Shown piece after piece: positions 1-64,000 of a DNA stretch of 64,000 bases. The notes beneath the pieces are model-generated. The model was given only the letters and a program-made list of their open reading frames with translations. It was not told the origin of the DNA and did no database searches. The stretch comes from Serendipita indica DSM 11827. Lineage: Eukaryota; Basidiomycota; Agaricomycetes; Sebacinales; Serendipitaceae. Position 1 is the stretch's first letter, and the number at the start of each line of letters is the position of its first letter. Location: assembly GCA_910890315.1 (NCBI GenBank), contig CAJVGD010000007.1, positions 1-64,000 on the forward strand, read 5' to 3'. The position numbers and the translations under genes were made by a program.

Positions 1-71
1 ACCATCCGTAAAGGTAGCCAGATATAAACACACATGATTGTCATAGTTTTGGTACAAGGCACAGATGATAG

Positions 72-3000
72 CTACGGATCGACCGAGGGCGGGGACGAAA
101 GAGCCGCCTCGATCTGCTGCAGCTTGTCAGTGATAAATTCTTGTTCCTTCTTGTCCTGTAGCTCACTCCAACGTCTCATTTGGTCCTCGCGAATGGTCTT
201 TGACTCGTCATATCGGCCTTGGTCGAACAGCACCCTGGATTATCCAACGCTCGCGCGGAGTCTGGCCCGGCATCTCCGTGAAACTTTTGACGCACGTTAT
301 ATGGGCCCGAAAGACTTCCTCTGCCTCGGTGAACATCCTTTGTCTCTCAGTACCTTCCCAACTCTCAGATGTGCGAGCAAGATCTGACTCTTTTCTCCAC
401 CATCCAATACAGTAAACCCGCATCATTTCGGGAATATGAGACGCCGCTTGGTCGAAAAGCTCCCTCATTTGTAGACATTCGATCAGCCAGGAGAGAGCTG
501 TACATGGCTCGGGGTGGTATGGCCCCAGGAGTATCGTCACGAAGGTAGATGTCCTTCCAGAGTTTTTCCGACTCCTCGAACTTCTTCTGCTCATAAATAC
601 ATCGTGCCAACCATGTAAGCGCACGAGATAGTTGGTATGCTCCTCTCCTTGTGCTTCTTTGATGCATTCCATGTTCTTACGATGGAGCAGTTCTGCTTCG
701 TCATAGTGTTTCTGCTAAAATGGCAATTGGCAAGCGATCGACGCATGCTATGCGTAGCAAAGTGCATTTCCCCATATAGTTGAACCATCCCGTCAAGGGC
801 CTCTGAGAGAAATTTCTGTGCAACATATCTTGATTGAGAATTGAGGCAAGAGCCGAGTATCTGCAGTATCCTCAGGAGCGGAAGTCGCCCTATTCCTTGT
901 AGTTCATCAGTCCTAGCATACCGTCTGAGTAGTGTTTCTAGCTCTGTGTTTCTATTTTGCTTCCAGAGAATATTGGCTAGATCCAAGACGGCATAAAGAG
1001 TGAGCCTTGAAAGCTGACCGTAGAGGCGACTGTTTGCCTCAAGCGATTCTCGATAAGCGTCTTCAGCTTCCTGATATTTGCCTTGTAGTTCATGCATATG
1101 ACCTTGGAAAGCTAGAACGGCAACGTCATAATTTCGGTCCTTATCGCTGCCTTCATAATAGATCTGAAGCAAATGGTCGAGTTTTCCTTCCTTTTTCACC
1201 CCCATGAAAGCGTAGCATTCGACCAAAGCTTTGGCAGTGTCGAGGGTCCGTGAGTGAAGAGACCCATACAACCGGATCCGTATGTCCAGAAGCTCCTCCA
1301 AGATGGGGCGGGCTTCACTGTAGTTTTCTTGTCGACTCAATAAAACATCTGTCAGGGATATCATGGTCCACTGGGTTTGAATATGATCAACCCCAAGAAC
1401 TTCAACTTGAATATCATATGCCGCGCAATAAATCCAATGATTCTTTGAGCCCGTCCTTTGTATTCCCAAGGCAAGTTGCCAGCCAGTACATAGCCTCAGC
1501 GGTGAGGGCAGTCTTTGGCCCACTAATCGATCTTCGCAATTCCAGGACTCCACGTAGAAGCCGCTCCATCTTGGGGTAATCGGGGATAGCCTCAAGTCCC
1601 AAAGCAAAACCAATAAGTGCATCGCTGGTTCGGAGATCCTCATCCCCATGGGCAGTGCGTACTATTTCATAAATTTGCTCCCAGGTTCTGAGCTTAGCTT
1701 CTAAGAGCGTAGATGGATCAGATAGTTCAACCAGTGCTGCCCTGTCATTCACATGGAGTGTGTCGATCTCGGAAACAAAACGACGCGCATGTGGGTAGAG
1801 CTCTGGCTCGATGTCTACGGCATCATTCTGATCCACGACACAGGTCAGCAGTCGTAGAGCCGCAGCCTTGTTCCGTCGGTTCTCTTCCGCACTTTGGCGA
1901 TCATATGCCCACGCATGTAAGAGGGGGTGAAAGCGCAGTCGTATATCCGAGTAGAGTGACACAAGTGTGATTAATGACAGCTGTTGAAGTTCTTCGATGA
2001 TTTGGTCCAGCTCAATCTCCTCAAACCTCCCAGTTGGGACTATAAGCCGACGAAGGAGATCGACGGACTCTTGGAAATCCGAGCCTCGATCCATGAGCTG
2101 GTGCTCCTCATATGAAAAAATTTTTCGAGGCCGCGAGGCCGATCATTGATCGAGAAATCCGGTATAATGAAAGCACACAGGATCGAAAGGAGGCCAAAGA
2201 GCACGCTCGGACAACGAGGACAGAGAAGTGTCAAATGCTGCGTAGACGCTGTGTTTGTATCTCAGCTTGTCCCGCTGAACCGTCGTCTGTTTCAAAAGCT
2301 CGGAACGACTCGTCTCGAGTCGCTTGAGGTATGTCTCCAAGCATTTGTGCTTGCGAATGTAACATCCTGCTTGAACAACGGCGATTGGAAGGTATTCGAA
2401 CTCCTTCACAATTGCCATAGCTTGCTCTTTTTGGCGCGGAGTATGCTTCTCGGTCGGCCCAAGTGCGGAGGCCAAAAGTGCATCGCATGCCTCGCTTTTG
2501 TTCATCACTTCGAGGGCTATGTGGCCCTCCGGCGAGATAAATTCGAGTTGGGCGTTACGAGTTGTAATAATGATAGCGCCGTGGTCGCATGTCGGAAGGA
2601 AGGAAGTTATATCCAGATCCGAGTCGTCCGCGTTGTCGAAGATGAGGCACCATCTGGTAGTGATCATTTCATTTGGCTCAGAAAGAGCCTTGAGCGCACT
2701 GCTCAGGTCGGATCCTTCGAAGGAGCGGTCAATGGCTTTGAGCCGGGCAACAAGATCCGTCTCAATGCTCCTATCCGACGAAGCATCGATAAATAAAATA
2801 TGTTGGAAACTGCGGAGTAATCTCAATTTGTACGCGTGATATTGAGGCCTTCTCACCATTCGGCGTGCAGCCTTGCCCAGGCCACTACGAGTTGCGTCTT
2901 ACCCGAGCCTCCCATTCCAGTGATAATCGATAGCCGTTGTCGCATTTTTTCCTCGGAACAGAGAAGAGCCACATCCATATGATTCATTGGCACCTCTCTT

Positions 3001-4203
3001 TGGACAAAGTAAGGCGAGAGGGGTGGGAGACCGGCCATCGAAACCTTTGGTGGAGCCGTCGTTTCCGCTGGAAACATAATCAGAAGCCAGGATAGACTAC
3101 CTCAGAATGACCTACACATGCTTCTTAGCGTGAAGCGACTGGCCCTAGAACGCGTTTTAGCCACCTGATCGAGCAGTCGATCCGTCACCGGATTTTGTAA
3201 ATAGTCCGAGGTGTGAGCGGATATGACACCGACGATCTCCTGTGTCATCTCGGTTGCGGCGGCAAGACTGGGCACAACGCTAAGACGATAGTAGACGCCA
3301 GTCGTCCCGAAGCGGCGTTCGAGCTCGCGAGAAAACCTCGGTTTGAATGAGCTTGAATTCGCCTCCAGGGACTATGCGAGAGGACATCCCGGACCCAAGG
3401 CTTAAAAGCAGCCCAACATGTTTGTCCGCGCCATAGATTTCACTGGCCTCTTGGACCGCTTGAACCGTAGGATTCGGATATGCGGCTTCCGCACTGATTG
3501 CATCATCCTTTTCCACCTCGCTTCCGACTGCAATGGCTTGGAAGAGACCCGTGATAGCCCAACAGGCGCAGATGGCATCGATGAGCGGGGGTTCATAGGA
3601 GTATTGTCGGCTCGGATAGTTGCGGAATGCCCTCCAAGTCGCCATGCTCGAGGTAGACGAATAGCCCAGACAGCTTTGACGAATCAGTTCAGAGTTTGCG
3701 GCCCAGAGAGCACGTACATATTGGTCCCTCCAACCTGACTCAACAGGACGTTCGGGTCGATGTCATGCTCCTTGAGGATGCTAGTCAGTACCCCGCGGAG
3801 TTTTGCTGACCGGGAGACTGCGTCCATGCCCTCGACTGGGTACACTTCCTGGCAGATACGAGCAAACGTGGCGATAGTATCGTCGACGGACATCTTAAAA
3901 TTCCAAAAGTATTGCAATCACACTAGATGGTGGTAAGATAAGGCGCCAAAGTCACTATTCGCTCCTCACACCCAGCTGGTCCAACGGCTGTAATGAGATG
4001 AAAATGATCGCTTGGAGAAACTTCGTGATTGAGATCATGGCTAATACGATGCATGTACTCTCGTAAAATGTAGAGCTGTGAGATACAGCGGCCATCTCCG
4101 CCATCTGAGGACAGGAGTAAGTGATGCGGGTCCACAGAAGAGTAAGATACTGACCTAGACTCAGGATGCGTACATCTTCTGTGTTGTTCGTGGACTGTGA
4201 CAT
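72..4203 (-). pseudogene. Decayed patatin-like/NB-ARC/TPR (NLR-like) gene, copy A
   Basis: This is a close paralogue of the intact gene at 5839-10005. The same ATG (4203), first intron, patatin-like segment, P-loop GMGGSGKTQ, NB-ARC segment and TPR-rich C-terminus are recognisable, but the coding frame is broken repeatedly. In the third exon two bases are missing relative to copy B, giving a stop soon after VIAILLEF near 3895. Another shift lies near 3335, and more follow through the NB-ARC and TPR parts, so the remains lie in at least seven frame segments. Sequencing error alone is an unlikely explanation for so many. A truncated product could still be made from part of it, but I call it a pseudogene because the otherwise near-identical copy next to it keeps a full-length frame. 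Confidence 0.85.
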
Positions 4204-5761
4204 TGTTAAGCGGCAGCGCGTCTCTGTGGAAGGATCAAAGTTCGGTTAGTAGCGAGTGGGCGCTTCATCAGGGCAACTGTATAAACATCAGGAGTACATG
4301 GATAATTGGTACTTTTCCTTATCGAGACTCTATTCCTCTTCTCATTTCCTTCTCCATAACACCATGAATAACAAATGTCCGTTTGTGTTGACCAACGTGA
4401 CGCCGAGTGCAATAAAGTTGATAATTTCTATGTTTCTGCAGTTTCTCTGGTAAGTGATAGCCAGTCAAAGTCTCGAACTGCCGCCTGGACACGACACGAC
4501 TGCTAGGAATTCACAGCCCTGGGTGATTTCAACGAGAGACTCGTATCATAACGCGACAAATATGTCAAGGCGACTCCGTTGGTTTAGAATTGGGCTGAGT
4601 ACATTGGCACGAAAGGATTACACGCGTTGACGAGACAGCGTAGATCCAGCATTGCTATATTCTATGTCTCTACTCAAGACTCCACAAGTTTCCTATACAG
4701 AACAGGTAGGGCCGGCATTATGGCCAATGTCGTCGAGGAGACAAGTTGACTTTGTTTGCCCGCGGTCGTTGGTCCTCGCCACCTTGGGTCGTCGACCAGA
4801 CAAAGACTACGACGATACGCACCATTTTCCCACCAGAAACTGGGTAACCGACTTGGAGTAACGAGGTTGTTACGCCAAAGCACTTGTCAAGGCAAACAGA
4901 GAGAAAGTTGGCAAGCAGTCATACGCACGAGTGGGCAAAAGGAGTATTGCTAGGTGATAGCTTGAATGTGAATGAGGAAATATCGTACTTCTGTTGATCT
5001 CCTCAGAGAACTATCCTCAACCTCGATTAGTATCCATCTTGAACAGAAAGCCTAACAACCATATTCTCGTACGAAGTTATGACCTGGTCTGGCTCCAGGG
5101 CAGTCATCAAGAAGACTGTAAAGCCCATTCGACCTCCCATGCCCTATATGAAACTTTACGTCACGTTTCGAAAACAGACAGCCTTCCGCACACATTTCTA
5201 AACAGGACTAAATTTGTCGTCGTCATGGCAGTAAGGGCAAGATAGCGGGGCCACGGAGAGGAGGCAGAGGTGACGCTACTTGCTGGAGATGTCGTCGCGT
5301 GGCGGACCGGCCGGATAGGATTGTATGTCTGATACGGACCTTTGATGGCTTTGCTTCGAGGGTCCATAATCTTTCATAGTAAGAATCCTAGTGGCGAACA
5401 AGGCGACTGAACAAGGTCGACGAGCGACAGGGCCGCAGGAATTGAAGAATATAACGCGTAAACGGTAGACATTGACTATAGATCTCATTATGCGCATGAT
5501 TAGTGATTGTTGTGCTCGTTATCTATGCGCGAGAGCGCGACGGATACACCCCATTATCCACGTACACAGGACATGGAATACCCGACTTGGGAGACAAAGG
5601 CTAGGAAGAAATATGTACGGAGCGACGAGGATATGGAATTATGACCCAATGGCATCGTTCTACAATTAAATGCCCTCAAACTCGATCACATTCTCATCGT
5701 TCAGAGACAGGCGGTGGTCTCGTGATATGAACTTGGTGGGATCTAGATCCAACTACGCTAA
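4204..5761. other. Intergenic spacer of duplication unit A
   Basis: No convincing gene is visible. The spacer is nearly identical to 10006-11390. Small open frames occur on both strands but are not conserved in length between the two copies. It should contain the promoter of copy A next to 4203. Confidence 0.6.
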
Positions 5762-5838
5762 TACCATCCGTAAAAGGTAGCCAAATATAAGAAACAGGTG
5801 ATTGTTATAGTTCTTGGTACAGGGCACGGGGATGGTAG

Positions 5839-8800
5839 CTACGCGTCGACCGAGGGCTGGGATGAAAGGGCCTCCTCGATCTGCCGCAGCTTTTCAGAGA
5901 TAAATTCTTGTCCCTCCTTGTCCTGTAGCTCACTCCAACGTCGCATTTGGTCCTCGCGAATGGTCTTTGACTCGTCATATCGGCCTTGGTCGAACAGCAC
6001 CTTGGCCAAGTTACCCAACTCTCGCGCATATTCTGGCCCGCTGTCTCCTTCAAATTCTTTGATACGGTCTAAATGGGCCCGAAAGACTTCCTCTGCCTCG
6101 GTGAGCATTCTCTGTCTCTCCAGTGCCTTCCCAACCTTCCAATATGCCTCTAATATCTCACGCTGTGTCCCACCTTCTAGATCACGGTATAACTGCATAA
6201 CCTCGGAAATATGAGGCGTAGCAGCATCAAAGAGGTCCCTCATTTGAAGAGACTCGATTATAAAGCAGAAACTCCAGCATACTGCGGGGTGATTTGGTCC
6301 CAGAGTCCTCTTCCTCTGAAGGTAGATCTCACGCCAGAGCTCCTCTGATTCCTCGAACCGCTTTTGCTCGAATACACACTTAGCAACACCAATGAGCGAG
6401 TAGGACTCGCCGGCATTCCCTTCTTCCAGGGCTTCTTTGAAGTACTTGAGGTTTTCACGGAAAAGTTGCTCTGCCTCAGGATAGCATTCCTGCTTGAAGT
6501 AGCAGGAGGCCAGCAATATACGTATATCGGCAGCAAGAGCATGAAGCTCTCCAAATTCCTCGATGACCTTTGCAAGTGTTGTCGAGAGTAAGGTTTGGGC
6601 TTCGTTGTATTTCTCCTGGAAAGTAAGGGAGGAGCCGAGCATTACCAGTATTTGGAGTAGTTGATAATGAACTGCTCCACGCAGCTCGTCACTGGCCTTG
6701 GCATATTTACGTAGCAGTGACTCGAGTTCTATGTTCTTATGCAGCTTCCAGAGAAACGCGGAGAATGTCAAGACTGTGGTGAGATTACGAATAGAGAATT
6801 CCCCATAGAGTCGACTTCCAGCTTTTATTGCCTCCTGATAAGCGCCTTCAGCTTCTGGGTACTTTCCTTGCAACTCGTATATATGAGCTTGGAAAGAGAG
6901 GAGGGCAATATCATGATTTCCATCGGGGTTACCAATTTCATGACGAATTTGCAGGAGCTGATTGAGCTGTCCCTTCTTTTTCTCCCCCATAGTGGCATAG
7001 CAGTCAAGCAAAGAGTTGGTTGTATTGAGTGTCCAGGGGTGGAGCGGCCCATATAACCTCGTTTGTGTTTCCATGAGCCTTTCCAAAATGACACTGGCTT
7101 CATCATACTTTGGGTCCTTGGATGATTTCATTAGGTTGTACGCCAGGATGAACATGGTCTTCTGAGTTTTGGCATGGCTCGGTCCAAGTACCTCCTCTTG
7201 AATGCTATATGCCAAATGTAGTAAATTGAGCATCTCTTCATGATTCTTCATTGTCAACCGAAGACACTCTGCCAGCCAAAACATAGCCTCAGCAGTCGAG
7301 GCTGTCCTGGGCCCACTGACGGACTTTCGCAGCTCCAGCACTTGACGAGAGAGACTTTCCATTCTTGTATAATCGGGAATAGTCATCTGTGCAATGGCAA
7401 CCTTGAGAAGTGCCTCGCTAGTCCGTATATCCAAGTCTCCATAGGCAGCACGAACCGTTTCATGGATCCTTTCCCAAGTCGTGAGAGAGGTAGCAGCTGC
7501 CAGAGATGGATCGGATAGCTCGACAAGTGCTGCCCTGTCATTGATGTGCAGTGTATCTATCTCGGAAATGAAGCGGCGTGCATGTGGGAAAAGCTCTTGC
7601 TCAATGTCTATACCATCGCCTTCGTCCACAACGCAAGTCAACAGTCGCAGAGCCGCGACCATGTTCCGTCGTCTCTCCTCTGCACTCTGACGATCATAGG
7701 CCCACGCATGTAGAAGAGGATGGAAGCGAAGTCGGATATCCGAGTAGAGGGATACAAGCGTGATTAGTGAGAGTTGTAGAAGCTCCTCAAGGACTCGGTC
7801 CAGCTCGATCTCCTCAAACTTCCCAGTTGGGACTATGAGCCGGCGAAGGAGGTCGATGGACTCTTGGAAATCCGGGCTACGATCCATGAGCTTGTACTCC
7901 TCATGTGAGAAACCCTTTGAGGCAGCGAGGCCGATCATTGATCGAGGAAAGCCGGTATAATGGAAAAAGCAGAGAATCGAGAGGAGGCCAAGGGCGCGCT
8001 CCGACAACGAGGACAGCGAAGTGTCAAATGCTGCGTAAACACTGTGTTTGTACCTCAGCTTGTCCCGCTGGACCGTCGTCTGTTTCAAAAGCTCGGAACG
8101 ACTCGTCTCGAGTCGCTTGAGGTACGTCTCCAAGCATTTGTGTTTGCGTATATAACATCCCGCCTGGATGACTGCGATTGGAAGGTATTCAAATTCCTTC
8201 ACAATCGCCATCGCTTGCTCCCTTTGGCGCGAAGTACGCTTCTCAGCCGGGCCAAGCGCGGAGTTCAAAAGTGCATCGCATGCCTCGCTTTTGCTCATCA
8301 ACTCGAGCGCTATGTGCCCTTCTGGCGAAATAAATTCGAGTTGGGCGTTGCGGCTCGTGATAATGATGGCGCCATGATCGCAAGTAGGGAGGACGGAGGT
8401 GATATCCAGATCTGGGTCATCCGCGTTGTCAAGTATGAGGCACCACTTGGTTGTGGTGACCTCGTTTGGCTCAGCCAGAGCCTGGAGAGCACTGCTGAGG
8501 TCGGTTCCTTGGAATGACCGGTCGATGGACTTGAGCCGGGCCACGAGGTCCGTCTCAATGCTCCTATCCGACGAAGCATCGATGAATAGAATGTGCTGGA
8601 AACTAAAAGAGGATGTCACTAGTGTAGTCTTCGTTGCGGTTTGCTCACCATTCGGCGTGGAGCCTTGCCCAGGCGACGACAAGTTGTGTCTTACCCGAAC
8701 CACCCATTCCTGTTATAATTGAGACTCTTTGTCTCATCTCTTCCTCAGAACCAAGAAGAGCCACATCCATATGATTCATCGGCACCTCTCTTTGGACAAA

Positions 8801-10005
8801 GTAAGGCGAGAGGGGTGGAAGACCGGCCATCGAAACCTTTGGTGGAGCCGTCGTTTCCGCTGGAAACATAATCAGAAAACAGGACAGACTACCTCAGAAT
8901 GACCTACACATGCTCCTTAGCGTGAAGCGACTGGCCCTAGAACGAGTTTTAGCCACCTGATCGAGCAGCCGATCCGTCACCGGATTTTGTAAATAGTCCG
9001 AGGTGTGAGCGGATATGACACCGACGATCTCCTGTGTCATCTCGGTTGCGGCGGCAAGACTGGGCACAACGCTAAGACGATAGTAGACGCCAGTCGTCCC
9101 GAAGCGGCGTTCGAGCTCGCGAGAGGTAACCTCGGTTTGAATGAGCTTGAATTCGCCTCCAGGGACTATGCGAGAGGACATCCCGGACCCAAGGCTTAAA
9201 AGCAGCCCAACATGTTTGTCCGCCCCATAGATTTCACTGGCCTCTTGGACCGCTTGAACAGTAGGATTCGGATATGCGGCTTCCGCACTGATTGCATCAT
9301 CCTTTTCCACCTCGCTGCCGACTGCAATGGCTTGGAAGAGACCTGTGCTAGCCCAACAGGCGCAGATGGCATCGATGAGCGGGGGTTCATAGGAGTATTG
9401 TCGGCTCGGATAGTTGCGGAATGCCCTCCAAGTCGCCATGCTCGAGGTAGACGAATAGCCCAGACAGCTTTGACGAATCAGTTCAGAGTTTGCGGCCCAG
9501 AGAGCACATACATATTGGTCCCACCAGCCTGACTCAACAGGATGTTCGGGTCGATATCATGCTCCTTGAGGATGCTAGTCAGTACCCCGCGGAGTTTTGC
9601 TGACCGGGAGACTGCGTCCATGCCCTCGACTGGGTACACTTCCTGGCAGATACGAGCAAACGTGGCGATAGTGTCGTCGGCGGACATCTTAAGAATTCCA
9701 AGGAGTACTGCAATCACACTAGATGGTGGTAAGGTAAGATAAGACGCCAAAGTCACTATTCGCTCCTCGCACCTGGCTGGTCCAACGGCTGTAATGAGAT
9801 GAAAATGATCGCTTGGTGAAACTTCGTGATTGAGATCATGGCGAATACGATGCATGTACTCTCGTAAAATGTAGAGCTGTGAGATACAGCGGCCATCTCC
9901 GCCATCTGAGGACAGGGAGTAAGTGATGCGGGTTCACAGAAGAATGATATACTGACCTAGACTCAGGATGCGTATATCTTCTGTGTTGTTCGTGGACTGT
10001 GACAT
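5839..10005 (-). CDS. Patatin-like/NB-ARC/TPR NLR-like protein, copy B (intact)
   Basis: A predicted intracellular NLR-type receptor of 1307 aa. Exons are 10005-9957, 9905-9773, 9718-9512, 9467-8908, 8859-8649 and 8602-5839; they sum to 3924 nt and every junction keeps phase. The start MSQSTNNTEDIRILSL leads into the patatin-like domain (residues about 15-250), with DGGDGRC at 17-23 in place of the usual DGGGxRG loop. The nucleophile elbow reads AVGPAS where the family has GTSTGG, and the Asp motif DGG/DGA is replaced by AEA near 191-193, so hydrolase activity is unlikely. The P-loop GMGGSGKTQ is at about 367-375, a Walker B-like LILDNADD at about 442-449, then GAIIITSRN and a GLPL-like LPIAVIQAG. 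From about residue 700 to the end is an alpha-helical repeat region of TPR type. Fungal NLRs with patatin N-termini are known; oligomerisation on ligand sensing by the TPRs is the family expectation, not shown here. Confidence 0.9.
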
Positions 10006-11390
10006 CGTTAAGCGGCGAGCGTCTCGGATATGGAAGGGCTCAAAGTTCGGCTAATAGCGAGAGTGCGCGCTTCATCGCGGCAACAGTTTAAACAGCAGGA
10101 ATACATGTATAATTATTACCTTTCCTTACGGAGACTCTATTCCTCTTATCATTTCCTTCTCCATAACACCATGAATAGGAAATGTCGTCCGTTTGTGTTG
10201 ACCAACGTGACGCCGAGTGCAATAAAGTCGATTGTTTCTATGTTTCTGCGGTTTCTCTGGTAAGTGATGGCCAGTCAAGGTCTCTAAATGCCGCCTGGAC
10301 ACGACACGACTGCCAGGAATTCACAGCCCTTGAGTGATTTCAACGAGAGACTCGCATTATTCCGCGTCAAATATGTCAAGGCGACTCTGTTGATTTGGAA
10401 TTGGCCTGCGTACAATCGCACAGAAGGATTACACGCGTTGACGAGACGGCTTAGAGTCCGCACTGCTATATTCTATGTCTCTATTCAAGAGTCCATACAA
10501 GTTTCCTATATAGAAGAGGTGGGGACGGCATTATGACCAACGTCGTCGAGGAAACAAGTTGACTTTGTTTGTCCGCGGTCGTTGGTCCTCGCCACCTTAA
10601 GTCGTCGACCAGACAAAGACTATGACGACACGCGCCATCTGCCCACCAAGGAACTGAGTAACCGACTTGGAGTAACGAGGTTGTTACGCCAAAGCACTTG
10701 TCAAGACAAACAGAGAAAAAGTTGGCGAGCGGTCATACGCATGAGTGAGCAAAAGGGAAGTGTATTGCTTCCAGGTGATAGCTTGAATATGAATGAGAGA
10801 GATATCGTACGTCTGTTGATCTCCTCAGAACTAATCTCAATCTTCATTAGTATCCACCTCGACCAGAAAGCCTAACAACTATATTCTCGTACGAAGTTAT
10901 GACCTGGTCTGGTTCCGGAGTGGGCACCAAGAAAACTGTAAAGCCCATGGTTATTCGACCTCGCATGCCCTCTATGAAACTTTACGTCACGTTTCGAAAA
11001 CAGACAGCCTTCCGCACGCACATTCTAAACGGGGCTAAACTCCTCGCCGTCATGGCAGGAAGGGCAAGACAATGGGGCCACAGAGAGAAGGCAGAGGTGG
11101 CGCTACCTGCTGGAGATGTCACGTGGCTGGCCGGATAAGACTGTGCGTCTGACATGGACCTTTGACGAATTTGCTTCGAGGGCCCACAATCTTTCAAAGT
11201 AAGAATCCTAGTGGCGAACAAGGCGACTGAACAAGGCCGACGAGCGACAGGGCCGCAGGAAGTGAAGAATCTAACGCGTAAACGGTATATATTGACTATA
11301 AATCTCATTATGTGCACGATCAGTGATTGTTGGGCTCGTTATCTATGCGCGAGAACGCGAGAAGAAACGCAGAAAACATGAAGTGAATCA
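10006..11390. other. Intergenic spacer of duplication unit B
   Basis: Near-identical to 4204-5761, with scattered small indels. It holds the presumed promoter of copy B next to 10005. I see no supported gene. Confidence 0.6.
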
Positions 11391-14300
11391 TGAAAGCGGA
11401 AGATATGACAAAATGAGGCTACTGAGCATTTATTTCCAACTTGGTAAAGTGTAGAAGACTAGCTAAACGACCCCAAGAGGCCCTGGCTCGCTCGTGACAC
11501 CCAGGCACAAGCGCGTTACAATAGGTGACAATTTCCGCCAGGCTTTCTATCCTATGGTGTAATGTTTACATGAGAGTAAAGAAGTTGCGCAGTGAGGTTC
11601 AATCAAATGCTTTCAGGAAAAGATTGATTTATTGACGAAAGACAGTGCCAACTTCGTGGCAAGTATAGATAGCGAGAATGAAGTATGGAGCCAAAGTTGT
11701 ATGCAATGGCACATATTCAATAGATGTAGATAGAATAGGTCATATCCCACATGCCTTGTGAAAGCTCTGAGGATAAGAGACGCGTTCTATTCTACCGAGT
11801 AAGACTGATTCAAATATTTGTCAGAACAGTGACTGAGAGCGATGATTCAAAATTCTACACACGTTTGTGTTGCTTATGCAACGACACAATAATAATTCCA
11901 GCCCGTACCGGGCTCGTCTGCGTCCTCAGGGCCCTTTGGCTCTTCGGTGGCAGTCAACGCGAAAAATTTGAGAGTGATGAAGAATTCCATATCTGCGAGT
12001 GATAGTGAAAATTGGTTGGTAGTTTAGACTTCTAGTATGGTCTGATAATGGGTTAAAAGAGGGATGCGGAGAGTGAGAGTGAAAACAGATGGGTTTTTAT
12101 ACAGCAGTAGCGAGCTATTCCATCCAAACAAGAACAAAGTATCGTGAGAAGCGAAATGTAGAATGATTTAATTGCAGGCACTCTGCGATGTAATGTGTAA
12201 TGACGATCTTGGGTAAAAGCAGTTCGGCTCATCTCCCGCTTGTCTTGATATAATTCTGTAAATAGTTAGCCTTCCTGGAATAGCAATATTGAACCAATCG
12301 TAGGCGTGATCTCATCCAACAGCAATATCGAGCTATCCACCCAAGTAGCGCCTTGTATTGTCGGCGATGTAGGAGTGGGTGGGTTAGCCGAGGTATAGTG
12401 ATTCATTCTTTCGAGCGCAAGTACGTTCAATTTGCATATTCGCATTTCTATTGGGCCCAAACCCGCCTCATTTGCCTTACACGTTATGAAACAAAGCGGA
12501 AGCGGAGTACGGAGGTCAGTCCGCCTCTAAGCATTCAAGGGTCAGTGTGATGGATTGAGGTAAAATTTGTCACTAAACCCTCGTAGACTCTCCATGGTGC
12601 GCGTTCAGGAGCGGCCCCTATTTCCGCGCCTCTGCCACGCTTTGACCAATATTCGCTTCAATGAAGTCACGAGGTCCCATACGCCTTCTTTGAGACATGA
12701 TATATGGTACAAATGATGGATTTGCTCTCGCAAGGCGCATCAGTCAAAAAGGCATGCAATTTTAGCATTCCAGCTGTCGGGGATGCCGTTGCACCATACG
12801 ATGTATCTTTAATGCCTGATGGCAAACTATTGCTCGTTTCACATCACACTCGTTTCAAGGTATCGAAAGAGCATACAAGGTCGCACTGACCCAGCCCCGA
12901 TGGCCCTGGTCTTGGTAAGAAGTAGACAAGGAGACATTTTTAGCTCACCTGTATGTAAAACGAGCAAGCTCATTTACGCCCTGAGTGTCGTCCGGCTTCA
13001 CAAGCCAGAAGTGCCGTCATTTCGAGCCCCACTTCCCATGCCATTTCCCATATTAAGAGTGAGTGCCTTAGTTTATCTCGTTGTCCTCTATGACCCTGAC
13101 GTCCATTCGAGGCGGATCATGTCGGATATAATACAAGGCGCCTCTGTGAGATATCACCTCGTGAGCGTGTCTTGAATTATAGGCTTTGCCTCCCTCCACA
13201 TAACCAGCTTTGTGGGCAGTTGGAGTCATTTGAGCTATATATATATATATCAGCTGACTTGGGACACGACAAAGTGATGACAGACGGCGGTCGAGCTGAA
13301 GCTACGTTTAAATGTTTAGCTTGGAAATAAGAAACTACAAAAGTCGAGTTATCGCTACCAGTCGAACCAAAGAATACATAGGAACAAATAAGCGACAACG
13401 CTTAGTCCGACGAGGACCTACCAAGTGGCAGCTTCTGTGATCCAACCGAAAGAAGACAGGGAATGCTGTGGATGCGCCAAGATTTTGAAAGATTTCGAGC
13501 AGGCCATCCTTTAGCGTAGACTTGATCTACCAAGTGCATCATATATTCTATGTCGCCGACACGCAGGAACCCAGCCCTGACATTTTGAGAGTAATCTATT
13601 CCCGTGAGCGATAATGAGGCACAAGTAGGCATATAGAGCAGGTATCCAAAGTCGGAGGTTATATGCTAAATGAGCACGCGTCAAGGCGAATGGGCAGCGC
13701 GTACCTGTGGTAGGATATCCAGATTATCCCATATGAAAGGGAAAGGCTGGATCCGGTCATCATTTCAGCAGAACCGTTGGGCTGAGTGTCGTCTGTACAA
13801 TATCACACAAAGTTCCGGCCAGCCTTGGAGATAGTTTCGATCTTCGCTAGTTCACACGCTTTACATAAGAAGACGATGGAATGATGAGCAACTTACTTGA
13901 GAGGGGCTGTTCGCACTGACTCGATGTTGAAGTAAAGTTGGATTGTCATGTGCGTCGGGTTCGACTCATGCCTTGTCACTTTTCACTGACGCAGACCGCT
14001 TTTTCCACTATGTTAACAGCCTCGAATCCCGTCTCGTCAATGATTGGTGGAAACAAATCAGAGACGGACACGCTCTTTTACCCCACAAAGCTAGAGCACC
14101 GTAGACGTGATCATTGACGGTGGAAAGACGTCCTATAGCGTTCGATTGCAGGCGCGTCAGATAAACCCCAGTATCTACGTACCGAGGTCATGGAACATCC
14201 GATGTATGAAACAAAGTCTCAGAAGAAAATATGTACGGAGCAACGAGGATATGGAATTATAAAATAATAACATCCATTTCTTATAATAGTATATACTTGC

Positions 14301-14400
14301 GGGTCCTCAAAATCCGATAGGGGCATAATCGTAAAATGAGATATGTGCGCCCTTGGGTAGCGGAGCCGGCGGATCCAGGTCTGAATTCACCCAAATCAGC
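11391..14400. other. Unique insert between NLR copies B and C; possible gene fragments only
   Basis: About 3 kb that is mostly absent from the other NLR spacer. It has no intact gene that I can support. Short coding-looking stretches occur at 12704-12889 on the plus strand (with SLMPDGKLLLVSHH), continued in other frames to about 13175, and at 13402-13632 on the minus strand (with GDIEYMMHLVDQVYAKGW). They look like remnants of one or two genes, but I do not recognise the families. A short (TA)n run lies near 13236. The last 250 bp (from about 14155) match the flank of NLR copy A near 5545-5645. Confidence 0.4.
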
Positions 14401-14471
14401 TATATACGGCAGCCAGATGTAAGAAAGTCTCAACGTTTATACTTCTTGATACACCTGTGCAGAGATGACAG

Positions 14472-17400
14472 CTATGCATTGACAGAGAGGTGGGATTGAA
14501 GGGCCACCTCGATTTGCTGCAGCTTCTGAGCAATGAATTCTTGTTCTTCCTTGTTTTGTAGCTCTTTCCAAAGCCGCAGTTGGTCCTCCCTAATGATTTT
14601 TGATTCCTCATATCGGCCTCGATCGAACAAAAATTTGGCCAAGTTACCCAACTCTAGCGCATACTCTCGCCCGGCGCCTCTGTGCAGCTCTTTGGCAAGT
14701 TTTATATGAGTACGAAAGGCCTCCTCCGCCTCATCTAACATCTCCTGCCGTGCCAGTACCTCTGCGACTCTCCGATGCGCCGTTACTATCTCTCCCTTGT
14801 CTCCACCATCCATAGTGCGGTGGATTTCCATCACCTCAGCGATGGGAGGCACAGCAAGATGATAGAGCCCCCTCATTTGCAGACACTGAACTACCCAACA
14901 AAGATCTGTGCATACCGCAGGGTGATTTGGTCCCAGAGTTGCCTTTCGCCGGAGATAGACATCATGCCAGAGCTCCTCAGACTCCTCATACCGCTTTTGT
15001 TCATACACACATCGTGCAACACAGAGGAGGGAGGAAATTTGGCTAGCATCCTCTCTGCCCAAGGCTTCCTTTGAGTTGCTGACGTTCTCACGAAAGAGGG
15101 ACTCTGCGTGGGAATAGTCTCCTTGATGATAGTAGCAATATGCTAGTCTTTCGCGCGTGTCGGTGGTGAAGGAATGAAGCCTTCCGAACCGTTCAATGAC
15201 TTTTTCGAGAGCCGCTGAGAGAATGGCTCGTGCTTCGTCGTATCTCCGTTGAGAAATAAGGCATGAGCCAAGCATCCTCATTATAAACACCAACTCATAC
15301 TGCCCTGACCCTTTCAGGCCCTCTCCAATCTTGGCATACTGCCTCAGCAGTGATTCGAGTTCCGCTTTCTTGTCTAATTTCCGGAGGAGGTAGGCGAGCT
15401 TCAAGACTGTAGCGAGATTACGAGCTGAGAGGTGGCCGTATAGTTGACTTCCTGCTTCAAGGAGCTCCCAGTAGGCACGTTCTGCTTGTTGGTACTTCCC
15501 TTGCAGCTCGTATACATGAGCTTGAAAAGCAAGGATTGAGGTGTCCCCCACTCGCGTATTGGTGTCGATTTTGGAGCAAGTTTCTAGCAGATTATTCAGT
15601 TGTTCCTTCTTCTCGTCCATATCGGCGTAGCAGTCAAGTAAAGCTTTGGTCGTCTCGAGGGTCCATGCATGGAGAGATCCATACAATTTCGTCCGTATAT
15701 CCATAATTTTTTCCAATATGATGCATGCTTCATCGTATCCTCGTCGTCCTTTGATCAGATTCTCTGCTAAACACAGCATAGACCGCTGGGTATCAATATG
15801 AGTAGATCCCAAAACTTCCCGCCGAATTTCGTAGGCCGTTCGGAATAGATCCACAATTTCCTCGAGTCGTGTGTCTTGTAGGTCGAGGCTTTGTGCTACG
15901 GAGCACATAGCGCGGGCAGTAAAAGCGGTTCTAGGTTCTCCTAGAGATAGCCGCGTGTCTAAAACTGTGCGAGATAGTTGCTCCATCCTTTTGTAATTAT
16001 AAACGCCAATTTGCGCCTCCGCAAGATGGAGAAGCGCCCCGCTACTCCGAAGATCCAAATCGCCATACGCAGCACGAACAGTTTGATAGACGCCCTCCCA
16101 GATGGCAACGTACCTCTCTGAGGTATCACCTGGTTCGAGCAGTTCGGCTAGAGCTCCTCTGTCGTTCACATGGAGCGAGTTTATCTCGGCTATGAAGTGA
16201 CGGGCATGTGAGAAAAGCTGTCTCTCGATGTCTACGCCATCATTATCATCCACCACACAGGTAAGCAGCCGTAGAGCCGCGGCTTTATTCCGTCGCCTTT
16301 CCTCGTCACTCTGACGATCGTACGCCCACGCGTGTAGAAGGGGATGAAAGCGTAGGTGGTTATCCGAGTAAATTGATACGATTGTGATTAACGATGATTG
16401 TTGCAGCTCCTCGATGATTAAGTCCAGCTCAAGCTCCTCAAATTTCTCGTTTGGGACCATGAGTTGTCTAAGGAGGTTGATGGATTCTTCAAAGTCAGGT
16501 CCTCTATCCATAAGCTTGTATTCCTCGTGCAAAAAGTCTTTGGAGCCGGCGAGACTGATCACCGATCGAGGAAAGCCGGTGTAGTGAAAGAAGCATAGTA
16601 TTGAAAGGAGGCCCAGAGCCCGCTCCGACAAAGAGGAGAGTGTCGTGTCAAATGCCGCGTAAACACTGTGCTTGTACCGCAGCTTGTCCCGCTGAGCCGT
16701 CGTTAGTTTCAACAGCATAGGACGACTGGTCGTGAGTCGGTTGAGATATGTGTCGAGGCATTGATGTTTGCGAATATAGCATCCCGCCTGGATAACGGCA
16801 ATCGGCAGGTATTCGAATTCTTCCACAATCGCCATTGCCAGTTCTCGCTGGTACAGAGTTGGCCGCCCAGTCGGGGCAAGCGCAGACGTCAGAAGCGCGT
16901 GGCACGCTTCGTCCTTTGTCATGGACGCCAACTTGAAGTGGTCCTTCGGAGAGATGGATTCGAGCTGAGCATTGCGGCTCGTGATGATAATCGTACCATG
17001 GTCGCAAGCAGGGAGCAAGGAGCCAATGTCGAGATCTGGATCATCCGCGTTGTCGAGAATGAGGCACCAATAGGCTGTGAGAACCTCATTTGGCTCGGCA
17101 AGAGCCTGGACAGCGCTGTTCAGGTCGGATCCCTGGAAGGAGCGGTCGGCGCACTTGAGCCGGGTTACAAGGTCCGTCTCAACGCTCTTTTCTGACGATG
17201 CATCAATAAATAAGATGTGCTGAAAACTAATAATGAATGTCAGCTGTAAGCACAATGCCGGATCCTTCTCACCGTTCGGCATGGAGTCTTGCCCATGCGA
17301 TCACGATCTGAGTCTTGCCAGAGCCCCCCATCCCAGTGATAATTGACACCCTTTGTCGCATTTCTTCCTCAGAACCAAGAAGAGCCACATCCATATGATT

Positions 17401-18628
17401 CATTGGCACCTCTCGTTGGACAAAATAAGGCGAGAGAGGTGGCAGGCCAGCCATGGAAACTTTGGGTGGAGCCGTCGTTTCCGCTGGAACACAATCAGTG
17501 GTCAGAATAAACTTTGTCGTAGTGGCTTACAGATGCCCTTCAGCGTGAAGCGACTGCCCCTGTCTCGCGTTCTGACCATCTGATCCAGCAGTCGATCCGT
17601 CACTGGATGCTGCAAATAGTCCGAGGTGTGAGCGCAGAAAATACCAATGATCTCCTCCGACATTTCGGTGGCGACGGCCAGACTAGGGACAACGCTAAGG
17701 CGACTGTAGATGCCTGTTGTGCCGAGGCGCCGTTCGAGCTCGCGCGAGGTTGTCTCGATTTGCAGAAGATTTTCTTTGGCACCAGGAACTAGGCGTGAAG
17801 ACACTCCCGATCCTAGACTCAAAAGCAGCCCAACGTGCCTGTCCAGTCCGTAGAGTTGGCTGGCCTCTTGGATCGCTTGAACAGCTGGATTCGGATATGT
17901 GGCTTCAGCACTGACTATTTCATTCCTTTCCGCTTCGTTTCCGACTATGACCGATTGGAAGAGACCGGCAGTGGCCCAACAGGCGCAGATGGCGTCAATA
18001 AGCGAAGGATCATAGGAATATTGGTGAATTGGGTAGTTGCGGAACGCTCTCCAAGTAGCCATGCTCGACGTAGATGAATATCCCAGACAGCTTTGGGAAA
18101 TCAGCCTCGAGTCCGCAGGAGAAAGAGAACGTACATATTGGTTCCGCCGGCCTGACTCAAGAGTACACTTGGCTCGACGTTTTGCTCATCGAGAATACTT
18201 GCGAGAGCGTTGCGGAGTTTTGTTGAACGGGAGATTGCGTCCATGTCCTCGAGTGGGTACACTTCCTGACAGACGCGAGCGAACGCGGCGATGGAATCCT
18301 CGACGGACATTTTGAGAATCCCAAGGAATACTGCAATGGATCTGGATAGTGGCAAGATAAGAAGTCGAACTCTGCGATCGTCCTTCGTACCCAGCTGGTC
18401 CAACGGCAGTAATGAGATGGAAATGATCCTTTGGAAGCGCCTCGTGGTCAAGATCATGGTTTATACGATGCATGTACTCTCGTAGGATGTAGAGCTGTGA
18501 AATGCAGCGGCCATCTCCACCATCTGAGAACGGGCATAGGTCGGGGTGCACTGCGTCTACAGGAGAATGATATATTTACCTAGACTCAGAATGCGTATAT
18601 CTTCCGAAATATTCGTGGGCTGTGACAT
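14472..18628 (-). CDS. Patatin-like/NB-ARC/TPR NLR-like protein, copy C (intact)
   Basis: A diverged paralogue of copy B. Exons are 18628-18580, 18523-18391, 18341-18135, 18090-17531, 17483-17273 and 17226-14472. The first five have exactly the same lengths as in copy B (49, 133, 207, 560, 211) and the total is 3915 nt, so 1304 aa in frame. The start MSQPTNISEDIRILSL matches copy B. The oxyanion loop is DGGDGRC, the nucleophile elbow reads AVGPAG, and the Asp motif is again replaced by AEA followed by TYPNP. The P-loop GMGGSGKTQ, LILDNADD and the LPIAVIQAG motif are kept, followed by a long TPR-type region. Many differences from copy B are conservative at protein level (ILKEHDIDPN against ILDEQNVEPS), which points to selection on the protein. 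Function as a receptor or scaffold is inferred. Confidence 0.88.
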
Positions 18629-19001
18629 CTTTGAGTGGGTAAGACGCGTCCTGGATCCGGCAAGGTTCAAGTGGTCTGACAAAACAAGTATTGCCCGCCA
18701 GCTACACTTTACTACGACATCGTGTCTTACAATCAAACAGGATAGGATGCAGAGAATCGATCACATTAGCATACCCTAGTAATCGGCAGTATACTGTTTT
18801 ACCTATGTACAGCTCAAAAGTCGCATAACGCGCGGATACCGACCTGTAAGATGCGTAGGATGAAGGACTAGACTTCCAAGAAACGCGGAAAAATTGAGAT
18901 TGAAAAAAGGAATTGTCGAGAGTGACTATTTGTCGAGGTCGACTTTTGATGTTTGCGCTCTTGGTTACCGTCCACGGAATGACAACAAAATGGACAACCA
19001 T
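18629..19001. other. Short intergenic region upstream of NLR copy C and downstream of NSR1
   Basis: No gene is seen. It should contain the 5' leader and promoter of NLR copy C and the 3' end of the nucleolin-like gene, both on the minus strand. Confidence 0.5.
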
Positions 19002-21305
19002 CTAGTCGTCAAACGTCATCTTTTTGCCCTCGAACGCAGCCGCGCCGCCCGTGCGTGCGTTGCCGCCACCGCGAGAGTTATTCCCCCCACGTCCTCGATT
19101 CCCCCAGCCGTTTCCACGACTCGGTCCACCTCCTCGACCACCTCGGTCGCCGCCAAATCCACCTCGTCCACCACCTCGCGAGCCCCCACGTCCTCGATCG
19201 CCCCCACGTCCTCGACTGCCACCAAATCCACCTCGACCACCACTCGCACCACCAGCGTTATTGTTATCACGCGGTTGCGAAAAGTCGAGGCGAATGTTGC
19301 GTCCGGCAATATCCTTGCCGTTGAGTGCATTAAACGCCGACTTGGCATTCTCGACGCTCGTAAACTCGACGTACCCAAACCCTTTCATCTGACCCGTCTC
19401 GCGGTCAGTCGGGAGACGCACGCTCACGATATCACCGTGTTCGCCAAACGTCTCCCACAGCATATCCTCGTTTGCATTAAAGCTCACGTTGCCCACAAAG
19501 AGCACTTTGCTCTCAGCGCTCACAGTATCGCCAAACTGCTTCGCTCGGCCAGCTGGATTGGGTGTCTTGGGCGTGGCGGCGTTGACATTGACCGCACGGC
19601 CGTCAATCTCTTTGCCATTCATCTCGGCAATCGCCTTTTCGGCAGCCTCTGGCGTGGAGAATGAGACGTAGCCGAAGCCCTTGGAGCGACCGGTTTGACG
19701 ATCCATTTGCACCGATGCGCGCACGACTTCGCCGCACGCCTCGAATTCCGACTTGAGCCATTCGTCATCGACGTTCCAGCTCAATTTGCCCACAAATATG
19801 TTGCAATTCGCGTCCGAATTGCCTTGTGCAGCTGCCGCACCGCCGTCTGCGAGCTTGACCTTTTTGGCGTTTGCTGGAGCAGACGCCTCTTCCGCTTTAC
19901 GTTTCTTCGATGGAGCTAGAGAGTTTTTATGAGCTTTGGTCATCAACCAGGGAGTGAATACGTACGTTCAGCCTTTACTGGCTTGGCGTCTTCCATTTCT
20001 GTATCGCTACTCCCGCTGGACGAGTCGTCAGACTCCGACTCCGACTCGGAAGAGTCCGAGTCCGAATCCGCTTTGGCCTTCTTGGCAGCGGCAGGTTTCG
20101 AGTCACCCATCTTGGAGTCGCCATCGCTATCCTCTTCGCTATCGTCACTACTCGAGGAAGAACTGTTGCTATCACTAGCATCTGAAACCGTCGGTGGCGG
20201 ACCCTTGACAGGTGACATGGCCTTGACCGCATCCTTTGCCTTTGCCGCTGCACCGTTGACCTTGGCGCCAATTCCTGCTCGTGTTTGCGTAGCATCAGAT
20301 TCAGAAGCCGAATCCGAAGATTGAGATTCGGAGTCGGAGTCAGAACCCTTCTTCGCGGTCGTCGTCGCTGCCTTGACTTGGGCCGCCTTTGGTTTCTCGA
20401 CCTCGGATTCCGATTCCGATTCCGATTCAGACGAAGATGACTCGGATTCGGATTCGGACGAAGACTTCTTCGCGGCAGGTGCAGCCTTTTTGGGAGGCGA
20501 CTTTGCCTTTGCGCTCGGGGCTGCAGCCTTGGCGGCAGGCTTTGCGTTCTGGCCGATTATTCAACATGCGAGTATAGAAAAGGGGTCGCACTTACGGCTT
20601 TTCCATTCACCTTGGGTGCAGGCTTCGCGTCAGACTCGGACTCAGACTCACTTTCTGAGGAATCGCTCTCAGATTCGCTGGACTCGCTAGAGGAAGCAGC
20701 CTTGGCGTTTCCTTTAGCAGCCTGAGTAGAATATTAGAAGCAGATAAACCGTGTCGAGTTAATAACCGACCTGAGCGCCGTTAGCCTTTGCGGCCACCTT
20801 TGGTACTGGCTTTGTCTCTTCTTCGCTGCTCGATTCGCTAGAGTCTTCGGAGCTAGACTCTGCGCTTGATTCATCCTTTTGTACGGGCTTGCTCTATACA
20901 CAATATGAGAGACATTTGAGCCACGGCAGAAACTACTTTACCTTGCCGTTGGACTTTGCTTTTTCGGGTGCCTTGGCGGCAGATGTTGCCTGGATAGAGC
21001 GAAAAAGATCAGATTGGCATGATTCAAGGACCAGAATGATGCGCCTTTACCTTATCCTAGAGCGAACCGGGTGTATCAGCTCATGTCCGAGACTACGGGA
21101 CTAGGCATGATCTACACACCTTTTTACCAGCGAGACCGTTTGCAATGATCTCTGCAGATGACTTTGCAGCCTTTGCGGCCGTCGCCACCTTTGCCCCAGC
21201 ACTTTTTCCTGCGGCGAGAGTGGATGTTGCCTTTGCGGGCGCTGCCTTGGCCGCCTTTGATGGCTTTTCAGATCCTTTTGTTGTAGTCTTTGGTCCTTTG
21301 GCCAT
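19002..21305 (-). CDS. NSR1: Nucleolin-like RRM/RGG protein (Nsr1/Gar2 type)
   Basis: A nucleolar RNA-binding protein of the nucleolin family, which acts in pre-rRNA processing and small-subunit assembly. The N-terminus (MAKGPKTTTKGSEK from 21305) is Lys/Ala-rich, followed by alternating Ser/Asp/Glu-rich acidic tracts and basic Lys/Ala/Pro segments spread over several small exons. A basic PSKKRKAEE segment suits a nuclear signal. Two RRM domains follow: the first has the RNP2-like NIFVGKLSW and RNP1-like SKGFGYVSF, the second has VLFVGNVSF and MKGFGYVEF. The C-terminus is an RGG/Gly-rich tail ending MTFDD. The last intron is 19916-19965 (50 bp, donor gtacgt, acceptor ctctag). A 6-nt exon appears at 21051-21056. 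The domain order, acidic N-terminus then two RRMs then RGG, matches yeast Nsr1 and fission-yeast Gar2. The N-terminal exon structure is less certain than the RRM part. Confidence 0.9.
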
Positions 21306-21697
21306 TTTTAAGAGCAGGCGAGATGGGAGGAGCAAAAGGCAATGGTCGAGTGAGGAGCAAAAACCTGAGCTGCCACCCACAACTGAGCGTTTCAACTTGC
21401 TGGGCTATGGCGGCCCGGCAGTAGAAAAGTATAATATTTACATTCCAAGTTTGTTAATCTGCAGAGAGCGGCTGGTATCGCAAGTCAAAGGCGATTCGAG
21501 AGGACCAGCTACGGCAAAGGCTGAGCTACAGAACAAAGAGGTAACAAATCAAAGCCACTCTTATATCTTGACCCTCTCCTGATATGTAGATACACCAGTC
21601 CATATCTCTGTTCCTACATTTATACAATATGCTTGCTTCAAAAGCGACCCATCACCTCCCATGAACTTGCCTTCGACCAACTCTCCGCTAAAAGGAA
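21306..21697. promoter_or_regulatory. Divergent intergenic region between NSR1 and F-box gene
   Basis: The two genes start away from each other about 390 bp apart, so their promoters must lie here. I see no clear TATA box and no other gene. Confidence 0.5.
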
Positions 21698-23461
21698 ATG
21701 CACATCAATGACCTCAACGATGACGCCCTGCTTCAAATATTCATGATCCTGTCTCGAGAGGATGTCAATGGAGCCTTTATGCTTCTTCCTGTCTGCGCAC
21801 GATGGGAGTCCCTCGCACTTCAGAGTCCCTCGCTTTGGAGATACTTCACCCTGGCTGACGATATAGAAGATTTGGAGGCACGCCTACACATCTGCACTGC
21901 ATTGGCTCCAGATTTGCCCCTGGTTGTAAGAGCACTTGTCCCAGTCCATCCGCGAAATTTTATGATTGTTCTGAACCATCGGGTCCTGCGACTTGATATC
22001 TACTCGAAGCTACGCTGCCGCACAGATATGGGGAGAGATATCTCCGCAATTTACTACCCTTTGGGAAAGTACAGAACAGTGAATGAAGTTCTTTGGTACG
22101 GAGATAAGAAGGAGCCCCAAGTCATAGATATTCTCTACTCAAGTGATCATTACTTTGATGGGGCACTCGAAGATCTCCCTTCCTCATTTACAAAAGTGCT
22201 TAGGGCCCACCCGCCTGTGCTCTTGACGGACATTTGCATTAGTGATAGGCGCGAATCTCAGAAAATACCCGGACATATCTTCATGAGGTGCATTCAAGAC
22301 ATGCCTCATCTCCGTACCCTGGCAATTCGCGAAGAAACACTGCACTGGGAGAAAGCAGAGGCCCCACAATATACATTTCCCCTCTTGGAGCAGTTGGACT
22401 ACTATTTTACGCCATCTGCGCGAACGAGAGAGCCTCGCTTATCACTTATCTTACCCAAGCTTTCGCATCTTCAAATTGCCACAAGTTATACCCTCATTCC
22501 ACTCTCTATGCGCCGATTCACGGGATTCAAAGCCTTATACAAGCTACGCATGACGGTCGTGGAACTTACTATACCATCAGACTCATTTGCTTCAGCGGTC
22601 ACGTCAATTAGCCATATTGCGTTCTTTCAACTGGACCTATCCCAGTATGATCGCGCTGGGAGTTTCGAGAAGCAGCTCCTAGGCCGGATTGATCGTGGCC
22701 TGGCTCAAATCTCGAAAAATGTAATAGTCGGAGAGTGGAGCATATCTGTTAACACTACGGGTCTCCGATGTATTGACTGGATGCGCGTACCCTTCAGCTC
22801 TGTCAACTTAGTATGTGCGGGTTTAGGATCTCGTGCAGAAGATGCGCAAATTCCAGTGGCTACAACAGGTGAAGCAACTCCAGAAAGACGTGTTTACGAC
22901 TTGCTATGCATTGAGACCAGTTTTCCTCTCAATAGCGCGATTCTAAGCAGGCTTCCGGCTGCCCGTCGCATGATTGTATCCTGCGGAGCTTTGAGTCAAT
23001 ATGTTGCCATCCAGAATGACTTCCCTGGTCCCTTGACCACGTATCTGAGGGAGCTTTACGTAGACAGGCGCTGTTACAGGCCTTTTCTTGGAGTCCGAGG
23101 AGAACCAAAGATGCATCGTTTCACCTCGCTTACTCGTCTCCACGTTCCGCTGGGTGTAGCGGAGATGCTTATAACTCGAAACCAGCTTCCTACTTTGGAA
23201 GAGCTTGTTATTTTGTCCAGGAAAATGGACACCGAGGCTGAATTGGACGAGAGCTTGGAAATTATGCTCAAGCTCTTTCTCCAAAGGTTCCACCGGGCCT
23301 CGTTCTTGCACGTCTACATACCTTGGGCGTTGACTGGTGGCCGCAATGGGACCTCGTCGAGATGTTTCTTGTGGAGTGGCGACGACGACAAAAAATGGAT
23401 AGAGTTTTTACGCTCAAGCTTCCTTCGAGACCGCAGATATTGGTCCTGGAATCACTCGTAG
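21698..23461 (+). CDS. F-box protein with LRR-like C-terminus
   Basis: A likely substrate-recognition subunit of an SCF ubiquitin ligase. The protein opens MHINDLNDDALLQIFMIL and continues VCARWESLALQSPSLWRYF, a typical fungal F-box (residues about 2-50) with its Leu-x-x-Ile/Leu and Trp positions. The rest has irregular leucine-rich segments like the degenerate LRRs of many basidiomycete F-box proteins. The 587-aa frame has no intron. Near its end the coding signal seems to move to another frame: from about 23310 a second frame reads DWWPQWDLVEMFLVEWRR and stays open to 23682. The true C-terminus may therefore be longer, through a small indel or an intron I could not place. The substrate is unknown. 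Confidence 0.72.
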   Translation: MHINDLNDDALLQIFMILSREDVNGAFMLLPVCARWESLALQSPSLWRYFTLADDIEDLEARLHICTALAPDLPLVVRALVPVHPRNFMIVLNHRVLRLDIYSKLRCRTDMGRDISAIYYPLGKYRTVNEVLWYGDKKEPQVIDILYSSDHYFDGALEDLPSSFTKVLRAHPPVLLTDICISDRRESQKIPGHIFMRCIQDMPHLRTLAIREETLHWEKAEAPQYTFPLLEQLDYYFTPSARTREPRLSLILPKLSHLQIATSYTLIPLSMRRFTGFKALYKLRMTVVELTIPSDSFASAVTSISHIAFFQLDLSQYDRAGSFEKQLLGRIDRGLAQISKNVIVGEWSISVNTTGLRCIDWMRVPFSSVNLVCAGLGSRAEDAQIPVATTGEATPERRVYDLLCIETSFPLNSAILSRLPAARRMIVSCGALSQYVAIQNDFPGPLTTYLRELYVDRRCYRPFLGVRGEPKMHRFTSLTRLHVPLGVAEMLITRNQLPTLEELVILSRKMDTEAELDESLEIMLKLFLQRFHRASFLHVYIPWALTGGRNGTSSRCFLWSGDDDKKWIEFLRSSFLRDRRYWSWNHS

Positions 23462-23929
23462 ACATTCTGAATGGAAGGAAAGCTCGACACCCCCTTCCAG
23501 CGACCAGCGAACACCAGATTGGCGTCGTCGACGGCTCTTGCTGGAAATGCTTTCGGAGTGGGTACAAGTGCAACGGAGAAAGTCACCCAATCCGCTACTT
23601 CTTTGAGCCCGATGAGCTCTTTGGCGTAACGAAGAACACCTATCTAGGAGAATTTGTAAGCTTTATCGTTGAATGCCGTTGAATAGAGCTCTAACGAGTT
23701 GATTTAGGAATAGTAATAGTAATCGGCACCCTTCTGTTAGCTTGTGTATTCTGCGAACCCGAGATGAATTGGATCTCGCTCTCTCACTCTCTCCAGAGAC
23801 CGTTCTGGTAACCACAAGAACACATTCCGGACCATAAGTATACCTGACGTTGAGTGTGAGTAAGCCCTCTGTGCATCTTCGCACGTCCGCGTGGTCCACT
23901 CCTGAACCTGCCCACAACACCTGATTACG

Positions 23930-25763
23930 ATGGGCCGTCTCCTAGCACTCACCCAGGCGGCTCTTTTCCTCATAGGAGTCTGCTCTCAGTCGATAGCCAC
24001 GCCTCATTTCCCGCCTCGTCCTCCTGCTGGCTACGGAGCGGCCAATGCAGTGAATTGGCGAGATGAAAGCCCTTTATCGTCTCCACCAGAGATAATTCTC
24101 GGCCCTACTCACAACCTAGAGGACATTCCAGTTCGAGAGGTCGATTCCGACGCTGGGGTTTTCGACTTGCATTCGGTGTCTGACGAGGTTTACACGCGCG
24201 TTAGTCACCCCATGTTTCCGCATCATAGTCTACGAATCAAATCTTCGAAAGGATGGTGTGACTCTGTCCAGTATGTCCATTCTTTCTCGCGACGTCGCGC
24301 ATAACATGTTTTGCTTGCAGGTCTTACACAGGTTATATCGACATTGGAGCCAAGCACCTGTTTTTCTACTTCTTTGAATCGCGCTCTCCTTCTTCAGACG
24401 TGATTCTTTGGACCAATGGCGGGCCAGGCTGCTCCTCGTCGCTGGGATTGTTCATGGAGCTCGGACCTTGCCAGATTCTTTCTGCGGATGACGTCGATTC
24501 ACCCAAGTTTAATCCTTACTCCTGGAACAACAATGCGTCCGTCATCTTCATCGACCAGCCTATAGGCGTCGGCTTTTCCTACGCCGACTACGGCGAACAT
24601 GTCGGACGGACAGAGGAGGCTGCAAAGGACGTGGCCGCCTTTGTTGCCATCTTCTTCGAAAAGTTTATCTTCAAGAAGAGCACGACCGACGTCAAGTTTC
24701 ACCTCGCCGGTGAGAGCTATGGTGGACGATATCTTCCAGTCTTCGCCGCGGAGATTATGGACCAAAATGCATTTTTGAAAAGAGCTGGATTCGCGCCCAT
24801 ACCGCTTGATTCGGTGATGATTGGAAATGGTATCACAGACTCATTCACGTAAGACGGCCTTGTCAGCAGAGATTGCTTACTTATTTTCTTAGAATGGCGA
24901 CAAGCTACTACGACGTCACGTGTACCAATGCTTCACTTCAACCCCTTCTTCCCATTTCGACCTGTGCGCGGATGCGTCGTGCAGTACGTAGCTCTTCCAT
25001 GGCCAACCCTGTCTCACAGTCAACCTTTTTAGATTCCGAGATGCAAGGAAATGCTCAAAGCGGAATGTATAGATCGATTCGATACGATGAGTTGCGCCGC
25101 CGCTTCTGAAGCTTGCGATGCGGAGCTCGCCGCTCCGTTCTGGTCGAGTGGCCTGAACCCGTACGACATATCAAAGGAATGTGACGGCCCAATCGAAGAG
25201 ACACTCTGCTACCCTATCACGAAACACATTGCCAAATATCTCAATCTCCCCGAGACACGCAAGATGCTCGGCGTCAGCAAGAACGTCCATACATTTAGAG
25301 GATGCAGTGATGCAGTCGGGATCGATTTCCAGAGCCACCTTGATGGAATGAGACAAACGGCGCTATATGTCGAACAACTGCTCGAGAGAGGAGTCAGAGT
25401 TCTTATCTACGTCGGAACATATGACTGGATTTGGTGAGATTATTGCGGTAGAACCACCTCGTTGACTGACGAGCGAGTAGCAATCACGTCGGAAACTACC
25501 GCTGGACGGCTGAGCTGCCATGGTCTGGGCATGATGCCTTTAACGCTCAAGAGCTACGCGAGTGGAAGGTCGACGGAGAAGTCGCTGGCATGACGAGAAA
25601 TGCCAGCGGGTTGACATTTGCCACTGTCTTTGCAGCTGGGCATATGGTACGATGGAATGTCACTACCAGACGCGACGTGATTAACCGTTTCAAGGTTCCG
25701 TATGATAAGCCGAAGCAGGCTCTGACAATGTTGAACCGCTGGCTAGCCGGACAGGAGCTATAA
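23930..25763 (+). CDS. Secreted serine carboxypeptidase (peptidase family S10)
   Basis: A serine carboxypeptidase that removes C-terminal residues from peptides, in the vacuole or outside the cell. The start [20 protein letters not shown] is a clear signal peptide. The family motif [13 protein letters not shown] follows the first intron. The nucleophile motif is [10 protein letters not shown], the catalytic Asp lies in VGTYDWICNHVGN and the His in FAAGHMV. Introns are 24271-24320, 24849-24892, 24984-25032 and 25434-25480, all GT-AG, and all five exons join in frame. The second exon carries the Ser region; the short fourth intron sits directly after the Asp motif. The overall length fits S10 enzymes. 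There are several Asn-X-Thr/Ser sites (for example TCTNAS and TRNAS), as expected for a secreted glycoprotein. It looks intact. Confidence 0.93.
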
Positions 25764-27540
25764 AGGAGAGGGGTGTCTGTATCTGCAACTATCTGCAATC
25801 CATACACCGGTCGCCGTACTTCGGCGTCTTAGAGGGCTATTGTCATTTTGGCCGTCAGCTATCCACCAAGATGCTGAAATTTGAGCTGGTTTGACGTTAC
25901 TGCGCCCTGCTGCGTGTTCTTCGCCAAGGCAGTGCAGAACAGTGCTGGTGAGGGAACTTTGAGAAGCGCATACTGGATTGGTGGCCTCGTTTGAGGCTCT
26001 CATCGACCTTAGCGCACTTGGAATTGCATTCGCCTCGCCCATTGTGCGCTCGCACAACTTTTACTGACGGCTCTATGTTCATTATCCCTGATGAGACGTA
26101 CCAGTAATATCCACGTGACTACTTTAACCTCGCTCGAGGCATTTTCTCTCCACAGCCTCGTTTCGACGTCAGCCAGCCCTCCAGGTGGCAGCCCAAATTT
26201 GACTCGCTTCCACTCAGGTGAAGCGTCCTCGATGCCGTTATGCGAAGTTCATGGCCCGCTGTCCCAGTCTGCACCGTCGACGTCTTCCCCCTCGCTCGAA
26301 GAGCGTCGATCATGACAGATAAGCCGGCCACAAAACATTGTAACTAGCAGTCTCGAGGTACCTTTAGTCAGCTCAGACTCCACCCGCGGAAGAGATTGTC
26401 GCGAGTGCGTCCAGGAATGACCCGGCCGGTATGCATGCTAATTCATGCACCCCTCAGCATAAATTGATGGGATTGGAGCTTGTCAGCTAGCTGATTAAAT
26501 GGCTGTGGCGGCTCAACTGGTCCTCTCGGTAACCACGAGTTCAAACAGCTAGAGATCAAGGACCATCCTATAGAGCATATCAGTGCGAGACTCTTTCATA
26601 CGTTACCAGAAACGATCATCTACTTGGATATTCCACGCCGCATTCACCCCTTAGGAGGGGGCCGCATCCAAACCCGCAGTTAGTAAGCATCTAAAAGTGA
26701 CCCTGAACATTGCAGAGACGCACTTGACTTGATTTAGGCTGCTCCAGCATTTCCAGGTGACCCCATGTAGCGTAACTGGTCAAGGAGAACAAGGCCACCC
26801 GGCAGGGCGGCGGCTCAGCGCTACAATGCACATCGCATTCAATTAATTGACCCCTAAACTCCCAATTTGTTGACCTCATCCACTGGCGAGCGCCTTGGAG
26901 CGGTAGAAGGCGTTCAGCGAGTGGGATATACAAAGCACGACGCAATGATGTAATGTGAATATGTTCATAAATTCAATTTTATATTCACAACTTGCGGTTC
27001 TTCTTTGCTGAGGAACAGCCTGGTTAAAGAGGTGAGGTCGAGAGCAGGCTGGCCTTGCTTTGTCCTGATATGAGCTTGCAAACGGCCGCCGCCCAGATGA
27101 GGCGGGGAGAGGCGCGTGAGACATTTCAACGGCCTTTATCAGAAGTATACAGTCTAGATACGCAATATCACAGTTGATCCTGGCCTCACGCAAACCAAGT
27201 GGCCGGGTACAGGCTCCTATTGAGTTCGACTCGAAAGTATCACTACAAACAGGTGCCTGCCGCTCACATTCTTGACCCTTTGCTGGTCCGCATCACGGCT
27301 CTCGCGTTAACACCTCATGAGCAGACGCCCTCCACATGATCTGAACGGAGATCAATCGTATTTCTGGATAACGTGATATTATTAGAAGCCACAAGGTTAC
27401 GCGGACGGTAGATATCAGCGTAACGAGTGTAAATGCTGGCTGATAAGGATATATCCGAGCAATCTCTACATCCAATGCAGAGGATGGTCGCTGCAGGTAA
27501 CTGCCAGTCTCCCCAGCCTATACCCCACAGCGCCTACAGC
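25764..27540. other. Intergenic region, no gene seen
   Basis: About 1.8 kb downstream of the carboxypeptidase. Open frames on both strands are short, overlap each other and show no family motifs. I recognise no mobile-element ends. Confidence 0.5.
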
Positions 27541-27996
27541 GCCTATAAAGCCTAAGATCGCACGATACGAGTTTCAGTTTTCCACTTCCATCCAGGATCT
27601 TCGACCCGACCTCGGTCGTGCCTCATTAGAGCGCACCATCCGTGTAAGCCCTTCATCATCCTTAGAGTTTGCCGTTACTCACAAGCGTTGCAGCTTCTCC
27701 TCCAGAAGTCATTCACTAGATCCAGTAGATACCATGGCCATGCCAGTTCGTGGTCAGCGTCGCTTGAGATGTCAGGGCGAGGCTGACTTATCGTCCAGAG
27801 AGCAATGCTACGATCCGACGCCAGAGGAGTAAACCTCATCTATCCAATCATCCACTCCACTTCACGCTCTCTACTCCAGGTGAGGGCTCCCGGGTCAAAC
27901 AACATTCTCTAATGCGTTACAGGGCTCATATTACAACCAGAAGCCCCTCAGTGGTCACCATGGGCTTCAGACGTAAGTCTTACCCCCGCAAGCATC
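27541..27996 (+). promoter_or_regulatory. Promoter and 5' leader of zinc-finger gene 1, with two leader introns and an upstream ORF
   Basis: A TATA-like gcctataaagcc lies near 27541. Two good intron-like segments follow in the leader: 27643-27693 (gtaagccc to gttgcag) and 27880-27922 (gtgaggg to gttacag). Between them an ATG in a strong context (accatgg, 27734) opens a 32-codon frame ending at 27832. A second upstream ATG at about 27960 overlaps the main start. If transcribed this way, upstream frames could lower translation of the main protein. Confidence 0.45.
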
Positions 27997-28749
27997 ATGT
28001 CCGAGGACAGCGTGCTATCCAAGGATAACCAAATAATATGGAACTCGATGATCGGGACAGATACGCCAGCAACGTCTATAGAAAGTCCAGCACCTAGTCG
28101 CCTCAACGTCAGTATACCAGAGGCCCTTACCCCAATCATAGAAGCCACCCCTGCCTCCGTGCCAGCAGTTGCCGTCGCACGACAGGATTTGGACATTGAC
28201 TCGCTCCTACTTGCGCTCGCACCTGGGACTATTCCGTTAGGTGGTAGACAGCGCGATAAGATTCAACACGCATACTGTATCTGTATCTCGTCCCAGTGGT
28301 TACGGAATCATGAACACGAACCGCGCGATGGGTGCGGTAGATCGATATTCTTGCTCTTCCTTGCACCAACTGGAGCAGGTGCTTTCCAAAAGTGTCTGTT
28401 CCACGGATGCCACGGGATCTACGGAAGGCAAGATCGTGCTTTGGCCCATATCAGGAGTCATTTCGAACATCGTCCATTCGCTTGCCTTGGAGAGTGCGGA
28501 GATGTCAATTGGTCGGTAAATCCATTTCATATCCACATATCTCTGACGTATATTGGAAGCCTCGAACGATTTTACAGTGCAGCCTACCTTCGAAGTCACC
28601 TCCAACGACCAAAGGTCGCCTGCGAGCTATGGTACGAGACACGCCTATTACATTTCGTGACTAAAGATATTCATAGTGGCACCTTCGTGGTCAAGACTGC
28701 TCTTCGGCGGCATACAGCAGGTTGTCGACGAAATCTAGTCAGAGTGTGA
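27997..28749 (+). CDS. C2H2-type zinc-finger protein 1
   Basis: A paralogue of the gene at 30364-31223. After a low-complexity N-terminal part of about 85 residues comes a conserved block (SQWLRNHEHEPRD, RSIFLLFL), then a finger KCLFHGCHGIYGRQDRALAH..H with C-x4-C-x12-H-x3-H spacing. A second cysteine-rich half follows: ACLGECGDVN, then across intron 28512-28577 (66 bp) CAAYLRSHLQRPKVAC, with a Cys/His pattern unlike a standard finger. It ends at TGA 28747-28749. The start at 27997 is the first ATG of the long frame, but an upstream spliced start cannot be excluded. A DNA-binding role is inferred from the finger; there is no other functional clue. Confidence 0.65.
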   Translation: MSEDSVLSKDNQIIWNSMIGTDTPATSIESPAPSRLNVSIPEALTPIIEATPASVPAVAVARQDLDIDSLLLALAPGTIPLGGRQRDKIQHAYCICISSQWLRNHEHEPRDGCGRSIFLLFLAPTGAGAFQKCLFHGCHGIYGRQDRALAHIRSHFEHRPFACLGECGDVNWSVNPFHIHISLTYIGSLERFYSAAYLRSHLQRPKVACELWYETRLLHFVTKDIHSGTFVVKTALRRHTAGCRRNLVRV

Positions 28750-30363
28750 CTCGGCTCAGTTACGATGCATACACGAAACATATGTAGATTAGCAACTTCA
28801 TGCTGTTCCGGACTACCAACGACAGGTACACACTCGGCCCGAAGGGCGTCGAGTCTGTCGACTTGCTTGGTTTCCGCCTTCAAGGCGGATCGATCCCGAG
28901 AGTGTGTCTCAAGATCTCAACTAGCCTCTTTGATTTTTCAGAGCACTGTATCAGACGGCAGGACCTAGTCCTTCAGCCAAGGCGAGCGGCTAGGACCCGC
29001 TCCCTCGCCTCGGCGCAATTGAGACAGCAATCCGAGAAATAGCTGTTTATGAGTGCGAATGTCATCTCTGCGTACCAGTTCGAAAAGGGTACTTGCCGGC
29101 GAACGCTGACAATACCTGCAGGGCTGATAATAGCCAGGACCACGCTCCGCCGGCAAGCGTCCTGTTGGCAAAAACAATGCCAGATTGCAGATTCCCCGGG
29201 CTGTTTGTTCAAATAAACAATGCCTTGATGAATTTATCGTCCTCTAGGGGTCAGCCCAAGGGCATTACGGTCGGTGAGGAGTTGACTTAGAGCGTACGCT
29301 AAGTGTGAAATGCACTGAATACATGCTTGAACCTTAATGGAAAAGATGGGCGGTTTCTTCGTGGCTACGTTATGGTTCGGCTGTGATCGCGAGTGGATTC
29401 CGCAGCATGGGCCGTTCTCGCTGATTTGGGCTAGCGGAAAAAAAGCTCTAGTCTTTATTATTCCGTCCATGATTCACTCAAGCCTCTCTAGCCTCATATT
29501 GAGCACTAACGACTGGCCCAGGGCACAAGAGAAATCAAAGGTAGGCGTTCGACTCTGTAAGGATTGGTTCACCTTACAGGTCAGAACCCGGCCGACCGGG
29601 TTGGATTACCTGAGTAACGGGGCTATATAGGGAGTGTAACGCGTTAGAGGGGAAAGAGGATCACTATAGTCTAGTAGTCTACCGCTACGCCGGTGCGGAT
29701 CCGGCTTGTTCCGATTTCCCATGGCTAAATGTTATAAACTCTTTGCTGTTTGTAGCAGCACGAAGATCGCATGGCCTGGGTAAACTCTAAGTAGAGGTAG
29801 CCAGGTGGCGATTGAAAGTCAATCAGTGTGTGAAGGGAGACACAAATTTTTCTCGATCGAATTCCGCTCCTTGTACCCGGCGAGCCCTACCACAATAAAA
29901 GAAACTCGACTCGGCCCGAAAAGCCAGTTGTCACCTCTGCTGCCGAGGTGAGTTGGTCACCGAATAATCCGGAAATCCAATCCAACTTTCTTTTCCTCGA
30001 GCCCTGTATGCCTCGGGGTAGCTCAGCACAGCTTGATAGGTCGGCTGGAGCCACCATTGGCTTTCCCGAGCTTTAGCGCATTTCAACCAGCAATCCATCC
30101 TACCCAATGGCATTGGCCGTTTTTTGAAATGGCTCGAGTCCAAGCCTTGGTCAGGAGATATCAATTTTAGGCGGGCGGTAGAGACTGGCAAACGGCTCAC
30201 CGAATCGGGACAAGCTGCGCTATGCGAACCGAACTTTCTCAGAATGACCGCTTGTCATATTACATGAGCCCAGGATAACACAGTCCTTGTTGACCCCCTC
30301 GCGCTAAACGCCGTCTCTGACCTCCTGACTACTGATCTGTGTCTGGTATCCAGTAGATCTGCG
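28750..30363. other. Intergenic region between the two zinc-finger genes
   Basis: About 1.6 kb with no supported protein gene. It contains a tRNA-like segment (29667-29719) and an inverted pair cttgccggcg/cgccggcaag at about 29091 and 29147 that could form a hairpin arm. Confidence 0.45.
29660..29725 (+). other. tRNA-like A-box/B-box segment (possible SINE head or decayed tRNA)
   Basis: Positions 29667-29677 read tagtctagtag, a good match to an RNA polymerase III A box. About 30 nt further, gttccgatttcc (29708-29719) resembles a B box but with imperfect spacing inside. I cannot fold a complete cloverleaf, so this is at best a decayed tRNA or tRNA-derived SINE head. Confidence 0.25.
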
Positions 30364-31223
30364 TTGATGTCTGTATTTACGCCCTCTACATGTGAGTTTC
30401 TGTATCTCCTTTGGCGCGGATGCAGCACTTGGTTGATGGTTGGCACCGTGACAGCATCTCTCGGCAACGCAATGTGTTGGTTACTCGTCCCTACTAGCAA
30501 TAACCTGACAGATGAGCCGCTCCTCTCTGTAGAATCGCCATTGGACGTGGATCAGCTCGAGGGAATGGAGGCCGGCATGGTGAAATCGATACAGCTAGAG
30601 GCGATTGAGACTGGAACACCCCGCCGGATCGATGCGTTTTCAGATCCAGGCTCTCGTAAGGACTCAAGTGACATGAACCGAGGACACGCAGAATTGCAAG
30701 GTTTCCTGGCTATATTAAACGCCCCACAAACACGACTCTACGAGATGTCAAAGAAGGAACTTCAGGATTATGCATATGATCTAATCCTAAAGTCCGACTG
30801 GCTACGTAGGAACCAAATGGAGCCGCGAGACTGGAATAATCGCTCCATCTTTCTCATCTTTCTAAGTCCTATTGACCGTACTACTCCTCGAGACGCAGAA
30901 AATATACTCAGATGTACCTTCCATAGGTGTGGGAAGGAGTTTGATAGGCAGGATAGAGCCATCGCTCATGTCCGAGGACACTTTGACCACCGGCCGTTTC
31001 CGTGTCGTGGGTCATGCGGGGATTCAGATTGGTCTGGTTCACTCTTCCCTTCTATCGAGCTATTGACAATAAACTCACAGTAAAGAACGGATTTTTTGCG
31101 CCTTCATATCTCAAGTCGCATACTGGTCGTCCCAAGGTCGACTGCCCCAGCTGGTATGTACGTTCCGAAGAGTTTGATTCAGCTCTGATTCCGGGCAAGT
31201 GGCCGACCTGTTGTCAAGAATAA
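30364..31223 (+). CDS. C2H2-type zinc-finger protein 2
   Basis: A paralogue of zinc-finger gene 1. The shared part begins at about residue 130 with LQDYAYDLILKSDWLRRN, followed by EPRDWNNRSIFLIFL. The finger LRCTFHRCGKEFDRQDRAIAH..H has C-x4-C-x12-H-x3-H spacing. A Cys-rich segment FPCRGSCGDSD leads across intron 31032-31080 (49 bp, aaactcacag acceptor) into CKNGFFAPSYLKSHTGRPKVDC. The intron has the same position and phase as in gene 1, supporting common origin by local duplication. The N-terminal 60 residues are not conserved with gene 1, so the start at 30364 is uncertain. The C-terminus differs too and is shorter, ending GKWPTCCQE. Possible transcription factor by inference. Confidence 0.65.
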
Positions 31224-31452
31224 TTTACGCAAGCACCAGGTATACTGCCTCGGAGCGACTTGAGTACAGTGGGATATATATACCGGAAACGCTTGGTAGG
31301 ACTTTTCAAGATATGAACCATGATATGAAATATGGAATTAGGAAGTCACCATATGGAAACCAATAAGTAGCGTAGATTGCACGAAAAGAGGATCACACAA
31401 GTCGAAACAACAACGAAAGAAAAACCGCCCAGCAGCATCAACGCGACCGAGT

Positions 31453-34400
31453 CTACTCGGGCTTGTCCGTCGCTTCCTTCTTCTCTACAGATTGAACTGT
31501 CGTCGGATCGACGCTCCCCGCCTCGCTCTTTTCGCCAATCTTGCCAAGTGGCTTCTCCTCGATGTGTTCCTCCACTTTGGTATCCGCAGATGACACCTTT
31601 TTCTCCACTCGCTCACCAACCTTGGCCAACTCGGACGGCAACAAAGGACCAACCTTGCCTTCCAACTCTTCCGCCTCCTTTTGCGCATTCTTGCTCGCCT
31701 CGGCTTTAGACTTTTCAAGCTCCTTTAGCTTTTCCTTTTCCTTGGGATCAACAGGCGCGTTGGCACCCGTCATGGCCAAGTTCGCCTTTAGCCGCTCGTT
31801 CAGATCGTCAATCGGCTGCGCCTCAAAGACGTCTCGGCCTGGTTCAAGCTTTTCCTTTTGAATTGCTTTCGTCAACACCTCGGGCTCGGGCAGGTTCTCT
31901 ACGGGCTTGACGGCCGGGTTGACGCCCGCTGCAGACGGGGAGGCAGGAATGGCATGCGTATGCACGACTTCGCCCGCAGGCGCGCTGGTCGTAATGCGAT
32001 ACTGCGAGTACTGGCAGGTTGTCAGTAAAAGCCACGAAATGGCAGTGAGAAACGGAAACTCACATCATCGTGATAATCATAGCACGAAAAGTCCCATGTC
32101 TTGAGCCACTTTGCACTCATGCAATGCTTCTTCGTCCACGGGTTTCCATACGCAAGCGGGCTGAAATGCGCAAACGTCCAGATGGACAAGGCCATAATGA
32201 CCGCGGCCACTTGAATTCTCCGCCTCGGCGACATGGTCGACGTCACGAGATCAAAGACCGATGCAAACGTGAGGATCGAGAAATAAAGTGCTGGGAAGTA
32301 ATGATGAAGGAAGAGCTGACGCCCCATGAGGAAGAAGGGGAGATAGTGAAGTGCCCATCCGAGGACGGTGAATCCAATGAGTTGATCATACTTGACGACA
32401 GCAGAGTGGTGGAAATCCTTGTAGCCACGCTTTTCGCGCAACACGAGCAAGCCACGTACGCCAATGTACAAGAGGACCGAGATGGAGCTCAGCCACCACG
32501 TAAAGGGATTTCCAATGAGGTAAATGTGTCGGTGGTTCTGGACCCAAAAGTTGATGCCACGTCGGAGGAAGGGCCAGTGATGAGGTCGGCTGTCGTACGC
32601 GTGTCGACTGGTCAACCCGGCATTGGTCTGCCACATGACTTTTTGGAGTTCTAGGAATTTGCCAAAGAAGCCAGGTAGTTTGTAGTTAACCTTTTCGGCG
32701 TCCACAGGCACTGCAGAGTATTAGCAAGGCCAGCAATTTGCTTAGTGCCGTACTCACGCAGCGGGTTTTCATTGGTCTCAATGTACCACAAGCTATTCAT
32801 CCGTACAGCATTCTTGTTACAGGTGACTTCTTGTTGCTCATACGCCCAATCCGGCAATTTGACCTATGATCGCGTCAGAAAAGCGGCAGACGTCTTCCAA
32901 CAGAAAATAGCCCACCTTGTGACTGAAGAGATAGCAGCCCGTCAGCTGATGACGGAACTTGAGGATACTCCTCAATGTCCTCACGCGACGGCCACTTTCC
33001 CGATCGCCACCCCACCCACGTCCATTACCCTTGCGTCCACCGTCATCCCCTCCACCTTCCTCATCAAGCTCGATGATAAAATTGTCATTCGCATCGCCCT
33101 CAAAGCCTTCAAACCCATAACCAGAGACTTCTTGTTGAAAGTCGACTTCGCTGACAGGCGGGCGGACATCGTGACTGTGGAGGTGTTTGCCGGTCTTGAT
33201 GTGTCTGAAGCGAACAACGGAGCCAGGCTTCAGGTATGTCAACGTCTTCATCGGGTCCGTGGTGTTCGCTTAGAGGATGACGTGAGTCCCAAGCGAAGAC
33301 GCAATATGCCACAAGATAGGCTTACAGTGACTCGGGTCCAAAGCAGGAACAATCAGCCAGTCATTGTTCGAATCGATATGCGGGTAAAGGGTGATTTGTT
33401 GCTGCTTTGAGCCGCCCGGGTAGTTGTGAGGATGGGAGTGAAGGTAGCCACCTTGCGTGTTGACATGTCGAATGGTCACGGTCGAGCCGATCGCAACGTC
33501 TAGAGTACGCTGTCAGCAGGCAGCCGAGCGCTTGTTTTGTCTACGGACCAGCATAAGTGTCATGCATTTCCTTTCCTTGCAGGGTGTGCTGGAACTCGGA
33601 GCTCATAAACGCATCTCCATCTCCAGAGTTGCGGAGAATGGAAAAGTGGATTTCGAACATGGCCATGTAGAAGAGCAAGGGGACAGCGATCAAGCAAATG
33701 GCACGGGCGATAAAGTGTCTGTTGACTAGTTAGTCATGTTTTGAGTTTCGTTGAATATTACCTCATCCAAAGAGATGCAGGAATGTGGAGATCGCCCAAC
33801 AAGGCCCACAACTGCTTAATGGTCGAGGCACCAATCGTCGCAATGGTAAACAGTCCAACCCATTTGCAGCTGACAACGGCACCAAGGGAAAGGCCAGTAA
33901 GGAGGAGATATGTCCACCAGATTCTGGAAAACGGACCCGAGATGACAACGCCCTTTGCACCATGGACGGTGGGTGCCTTGTGTTGCGGTCGCTTGTCCTC
34001 GTTGCAGAACATGACCCAGAACATGACGCTGAGACCGGTAAAGAAGAGGAGAGGACTGTCGAGGAGGATGTGTCGACTTTGGGTGACGAGGCCGTTTTCG
34101 AAAATGATGAGAATGCTCCCGAGGAGCGAGGTCGATGCGGAACAGTCGAGTGCACGGAGAGTGAGGTATGTAATGGGGACGAGGAGAACACCGAGGACGG
34201 CGGGGACCATTCGCATGAGGACATAGGGGACCGAGTCTGGATAGGCCATGCCAATTTCCTTGAAATCAAATTCTCCTGTAAATCCTCCGATCCATGCAGC
34301 GAGCGTGAGCAAAAGTTTTGCAAGTGGAGGATGAACGTCGACATAGTATCGCGTCTAGAAGATTTCGACACGTATCAGCGCATAAAGTCCGTGAATAGCC

Positions 34401-34812
34401 CAGCACGTACCCTTATATATTTCCCCGCAAACTTTCCGAAATGGACCTCGTCGAATACGACGCTGTTGGGTTTGCTGATGCGGAAGAGACGAATGGAGCA
34501 TGCGACGAGCAAGACGGCAATGAGAATCTTCCATTCTCCTGAGCTTATCCTGCCCAGTCCACCACCTAGACGACCTCCCAATCCTGCTGCGCCTGACGGA
34601 CGACCAAAAGTCGCTGGCATTGCGTTGTGGTCTTGACGGACGGCGGCTAGCTTTTCGTCTGCAGACATTTGCTGAGGGGGATAGGTTCCTTCTTCTACAT
34701 AGCGTGGCTGCGGAAAACGAGGGACGGCGGCGGGGAGACCGGTGGTGAGTGTCTGGCGAGCTCCAGAAGGTGAAGGAGGTCGACGAGAGCGGAATGAATC
34801 AGATGCTTGCAT
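31453..34812 (-). CDS. PMT1: Protein O-mannosyltransferase, PMT1 family
   Basis: A dolichyl-phosphate-mannose:protein mannosyltransferase, an ER membrane enzyme that starts O-mannosylation of secretory and wall proteins. The N-terminal cytosolic part is followed by a membrane segment and SVVFDEVHFGKFAGKYI, with the essential Asp-Glu of the first lumenal loop, then RYYVDVHPPLAKLLL. Many hydrophobic helices follow, a central MIR region (GGYLHSHPHNYPGGSKQQQ; HLHSHDVRPPVSEVD; GCYLFSHKVKLPDWAYEQQ) and the C-terminal membrane block with LFLHHYFPALYF. GGFTGEFDFKEIG and GFEGDANDNF point to the PMT1 rather than PMT2 or PMT4 subfamily. The coding sequence is split by about eight short introns. After the last helix comes a Lys/Glu/Pro-rich cytosolic tail of about 170 residues ending TDKPE. 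I chose ATG 34812 (MQASDSFRSRR); an in-frame ATG at 34890 also exists. Confidence 0.93.
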
Positions 34813-35130
34813 TTTATAATGATTTATAGTCGCTAGACTGCTGGCGGTGGATGCCACTTGTACGTCGATACGTGGCCGCGGACAAGACACGCCCGGGCAG
34901 CGGAAACGGGCGAAATACGACTGTCTACGCCGTCAGAATTGTTGAGAATAGCAAGGAGCGGCTGATAGTTGGCAGCCGCGGTGAGCCACGGATATCGTGG
35001 TAGAGTCCAAAATTAAGACGAGGTGGATATGAATAAGAATAGGCACTACATTTATGTATATCACATATCACTAGTTTAGACTACACCGAGACCTCTTTGA
35101 CCCCGACCACGACGCGTACGCGTACTCACG
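34813..35130. promoter_or_regulatory. Bidirectional promoter region, PMT1/RPN10
   Basis: The two genes are head-to-head with 318 bp between start codons, so both promoters and leaders lie here. A weak TATA-like tatatcac near 35058 faces RPN10. No PACE-type proteasome element could be recognised with confidence. Confidence 0.55.
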
Positions 35131-36480
35131 ATGCCACTGGAATCATGTATGCTCGTGTCAGTATGCTATAACTAGCATTGGAACGCTATATTGCTCACAT
35201 TCGACGCGACAGTATCGACAATTCCGAGTATATGCGCAATGGGGACTATCCACCCAGCCGCTTTGACGCGCAGACAGACGCAATCACAACTGTATTCTCT
35301 GCAAAAGTAGACTCGAATCCAGAAAACACGGCTGGTGTCATGACCATGGCCGGTAAAAGGTCTGTTTGTTTGCTAGTCAGTGGCGACGACCAATTGCTCA
35401 TCCAATTCGGTCATATAACAGTCCAGAAGTCCTCGTAACTCCCACACAAGACGTCGGAAAGATTCTTTCTGCTCTCCATAATACCACTATGAGCGGCAGC
35501 GTCGACGTTTTGACCGCCATCCAAGTCGCACAGCTCGCATTGAAACATCGACAAAACAAGAATCTTCGTCAGAGGATCATTGCCTTTGTCGGCTCTCCCA
35601 TCAGCGACGCCGTAGACGAACGCGCCATGACACGCGTCGGGAAGAAACTCAAGAAGAACAATGTCGCACTAGACATTGTTGCCTATGGAGAATACGAGGA
35701 AAACGAGAAGAGACTAAAAGCCCTCGTTGATGCCGTGCAGAACAATGACAATAGGTCCGTCTCCTCCTCCTTGGGGTTCAAAAGTATTGCTAATGGAGAA
35801 TAGTCACTTTTTGATCATCGCACCAGGGAGCCACCTCATGTCGGACATTCTCCTCTCGTCGCCCATCCTCCGAGACCCTTCAGAGGCAGGCGTCCCCGGC
35901 GGAGATGAAGCAGGTGGCTCGGGAGGAGGAAACGCATTCGAATTTGGATTCGATCCGTCTTTGGATCCGGAACTTGCTCTCGTGAGTCTGTCGCCTGATT
36001 CAATTAGCAGTGGCTCATCCTTGATAGGCACTCCGCATGTCCATGGAAGAAGAACAAGCACGACAACGGAATGCAGAAGCCGCCAGCTCGAGTGCTGCTG
36101 CACCCGCGGCGTCGACTAGCACATCTGCGGCGATGAATACAGAGGGCGAGACGACGCCAAAGCCAGCGCCAAAGGTACTCGAATCCACCACTGCTGAAGA
36201 CGATGCCATGGATGCAGACGAGAATGATCCACTCCTCGCCCAGGCAATCGCCATGTCTACCGGAGGCGGAGCAGCAACGACTGCTGCCAGTGATGCGGAC
36301 AAGGATGACGAGGATATGGATGGTGAAGAAGACGACGACGAAGATGGGGATGATGAGGATGAAGAAGAAGGAGAAGACGAAGAGGACGAAGAGGCGGCGA
36401 TTGCAATGGCCATTGCCATGAGCATGAAGCAGCAAGAAGACGATGCGTCCGCCAGCGATCCAAAGGCGAAAAAAAAGTAG
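35131..36480 (+). CDS. RPN10: 26S proteasome regulatory subunit Rpn10 (S5a)
   Basis: A ubiquitin receptor of the proteasome lid-base interface. Splicing gives MPLESCMLVIDNSEYMRNGD, matching the start of Rpn10/S5a proteins. Introns are 35157-35212, 35360-35421, 35755-35803 and 35982-36027, all in frame. The N-terminal VWA domain (about 1-190) contains NPENTAGVMTMAGKSPEVLV and RIIAFVGSPI. Two clear ubiquitin-interacting motifs follow: DPELALALRMSMEEEQARQ, created across the last intron, and NDPLLAQAIAMS. A very acidic Asp/Glu run then leads to EEAAIAMAIAMSMKQQE, which resembles a third UIM. The end is KAKKK. Budding-yeast Rpn10 has one UIM and metazoan S5a has two or more; this protein is of the multi-UIM type. 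It is intact. Confidence 0.95.
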
Positions 36481-36555
36481 ATTTTGGTAGTCGGATTGTT
36501 GGTAGAATAGAATATGCGAGGGTTAATGGTGGCGCGGCGCAAAACCCAAAAAGTT

Positions 36556-36646
36556 TGATGAGGGTGGGATTCGAACCCACGCCCTGTTACAGACAAGAAA
36601 ATTCAGATCCTGAATCTTGCGCCTTGGACCGCTCGGCCACCTCACC
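36556..36646 (-). tRNA. tRNA-Leu (anticodon CAG) with a short intron
   Basis: The 91-nt minus-strand sequence folds as a type II tRNA. The acceptor GGTGAGG pairs with CCTCATC (one G-U), the discriminator is A, and the T arm is GTGGG-TTCGAAT-CCCAC. The anticodon stem CAAGA/TCTTG encloses loop TTCAGG+T with anticodon CAG at 36612-36610. The variable arm is CTG-TAA-CAG. The two stem halves pair only if 9 nt (36608-36600) directly after position 37 are removed, the canonical place of nuclear tRNA introns. It decodes CUG. Confidence 0.93.
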
Positions 36647-37173
36647 AATAACTCGGAGCGATTGTAGACAAAGGTATATGATCGTTTGGCTAATCTCTTG
36701 CAGCGATCCAATGTGAACTCTCTAAAAATGTATCAGTCCAATATACCGTAATCATTATGCAATCAGGAAACGCGATGAACTGCTCTACCCGCCAATCCCG
36801 CAACGAGAGACTTGCCCTGTCGGAACCTTTCAAAAGTCTTGGCATGTTTCTCGAAGCAGCTACTGCGCATACGTCAAAGTGTGCTTCTCGTGGAATCTTA
36901 TCCATGCGAGAACCCGGCGACCCTGGACAAAGAGGGCGTCGGCAGCCAATCACTCGTTGAGTATTTCATCCCTCCGCAGTCCATCTATTCATATTCATCC
37001 GGATTTACGTTACAAATGTTACCGGACCCGCCGAGCAGGACTAGCGATGGTTCTCCGATGGCCAATGGTGGATCAACCGAACCCATCGTACTCTCCAGCT
37101 TTTACCGCGTTGAAGAACAGAACGGCCTCATTGCGGAACATTACGGTCCTCCATCTGCCCGAGCCCAGCGTGG
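36647..37173. other. Intergenic region between tRNA-Leu and dioxygenase 1
   Basis: Short overlapping open frames only; no gene supported. It contains the upstream region of dioxygenase 1. Confidence 0.45.
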
Positions 37174-37180
37174 TATAAAG
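37174..37180 (+). promoter_or_regulatory. TATA box of dioxygenase 1
   Basis: tataaag, 49 bp upstream of the start codon at 37223. The second paralogue has the same sequence 57 bp upstream of its start. Confidence 0.6.
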
Positions 37181-37222
37181 CGAGCGAGGTGGGCGAGGTG
37201 GATGAATGTCAAAGCTCGCATC

Positions 37223-38782
37223 ATGCTCTGGAAGAATATTTTTGCCCTCGCGTCGCTTAGCACCCTCGTCTATGGTCCGCCTTTGCGCTCTCCCTTGCTG
37301 CGCATTCAGCTCATTCCTGTGCATAGCTCATGCTGCCCCTGATAGCAGTCCTTTTGCCAACCATCCAGAAGAGATTGCTCGTAGACAGGTAAGCCGAATT
37401 CCGCAGCGCTCTCTATCCTTCGCTCATTGCTCTCGAAGCTCGAGACGAATGCCCGTCACGTCATGGCCCGCAATTGCGCCCCTCAGGTTGCCGAGTACCA
37501 GGCTCAGCGCAAAGCCCGCCGTGAGCTCAAGCGTCGTGGAATCGTCGACGACAGCATCATGGATCTCGAGCGTCGCCAGGCTAGTGGCACCTCGTCCGCT
37601 CTGAAGCCTCATTACTCGACAATTCAGAATGTGAGTAGGACATTTGGTCGTTTTTAACTACTGAAGATATTCTAGTTTGTAAGTGGCTTACATCTCATGG
37701 GATAGACCTCACGCTACCTTAGACGTGCATTGCCGCTCCAGAGGTCACTGAGGGTAGAGTATGCCCAACAAACACAAAGCTCGGTTGACACAGTCTAGGG
37801 CCCTATTATCTCCGTAATGAGCTCATCCGCACAGACTTGCGCGAGGCACAGGCGGGAACCCCCCTCTATCTCGACATTGGCGTCCTCGACATTTCCACTT
37901 GCAAGCCTGCGACCAATGTTTTTGTCGAAATCTGGGCTTGCAATGCCCAAGGTGTCTATTCTGCTTTCGGTGGAAGCACAACTGGCGGAGGTCCTGGAGG
38001 TGGTGGGCAAGCAGGTGGAAGCGGAACGAAGACGAATAACAACAATTTCCTGCGTGGTGGATACACAACGAATGCAAACGGTGTCGTGGAGCTCTTGGTG
38101 CGTGGGAATGTTCCTCTGAGTCTTTACTGACCTGCTGCTCCCTAGACCATTTACCCTGGATTTTGTAAGAACACGTTTTGTGCCCTTTACACGCCTGAAT
38201 ATCCTTAGACTCGGGACGTACGATTCATATCCATACAATGGTTCATCAAAACGTCAAGACTAGCTCAAATGGGTACGCGCCTTTACTCTGCCACCCAGTA
38301 TTCTGACATATAGTAGTACCATCGTTTCGTCTCCTACGACTCTTCGCCACATCGTACGTCTTGTATTTCGGGAGTCTCCCTCACTGACCATTCTTGTCAG
38401 GGTCAGATATTCTTCGACGAGACATTGAACACACGGGTTCTTGCGCAGTCGGCTTACCAGAACAGTGGACAGTCCCACACCCTCAATAGTGCTGACAGCA
38501 TTCTAAGGCAAGCAAACGCAAACGGCTACAGCGCATTTGCATCCGTCACTCAGCTGGGTAGCAGTCTTTCCGATGGTCTCCTGTAGGTGAACTGTATATT
38601 GACCTCTGTAATCTGACACTTTTTAGGGGATATATCAGTACATTCTCTTCTCCTGACCCTGTTTATGCCATTGATCATTGTTCCCAGCCATTGGAATCGA
38701 CCCTACGGCGGCGCGGTCTATCACGACAAAGAACTATTACGGAGTCGCCAAGCGGGAGACGGAAGAAGAGGAAGAAGACTAG
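37223..38782 (+). CDS. Secreted intradiol ring-cleavage dioxygenase 1
   Basis: A predicted extracellular non-haem iron(III) dioxygenase that opens catechol-type rings between the two hydroxyls. The signal peptide MLWKNIFALASLSTLVYAHA is split by intron 37275-37326. A conserved N-terminal region follows (SPFANHPEEIARRQ, then HVMARNCAPQVAEYQ). After a short linker comes HYSTIQN, a 3-nt exon ttt (37676-37678) and TCIAAPEVTE. Intron 37754-37798 leads to GPYYLRNELIRTDLREAQ, which carries a Tyr iron ligand, then LYLDIGVLDISTC. The His ligands lie in GRTIHIHTMVHQN. Later introns are 38098-38145 and 38165-38208, plus others up to the last exon. The product ends with an unusual acidic tail KRETEEEEED. 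The frame is intact through about ten exons. Neighbours at 39329 and 42121 are paralogues. The substrate (lignin or plant phenolics) is inferred. Confidence 0.88.
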
Positions 38783-39271
38783 GCCATACGATAGTCCTCG
38801 CGGTCGCTAGCGGCAAACAATTTACCCATTGTGCTTTACATACCGTCTCCCATATGCGTTGAATCCCCTCGTCTTGTGGCTGCGGATGTGCTCATTTGTC
38901 AAACTCCATGGCCGTTGAGACTTCTAGCAATACAGCCCGGCAATTCACCTGAACACCTCGCGCGACTGAATATAAGACGGACAGATGTCTCGAGTCTAAT
39001 TTTGTATTCTGTCGCCAAGCCGTGAAGATCACTAGACTGGACCAATCTGCGGCCACCGAATATACAACCGGTAAGCGTGACTGCGGATCACTGGCTGGTT
39101 ACCGCAGCGCACTCATCGGTTGCAGGTGACAATGTGAAACCTAGTGAAATTTGAATCAGTTGGTCGGATTTTCTCGCATCCATAAATCTGAGAATTTCAC
39201 CCTTTGGCTTCTCAACTGCGGAACTCCTAGACATGAGAGACGAATACTTCCGTGTTTTGCGACTCTGAGGG
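38783..39271. other. Intergenic region between dioxygenases 1 and 2
   Basis: No gene supported; it contains the 3' end of the first gene and the upstream region of the second. Confidence 0.45.
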
Positions 39272-39278
39272 TATAAAG
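39272..39278 (+). promoter_or_regulatory. TATA box of dioxygenase 2
   Basis: tataaag, 57 bp upstream of the start codon at 39329. Confidence 0.6.
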
Positions 39279-39328
39279 ATACGAAGGAGCACTAAGTTGA
39301 CAGGCATCCAAGTTTCCTTTCGTTGATC

Positions 39329-41316
39329 ATGATTTCGCTCAAGTTTGTCCTCGTCGCGTTGATGACCGCGGCTTCCGCTTTAGGTGAGGATTTCGCCCCG
39401 AGCTAATTATGAAAATTGACAAGTCTAGGTCATGCTGAGCCTTCCACTCCCTTTGCTAACCACCACAAGGAAGTCGCTCGCCGCCAGGTGCGTACAACTA
39501 GATCTGATTTACAACGTTACCTGACCAATCTCTTAGCTCGAAATGAATAAAAGACATGTCCTCGCTCGCAACTGTGCACCCCAAGTCGCCGAATACCAGC
39601 GTCGACGTAAAGCTAGGCGCGCCCTTCGCAAACGTGGGCTGCCTACTGGACCAATCCAGCTCAAGGGTAACCAACCCCAAGGCCAAGGACAAAACCAAGG
39701 CCATCAGAATGGTGGACAGAATGGTGGACAGAACCATGGCCAGCAAGGACAGGGTCCTCATGGGCATTCTGGCTTACCGGGTACCCCGACGGGCGGCGTG
39801 TCTTCTCCTGCGAGCACATCTGTTGCCACTACGTCTGTTGATACTACGGACGTCTCCACTAGTGATGCTACGACCACTGACGAGACCACCGACGTTGCTA
39901 CGAGCATCTCGAGTTCGGACGAGGCAACGTCGACGATAGTTGATACAGAGACAACTGATTCGACTTTCACGGATGCAACAAGCAGTAAGTTCCGTGTATG
40001 ACGTCGACGTTGCTCATTAGCGGACAGTCTATTCTACTACGACCAGTACGGCTGCTGCTGCTCATTACTCGGCGATTAAAAACGTAAGCCGCGATTATAT
40101 CTAATCAAATTAATCTAACATGTCTACAGTTTGTGAGTCGTGGACAAACACGGTTCCCATTTCTAAACTACCATAGACGTGTGTGATGGCTCCCGAGGTC
40201 GTGGAAGGCCCATACTATCTCCGTGACGATTATGTGCGCCAGGATATTCGCGAAGATCAGGCAGGCACACCACTTTATCTGGATATTGGCGTCCTCGATA
40301 TCACGACTTGCACTCCCGTGACCGATGCCTTTGTCGAAATCTGGTCTGCCAATGCTCAAGGCGAGTACTCGGGCTTCGGAAACGCTGGAACAACTGGAGG
40401 TGGAGGTAACGGGACAACACCTTCTGGGTCGGGTGGGCCTCCTGGAGGCAGCGCACCGACTCAGTCAGGTAACGACACCGCCATTCCAACCGGGACCTTT
40501 AGTGGACCCGCTCCAAGTGGTAGCGGCAGTCCCTCGGGCGGAGGAGGAGGCGGAATGTCGTCTGGCAAGGCAAACGGTGACAATTTCTTGCGAGGTGGTT
40601 ATACCGTCGACGAGAATGGCATCGTCGAAATTATTGCAAGTGATTCTCTCAGAGTCTTGATCACCACTAACATTTTGTAGACCATTTATCCCGGCTTCTG
40701 TGAGTCCATAGAGCATTCGAGAGCATTTGCTGACTAGTCAAGACTCTGGCCGTACTGTCCATATTCACACAATGGTCCACCAAAATCTTAGCTACCATTC
40801 GAACGGGTATGTGAAAAGGTATCCACACGAGCTCGGGCTAAGATTGCCCGCAGGACGATCATTTCCTCTTCGGGCAGCCTTCGTCACATTGTACGTAGCG
40901 ACTCCTCCATGTGGAAAAAGCTCACTTCTTCAGGGACAATTCTTCTTTGACGAGGCTTTCAACACCGAGGTCCTCGCCCAAGAAGCGTACTTGAATAGCG
41001 GTCAATCCCACACCTACAACGACGAGGATGGATACTCCAGACTGCAAACACGGATGGATATAGTGCCTTTGTCGAGATTGAGCGACTCGGAGATACATTG
41101 GACGAAGGGCTTCTGTGCGTTCATGCCTTCCCTTTATCGAGCCATACTGACGACTTGATGTTACAGAGGGTATATCAGTATGTGAAAAGGCGTGACTTCC
41201 ATATTGGTACTGACGTCTCTGCAGCGGTCGGTATAGATACCAGTGCGAGCTATACGATTAGCACCAGTAACTACTGGGATCCAGATTTCGAGCCTGTGTC
41301 GGCTTCTTCGACGTAG
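39329..41316 (+). pseudogene. Secreted intradiol dioxygenase 2, with one frameshift (pseudogene or sequence error)
   Basis: A paralogue of dioxygenase 1. Signal peptide MISLKFVLVALMTAASALGHA, then STPFANHHKEVARRQ and HVLARNCAPQVAEYQ. The linker is much longer than in paralogue 1: a Gln/Asn/Gly-rich run (QGQNQGHQNGGQNGGQN) and then about 60 Ser/Thr/Asp residues. HYSAIKN is followed by the 3-nt exon ttt (40130-40132) and TCVMAPEVVEGPYYLRDDYV, then a Gly/Pro/Ser-rich insertion, GGYTVDENGIVEII, intron 40636-40680 with a GC donor (gcaagt), and GRTVHIHTMVHQN with the His ligands. Near 41027 the frame slips: QSHTYNDED leaves the homologous frame, which resumes as ILQTANTDGYSAFVEIERLG. This is the only disruption I find, so either a recent loss or a sequencing error. 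Downstream splice sites and the C-terminus (YISTSNYW-like) are kept. Confidence 0.75.
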
Positions 41317-42062
41317 ACAATCCTCACAGCGTATACCTATGAATACATCGCTCGTTTCTACCTTGCCTTTGCGTGCTCGACTTGACTCCACCCACGATCT
41401 TTGTTCTTGACAAAATTTGGAAAGATGCACAAATCTCTAAGCCAATGCGTTCTCACAACTGAAACTGAGCATTATAATTCCCGGCAACTTTCAATTAACC
41501 TCCGGATCATCAGACGTCCAGGAAGTATCGAATCCCAGAGGTCATCAATGGCAGTAAAACGTAGTAAGAACCATTCTTTTCACGTTCATCCGCGTTTCTA
41601 TCGCTTCTACGACCGCTTGCTGTACCGTTGTGGCCAAACCGCCGACTTCTGTTGATGAATGTCAACCCACTTGACGCCCTATCCTCGACTTCTTTATGAA
41701 TTCGCGATTATAACAGACTCTGTTGGGTGCCGGAAATCTCTCGGTTACTCAGGATCAGGGACGATTTCGCCGTGTGGATTCGGCATTGCGACCAGACGAC
41801 TCTCCATCATCGAAGCGCATATTGTGCTTTCCAAATACTCTCCTTCTCCGCCTCAAGGTTTTGGCGAAATGATTAAGGAATGGCGACATCCAACCGTTGT
41901 TCGAGAATTTCGTGACGACCATCTCATTGGAATCAGAGGATTGAGATGAGAATGAGAATGTACTGTCGAAGTAGCGCAGTATAGGCGCCGGAAGGCAAGG
42001 ATTAGCACTTCGTCAATCCCCGCGCCATGACCAAGACTCTGGCGCAGTTCTCACTCGGCGGA
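41317..42062. other. Intergenic region between dioxygenases 2 and 3
   Basis: Several short frames, none with recognisable family features. A weak TATA-like tatttaag lies at 42063, 58 bp before the start of dioxygenase 3. Confidence 0.45.
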
Positions 42063-42120
42063 TATTTAAGGAGTTGTAAACTACTGCTCGCTCGATTCGA
42101 GCTGTACGGTTGTGCCCAAT

Positions 42121-43923
42121 ATGCTGTTCACCGCTGCTCTCTTCTCCGCAAGTCTCGCCTCGTACGCGTATGGTGAGTAATCCGACTGTTCAGTTTAGAT
42201 ATTTCTTGATAGTCTACAGCGCATGCTGAACCATCGACGCCTTTTGCCAATCACCCCGCCGAGGTGGCTCGTCGACAGGTATGTTCCTGGAACAGATTCT
42301 GTCCCGCTAACCAGGAGTAGCTCGAAGCCAACAAGAGGCATATCATGGCGCGCAATTGTGCTCATCAGGTAGCCGAGTATCAACGCGTTCGCAAGGCCAG
42401 ACAGGAACTTCGCCGTCGCGGACTCCACGAGCGCGCAGAAGCCTTGTGGGAACGACATCCTCCCCCTCATCATTTACCTCCTCCTCATCATTTACCTCCC
42501 CCTCCCCCTCCACCAGGCCATCATCCTCATCCGACTAGCTCGGCTTCGTCTTCGGTCTTTAGTACACACCCTCACCCGGGTACCTCGACAGTGTCCGCGC
42601 ATGCGCCGCATTATTCCACGATTCAAAATGTATGTTTTGTATCTCTAAGACCTCTCGTCGACTCGCTAACCCCTTTACAGCTAGTAAGGACTCACTCTAG
42701 TTGTTGTGTTGCCTGACGCCTGGCCATAGACCTGCGTGACTGCGCCAGAAATCATTGAAGGTGAGCAACTAATATATTCGATGCATCTTAATCTAAACCG
42801 TACTAGGGTATGATTTTCTTCAACGTTGCATAAACCAAAGGCTGACCAACTCAGACCGTACTACATCCGTGATGAGTTTATCCGCCAAGACCTTCGAGAG
42901 TCTCAACCCGGTACGACTCTCTACCTCGATATTGGCGTAATGGATATTTCGACCTGCAAGCCCGCTTCCAATGTCTTTGTTGAGCTCTGGTCTGCCAACG
43001 CCCAGGGAGAGTACTCTGGCTTTGGCGCTGGTCCTGCATTGAACTCTACGACAACACTCTCCGCCACGAGCGCCCAGGCTTCAACTGCAACTATCACGAG
43101 TACTCCGACAGGCTCAGTCCCTCTTTCTGTGCCTAGTGGAATCGACTTTGGTACCATTGTGATCCCGTCACCTCCGAAGAACAATAATCTCAACTGGCTA
43201 CGTGGGGGCTTGCCCACAAATGCGCACGGCATGGTCGAGCTAGTGGTCTGTTCATCTACTACCGTTGTGATATCTGTTTGACCCGCCCTAGACAATCTAC
43301 CCAGGGTTCTGTATGGCTATACTGGCTCTTTTTGTGACTCTACTTACCACCTGAGCAGATAGTGGGAGGACAGTGCACGTCCACACGATGGTCCACCAGA
43401 ACATTAGCTATCACAGTAACGGGCACGTCTTATATGCACCCAATGCCGACGCTGACGAGTAATAGCACCATCATCTCCGCGTCTGGTGGACTTCGACACA
43501 CGGTAAGATGCTCCGTTTGATAGACCGGGGAGACTGACTCCGGAACAGGGCCAAATCTTCTTTGATGAATCCGTCAATAACGAGGTCTTGGCGCAGACTG
43601 CGTACCAAGGGAATCCACAGCAGCATACGTATAACAATGAAGATCTCTGGGTCATCCTGGCAAACGCGAATGGGTATAGCGCCTTTGCCGATATTGAAAA
43701 GCTGGGTGATAGTCTCGATGACGGTCTCTTGTAAGTCTAGTAGTCGTATGCTAATCCTGATGTCTAACTCTGGTCTACAGGGGCTATCTCAGTGAGTTTG
43801 CTGTTTCCCATGCTGCTTTTGAGCTAATGGGGCGTAGCTATCGGAATTGACCCGACTGCGTCCTACAACATTTCGTCGACCAACTACTATGACCCGAACT
43901 TTAGTTCTGCACTTGCAGATTGA
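42121..43923 (+). CDS. Secreted intradiol ring-cleavage dioxygenase 3
   Basis: Third paralogue. Signal peptide MLFTAALFSASLASYAYAHA (split by an intron), STPFANHPAEVARRQ, then HIMARNCAHQVAEYQ. The linker is His/Pro-rich (HHLPPPHHLPPPPPPPGHH). HYSTIQN is followed by a 3-nt exon cta (42681-42683) between introns 42630-42680 and 42684-42729. The codon for Gly of GPYYIRDEFIRQD is assembled from three pieces: g at 42760, a single-base exon g at 42807 and a at 42855, with introns 42761-42806 and 42808-42854. The catalytic part continues LYLDIGVMDISTC and GRTVHVHTMVHQN. The intron at 43423-43465 starts with GC. The C-terminus is ASYNISSTNYYDPNF. With these splices the frame is open to TGA 43921-43923. 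Extracellular aromatic ring opening is inferred from the family. Confidence 0.85.
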
Positions 43924-44289
43924 GTGTAGATATCCAGACTATGAAACTGAACCAATCGTTTTCTCCTTTTGCTGCGTGAATTATACAATGTTGATCCGAG
44001 TGTTGCAGGGTTTCTCCCTGTGGATTCTCTGGACGCGCCATCCAAAATTAGAGAGGTGAAGCGCCCAAAGTGAGTCGACTTTGAACGCGGCCACATCGAT
44101 GCACTCGGGCCCTTGGGTTTCTCGGGCATCACCAAGAACATTTCCAACGATTTCAGCAAGCTCGTTTACGAATTCTACAGCAACGATAGCACTCTTTAGC
44201 TAATTCCGAACCTGATTCAGCTCCTTGCACGGGGAAATTCGAGTATAATCTACTCCTGAAATCACCAGCAGACACTCTAAACATCAAAA
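43924..44289. other. Intergenic region upstream of the 5-phosphatase gene
   Basis: No gene seen. It holds the 3' end of dioxygenase 3 and the promoter of the phosphatase. Confidence 0.5.
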
Positions 44290-47200
44290 ATGGACAATAA
44301 TGTCGAGTCAGAGGCGCCACCGCCCGTCTCGTCGTTGCGCAGTCGGTTTGAGGCATTGGCCAAAGGCGGCGCAAGTGCAGCAAATGGAGATTCCAAGCAG
44401 CCAAATGTCCCAGGAAGAATTGTATGTCCATCGGAGTTTGTCTACATTCGAGTTTCTGTGCTCACTCGCTTTGCTTCCTCAGCAGACAAATCCAAATGCA
44501 CGCCCGATGACCCCAACAGTCGTTCTGACGCCAATTACAAGCTCAAATGGACCAGCTATGAACTTGAGACGGGTTGTATCAAACCCGACAAGCCAACCCG
44601 TCTCCCCGGCGTTTGCAGATCACCCGCGCTCAAGTTCAGAAGGCTCAATGGAAGACGAGGATATGTCTCGAGATACTATGAAGGCATCACCAAACGACAA
44701 TCTCCCGAGTTTGTCATCGTCGGCCCTCCGTGCCAACAAGACACTTCCAACGGGAATCGGATTTCCACCAAAACAGACAAGCTCTACAATTTCGAGGAGT
44801 CTTTCTGGATCGAATATTAACAAAGACTCGGCTCAGCCGGCTGACGGTACATCCCAGCAAGCCGTTACGGACGTCGAGAATATGTCCAGAAAGCTTCTCA
44901 GAAAGCCGCCTCCACCGCCGCCGGCGAAAAAGCAGTGCGTATCTATTCTTCTATCTGGGACTGTGCCGACCGTAGATAGGCCTCCACCACCGCCGAGCAG
45001 GGCGCAGCCGGCACCTTCTTCCAGTCTTTCCTCTTCGACATCGAGAGACTCGACCAAATCACCATCTGCAACCGACCTAGACTTACCAGTCTCCAAGAGT
45101 AACAGGGCGAGTCCCTCGTTGCCACCCCGTCCTTCAACAGCAACAGACCGCTCATCCGCATCGTCTATTTCGCTCACTTCGAGTGATGCTACGAGCAAAT
45201 CACCTTCTCTTCCACCCCGCTTGCGAGACGCAGGATCACCCGATACAACCGTCTTGCAGCACTCGATGAGTGGTTTCAAAACCCCTTCAAATGAACGACT
45301 CGCTGGACAATCTTCTCCACCGCCTCTTCCAAGCAGGTCTCAGGTCTCCAATTCTTCCACCAATACCGCTACTGGTCCACCGTTGCCACCACGCTCGGCC
45401 AATCCGTCGACTGACTCCCGCCTCTCTGCTCCTCCTCTCCCGCCGAGGAGCGCATTCGTCCGCAATGAGAGTTCATCCGAAGATGTCTCCCATCCGACTG
45501 TAGCGCGTCGACGAGTACCCCCGCCGCCATCCAGCGACTCGCGGCCAGTGTCTCAACACTCTGTCTCACCGTCTGGATCCTTTGAATCACTCACGCCTTC
45601 ACAAGAGACCCCTGCGAGTGCCACGGTTGCACCATCCAGGACTGTATCGACGGAGGGAGGTGCCTTTTTACCTCCACCATCTAGGACTGCGGGCATGTCA
45701 GCGGAGATGATGCAGTCGGGCAACTCAAAGCCTCGTGAACATCACTTTCCCCATCTCCCGCAACAACTAAACGCGCTTCCTATCACCAAGATATTCGCCG
45801 CTGTCAAATTCGGGAATCATTCGAGCTCTGCTCACACACGCAATGCTCATGACCCCACGAGCGCGGCAAGCGAACCGAGTCCCGTCTCGGCAGGATTGGA
45901 AACACAGGGAACTACGGGTTTGTTGCCTCCCCCTGTGAGGTCTGTTGGAGATGGCGCAACATCATTGCGGCCAACGTCCTCGCTCAAGCGCAGGTCCTCT
46001 GGAAGTAGCTCCTCTGATGAAGATGAACCGCCGCTAGGTGACGCCTCTACATACGCACCAGCCAAACGTGTCATTGCCAAGATTGCAGAAGAACTTCCAG
46101 ACTCGTCGAGAAGCAATCGACGCCCTCCCATCCTCTGGGACTTTGAGCACGTTCCCAACGTCTTGGCTCCCCATCATCGGTCTGCTCATCACCACCATCA
46201 TATCTACAAGCACGGCAATAACCATGAGAGCGGAGCAGAGCTGCACGTCCCTTACCAAGGCGTCGTCGCAGTCGCAGGTTGGTGGGTCGTTGTGGCAAGT
46301 CCGGGCGTCGTGACAATAACCAATATGGATCCCACCTCGGATGCACGGAGACGTCACCACGATGCAGATGAAACGGATCATCTTGGTGGCTCTGGTGGTG
46401 TCTGGACTATTGACTTGGAAGAATTGCCGATTGAGTGGAAATCTGAGAAGCCACGGGTGACTGCCATGGAATTCCGTCACGGGGTATGGGAGTTTTTTTG
46501 TTTCGTATCCGACGCAGCTCTGATATTTCAACTTTTAGGTGGACGCGCCCAACGGTACGACGGATCAAGGTCGCTACTTGTGGTGTGGAACCAAGGATGG
46601 CGTTCTCTTAGAGTTCGATATTTGGAATGGCGGGCGCCTCATCGACTACCGTGCTAGTGCTCATACCGTCAACGTTGTGGGAATTTATCGACTCCCAGGC
46701 GCGCGTATGCTCACCATGGATGAAAGTGGGAAAACTCTTGTTTTCTGCGGGATTGGATCAACTAGCGGAGGTGGCAGAGAGGAGCAGAAATGGTTGAGTC
46801 GTTCGAATCCCCGAGTACATCGCACCGGTCACAAGGATGGCTTTGCTCGCCTACTCAACGGACGGTTGTGGACGAGTTCAGCTCATCATTCGACCGATAC
46901 CAATGGTCAAGTCACGTCGTCCTCCTCTCCTTCTGGTTCGCTCAATGGAAAGAATGGAAGCTGGGGAGGATCTCTCACCTCGCTAACCAGCTCGAGCCAT
47001 CGCCATCTTCACCATTCTTCTAGTCGCCATCGTCATGGCCCTATGCTTCGTATACATGAGGTGGATGGTGACGGTGCCATCGAGTCTCTATCGTGTGCCA
47101 TCGGATTCGACGTGGGGACCGTAACGTGCGGGACGACTCTTCCAAGCACACCAGGTCTCGTCTACCTTGGACACCAGGGTGGGTGGATCACAATCTGGAG

Positions 47201-49162
47201 TGATCCCCTTGGCGAACAATCGAAGCAAGAAAAAGATGTACGCCCCCCACGACCGGCTATCCATCGCCAACACAGCGCTTCCTCATTCTTGTCAACCGCG
47301 ACTTCTACAAGCGACACTGGAAGTCTAACGGACGAAGGGACCGACGCCGAGGCGACGGTCGATGGACACGTACCTATGATAGACCCCAAAGCTCCGATAT
47401 GTTTACGCAAAATCAAAGTCGCTGCGACTACTCTCACCGCACTGGAAGGTGTCGGCTCAAAGTTGTGGGCCGGCCTTGGCTCAGGCACAATCTATGTCTA
47501 TGAGATAACGGAGGATCCAAGGTCACAACCCCCTCAGCATTCGCCATCTCAAAGTGAATCCGTAGACGACGAGAATTCGAGAGTCAAGCCATGGATTGTC
47601 ACCAATATTTGGAAGGCTTATATTGACCGCCCTATCGTCAAACTATGCCTGGATCCTTTCTCAATCTCTCAGGTGGGTCTCCCCTCCTATCGCTCCAGGT
47701 GTTTCTAATGGATAGCAGACCAAGAAGCTAGTAGTCTACAGTGTTGCTCGTGAAGGCGCCGTGCGGTTCTGGGATGGTTTCCTAGCTCAGGATTGGATTG
47801 GTGTGCCCCTTCTCTATTCTCAATTGCTCGAACTGACACCTACTAAGATGCGATGATGGTTCAACGCGAATCATCTTTTTGCGTGTTTCGCCCGTTGCGA
47901 CTTCTCGTGTGCTCTTGGAACATTGACGCTGCGAAACCGGATGCGCTTACTGGCACCAACAATGTCACCTTCCTGCATAAATTTCTCACTTCATCTCATG
48001 GAGGGGGAGAAATACCAGATATCATTGTATTTGGCTTCCAAGAGGTTATCGATCTCGAAGACAAGAAGCTTACTGCGAGTGAGTACAACACGTCGTAAAT
48101 CCGGAGAAACTAAAGCCCCGCGCAGAGACTGTTCTTCTCGGCCCAAGCAAAAAGAAGCTTGATGGATCCGTTTCCGCCAAGGTCTCTCGACACTACAAGC
48201 TATGGCACGATAAGCTGGTGGCGGAGGTTCAACGAGCATTTCCTTCGGATTCCTTTGTGGTTCAACACACTGACAACCTCGTTGGCCTATTCACGTGCAT
48301 CTTTGTCCGTCGGTCAGTAGTACATCCTACGCAATCGACAACCGCGGTCGCAGACGTGGCCATCACAACTATAAAGTGCGGAATGAAGGGCATGTATGGC
48401 AATAAAGGTGCCATCGTCGCTCGTTTCACAATCGACGATACTAGCCTCTGCTTCCTGAACTGCCACTTAGCGGCTGGTCAGAAGCAAAAGCTCGCAAGGA
48501 ACCTGGATCTGGCATCGATATTGGAGGAAAAGTCGGTCTTCCCATCGAGTACCGATCCACGTAGTGCCGATACTGGCGAGTATCTTTCCTATGTGGGCGG
48601 TGGAGATGGTTCGATGATCCTAGACCACGAACTCTGTTTTGTGAGTAGGAGGCGTTGTGCTGTATCAAGTTTCTGACATTATCTACAGTTGAACGGGGAT
48701 CTCAACTATCGCATCGACTTGCGACGCGATGCTGTCATTAACCATGTACAAGCGGGACACCTCGAGCACTTACTTCAATACGATCAACTACTTCACGAAC
48801 TCAAAGTCAATCCCGCGTTCCGGCTTCACACATTTTCTGAAGCGCCAATCACTTTTGCACCGACTTACAAGTACGACCGCCATTCGACTACATATGATAC
48901 CTCGGAGAAGCGTCGCATTCCAGCATGGTGCGACAGAATCCTCTATCGAACTCGGGATCCTTCGCGCATCCAAAACCTCTGGTATGGACGATACGAGCCG
49001 GATGTTAGCGACCATCGGCCAGTATGCGGCGTCTTTACCATCATGACCAAAAAGGTCGTGCCGTCTCAGAGAGACGTCGAGCTGAGAGCTGTCGAGCAGC
49101 TTTGGCGCGAGGAAGAGTCCAAACTCATCGCCGCTGCTTTGGCCTATGTAAACGGACGTTAG
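44290..49162 (+). CDS. WD40-type inositol polyphosphate 5-phosphatase
   Basis: A large cytosolic phosphoinositide/inositol-phosphate 5-phosphatase. It starts MDNNVESEAPPPVSSLRSRF in exon 1 (44290-44421). A long Ser/Pro-rich, disordered region follows (residues about 60-550) with many SLPPR/PPLPPR-type polyproline motifs that could bind SH3 domains. The middle region has WD40-like repeats (GRYLWCGTKDGVLLEFD, LWAGLGSGTIYVYE, EGAVRFWDGF). The C-terminal catalytic domain has LLVCSWNIDA, IIVFGFQEVIDL, LNCHLAAG, LNGDLNYRI, PAWCDRIL and SDHRPVCG, the full set of metal-binding and catalytic motifs of the endonuclease/exonuclease/phosphatase fold. Introns include 44422-44482, 44935-44979, 46484-46538, 47673-47718, 47801-47847, 48079-48125 and 48641-48688, all keeping frame. 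A WD40 plus 5-phosphatase arrangement is known in fungi and plants. There is no Sac domain, so it is not a synaptojanin. It converges with CCT2. Confidence 0.9.
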
Positions 49163-49314
49163 GATTTATTCTATTCACACTGACTGCTTATGACATTGTA
49201 TCTCTATCGGTGCCTGTACCGTTATTGCCACTGAAATTGATTTTGTAGCCACGATATTTCTCACAGTCATCCAAACGAGTTTTCTATGCTTCTTCACTTT
49301 GACAGTACATGAAT

Positions 49315-51542
49315 CTAGACACCTTCACGCTTACGCGGGGTGGCACGGAGGATAGTGTCGACACTGTGATTGATCTGTTAGCATGGATTCAATACTGAGC
49401 ATGGATCTTACCGTAGAATCATTTCTGCCGCCTCCGAGGCGCTTATAACGACTTGTCGCTTGAGCTTGTAGCTTTCTGTAACCCCTAGCTCGCGCATATC
49501 CCCAATATCACCAAGCTCCATGTCAAGGCCCATCCGCGATCCAGCACTATCCTTTTCGTCAATGCCCTCAAAGTGCCGTTTGCGTAGTCGAGCGACGAGC
49601 TCGCTACTGTCCCAGCCGGCATTGTCCGCGAGGATGGTCGGTATCATCCGCAAAGCGCGCGCAAATGCCTCGACTGCGAGCGACTTTTTACCCTCTACAG
49701 TCTTTGCGAGGTTGTCCACCGCACAGGCCATCAGCATCTCTGAACACCCTCCACCTAGGACGGTTCGTGTTTCTTGTACAGTCTGCGAGAGGACCGAGAG
49801 TGCATCGTGAAGTGATCTCTCCGCTTCGTCAACCATCTGAGTGGTGCTTCCACGTAGTACAACAGTACAAGCCTGACCGGCAGACACTCCCGAGAATTTG
49901 ATGAGCTACCGGCGGTGAGCATGGTGACAAGTGACAGTATTTTCTTTTTTACCTTGTCTTCTCCTATCATAATCTCCTCAATGAGCTCGCAAGTACCGAG
50001 CTTGACCAGATCAGGTCGGTCAAAGGTGCTGGCGATTTCTCCACCCGTCACGAGGGATAGCCTAGCAATGATTAGAGCAAATAATATTCCGAGTAGAGCT
50101 TTACCTCTCGACGCCCTCGAAGTCTGCGTGTTCGATACACATTATCCCGGCTTCGGCGAACAGGGATTCGGGATAATTGTAGACCAATTGTCGATTAACA
50201 AAGACATTGATACCATGGGCAGCAATAGCTGCAACCTTGGCCTTCATCTTGTCCTATTGAGCCGACAGTTAGCGCAACGTCTAGCGTTGGCAGCCCATGT
50301 ACCTTTTCAGCTCGTTCGAGCTCAGCCAGTTTGCCTGTTCCATCGACTTTGACACGAGCACCGAATACCTTGATCTTGTCGGTATCCATGGCTTGGAAGA
50401 GTTAGAGCTCAGTGGCGAATGACGGGCATCTCTCTTACAGGTATTCGCAATCATAATTTTTGCCTTTTCCATCCGTCTGGGGCCATTCGCGGGCAGAGTC
50501 TTATCCAAAATGAAACCTGGTTTCGTCAGCCGTTGACTTGCATCCAAAGGAAGGGCCTACCTTCGTCGAGATAGGAATCTGTTAATTTCCCGCCAACCTT
50601 TTTGATGATTTGGATGTGGTCAAGGTCTGTAGAGCCCTAAAGATGTATTAGACAGCGGAGTATACTCTTCTGTAGTCCCTACCTGGAGTCGCAAAACGGC
50701 ATCGACGGCAAGATTTGCGAAATAGTCCTTGTCCTGACTGAGGACTTTTGAAGAAAGCGTCGTTCTGGCGATGTTGACAAGATCTCTTCGAAATGCATCC
50801 TTGTCGCCGCTGTCATCCAGAGTCTAATAGTTCGTCGGTTCACTATTTGGCGAGCGTACCTATTGTCAACAGCGGCCAACTCAAGGGCCCGTAGGGCTTC
50901 TCGACTCGCAAGACGGAATCCTTCTACAACAGTTTGAGGTGTACGCGGTGACCATCACCGCCAACCTGCAGGCAAATCAGACGCAGATTTCAGATAGAGG
51001 AGTGAAGACGAACAAGACGCTCTGCTTCACGGAGAAGCTCACTCGCAAGGACGCAGACAGAGGTTGTTCCATCGCCGACCTCGTCATCTTGAACCTGGAA
51101 TGCGATAGAAAGCAATGAGCGGAGTGTAGTATAATAGCAAAGACGCACTTTTGATATGTTTACAAGCACTTTTGCAGCAGGATTATCGAGCTGGATACTC
51201 TTGAGAATAGTCGCGCCGTCATTTGTGATTTGGATCTCGCCAGTCGACGCCGACTGGAGGATTTTGTTCATTCCCTTTGGACCCAGAGTCGTCTTTACAA
51301 CGTCTCCAATCGCCAGAGCGCCGACAAAGGACGACAAACGCGCCGACTCGGATCGTTCCTCGGTGGCCTGGGCCATTTTCGTTCGTTACGACGACGACGA
51401 GGAGAGATCCACAACATATTCAACAGATAAAGGCGCAATATATGCAGTTGGACGCGTTTGGATTGACAGAAAATGCGCGTTAGCAAAATCTTTGTGCTGA
51501 TCAACCCGCCATTACCTCTTGACTAAAGATATTCATCGACAT
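49315..51542 (-). CDS. CCT2: Chaperonin CCT subunit beta (TCP-1 beta)
   Basis: A subunit of the cytosolic group II chaperonin TRiC/CCT that folds actin, tubulin and WD40 proteins. Exon 1 (51542-51516, Kozak ccaccATG) encodes MSMNIFSQE. After a 148-bp intron (51368-51515) comes [19 protein letters not shown], matching the start of Cct2 proteins. Family motifs are [24 protein letters not shown] and [11 protein letters not shown] with the catalytic Asp. Downstream are [13 protein letters not shown] and GRxxxE-like apical and intermediate segments, and the end [15 protein letters not shown] across the last intron 49364-49411. Several more short introns lie between. The subtype is set by sequence similarity to beta: ATEER near the start, [10 protein letters not shown] and VQDDEVGDG. 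It lies on the same strand as, and 162 bp downstream of, the UCH37 gene. Confidence 0.93.
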
Positions 51543-51704
51543 GGTGGCTTTTTGTACGTTGATTAGTGATAATCCGCGGTCTCGTTGTCGTCAAGAGCCA
51601 ACGACGCGACGCGTCTCCTGTGGCAGAGGTCAAGTTTGGAAAGACGGGTTGGACAGAACGAAGAGATATCACAGGAAATAGATTTATTCAAGATATCGGA
51701 ATGT

Positions 51705-53082
51705 CTACAAATCATCGAGGTCCATGGCCTCTTTTCCACCCTTGCCCGCCATGGCGAGCATCTCCCTGCGCTTTGCAATCCTCACCTTCATCTTCTCCTT
51801 GGAATCGGATATCGTCTTATCCCACAGAGAAATTCCATCTGGCGATACTCCAGCGGCGAGCGACGCCTTGGCGAGAGCCTCCAAGAGGCCAACCGCCAGT
51901 CCGAGATGGTTGTGACGGCGCAGTGCATTTTCAAACTCCCATCGTTTCCGCTTGGCTTCCTCGGCGAATAGCAGCTCACGGGCGTCGGCTTGTGTGAGTT
52001 GCGGTGGTAGACTGGACGACGTAAGGATTGGCAACGGGTCCGGACGAATCGCTTGGAGATTAAACTCGACCTGGAGAAGATTTCGTTAGGATATTCAACT
52101 CTGGTGGACCAGTGTACATACCGAACCCGGGGGGTATAACTCAATGCGTCTTTGAATGACTGCGAGAGCACGCTCTAGCCAGTCGGCATTCTCAGAAAAC
52201 GTTCCATGGTTTACGGCATGTCGCTTCAGCCCATCGAGTTCGTATAGCGTATCGCCAATGGGGAGGTAGACCACGAAGTGGTACGCGTCCTCTGCTTCTC
52301 CCTTGGGCAGATCAAGACCGTCGAGTGATATGGCGGATGGAGGGGAGAGAGAGTTGTGGATTGTCCGTAAATCCGAGGACGAAGTCAAAACTTCCCCTAG
52401 TGTCTGCGGTCATAAGCTACCGTAGGTAGACAGCATGAAAAAGAGCGGACCCACGAGTCCATTCCAACTCCAAAGTTGAAAATGTCTTGCAAAACCTGTC
52501 CGACCTGCAATCCAGGTAGATTGCCCAAAGCATTGACAATGGCCAATGTAGCGCAGGCATTGTTGACAACCTTGATGTATGATCAGATTTAGAGTAAACT
52601 GCACGGTGTTCTGTACCTGCTTTGCGTAGAAACCGCCCTTTTCTCCAAACTCTGGATCGTAAACACCGCCTGTCCGAGGCCCACGAGCACCACTTTCGGT
52701 CGGATCATCTCCCTCTCGCTCTGCTGTCCACTTGAAGAGAAAAATGAGCGCATTGATTGGCGAGGCTGAAGTCAGCGGGTCGGATGCAATGGTCCCATAG
52801 TCGAGCGAGTATAGTTCATCCATAACCAATGGCGTTCCAAGAAGCTTGAGAAGGTTTCTGTTTGTTCCAATTTGATAGAATTCGCGTCGCCGTGCATTCC
52901 ACAAAGACGCGCGTCGCGTATTGGCAAGTCAATGGGAGAAACAAGCACACCAGGTATAAAGTAATACAGGGAACAGAACGAGATTAGTATTATATTCTGA
53001 GAATTGAGCAACGAACATACGTGAAGACGCCTGGATCCGACTCTGTCAATTGCCATCCCGACGATTGCTCATCCTCTGCCAT
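51705..53082 (-). CDS. uch2: Ubiquitin carboxyl-terminal hydrolase, UCH37/UCHL5 type
   Basis: A proteasome-associated deubiquitinase of peptidase family C12. It starts at ATG 53082 as MAEDEQSSGWQLTESDPGVF. Across a 163-bp intron (52858-53020) it joins TNLLKLLGTPLVMDELYSLD, aligning with the first helices of UCHL5. ALIFLFKW is the family core. The catalytic Cys is in NNACATLAIVNAL, the His in EDAYHFVVYLP and the Asp in LYELDGLKRH. A C-terminal helical extension (ARELLFAEEAKRKRWEFENA, RRHNHLGLAVGLLE) matches the UCH37 tail that binds Rpn13 and the INO80 factor NFRKB in animals. This tail separates it from short UCH-L1/L3 types. The protein ends EAMDLDDL. Rpn10 of the same proteasome lies 16 kb away. 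Confidence 0.9.
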
Positions 53083-54321
53083 CGCAATAATTGTAAGGAG
53101 TTCCTTGTTGTTTTAAGCAACTTGGAGTGCGACGCCGAGGCCACTGGTTTCAACGCGTCCGAGGTGGTTGCAAGTCAAAAAGCAAGCTACTTGGATGGCG
53201 CGGCAGTAGGAGAGAAATCTTGCTGTTCATCTCGTAGGAAAGTAGGAGGTCACGGCAGTACTGGGAAAGGGGAAAGGAGACAGATGTTTCGGGACTGCGA
53301 GAGCGTCTCGGCTTGAACTTGGGATCATCGGGATACTCCACGAATAAGACCGTTTGTAATAATAACCACATATGGCGAGATGAAGGCGAATGCATCCTCA
53401 TTGTCGTCGTCTCGCCCCCTTTCCGACGGATTTCCAGTTCGTGGTGGCCTCGTTCCTCATCCAGGCTTGTAACCCTGCCCATATCTGAACATTTTGGGGT
53501 ACTTTGATATGTCTACGAAGCCTCTCGGTGTCGGGCAGCTGCTGTTACCCGGCCTAGCCATGAACTTGAATTCTGTCAGGTGGTCTCAACCACTTTAACG
53601 GTACATCACATGAATATATTTCTCAGAAATTGAGGCCGCCTGATCCTCTCTGGCGATTGGTGCCAGCTCGCCACCCCGAACCGCCCGATTCCAAGATTCG
53701 CGAATTACATGGCGTGATGTTGCGTTTACAGTCCAATTCATCGAGATTCTGCATAGAGAGACGGCGAACCCCGTGAATGGAGTGTTCAGTTGTCAACGGA
53801 CCAAAGTCTCGGCCGCGGCCGATTCTGACCGCCTGGGCACGTCGGGAATATATTCGTGCATAGGCATATGTGTGTCTAATTAACGTGAGTGGCATCTAAT
53901 CCCTTGAATCTAAGCGACCGAAGGAGGCACGTGGGTTAGAGAAGACACTTTGTCAGCGAATCATCACACAGTCTACTCAGACCTTGCGGAGCTTGCGCAT
54001 GTCCGTTCGGAACAGGGTACGACCCTGGCCAGCCGCCATCGCGAATCGCCAGCACCCCGCAAGCAGCGTCGCGTATGCTCACTATGGGTCCATTTCATCA
54101 AAATGGTTGATTTTAGTCACCCATTGCTCAAAATTGTCTCTAGGGTTCTTTCACTGTACGAACCCGCGATCCGCCCAGACCACTTCTCTGGCAGTGTGTC
54201 TAAGCAGGGGCGCCCGTGGGCCCACAAGGAATACAATATACTCTATATGAGGCCTCGAAGTCGAGAGTGGAGGATGCCATATGCAATATGCGATCTGGCC
54301 CAGATAGGAACTTGCACCGTC
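53083..54321. other. Intergenic region between UCH37 and I66-like gene 1
   Basis: About 1.2 kb without a supported gene. A minus-strand frame of 110 codons (53150-53482) has no recognisable motif. The region must contain the UCH37 promoter near 53083. Confidence 0.45.
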
Positions 54322-54328
54322 TATAAAG
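54322..54328 (+). promoter_or_regulatory. TATA box of I66-like gene 1
   Basis: tataaag, 76 bp upstream of the start codon. Equivalent boxes lie 73 and 66 bp upstream of the two paralogues. Confidence 0.6.
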
Positions 54329-54397
54329 GAGAGGGCAGGGTGCACCCTTTCCTCGTCGTGTCTCACACAATCCCCACTCTCATCTACATATCACACA

Positions 54398-55026
54398 ATG
54401 GCTCTTATTCCCATCGTCAACTCTGGCAAGTACAGGATCAGAAACGTCAAGTTTGGCGCCATTCGTGACGATGAGGGTGCTTTGGGTGCCAAAGGAAATT
54501 CCAAGTCTGAGGAGCTCGTTGTACGTTTCTTACCACGTCTAGACCTTGTTCTTTTTTTGACGCCATTCCAGTGGCAGATCACTCTCAACTCGGACAACTC
54601 GCACACGCTGACGGCCATTGAAGCGACTGCCCCTGCCGTCATTGGAGGCCCCGTCACCGAAGTCTCGAAGCGTTTCTATATCAGTGTTGAGAATCAATCC
54701 GCCCAACCAGTCGGTTGGTTCCTCCAGCCAGTTTTGATCGGATCAGACCCCCGTATCCTCTATGCGTACGTTATACTCCTCATAATCGTCATACTTGACT
54801 TATTATTCCGTAGCATCTACGAGCCCGGAAGAAAGGGACACTGGGAACTTTGCAGCTCGGACAAGAAGGAGCCTGTACGTCGTCCACTTCTTCATTGACC
54901 TCTCAACTCACTCGCGTACAGGTGAAGCTCAACAGGGAGCCCAGTGACGATGAGAACAAGCCTGTTCCTACACACTTTACCCCGGAAGCCCTCTGGGTCT
55001 TTGAGCATGTACAAGGTGACGAGTAG
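54398..55026 (+). CDS. Small beta-trefoil protein 1, resembling protease inhibitor family I66
   Basis: A 160-aa protein with no signal peptide. Exons are 54398-54520, 54572-54765, 54814-54874 and 54922-55026. It starts MALIPIVNSGKYRIRNVKFG; a GxYxIRNV opening strand, a central WQITLNSDNSHTL, FYISVENQSAQPVGW, IYEPGRKGHWELC and PTHFTPEALWVFEHV fit the repeated short strands and aromatic positions of a beta-trefoil. This pattern resembles cospin-like fungal serine-protease inhibitors (MEROPS I66), which act against animal or microbial proteases. The assignment rests on pattern and size only; a lectin-type trefoil remains possible. The gene has two close paralogues downstream in the same orientation with identical intron positions. 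Confidence 0.75.
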
Positions 55027-55915
55027 ACTTGAATAATAGTCAGCTTCACTGTTTCAATATTTGGTTATATTGAATAAGTGGCCATTACGATTCCTTTTGC
55101 CATCGTTCCGGAACAGGAATGAGCACCGGCAAGTCTTATGAGCGACCATGTCAAAAGTGACTGTATAAACCGGTAATTACACAGGTTTGAGGTGTGAATT
55201 GTGCTTCAGTGCCACCCATATACCGCCAAACTCGCTCGAGATGTGGTCATAGGGCAGCGGAGAGGCCCTTATCGTTCGGCTTGCCCCATGACCTTCAAAG
55301 ACCTTTTGCAAGAGTGCACATTTATGGGTTTCTCTGAGTTTATGGACGCAGAGGGTTCAATAAAACCAACTTTTAGATCCGTAAATGGCAAACGCAACCC
55401 GTCTATCGGACCAAAGTCTGGAGCTTGAGTCAGGCCCGACAGCCTAGGCGCAAGTCGAGTACACTAGAGAATTCATAGCATGTTTCCTGTAAATCATGGG
55501 CGCCAAATGATTCGTTGGGTCTAAGCGCCTAAACGCGAGAACGGGGAAGGAGAAGAGCTTTGACAGTAGAGCTATCACACGACCTATATCGACTCTATCA
55601 AGAATCAAGTGCCCCGTGTGTGCTCCTTCCGACAGTATGGGTGCCTTTTCGCCCGTCCATGCCAGCAGTCAACACACGCCAGAGGTATCGTATCTCTCAT
55701 CGTAGATTGAGTGACGCGTTTGCTCACAAAACGAAGATGTTTGCACGTAGCCATATGTTAGCACTACACCGGAGTAGCCGAGCCTGTAAAGGCACTTTCA
55801 ATCTGGTGGAGATGAATACAGAACTACTGATAAAGAGTGGGTCTAGAGGTAGAGGGGGCCATAAAACAAGGTGATATAAAGGAAGATCTGGACCGCGACA
55901 GGAGGAACAAGCGGT
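55027..55915. other. Intergenic region between I66-like genes 1 and 2
   Basis: No gene is supported. The segment near 55440-55520 (gggcgccaaatgattcgttgggtctaag part) recurs in diverged form near 57110-57190 upstream of copy 3, and the 3' segment near 55085-55135 recurs near 56690-56740. The duplication unit therefore includes the flanks. Confidence 0.5.
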
Positions 55916-55923
55916 TATAAAAG
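55916..55923 (+). promoter_or_regulatory. TATA box of I66-like gene 2
   Basis: tataaaag, 73 bp upstream of the start codon at 55989. Confidence 0.6.
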
Positions 55924-55988
55924 ACCGGGGAGATTGGTACAATTTTGTCCTGTGTCTCACATAGCCCATTCTCAGCACATATAGCACA

Positions 55989-56612
55989 ATGGCTCTGATC
56001 CCCATCATCAACTCAGGCAAATACAAGATCAAAAACGTCAAATTTGGCTCCATTCGTGACGACGAGGGCTCGTTGGGAGCCCTAGGCACAATAAAGTGCG
56101 ACAGTCTCATCGTAAGTTCTTCATTTCATCCAGATATCGGACATTCTCAAACTTGACCTCAGTGGAATGTCACCCTAAACGCCGACAACTCGCACACTCT
56201 ACAGGCTGTGGGTGCCCCTGCAGTCGTTGGAGGCCCTATCACCGAGGTCCCGAATCGTTTTTACATCAGCGTCGAGAATCAATCCGCCCAACCAGTCGGT
56301 TGGTTCCTCCAGCCAGTGTTCATCGGATCAGATCCTCGTATCCTCTACGCGTACGATATCTGCTCTACGTTATCACTCATCCATCACTCAACGCTCTGTA
56401 GCATCTACGAGCCCAGAAGGAAGGGCCACTGGGAACTTTGCAGCGCGGACAAGAAAGAGCCTGTACATTCATCTTCTATATCTATCGCATAACTCACTCT
56501 CCTACAGGTAAAGCTCAACAGGGAACCCACTGATGACGAGAACAAGCCTGTTCCGACGCACTTTACCCCAGAGGCCCTCTGGGTCTTTGAGCATGTAAAA
56601 GGTGACGAATAG
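55989..56612 (+). CDS. Small beta-trefoil protein 2, resembling protease inhibitor family I66
   Basis: An intact 158-aa paralogue. Exons are 55989-56111, 56163-56350, 56402-56462 and 56508-56612, with the same phases as gene 1 and a two-residue deletion in exon 2. It opens MALIPIINSGKYKIKNVKFG and ends VFEHVKGDE. The middle of exon 2 (FYISVENQSAQPVGWFLQPV) is identical to gene 1, while the loop after SLGALG differs (TIKCDSLI against NSKSEELV), so change is concentrated in a surface loop. The same family caveat applies: beta-trefoil fold inferred from strand pattern, inhibitor role from resemblance to I66. Confidence 0.75.
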
Positions 56613-57270
56613 GCTGGAATAATAGCTGCTTTTACTGTCATATCATTTTCTTGATTTGAATAAGTGAACCTATCCACCTTGCGAAAATTCCTTTTTGCCA
56701 TCGTCTTTGAACAGAAAGAACGCTGGGCGAGTCTTACGTTTCGGCGTAACCAAACGTTTGGTAAGCTCATACATCTGAAGTACAGGTTTTATTACGATGC
56801 CACCGGTTTATTGTCCACCAGCTAAATGGTGCAGACATAGCAGGACTACTAGCCCGTGGCTCGCCCCGCGATCATGTCTCGGTCTAATTGGCCAGATGCT
56901 AGGTATGTATCGGAAGTGTAGGCCCCATTCCTTGTACCATTCAGAACCGCCATCTTCGAAAGTCATGTGCAAGACTGGTGTCTCCGGGTCTGTACAGATT
57001 TCTAGGCGCTAAGAATTCATGGATGACAGCATTTACATCCGTGAAAGGCAAACTCAGTCCTTAAATCACGCTAAAGTCTGGACCTTGGGTCAGGTCCGAT
57101 AGCCCAGGCTCAGGCCCAGTGCACTAGGGAATCATAGCATACGTCCCGTACCGTGTGGGCGCCGAATAGTTCATTGAGTCTAGGTGCTCAATAACGAGAA
57201 TGGGCATGGAGGACCTGACCCGTCAGAAATCACAAAGCTTGCGTAGGCTCACGAGACAAGGTATGAACCT

Positions 57271-57600
57271 GTAGGCTCGCGCGTCTGCTCTGCACGACGC
57301 TGCTACCTCGTGCGAATCAGGGATTATTCTTCATCGCATTAGTCCTTGTCCTAGTTACCATCTCCATTCGCTACATTGTTCCCGTTCTGTTCCTTATGGT
57401 CCTCTGACCATCGTCACTCTTTTACCCCTATACCTGAGTCAGATGCCTTCTGCTCGTCCCGATTTACATCCTCAGTTCCTCCATTCCTTCCGATCTATTT
57501 CCACACCCTCTATATAGCCTGTAGTACTTGACCGTTCTCGTATCAGAAGAGTAGACTTGTACTCCCTTGTAACCGTCCTCAATATACACGCGTTACACAG
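57271..57600 (+). mobile_element. Possible solo LTR of a retrotransposon
   Basis: About 330 bp that begin with TG and end with CA. Near the 3' part there is a TATA-like ctctatatagcc and a pyrimidine-rich stretch running into caatatacacgcgttacaca, a layout seen in fungal Ty3-type LTRs. There is no internal region and no clear target-site duplication (the flanks gaacc/ggttc are inverted instead). It looks like an isolated, old fragment; the family assignment is tentative. Confidence 0.3.
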
Positions 57601-57978
57601 GTTCTTTTCGTCTAAAGTCGACTTTATTCATCGTTCCTCGAATACAAAGTCTCGACTCGACGTTCACAACGTCTTCACTCTCACCAAAAACCTTACAGAA
57701 CCTTTCCAGCCGCTCATGCCAATAGCTACCTCACTCCAACAGTATTGCGCCTGTCATTGTAAAAGGGCGATAGATTCACTCCTGCACTCTGAAATTTTTG
57801 GCGTCACCACGCATCTCGATACCACACAAGAGCAGAGGCCATCACAGCATTTTCAACATCCTGGAGGTGAATACAGAGCTAGTGACATGAGGGTCGGTCT
57901 AGAAGTGAAGAATTCAAGAGGACGGAGGGACGATGATACAGGGAGAGATCTGGACCTTGCCAGGAGTTACCCTGCGGC

Positions 57979-57985
57979 TATAAGG
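57979..57985 (+). promoter_or_regulatory. TATA box of I66-like copy 3
   Basis: tataagg, 66 bp upstream of the start codon at 58045; weaker than the boxes of copies 1 and 2. Confidence 0.45.
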
Positions 57986-58044
57986 AGCCGAAATGGTTGA
58001 CACTGTATCTCACAGAAAGCCCACTTTCATCGACATATCACACA

Positions 58045-58591
58045 ATGGCTCTTGTCCCCATCGTCAACTCTGGCAAGTACAGGATCAGAAACGTCAAATT
58101 TGGCCCTATCCGCAACGACGATGGTTCGTTGGGAGCCAAGGGCAACTCACATTCCGAGGAGCTTATTGCGAGCTTTTCTTTCCATCCATGCATGATACCT
58201 CTGACGCCTCTTTAGTGGACTGTCGCTCTGAACGCTGATAACTCACACACCCTTTATGCCGAATCTGCAAATGCTCCTGCCATCGGTGGAGGACCAATCA
58301 CGGAAGTGTCGAAACGATTCTACATTAGCCTCGAGAAACAATCGGCCCAGGGTGTTCATTGGTTCCTTCAGCCAGTGTTCATTGGTTCTGATCCTCGTAT
58401 TCTCTACGCGTAGGAAACTAGTTCTATTCACGATCATTCATTATTTACCTCGGCTCTATAGTATCTACGAGCCCGGTAGGAGGGGCCATTGGGAACTCTG
58501 TAGTGCAGATAAGAAGGAGCCTGTAAGCTCGCTAAATTCTAGCTCGATGCAATGACTGATCATGTCACAGGTAAAACTCAACAAAGAGTAG
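58045..58591 (+). pseudogene. Small beta-trefoil protein 3, truncated copy
   Basis: The third paralogue. Exons are 58045-58167, 58216-58409, 58462-58522 and 58571 onwards, with the same phases as the others. The first intron (58168-58215) starts gcgagc instead of gt. In the last exon KLNKE is followed by TAG (58589-58591) where the paralogues continue EPSDDEN/EPTDDEN. The predicted product is therefore 132 aa, lacking about 28 residues including the last strands (ALWVLEHVKGDE, still readable in frame up to 58675). Loss of the closing strands should unfold a trefoil. With the altered donor this suggests decay, though the rest of the frame is open and the substitutions are mostly conservative (ITEVSKRFYISLEKQ). 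Confidence 0.75.
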
Positions 58592-58675
58592 CATGATGAT
58601 GAAAACAGGCTGGTCCCAATGCATTTTACACCCGAAGCACTCTGGGTGTTGGAACATGTAAAGGGCGATGAGTAG

Positions 58676-59580
58676 TATAATTGAATGGAAAATTACGTTA
58701 TGTTGTGTTCAGAGCGCCCAATCAAATCGTTAGGTGTGCTCCTCGGCGAGAACCCACCTCGCCAGCAGTTTCGGTTTGGGGGATCAAGTCTATACTATTT
58801 ATATAGTCCAAAAATAGCCTAGCGTGGCATCCTTTCCAAAATTAACAGCCGCGCTGATTTGACGGAGACATGGGGGTAACAAGTTGGCCTAGCCAGTGCC
58901 TTAGATGAGCGTAGGGTGGCGAGATAAACATTCTAATAATAGAAGGATATTTTATAAATACTGCATATGAATTTGAACTGGATTTGGAACCGCCGCCCAT
59001 GGCACCAGCACGCTATCAAAGAGTCCTCGTTTCTAAGAAACCGTCACAGGGATGTCCAAAGAGCTCGGTATTGTTCACACAGTCAAGGAACGTCATATTG
59101 ATTATTTCAACATCACAAATAAGTAGTCGACTATACTTCCCTGGCCTCCGGTATCACCAACTCTCGGTTCTGGAGCTGCGGGGGCTTGCTCTCAAGTCTC
59201 TTACATGTCTGAGAAACTTAGGTATGCTTCTAATATATACATTAGGATCAGTAAAATGCTAGCGAGCCGTTGGAAATTACACCCAAATGTCTTGCTACTT
59301 TCGGCACTTGCCTGTGCACGGAATTAGCGCGGTGTGGTAATATCACTACACGCCTGACTATTTATAGTATATGCGCATGTGCTCTGAATTTATATAAAAT
59401 ATTACTCTCCTGGAACGTGTAATATCGTTGGCAGTTCTAGCTGAGCGCATCTCTTCTATTTCAAATACAATAAGTGTAAAATAGAGAGTATTTTGTTTAC
59501 TATGAGTCGTCTTTTGTAGCCTCATGATTCGCATCCACTGAGTTGACTCTTACCGGCAGACCTAAGGTCCATCCGCATCG
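58676..59580. other. Intergenic region, AT-rich, no gene seen
   Basis: About 900 bp downstream of the truncated trefoil gene. No family motif is recognisable on either strand. Confidence 0.5.
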
Positions 59581-59676
59581 TCCCGCGTCCCTAAATACAT
59601 TGAGTTACGACGTGAGCTATTACTATTGGCTAAGTCTATTTAGTGAGTGCTAAGAGTCAAAGAGTAAACCTTCAAC
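59581..59676. repeat. 96-bp direct repeat, left copy
   Basis: It begins tcccgcgtccctaaatacat and ends aaccttcaac, with a near-identical copy at 62356-62451 in the same orientation. The two differ at only a few positions by eye. They flank the membrane-protein gene. Confidence 0.9.
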
Positions 59677-59890
59677 AGTCCAATCACTTGGACAGCGGAC
59701 GAGCGCACGGGTATTATAAAGTGAGAGGACGGTGGCGAGCGAAAGACTGAGCTTGCAATTGGAAACGGCAAGGTTATTTGAATTCCGAGAGGTTGGCTGT
59801 CTAAATGCAATTGGCGTCGAGTCGAGAAATTGGTTGTGGATCGCCTCTTTGTTCCCTTTTTTTTTTTGCCACCTTTATAAGTCGCATAGC

Positions 59891-61719
59891 ATGGCCTCTG
59901 AAAGTATGTAATAATTATCATCAGCAATGAAAGAATCCTGACTGTCTTTCGTAGAGCCACTGATTAACGAGATGACCTTCCCCTAAGGCTGACACACCCT
60001 CCGACGACAAGCCATACGCGCTACATTACTACGAGGAGCGTATTGACGACCCACGTATATTTAAAGAGTTTTTTGCTATGCATCCACGCTACCGCCTTCG
60101 CTGGTGGAAGACGCTGTGAACAGAATCGATCCGCGGATAGAAGTGGCCACGCCTCCTCTATGTCGCTATCTGCGTCATGTTTATAGTTCTTTGGATTGGA
60201 ATCACGTACATTCTCAAAACTGTTCAATTCGTCCCTGCTTACGCCGCCTCCTCCGCGCTGCAGCATTCGTTACGCGAATGAGGAACAGCAATTCGGCCGC
60301 CAGCGAGATCTCATCTTTGAACGAGCAGCTCGTCAGAATGAGCGTAACGGAGCCAACGGAAGTTTACGGGTTCCTTAACTCTGTTTCCTCTCGCGTCCTC
60401 ATTAGCCGCAGGGCGCCCTTGACGGCACGTTGAAAGGATTCGATCAGGAAGTTCGTACTCTAAGTATGCCTTCATTTCCTACACCTAAGAGACCTGACTG
60501 GTTTCACTCAGCGGTCTCCTGGTCTGGCATATGGCGCGACTTCCCGGGGATGGAACCTGTCCCACTCGCCAATGGCTGTTTCGGCAACTGGCCGCACCCT
60601 CTTATAATCTACCGTGACGCGGGTACGACGATACACCGTAGAGTCCTGGACGACAACACCACCGTCTGGCGCTATATTTTGAACAACGCCTCTACGCCAA
60701 GCGCCGGCGTTATCGGGCTGGATGTATTCAATTCTGATTAGAACGACTCTAAAGGCTTCTAGAAACCCGTATGATAGTTTCTCCACCGAGATTGACTTTC
60801 AGCAAACGGACCGAAACGGCAACGTCCCGTCAAAGCCGCTGGTTGGGTACCCATGGGACAAGGTACGTGTGCAGAAGTACCGGATACTTTCTTAAATACG
60901 GGACTAATGGACGGGTAGCATCATTTTTGTGCCCTTTGCTTCCTTCCCCGCTATCAACCATACCGCCCTCTGAGCTAACCAGCGCCGCACGGCTATCTGA
61001 TAACACACGCGCGTCAGCATAGTATACTTTATTATGTGCTCATCATGATACCTAGTCAATTGGCGCTTTGAACTGGATCCAGAACCGAGTCCCTATTGCC
61101 CCACAGTTACCGACGTCGTTGGCCAGCTGTTCCCAGGAATGTCTAAACAATCAGAAGAAGAGCTAAGTCAACTTCTAAACATGTTTTCTGATGCGAATAT
61201 CTCGCAGTGGAACTTTTCATGCTATCTGGTGCGCGTTTGTGACATGCTCTCCATCAAACTCACGCTTCGACAGGAGATTAATATCAAGGGAAGCCGTCCT
61301 CCGCTTGTCAGGTTCTCTGTTGTGATGGCACTCGTAAGTCGGGCCTGACGCCGTATATCTTCCTGCGCTGACAGTCCCTCAGATCGTCAATTGGACTTCA
61401 CCTATATTCATATTTGTCCTCACATGTGAGACGGTTATCCTGCGTCGGGGATACATGCTCCACGTGCGTTCTTCTATGACCCAACTCACCCATTCTGAAA
61501 AAAAATATACAGAGCACCGACGTATTCGGTGTCGTCTTTACGTCCCTTTTTGCACTCCCAGCGATTCGCTCTTTGTTACCAGGTCAGACTGACTCTCGAA
61601 TAATCGATGCGGTCGTTCACGCTCTATTCTTAGACGCACCCGAATTCGGGATTCTCATCTCTATTTGTGTCATTATTATTGCTGTCGCAAAGCTCAACCG
61701 CGTCAGAAACGAGGAGTAG
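59891..61719 (+). CDS. Uncharacterised multi-pass membrane protein, model uncertain
   Basis: Coding signal runs through a chain of short exons on the plus strand. The N-terminal part reads DDKPYALHYYEERIDDPRIF and FFAMHPRYRLRWWKTL, then a membrane helix (FIVLWIGITYILKTVQFV). A helical polar segment (RQRDLIFERAARQNER) follows, then a probable non-cytosolic domain (KRPDWFHSAVSWSGIWRDF; NPYDSFSTEIDFQQTDRNG; EPSPYCPTVTDVVGQLF). Further helices are in NWTSPIFIFVLTCETVI, FGVVFTSLFALPAIRSLL and FGILISICVIIIAVAK, ending NRVRNEE at 61719. I recognise no characterised family. I could not place all introns; near 60283 and 60380 the frame appears broken, so part may be decayed. The ATG at 59891 is only a candidate start. 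The locus sits between two 96-bp direct repeats. Confidence 0.45.
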
Positions 61720-62206
61720 GCTCGCTCTTTGGCTGCATAGGGGTTCATCTTATGGCCGCTTTATACTTCGATATTTGGGATTTTAGGTTATAGCTTTCTT
61801 CAATACATTTTGGTCATTTTGACATCTTCTCATGGCGCTTAATCTACGAATGGATCCCGGTCAGAACGAACTCCTTCGTAGCCGCGAGCCATGGTGGATA
61901 TGATGGATTGATTTCTGAGAGTGCTCTCATATAGATGCAGATACCCACGTTATCACCCAGGAGCCTTGGCTTGCAATTAAAGGCGGACATCATAATTCGA
62001 CTTTGAACCCAACCGTCTCTGCTCAGATTTGGCCGGCAGGGATATCTGCACGCTCAGTGTCTGTAAGGTCATCAAGTTGCAGAGACATGCTGACTAGCAC
62101 CTGCACCGCTATCAAACTGGCCGCGGGTCGTCGACTGGACCAGGATACAAAGCGGGATTCGTCCATCAGAAGGTCAATACAGAGTCCAAGGCTGGATCTG
62201 TTGATA

Positions 62207-62339
62207 CTAGGACGCGTGAGGTGAGAGGCAAGACCAGTATATATGGTGTAACAAACCTAGGACGCGTGAGGTGAGAGGCAAGACCAGTATATATGGTGTA
62301 ACAAACCTAGGACGCGTGAGGTGAGAGGCAAGACCAGTA
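62207..62339. repeat. 50-bp tandem repeat, about 2.7 copies
   Basis: The unit starting ctaggacgcgtgaggtgaga begins at 62207, 62257 and 62307, an exact period of 50 bp. The copies look identical up to the partial third one. It ends shortly before the right 96-bp direct repeat. The unit contains tatatatgg. Confidence 0.95.
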
Positions 62340-62355
62340 AGGTCTGGCTGTGTCA

Positions 62356-62451
62356 TCCCGCGTCCTTAAATACATTGAGTTACGACGTGAGCTATTACTA
62401 TTGGCTAAGTCTATTTAGTGAGCGCTAAGAGTCAAAGGGTGAACCTTCAAC
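62356..62451. repeat. 96-bp direct repeat, right copy
   Basis: The second copy of the repeat at 59581-59676. On the minus strand it forms the end of the F-box frame: codons LKVHPLTLSAH and the stop lie inside it. Confidence 0.9.
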
Positions 62452-63994
62452 ACGTACGACCAGTCGAGCACTAGGTGCGTGAGGCCGGTTGTAAAGTTGG
62501 CACTAATGAGCGTCTCAAGCCATGGAGTGGTCTCGACGCCGTCACCGTGGTGCGGATACGTGATGTAGAGGTGAGTGAGTGCAGAAAGACGGACCTGTTT
62601 GAGGAGTTCGTGATCGTGCGGCGTGGTCGCAAGTTTCCGCAAGTTGGGAAGCGTAATGGCGTGTCCGATAAACGGAAGATTCGACCGCGTACTATGCGAG
62701 AGATGGAGGCTCTTCCAGACTCTCGACCATGAGTTGCGACAGATTGTAGGGCTGCGTGTCGGTCGCGGTTTCAACTTTGAGATAGGTTAGTTGTCGGAAG
62801 GGTTCGCTAAAGGCGAGTGCGGGGAAAATGTTGACGAGTGTGAGCTTCTTCACATTGGCGTACGAGTTGACGAGGTTGCGGTAGACGAATGTTGAGTGAA
62901 GCGGTTCCAGGCCGGGAACCTGGACGACCACGCGGATGGGGAGAAGAAGATAGGTTAATATGAAGGAGGTGCAAACTTTTCGTCCCTTTCGTTTGCAAAC
63001 AAGTGGAGCGTGTACTCTTGCAGCGCGTGGCTCATCATTAAAACGTCTTGCGTCGAAAGGAGTGATGTCGGATACAGCTGCCATTGATCCACGATGACAG
63101 TAAATGGTTGATCCCGCACCTTTTCCCGCATATAGGTAATCATGTCCGCCTTGACATTGCCGTCTCTACCGACCCTCCAGTCAGCCACTCTCCAGAGTTC
63201 TGGAGTCTCGTGGACGACCTTAATCCACGGTTGGCACACGTGAGAGAGTGTGAATGTGGTCGAGCGACGGTCCTCAGAGCCGGATGCGAGGAACAATTGG
63301 TCATCCTCCTCGACACGCAGACGGAAAATCTCCGCCCAGACCTCTGAGGGAACCTTTTTGATAGGGTGAAAACAGCTTTGGATGTTATCGACCAAAGCCT
63401 GGAGCTCGCCGCGGTGATTGGTCCTCGCCGCAACGGTCTCGAGAGCGACCGCATGCGTATGATTCTGACATCGCAGCTCCTCGGCGAGATTGGTAATATT
63501 GATCTTGAGTCGGTCGCAGAATACTGCAATCTCCTGCGTCTCCGTCCGGAGTTTCTTCTCACGCTCTGGAATCTCCTGACTTAGGAGCAGCGAGAGTTCT
63601 TTGCACGGTTCTAGTGCGTCGGAATGTACGTTTGTCCGCGTCGAGCTAAAGGAGAGTGTGCGAAGTGTTCCCTTGATTTGGCTGGTGTGTTCTTCGTATA
63701 CACGCAGCATCTCGCGTGCCTTAGTCAACGACTTTTCGAGTTTGCCGATGGCTGCATCGGCACTCACGACAATCTGTCGATCACGCAACATTTTCTCGTC
63801 AATGAGAGCCAGCTCAGTCGACTTTTGTGCGCGCAAGTTATGAAGAAGTTCAGCCTCTTTGGACGACGGGAGGAGATTTGAACGAGTGCTATGACGTTGT
63901 CAGTGTCTAGATATTTTCCAAATATTCCAACTTACATATCTCCAGACATGAAGGAGATGGGCGAGTCCAAGGTTGAGAGAGGCGGTGGACGCAT
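62415..63994 (-). CDS. Coiled-coil/F-box protein, C-terminus disrupted, near the window edge
   Basis: A possible SCF adaptor. A candidate start at 63994 gives MRPPPLSTLDSPISFMSGD; a short intron (about 63890-63936) then joins TRSNLLPSSKEAELLHNLRA in frame. A long heptad-rich coiled coil follows (residues about 45-185, with KLEKSLTKAREMLRVYEEH and LAEELRCQNHTHAVALETV). The F-box is IKKVPSEVWAEIFRLRV with LSHVCQPWIKVVHETPELW, an order (coiled coil then F-box) common in basidiomycete F-box proteins. Downstream, LRR-like segments appear in different frames (GLEPLHSTFVYRNLVN; FRQLTYLKVETATD; HAITLPNLRKLATTP; LTHLYITYPH). I could place a splice only tentatively, so a frameshift is likely near 62700. 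The last 11 codons and stop come from the 96-bp repeat, so the original C-terminus seems lost. The gene may also start beyond the window. Confidence 0.6.
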
Positions 63995-64000
63995 TTGCAG

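Follow-up and report, generated by a model that had tools for sequence, protein, structure and literature searches.

Candidate three-base and one-base exons in tandem intradiol dioxygenase-like genes of Serendipita indica

Three neighbouring genes of one dioxygenase family lie in the window, the 64,000-nt stretch of Serendipita indica DNA that was analysed (contig CAJVGD010000007.1, positions 1 to 64,000), and are referred to here as copies 1 to 3 (Table 1). A fourth paralogue, copy 4, is on the minus strand of another contig (L005). Copy 1 scored 29.3 bits against the Pfam profile PF00775, for which the cut-off is 27.3. When single exons were compared with the same profile, one exon of copy 2 was above the cut-off (29.7 bits) and single exons of copies 1, 3 and 4 were below it (22.4, 26.3 and 23.1 bits, respectively). 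The iron ligands of intradiol ring-cleavage dioxygenases (PF00775) we take to be two Tyr and two His residues. Putative ligands were found in copies 1 to 3 as the Tyr of NAQG-x-YS and as the Tyr and the His-x-His of PGFYSGRT-[IV]-H-x-H, and those of copy 1 align with the same residues of the solved spider-mite enzyme 5vg2. The start of copy 1 resembles a signal peptide, as judged by eye. The predicted products suggest that copies 1 to 3 are tandem genes encoding a secreted ring-cleaving enzyme. Copies 2 and 4 each contain a one-base frame break away from the tiny-exon sites, which may reflect decay or an assembly error.

Table 1. Genes, small exons and selected introns of the three tandem copies (positions in the window)
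Feature	Position	Strand	Description	Basis or score
Copy 1, intradiol dioxygenase-like	37223..38782	+	12 exons, 349 aa, open	spliced model
Copy 1 intron upstream of 3-nt exon	37631..37675	+	GTGAGT...TTCTAG, 45 nt	score 19.3
Copy 1 3-nt exon	37676..37678	+	TTT (Phe)	splice parse, shuffles
Copy 1 intron downstream of 3-nt exon	37679..37722	+	GTAAGT...CCTTAG, 44 nt	score 24.0
Copy 1 single intron at the Gly codon of EGPYY	37754..37798	+	G|GG, 45 nt	spliced model
Copy 1 19-nt exon	38146..38164	+	TIYPGF	spliced model
Copy 1 11-nt exon	38627..38637	+	GYI	spliced model, scan
Copy 2, same family	39329..41316	+	12 exons; one frame break in exon 40934-41114	
Copy 2 intron upstream of 3-nt exon	40084..40129	+	GTAAGC...CTACAG, 46 nt	score 18.7
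Copy 2 3-nt exon	40130..40132	+	TTT (Phe)	splice parse, shuffles
Copy 2 intron downstream of 3-nt exon	40133..40176	+	GTGAGT...CCATAG, 44 nt	score 20.0
Copy 2 19-nt exon	40681..40699	+	TIYPGF	spliced model
Copy 2 11-nt exon	41167..41177	+	GYI, 3' of frame break	model, scan
Copy 3, same family	42121..43923	+	13 exons, 414 aa, open	spliced model
Copy 3 intron upstream of 3-nt exon	42630..42680	+	GTATGT...TTACAG, 51 nt	score 24.1
Copy 3 3-nt exon	42681..42683	+	CTA (Leu)	splice parse, shuffles
Copy 3 intron downstream of 3-nt exon	42684..42729	+	GTAAGG...CCATAG, 46 nt	score 22.3
Copy 3 intron upstream of 1-nt exon	42761..42806	+	GTGAGC...ACTAG, 46 nt	score 16.2, near low end of training introns
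Copy 3 probable 1-nt exon	42807..42807	+	G, middle base of EGPYY Gly codon	frame, parse, shuffles
Copy 3 intron downstream of 1-nt exon	42808..42854	+	GTATGA...CTCAG, 47 nt	score 20.1
Copy 3 19-nt exon	43292..43310	+	TIYPGF	spliced model
Copy 3 11-nt exon	43781..43791	+	GYL	spliced model, scan

A sequence-only reading of this DNA had placed, in each of the three copies, a 3-nt exon between two introns of 44-51 nt; on re-reading, the coordinates, donors, acceptors and lengths all matched. All eight introns bordering the four tiny exons (three of 3 nt, one of 1 nt) begin with GT and end with AG. Splice sites were scored with a model trained on 30 introns, all taken from our own models of the four genes, with the tested introns held out; whole-intron scores of the eight were 16.2-24.1, those of the training introns 15.2-26.6. 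In each of the six introns flanking the 3-nt exons the A of the best branch-like hexamer (2.3-7.4 bits) lies 11-14 nt before the intron's 3' end, score and place being the only informative features, as a best hexamer is always picked.

Since skipping of the three bases also keeps the frame, frame alone is no proof of the 3-nt exon. A single longer intron using the outer sites (92, 93 or 100 nt), the inner sites being unused or there by chance, is in frame in all three copies and would yield Asn-Thr-Cys, presumably itself a weak Asn-X-Cys sequon. Among the in-frame open parses (4, 6 and 6 in copies 1, 2 and 3, respectively), however, the one with the 3-nt exon scored highest in every copy. It reached 43.4, 38.8 and 46.4 bits, where the single outer intron reached 12.7, 6.9 and 14.4. 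The second-best parses of copy 2 (31.4) and copy 3 (42.1) retained the 3-nt exon and differed only in a shifted upstream donor; in copy 3 a parse retaining the first intron was also open (22.3). The codon-skipping introns would moreover be outliers in length, because the 34 modelled introns of copies 1 to 3 measure 41-52 nt. In shuffled spans some AG-NNN-GT/GC arrangement occurred in 449, 225 and 761 of 5000 cases for the three spans, but at each site 0 of 5000 attained the splice score seen for the 3-nt exon. Whether or not the codon was included, an open-frame test with 75-nt flanks gave no open frame for copies 1 and 2; its flanks enter neighbouring introns, so that it favours neither reading. 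By the splice parses and the shuffles, a genuine 3-nt exon, as the sequence-only reading proposed, accounts best for the DNA of each of the three paralogues, the bases presumably being included in the mRNA.

The register of the protein points in the same direction. Copy 4 reads AAT ACC ACT TGC (Asn-Thr-Thr-Cys) through this site in one uninterrupted exon, which places exactly one codon between Asn and Thr-Cys; the 3-nt exons are needed to maintain this register, and the single outer intron forces a gap against copy 4. An Asn-X-Thr sequon is thereby present in all four copies (NFT, NFT, NLT and NTT in copies 1 to 4). The N-F-T site noted earlier for copies 1 and 2 therefore stands, but it is not confined to them, as copies 3 and 4 carry a sequon as well. 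It might also be supposed that the codon is a regulated cassette, whose skipping turns Asn-X-Thr into Asn-Thr-Cys and so tunes glycosylation. With or without these three nucleotides the frame is preserved and the product is open, and an alternatively spliced 3-bp exon is known from excerpts on Drosophila homothorax (PMC7392893); yet the residue sits in an uninterrupted exon in copy 4, and we consider such regulation unlikely.

Between copies, the flanking introns showed no similarity beyond that of shuffled letters in any of six comparisons. One pair of copies gave a dS of 2.8; for the other two pairs saturation prevented its calculation. Because introns and synonymous sites are thus saturated, conservation of the arrangement is meaningful. 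The earlier argument from conservation to function holds, against this background, for a codon kept in the protein; it does not extend to regulated splicing. Chance retention of inner sites so strong that they were absent from shuffles is not expected in three saturated copies, and the single outer intron is accordingly very unlikely. The two introns within one gene also resembled each other no more than shuffled letters in any of the three genes, for which reason an origin by tandem duplication of one intron was rejected.

A second kind of tiny exon, absent from the sequence-only reading, is probable in copy 3, where keeping the Glu-Gly-Pro-Tyr-Tyr motif in frame calls for an exon consisting of the single G at 42807. 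Among three in-frame open parses only the one with the 1-nt exon preserves EGPYY (score 36.3, next 4.9), and with it all 1245 nt of the coding sequence are open. In shuffles the score was reached in 0 of 5000 cases at the same length and in 1 of 5000 at 1-12 nt. The Gly of EGPYY is present in distant solved relatives. A one-base assembly error beside the acceptor at 42854 could also make such an exon seem necessary. Copies 2 and 4 have no intron at the Gly codon, copy 1 has one, and copy 3 would have two that are separated by a single base; this natural series would allow the origin of tiny exons to be studied.

Nested splicing of the stwintron type, in which the inner intron is removed first, the outer donor is rebuilt and the three bases are lost, was also considered. 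Stwintrons have been reported from several fungi and, in the excerpts of PMC5639578, likewise consist of two short introns nearly back to back; their inner intron disrupts one of the outer intron's splice signals, whereas here both introns are whole, with one or three bases of exon left between them. The best nested parses scored below the two-intron parse at all four sites. Closest was the 3-nt site of copy 3, where a two-step codon-skipping parse reached 39.9, just 6.5 bits below 46.4. In copies 1 and 2 the best nested parses (28.5 against 43.4 and 26.7 against 38.8) use places that differ from copy to copy, and that of copy 2 also loses Ala-Ile-Lys-Asn. At the 1-nt site the sole in-frame nested parse (18.5) inserts a residue into EGPYY. 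Nested removal is thus very unlikely.

Relatives outside the fungus were sought in bacterial and viral contigs. Scanning of the bacterial contigs with copy 1 yielded no relatives among 66 pattern matches; scanning with an alignment (A1) yielded 77 loci. By script, 64 of these carried the motif, and the other 13 fell outside the script's pattern. Inspected by eye, the 64 rows run without gaps from Cys-x3-Pro-Glu to Glu-Gly-Pro, a reading biased by the scan's own selection for E[VI][TVI]EGPYY; the stretch before the Cys is too variable to bear on the codon. Most bacterial homologue alignments start at the Cys after the codon or one residue earlier. The solved spider-mite enzymes 5vg2 and 6bdj have an extra residue aligned beside the position of the 3-nt exon. 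In viral contigs no relatives were found among nine matches.

All three copies also contain exons of 11 and 19 nt, which the sequence-only reading did not mention. Intron pairs 0-12 nt apart were sought on both strands of the window and of the initial 100 kb of two other contigs (C1 and C2; contig starts may be atypical). Counting overlapping alternatives as separate pairs, the scan gave 32 pairs against 2 in one shuffle per strand at threshold 18, and 69 against 32 at threshold 16, the window pairs including the exons under study and the 11-nt exons whose introns trained the model. At threshold 16 there were five pairs with exon length 3 in the window (the three sites, an alternative donor of copy 3 and one within the 11-nt exon of copy 2) and two outside it. 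For exon length 1 there were two in the window (42807 and an alternative within the 11-nt exon of copy 2) and two outside at one place; the pair around 42807 was lost at threshold 18. The places outside the window looked false by eye: at C2 31026-31114 the first "intron" continues as a coding frame, which we assume to be kinase-like, and at C1 91570-91671 it contains a further acceptor.

With high probability, judged from the DNA, each of the tandem copies has a constitutive one-codon exon between complete short introns that are removed one at a time. A donor, a branch site and an acceptor would be present in each flanking intron, and the spliceosome would pair sites across each intron and remove the two in succession. 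Since sites would be paired across the intron and introns removed singly, exon size would hardly matter. The codon would supply the middle residue of the Asn-X-Thr sequon, just ahead of the conserved Cys with which the dioxygenase domain begins. Splicing in this way would also yield the 1-nt exon in copy 3, where two introns split the Gly codon as G, G, A. Inclusion of the bases in the mRNA, the order of removal and use of the sequon are what we infer from these features. It is improbable that copy 3, with exons of 1, 3, 11 and 19 nt in its pre-mRNA, uses inclusion of the 3-nt exon as a sequon switch selected in all intron-bearing copies.

Tiny exons are known, of 1 nt in Arabidopsis and Fusarium and of 3 nt in Drosophila; the present case would be unusually dense. 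The comparisons below draw on excerpts of the cited papers. One close case is the 1-nt exon of the Fusarium CYP621A P450 genes, which the authors describe as the first from a fungal gene (PMC12940212). Its anatomy is nearly identical to that in copy 3: the context is A-G-[G]-G-T, the one-base exon provides the second position of a Gly codon within a conserved motif, and both cases are argued from the register with an intron-less relative. It belongs, however, to another gene family and fungus and is backed by 18 transcript reads, whereas the exon of copy 3 is read from DNA only. The one-base exons of plant APC11 and VPS55 (PMC4674806, PMC8831610) likewise lie between ordinary introns and have intron-less copies; unlike that of copy 3, they were confirmed by RNA-seq and RT-PCR. 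The homothorax exon (PMC7392893) is also one codon, but it is alternatively spliced from a longer exon and encodes part of a homeodomain protein rather than a secreted enzyme. A P450 family of Phanerochaete chrysosporium (PMC1184071) is similarly fungal with small introns; the shortest exon given there is 6 bp, with none of 3 or 1 nt. Among the literature matches listed no 3-nt internal exon was established for a fungus, which is not proof of absence: the "3-bp exon 2" of Ganoderma gpd (PMC8379801) is a construct fragment and not clearly a natural size, and where PMC3990503 and PMC4014442 mention microexons, they refer to settings of an aligner.

Standard annotation would probably misread the proteins of these copies, and annotation pipelines may misread other genes with such tiny exons. 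If transcripts confirm the reading, copy 3 would unite constitutive exons of 1 and 3 nt in one gene and add a further fungal 1-nt exon to that of Fusarium CYP621A (PMC12940212, as excerpted). Confirmation would also support the view that there is no lower limit to exon size in short-intron fungi in which splice sites are paired across the intron.

Copies 1-3, the three tandem dioxygenase-like genes, lie on contig 7 (73,751 bases), which contains the window, in a genome of 24.7 Mb and 55 contigs that, in our judgement, looks fungal by the structure of its genes and by its content. Together with copy 4, a minus-strand paralogue on contig 22, they were the sole matches in the genome (4 matches in a family search and 18 in a protein search) when only the best candidates were scored, a procedure that a remoter copy could escape. 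The proteins of copies 1-3 have a signal-peptide-like start, as judged by eye, and among solved structures two spider-mite enzymes, 5vg2 and 6bdj, are the closest relatives. When the three bases are included in the spliced reading, copies 1 and 3 are open from start to stop (349 and 414 residues, respectively). The frame of copy 2 is intact across the region of the 3-nt exon and is broken further downstream, in an exon that by eye is one base short relative to copy 3; this one-base break reflects either decay or an assembly error. A one-base frame break was also seen in the third exon of copy 4 (locus L005, 2451-2630, minus strand), downstream of the codons compared here. In the gene models one intron of copy 2 and one of copy 3 have GC donors (GCAAGT and GCACGT). 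A tRNA-Leu (CAG) gene is located immediately upstream of the cluster, and elsewhere in the window three large frames, all on one strand, have a high content of tetratricopeptide repeats and may belong to a repeated receptor-like family.

Positions of the dioxygenase genes, their smallest predicted exons and neighbouring features in the window
Feature	Position	Strand	Remark
Copy 1	37223-38782	plus	intradiol ring-cleavage dioxygenase family, PF00775
Copy 2	39329-41316	plus	intradiol ring-cleavage dioxygenase family, PF00775
Copy 3	42121-43923	plus	intradiol ring-cleavage dioxygenase family, PF00775
3-nt exon, copy 1	37676-37678	plus	TTT
3-nt exon, copy 2	40130-40132	plus	TTT
3-nt exon, copy 3	42681-42683	plus	CTA
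1-nt exon, copy 3	42807	plus	G, probable
Introns flanking the 1-nt exon	42761-42806 and 42808-42854	plus	
Exon with frame break, copy 2	40934-41114	plus	
GC-donor intron, copy 2	40636-40680	plus	
GC-donor intron, copy 3	43423-43465	plus	
tRNA-Leu (CAG)	36555-36647	minus	
Tetratricopeptide-rich frames	591-1649, 5839-8703, 14472-17282	minus	

In each tandem copy the codons for His-Tyr-Ser-x-Ile-x-Asn are followed by an intron, three bases, a second intron and Thr-Cys. For each interval, all one- and two-intron versions that preserved an open reading frame from one fixed codon to the other were enumerated and scored with a splice model (donor, acceptor, branch site and length). Its training set comprised 30 introns from the four genes, the eight introns adjoining the 1-nt and 3-nt exons being held out. 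The parse with the 3-nt exon ranked first in all three copies (43.4, 38.8 and 46.4 bits in copies 1, 2 and 3), as against 12.7, 6.9 and 14.4 for a single outer intron. Summed scores lean somewhat toward two introns, which contribute more terms, but the lead over the single outer intron was still about 14 bits or more per copy after deducting a prior cost of about 17 bits, our rough estimate of the penalty due for an additional intron and an exon of this size. The second-best parses of copies 2 (31.4) and 3 (42.1) retained the exon and moved the upstream donor alone; in copy 3 a message retaining the first intron was also open (22.3). When the interval interiors were randomised with dinucleotides preserved, none of 5000 shuffles per copy equalled the observed score with a 3-nt exon, and 0, 1 and 0 did so with any exon of 1-12 nt. 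These results support the predicted 3-nt exon in the three paralogues, as proposed in the sequence-only reading, and its flanking introns are indeed of normal size, the 34 modelled introns of copies 1-3 spanning 41-52 nt (mean 46); the four of copy 4 measure 50-57 nt.

In stwintrons (PMC5639578) an inner intron is described as disrupting a signal of the outer one, whereas here each intron is complete in itself and neither depends on the other. Nested parses of this type reached at best 28.5, 26.7 and 39.9 at the 3-nt exons of copies 1-3 and 18.5 at the 1-nt exon, compared with 43.4, 38.8, 46.4 and 36.3, copy 3 (39.9) providing the closest rival. Most likely the splice sites would be paired across one short intron at a time, with the two introns excised in turn; two spliceosomes could hardly flank 1-3 bases simultaneously.

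Copy 4 is intronless at this site and reads Ile-Arg-Asn-Thr-Thr-Cys-Val-Thr within one 193-nt exon, so that exactly one codon separates Asn from Thr-Cys. The four proteins align here gap-free when the 3-nt exon is included; without it three would lose one residue. In 4/4 copies the codon (Phe, Phe, Leu and Thr) supplies the middle residue of an Asn-X-Thr sequon; the sequon noted earlier in copies 1 and 2 is present but not restricted to them. Pairwise, the flanking introns of copies 1-3 were no more alike than shuffled letters (6/6 comparisons), 20/36, 23/31 and 24/33 comparable fourfold sites differed, and dS reached 2.8 in one pair and could not be computed in the other two, with dN of 0.14-0.16 (89 aligned codons). 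Neutral sequence has thus been replaced while the AG-NNN-GT arrangement persisted. Conservation had been taken to argue for function; as far as sequence comparison goes, it speaks for constrained splicing and a constrained protein and not for regulation.

In copy 3 the codons of the conserved motif Glu-Gly-Pro-Tyr-Tyr are split as GAAG|gtgagc...actag|G|gtatga...ctcag|ACCG, and the lone G is probably a 1-nt exon. Only the one-base parse restored the motif (36.3); the next of three open parses scored 4.9 and adds Glu. Shuffles equalled it in 0/5000 cases at 1 nt and in 1/5000 at 1-12 nt. This Gly codon is interrupted in copy 1 by a single intron of 45 nt (G|GG), and in copies 2 and 4 it is intronless. 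Given the frame breaks in copies 2 and 4, the assembly may contain errors of one base, but at this site both introns are complete and normal in length, which speaks against such an error. The first intron scores 16.2, so that the pair was recovered in our scan at a threshold of 16 and missed at 18.

In each of copies 1-3, Thr-Ile-Tyr-Pro-Gly-Phe is encoded by a further small exon of 19 nt and Gly-Tyr-Ile/Leu by one of 11 nt; neither length is a multiple of three, and skipping either would destroy the frame. A scan of the window and 200 kb from two other contigs, evaluated partly by eye, yielded no credible 3-nt or 1-nt exon outside the dioxygenase genes. At the stricter threshold the scan gave 32 closely spaced intron pairs, compared with 2 in shuffled sequence, and at the looser one 69 compared with 32, counting overlapping alternatives separately and including 11-nt exons from the training set; small exons may be generally common. 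At G000:C1 91570-91671 (minus strand, locus L104) a pair of short introns may enclose another small exon, in a gene whose reading is suggestive of an amino-acid permease.

Plant genes are documented to contain exons of 1-15 nt (PMC8831610), a 1-nt exon is described in Arabidopsis (PMC4674806), and a 3-bp exon is reported in Drosophila (PMC7392893). Among fungi, Phanerochaete P450 genes are described with exons as small as 6 bp (PMC1184071) and Trichoderma with a microexon switch (PMC11121469). The 1-nt exon of Fusarium CYP621A, according to its authors the first for a fungal gene (PMC12940212), has the same anatomy as that of copy 3: a lone G that is flanked by AG and GT and forms the second position of a Gly codon. 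A literature search, beyond whose reach most subscription papers lay, showed no established fungal 3-nt internal exon among the papers listed. Tiny exons as such are already known; what would be notable here, judging from the predicted gene structures, is their density within one gene family.
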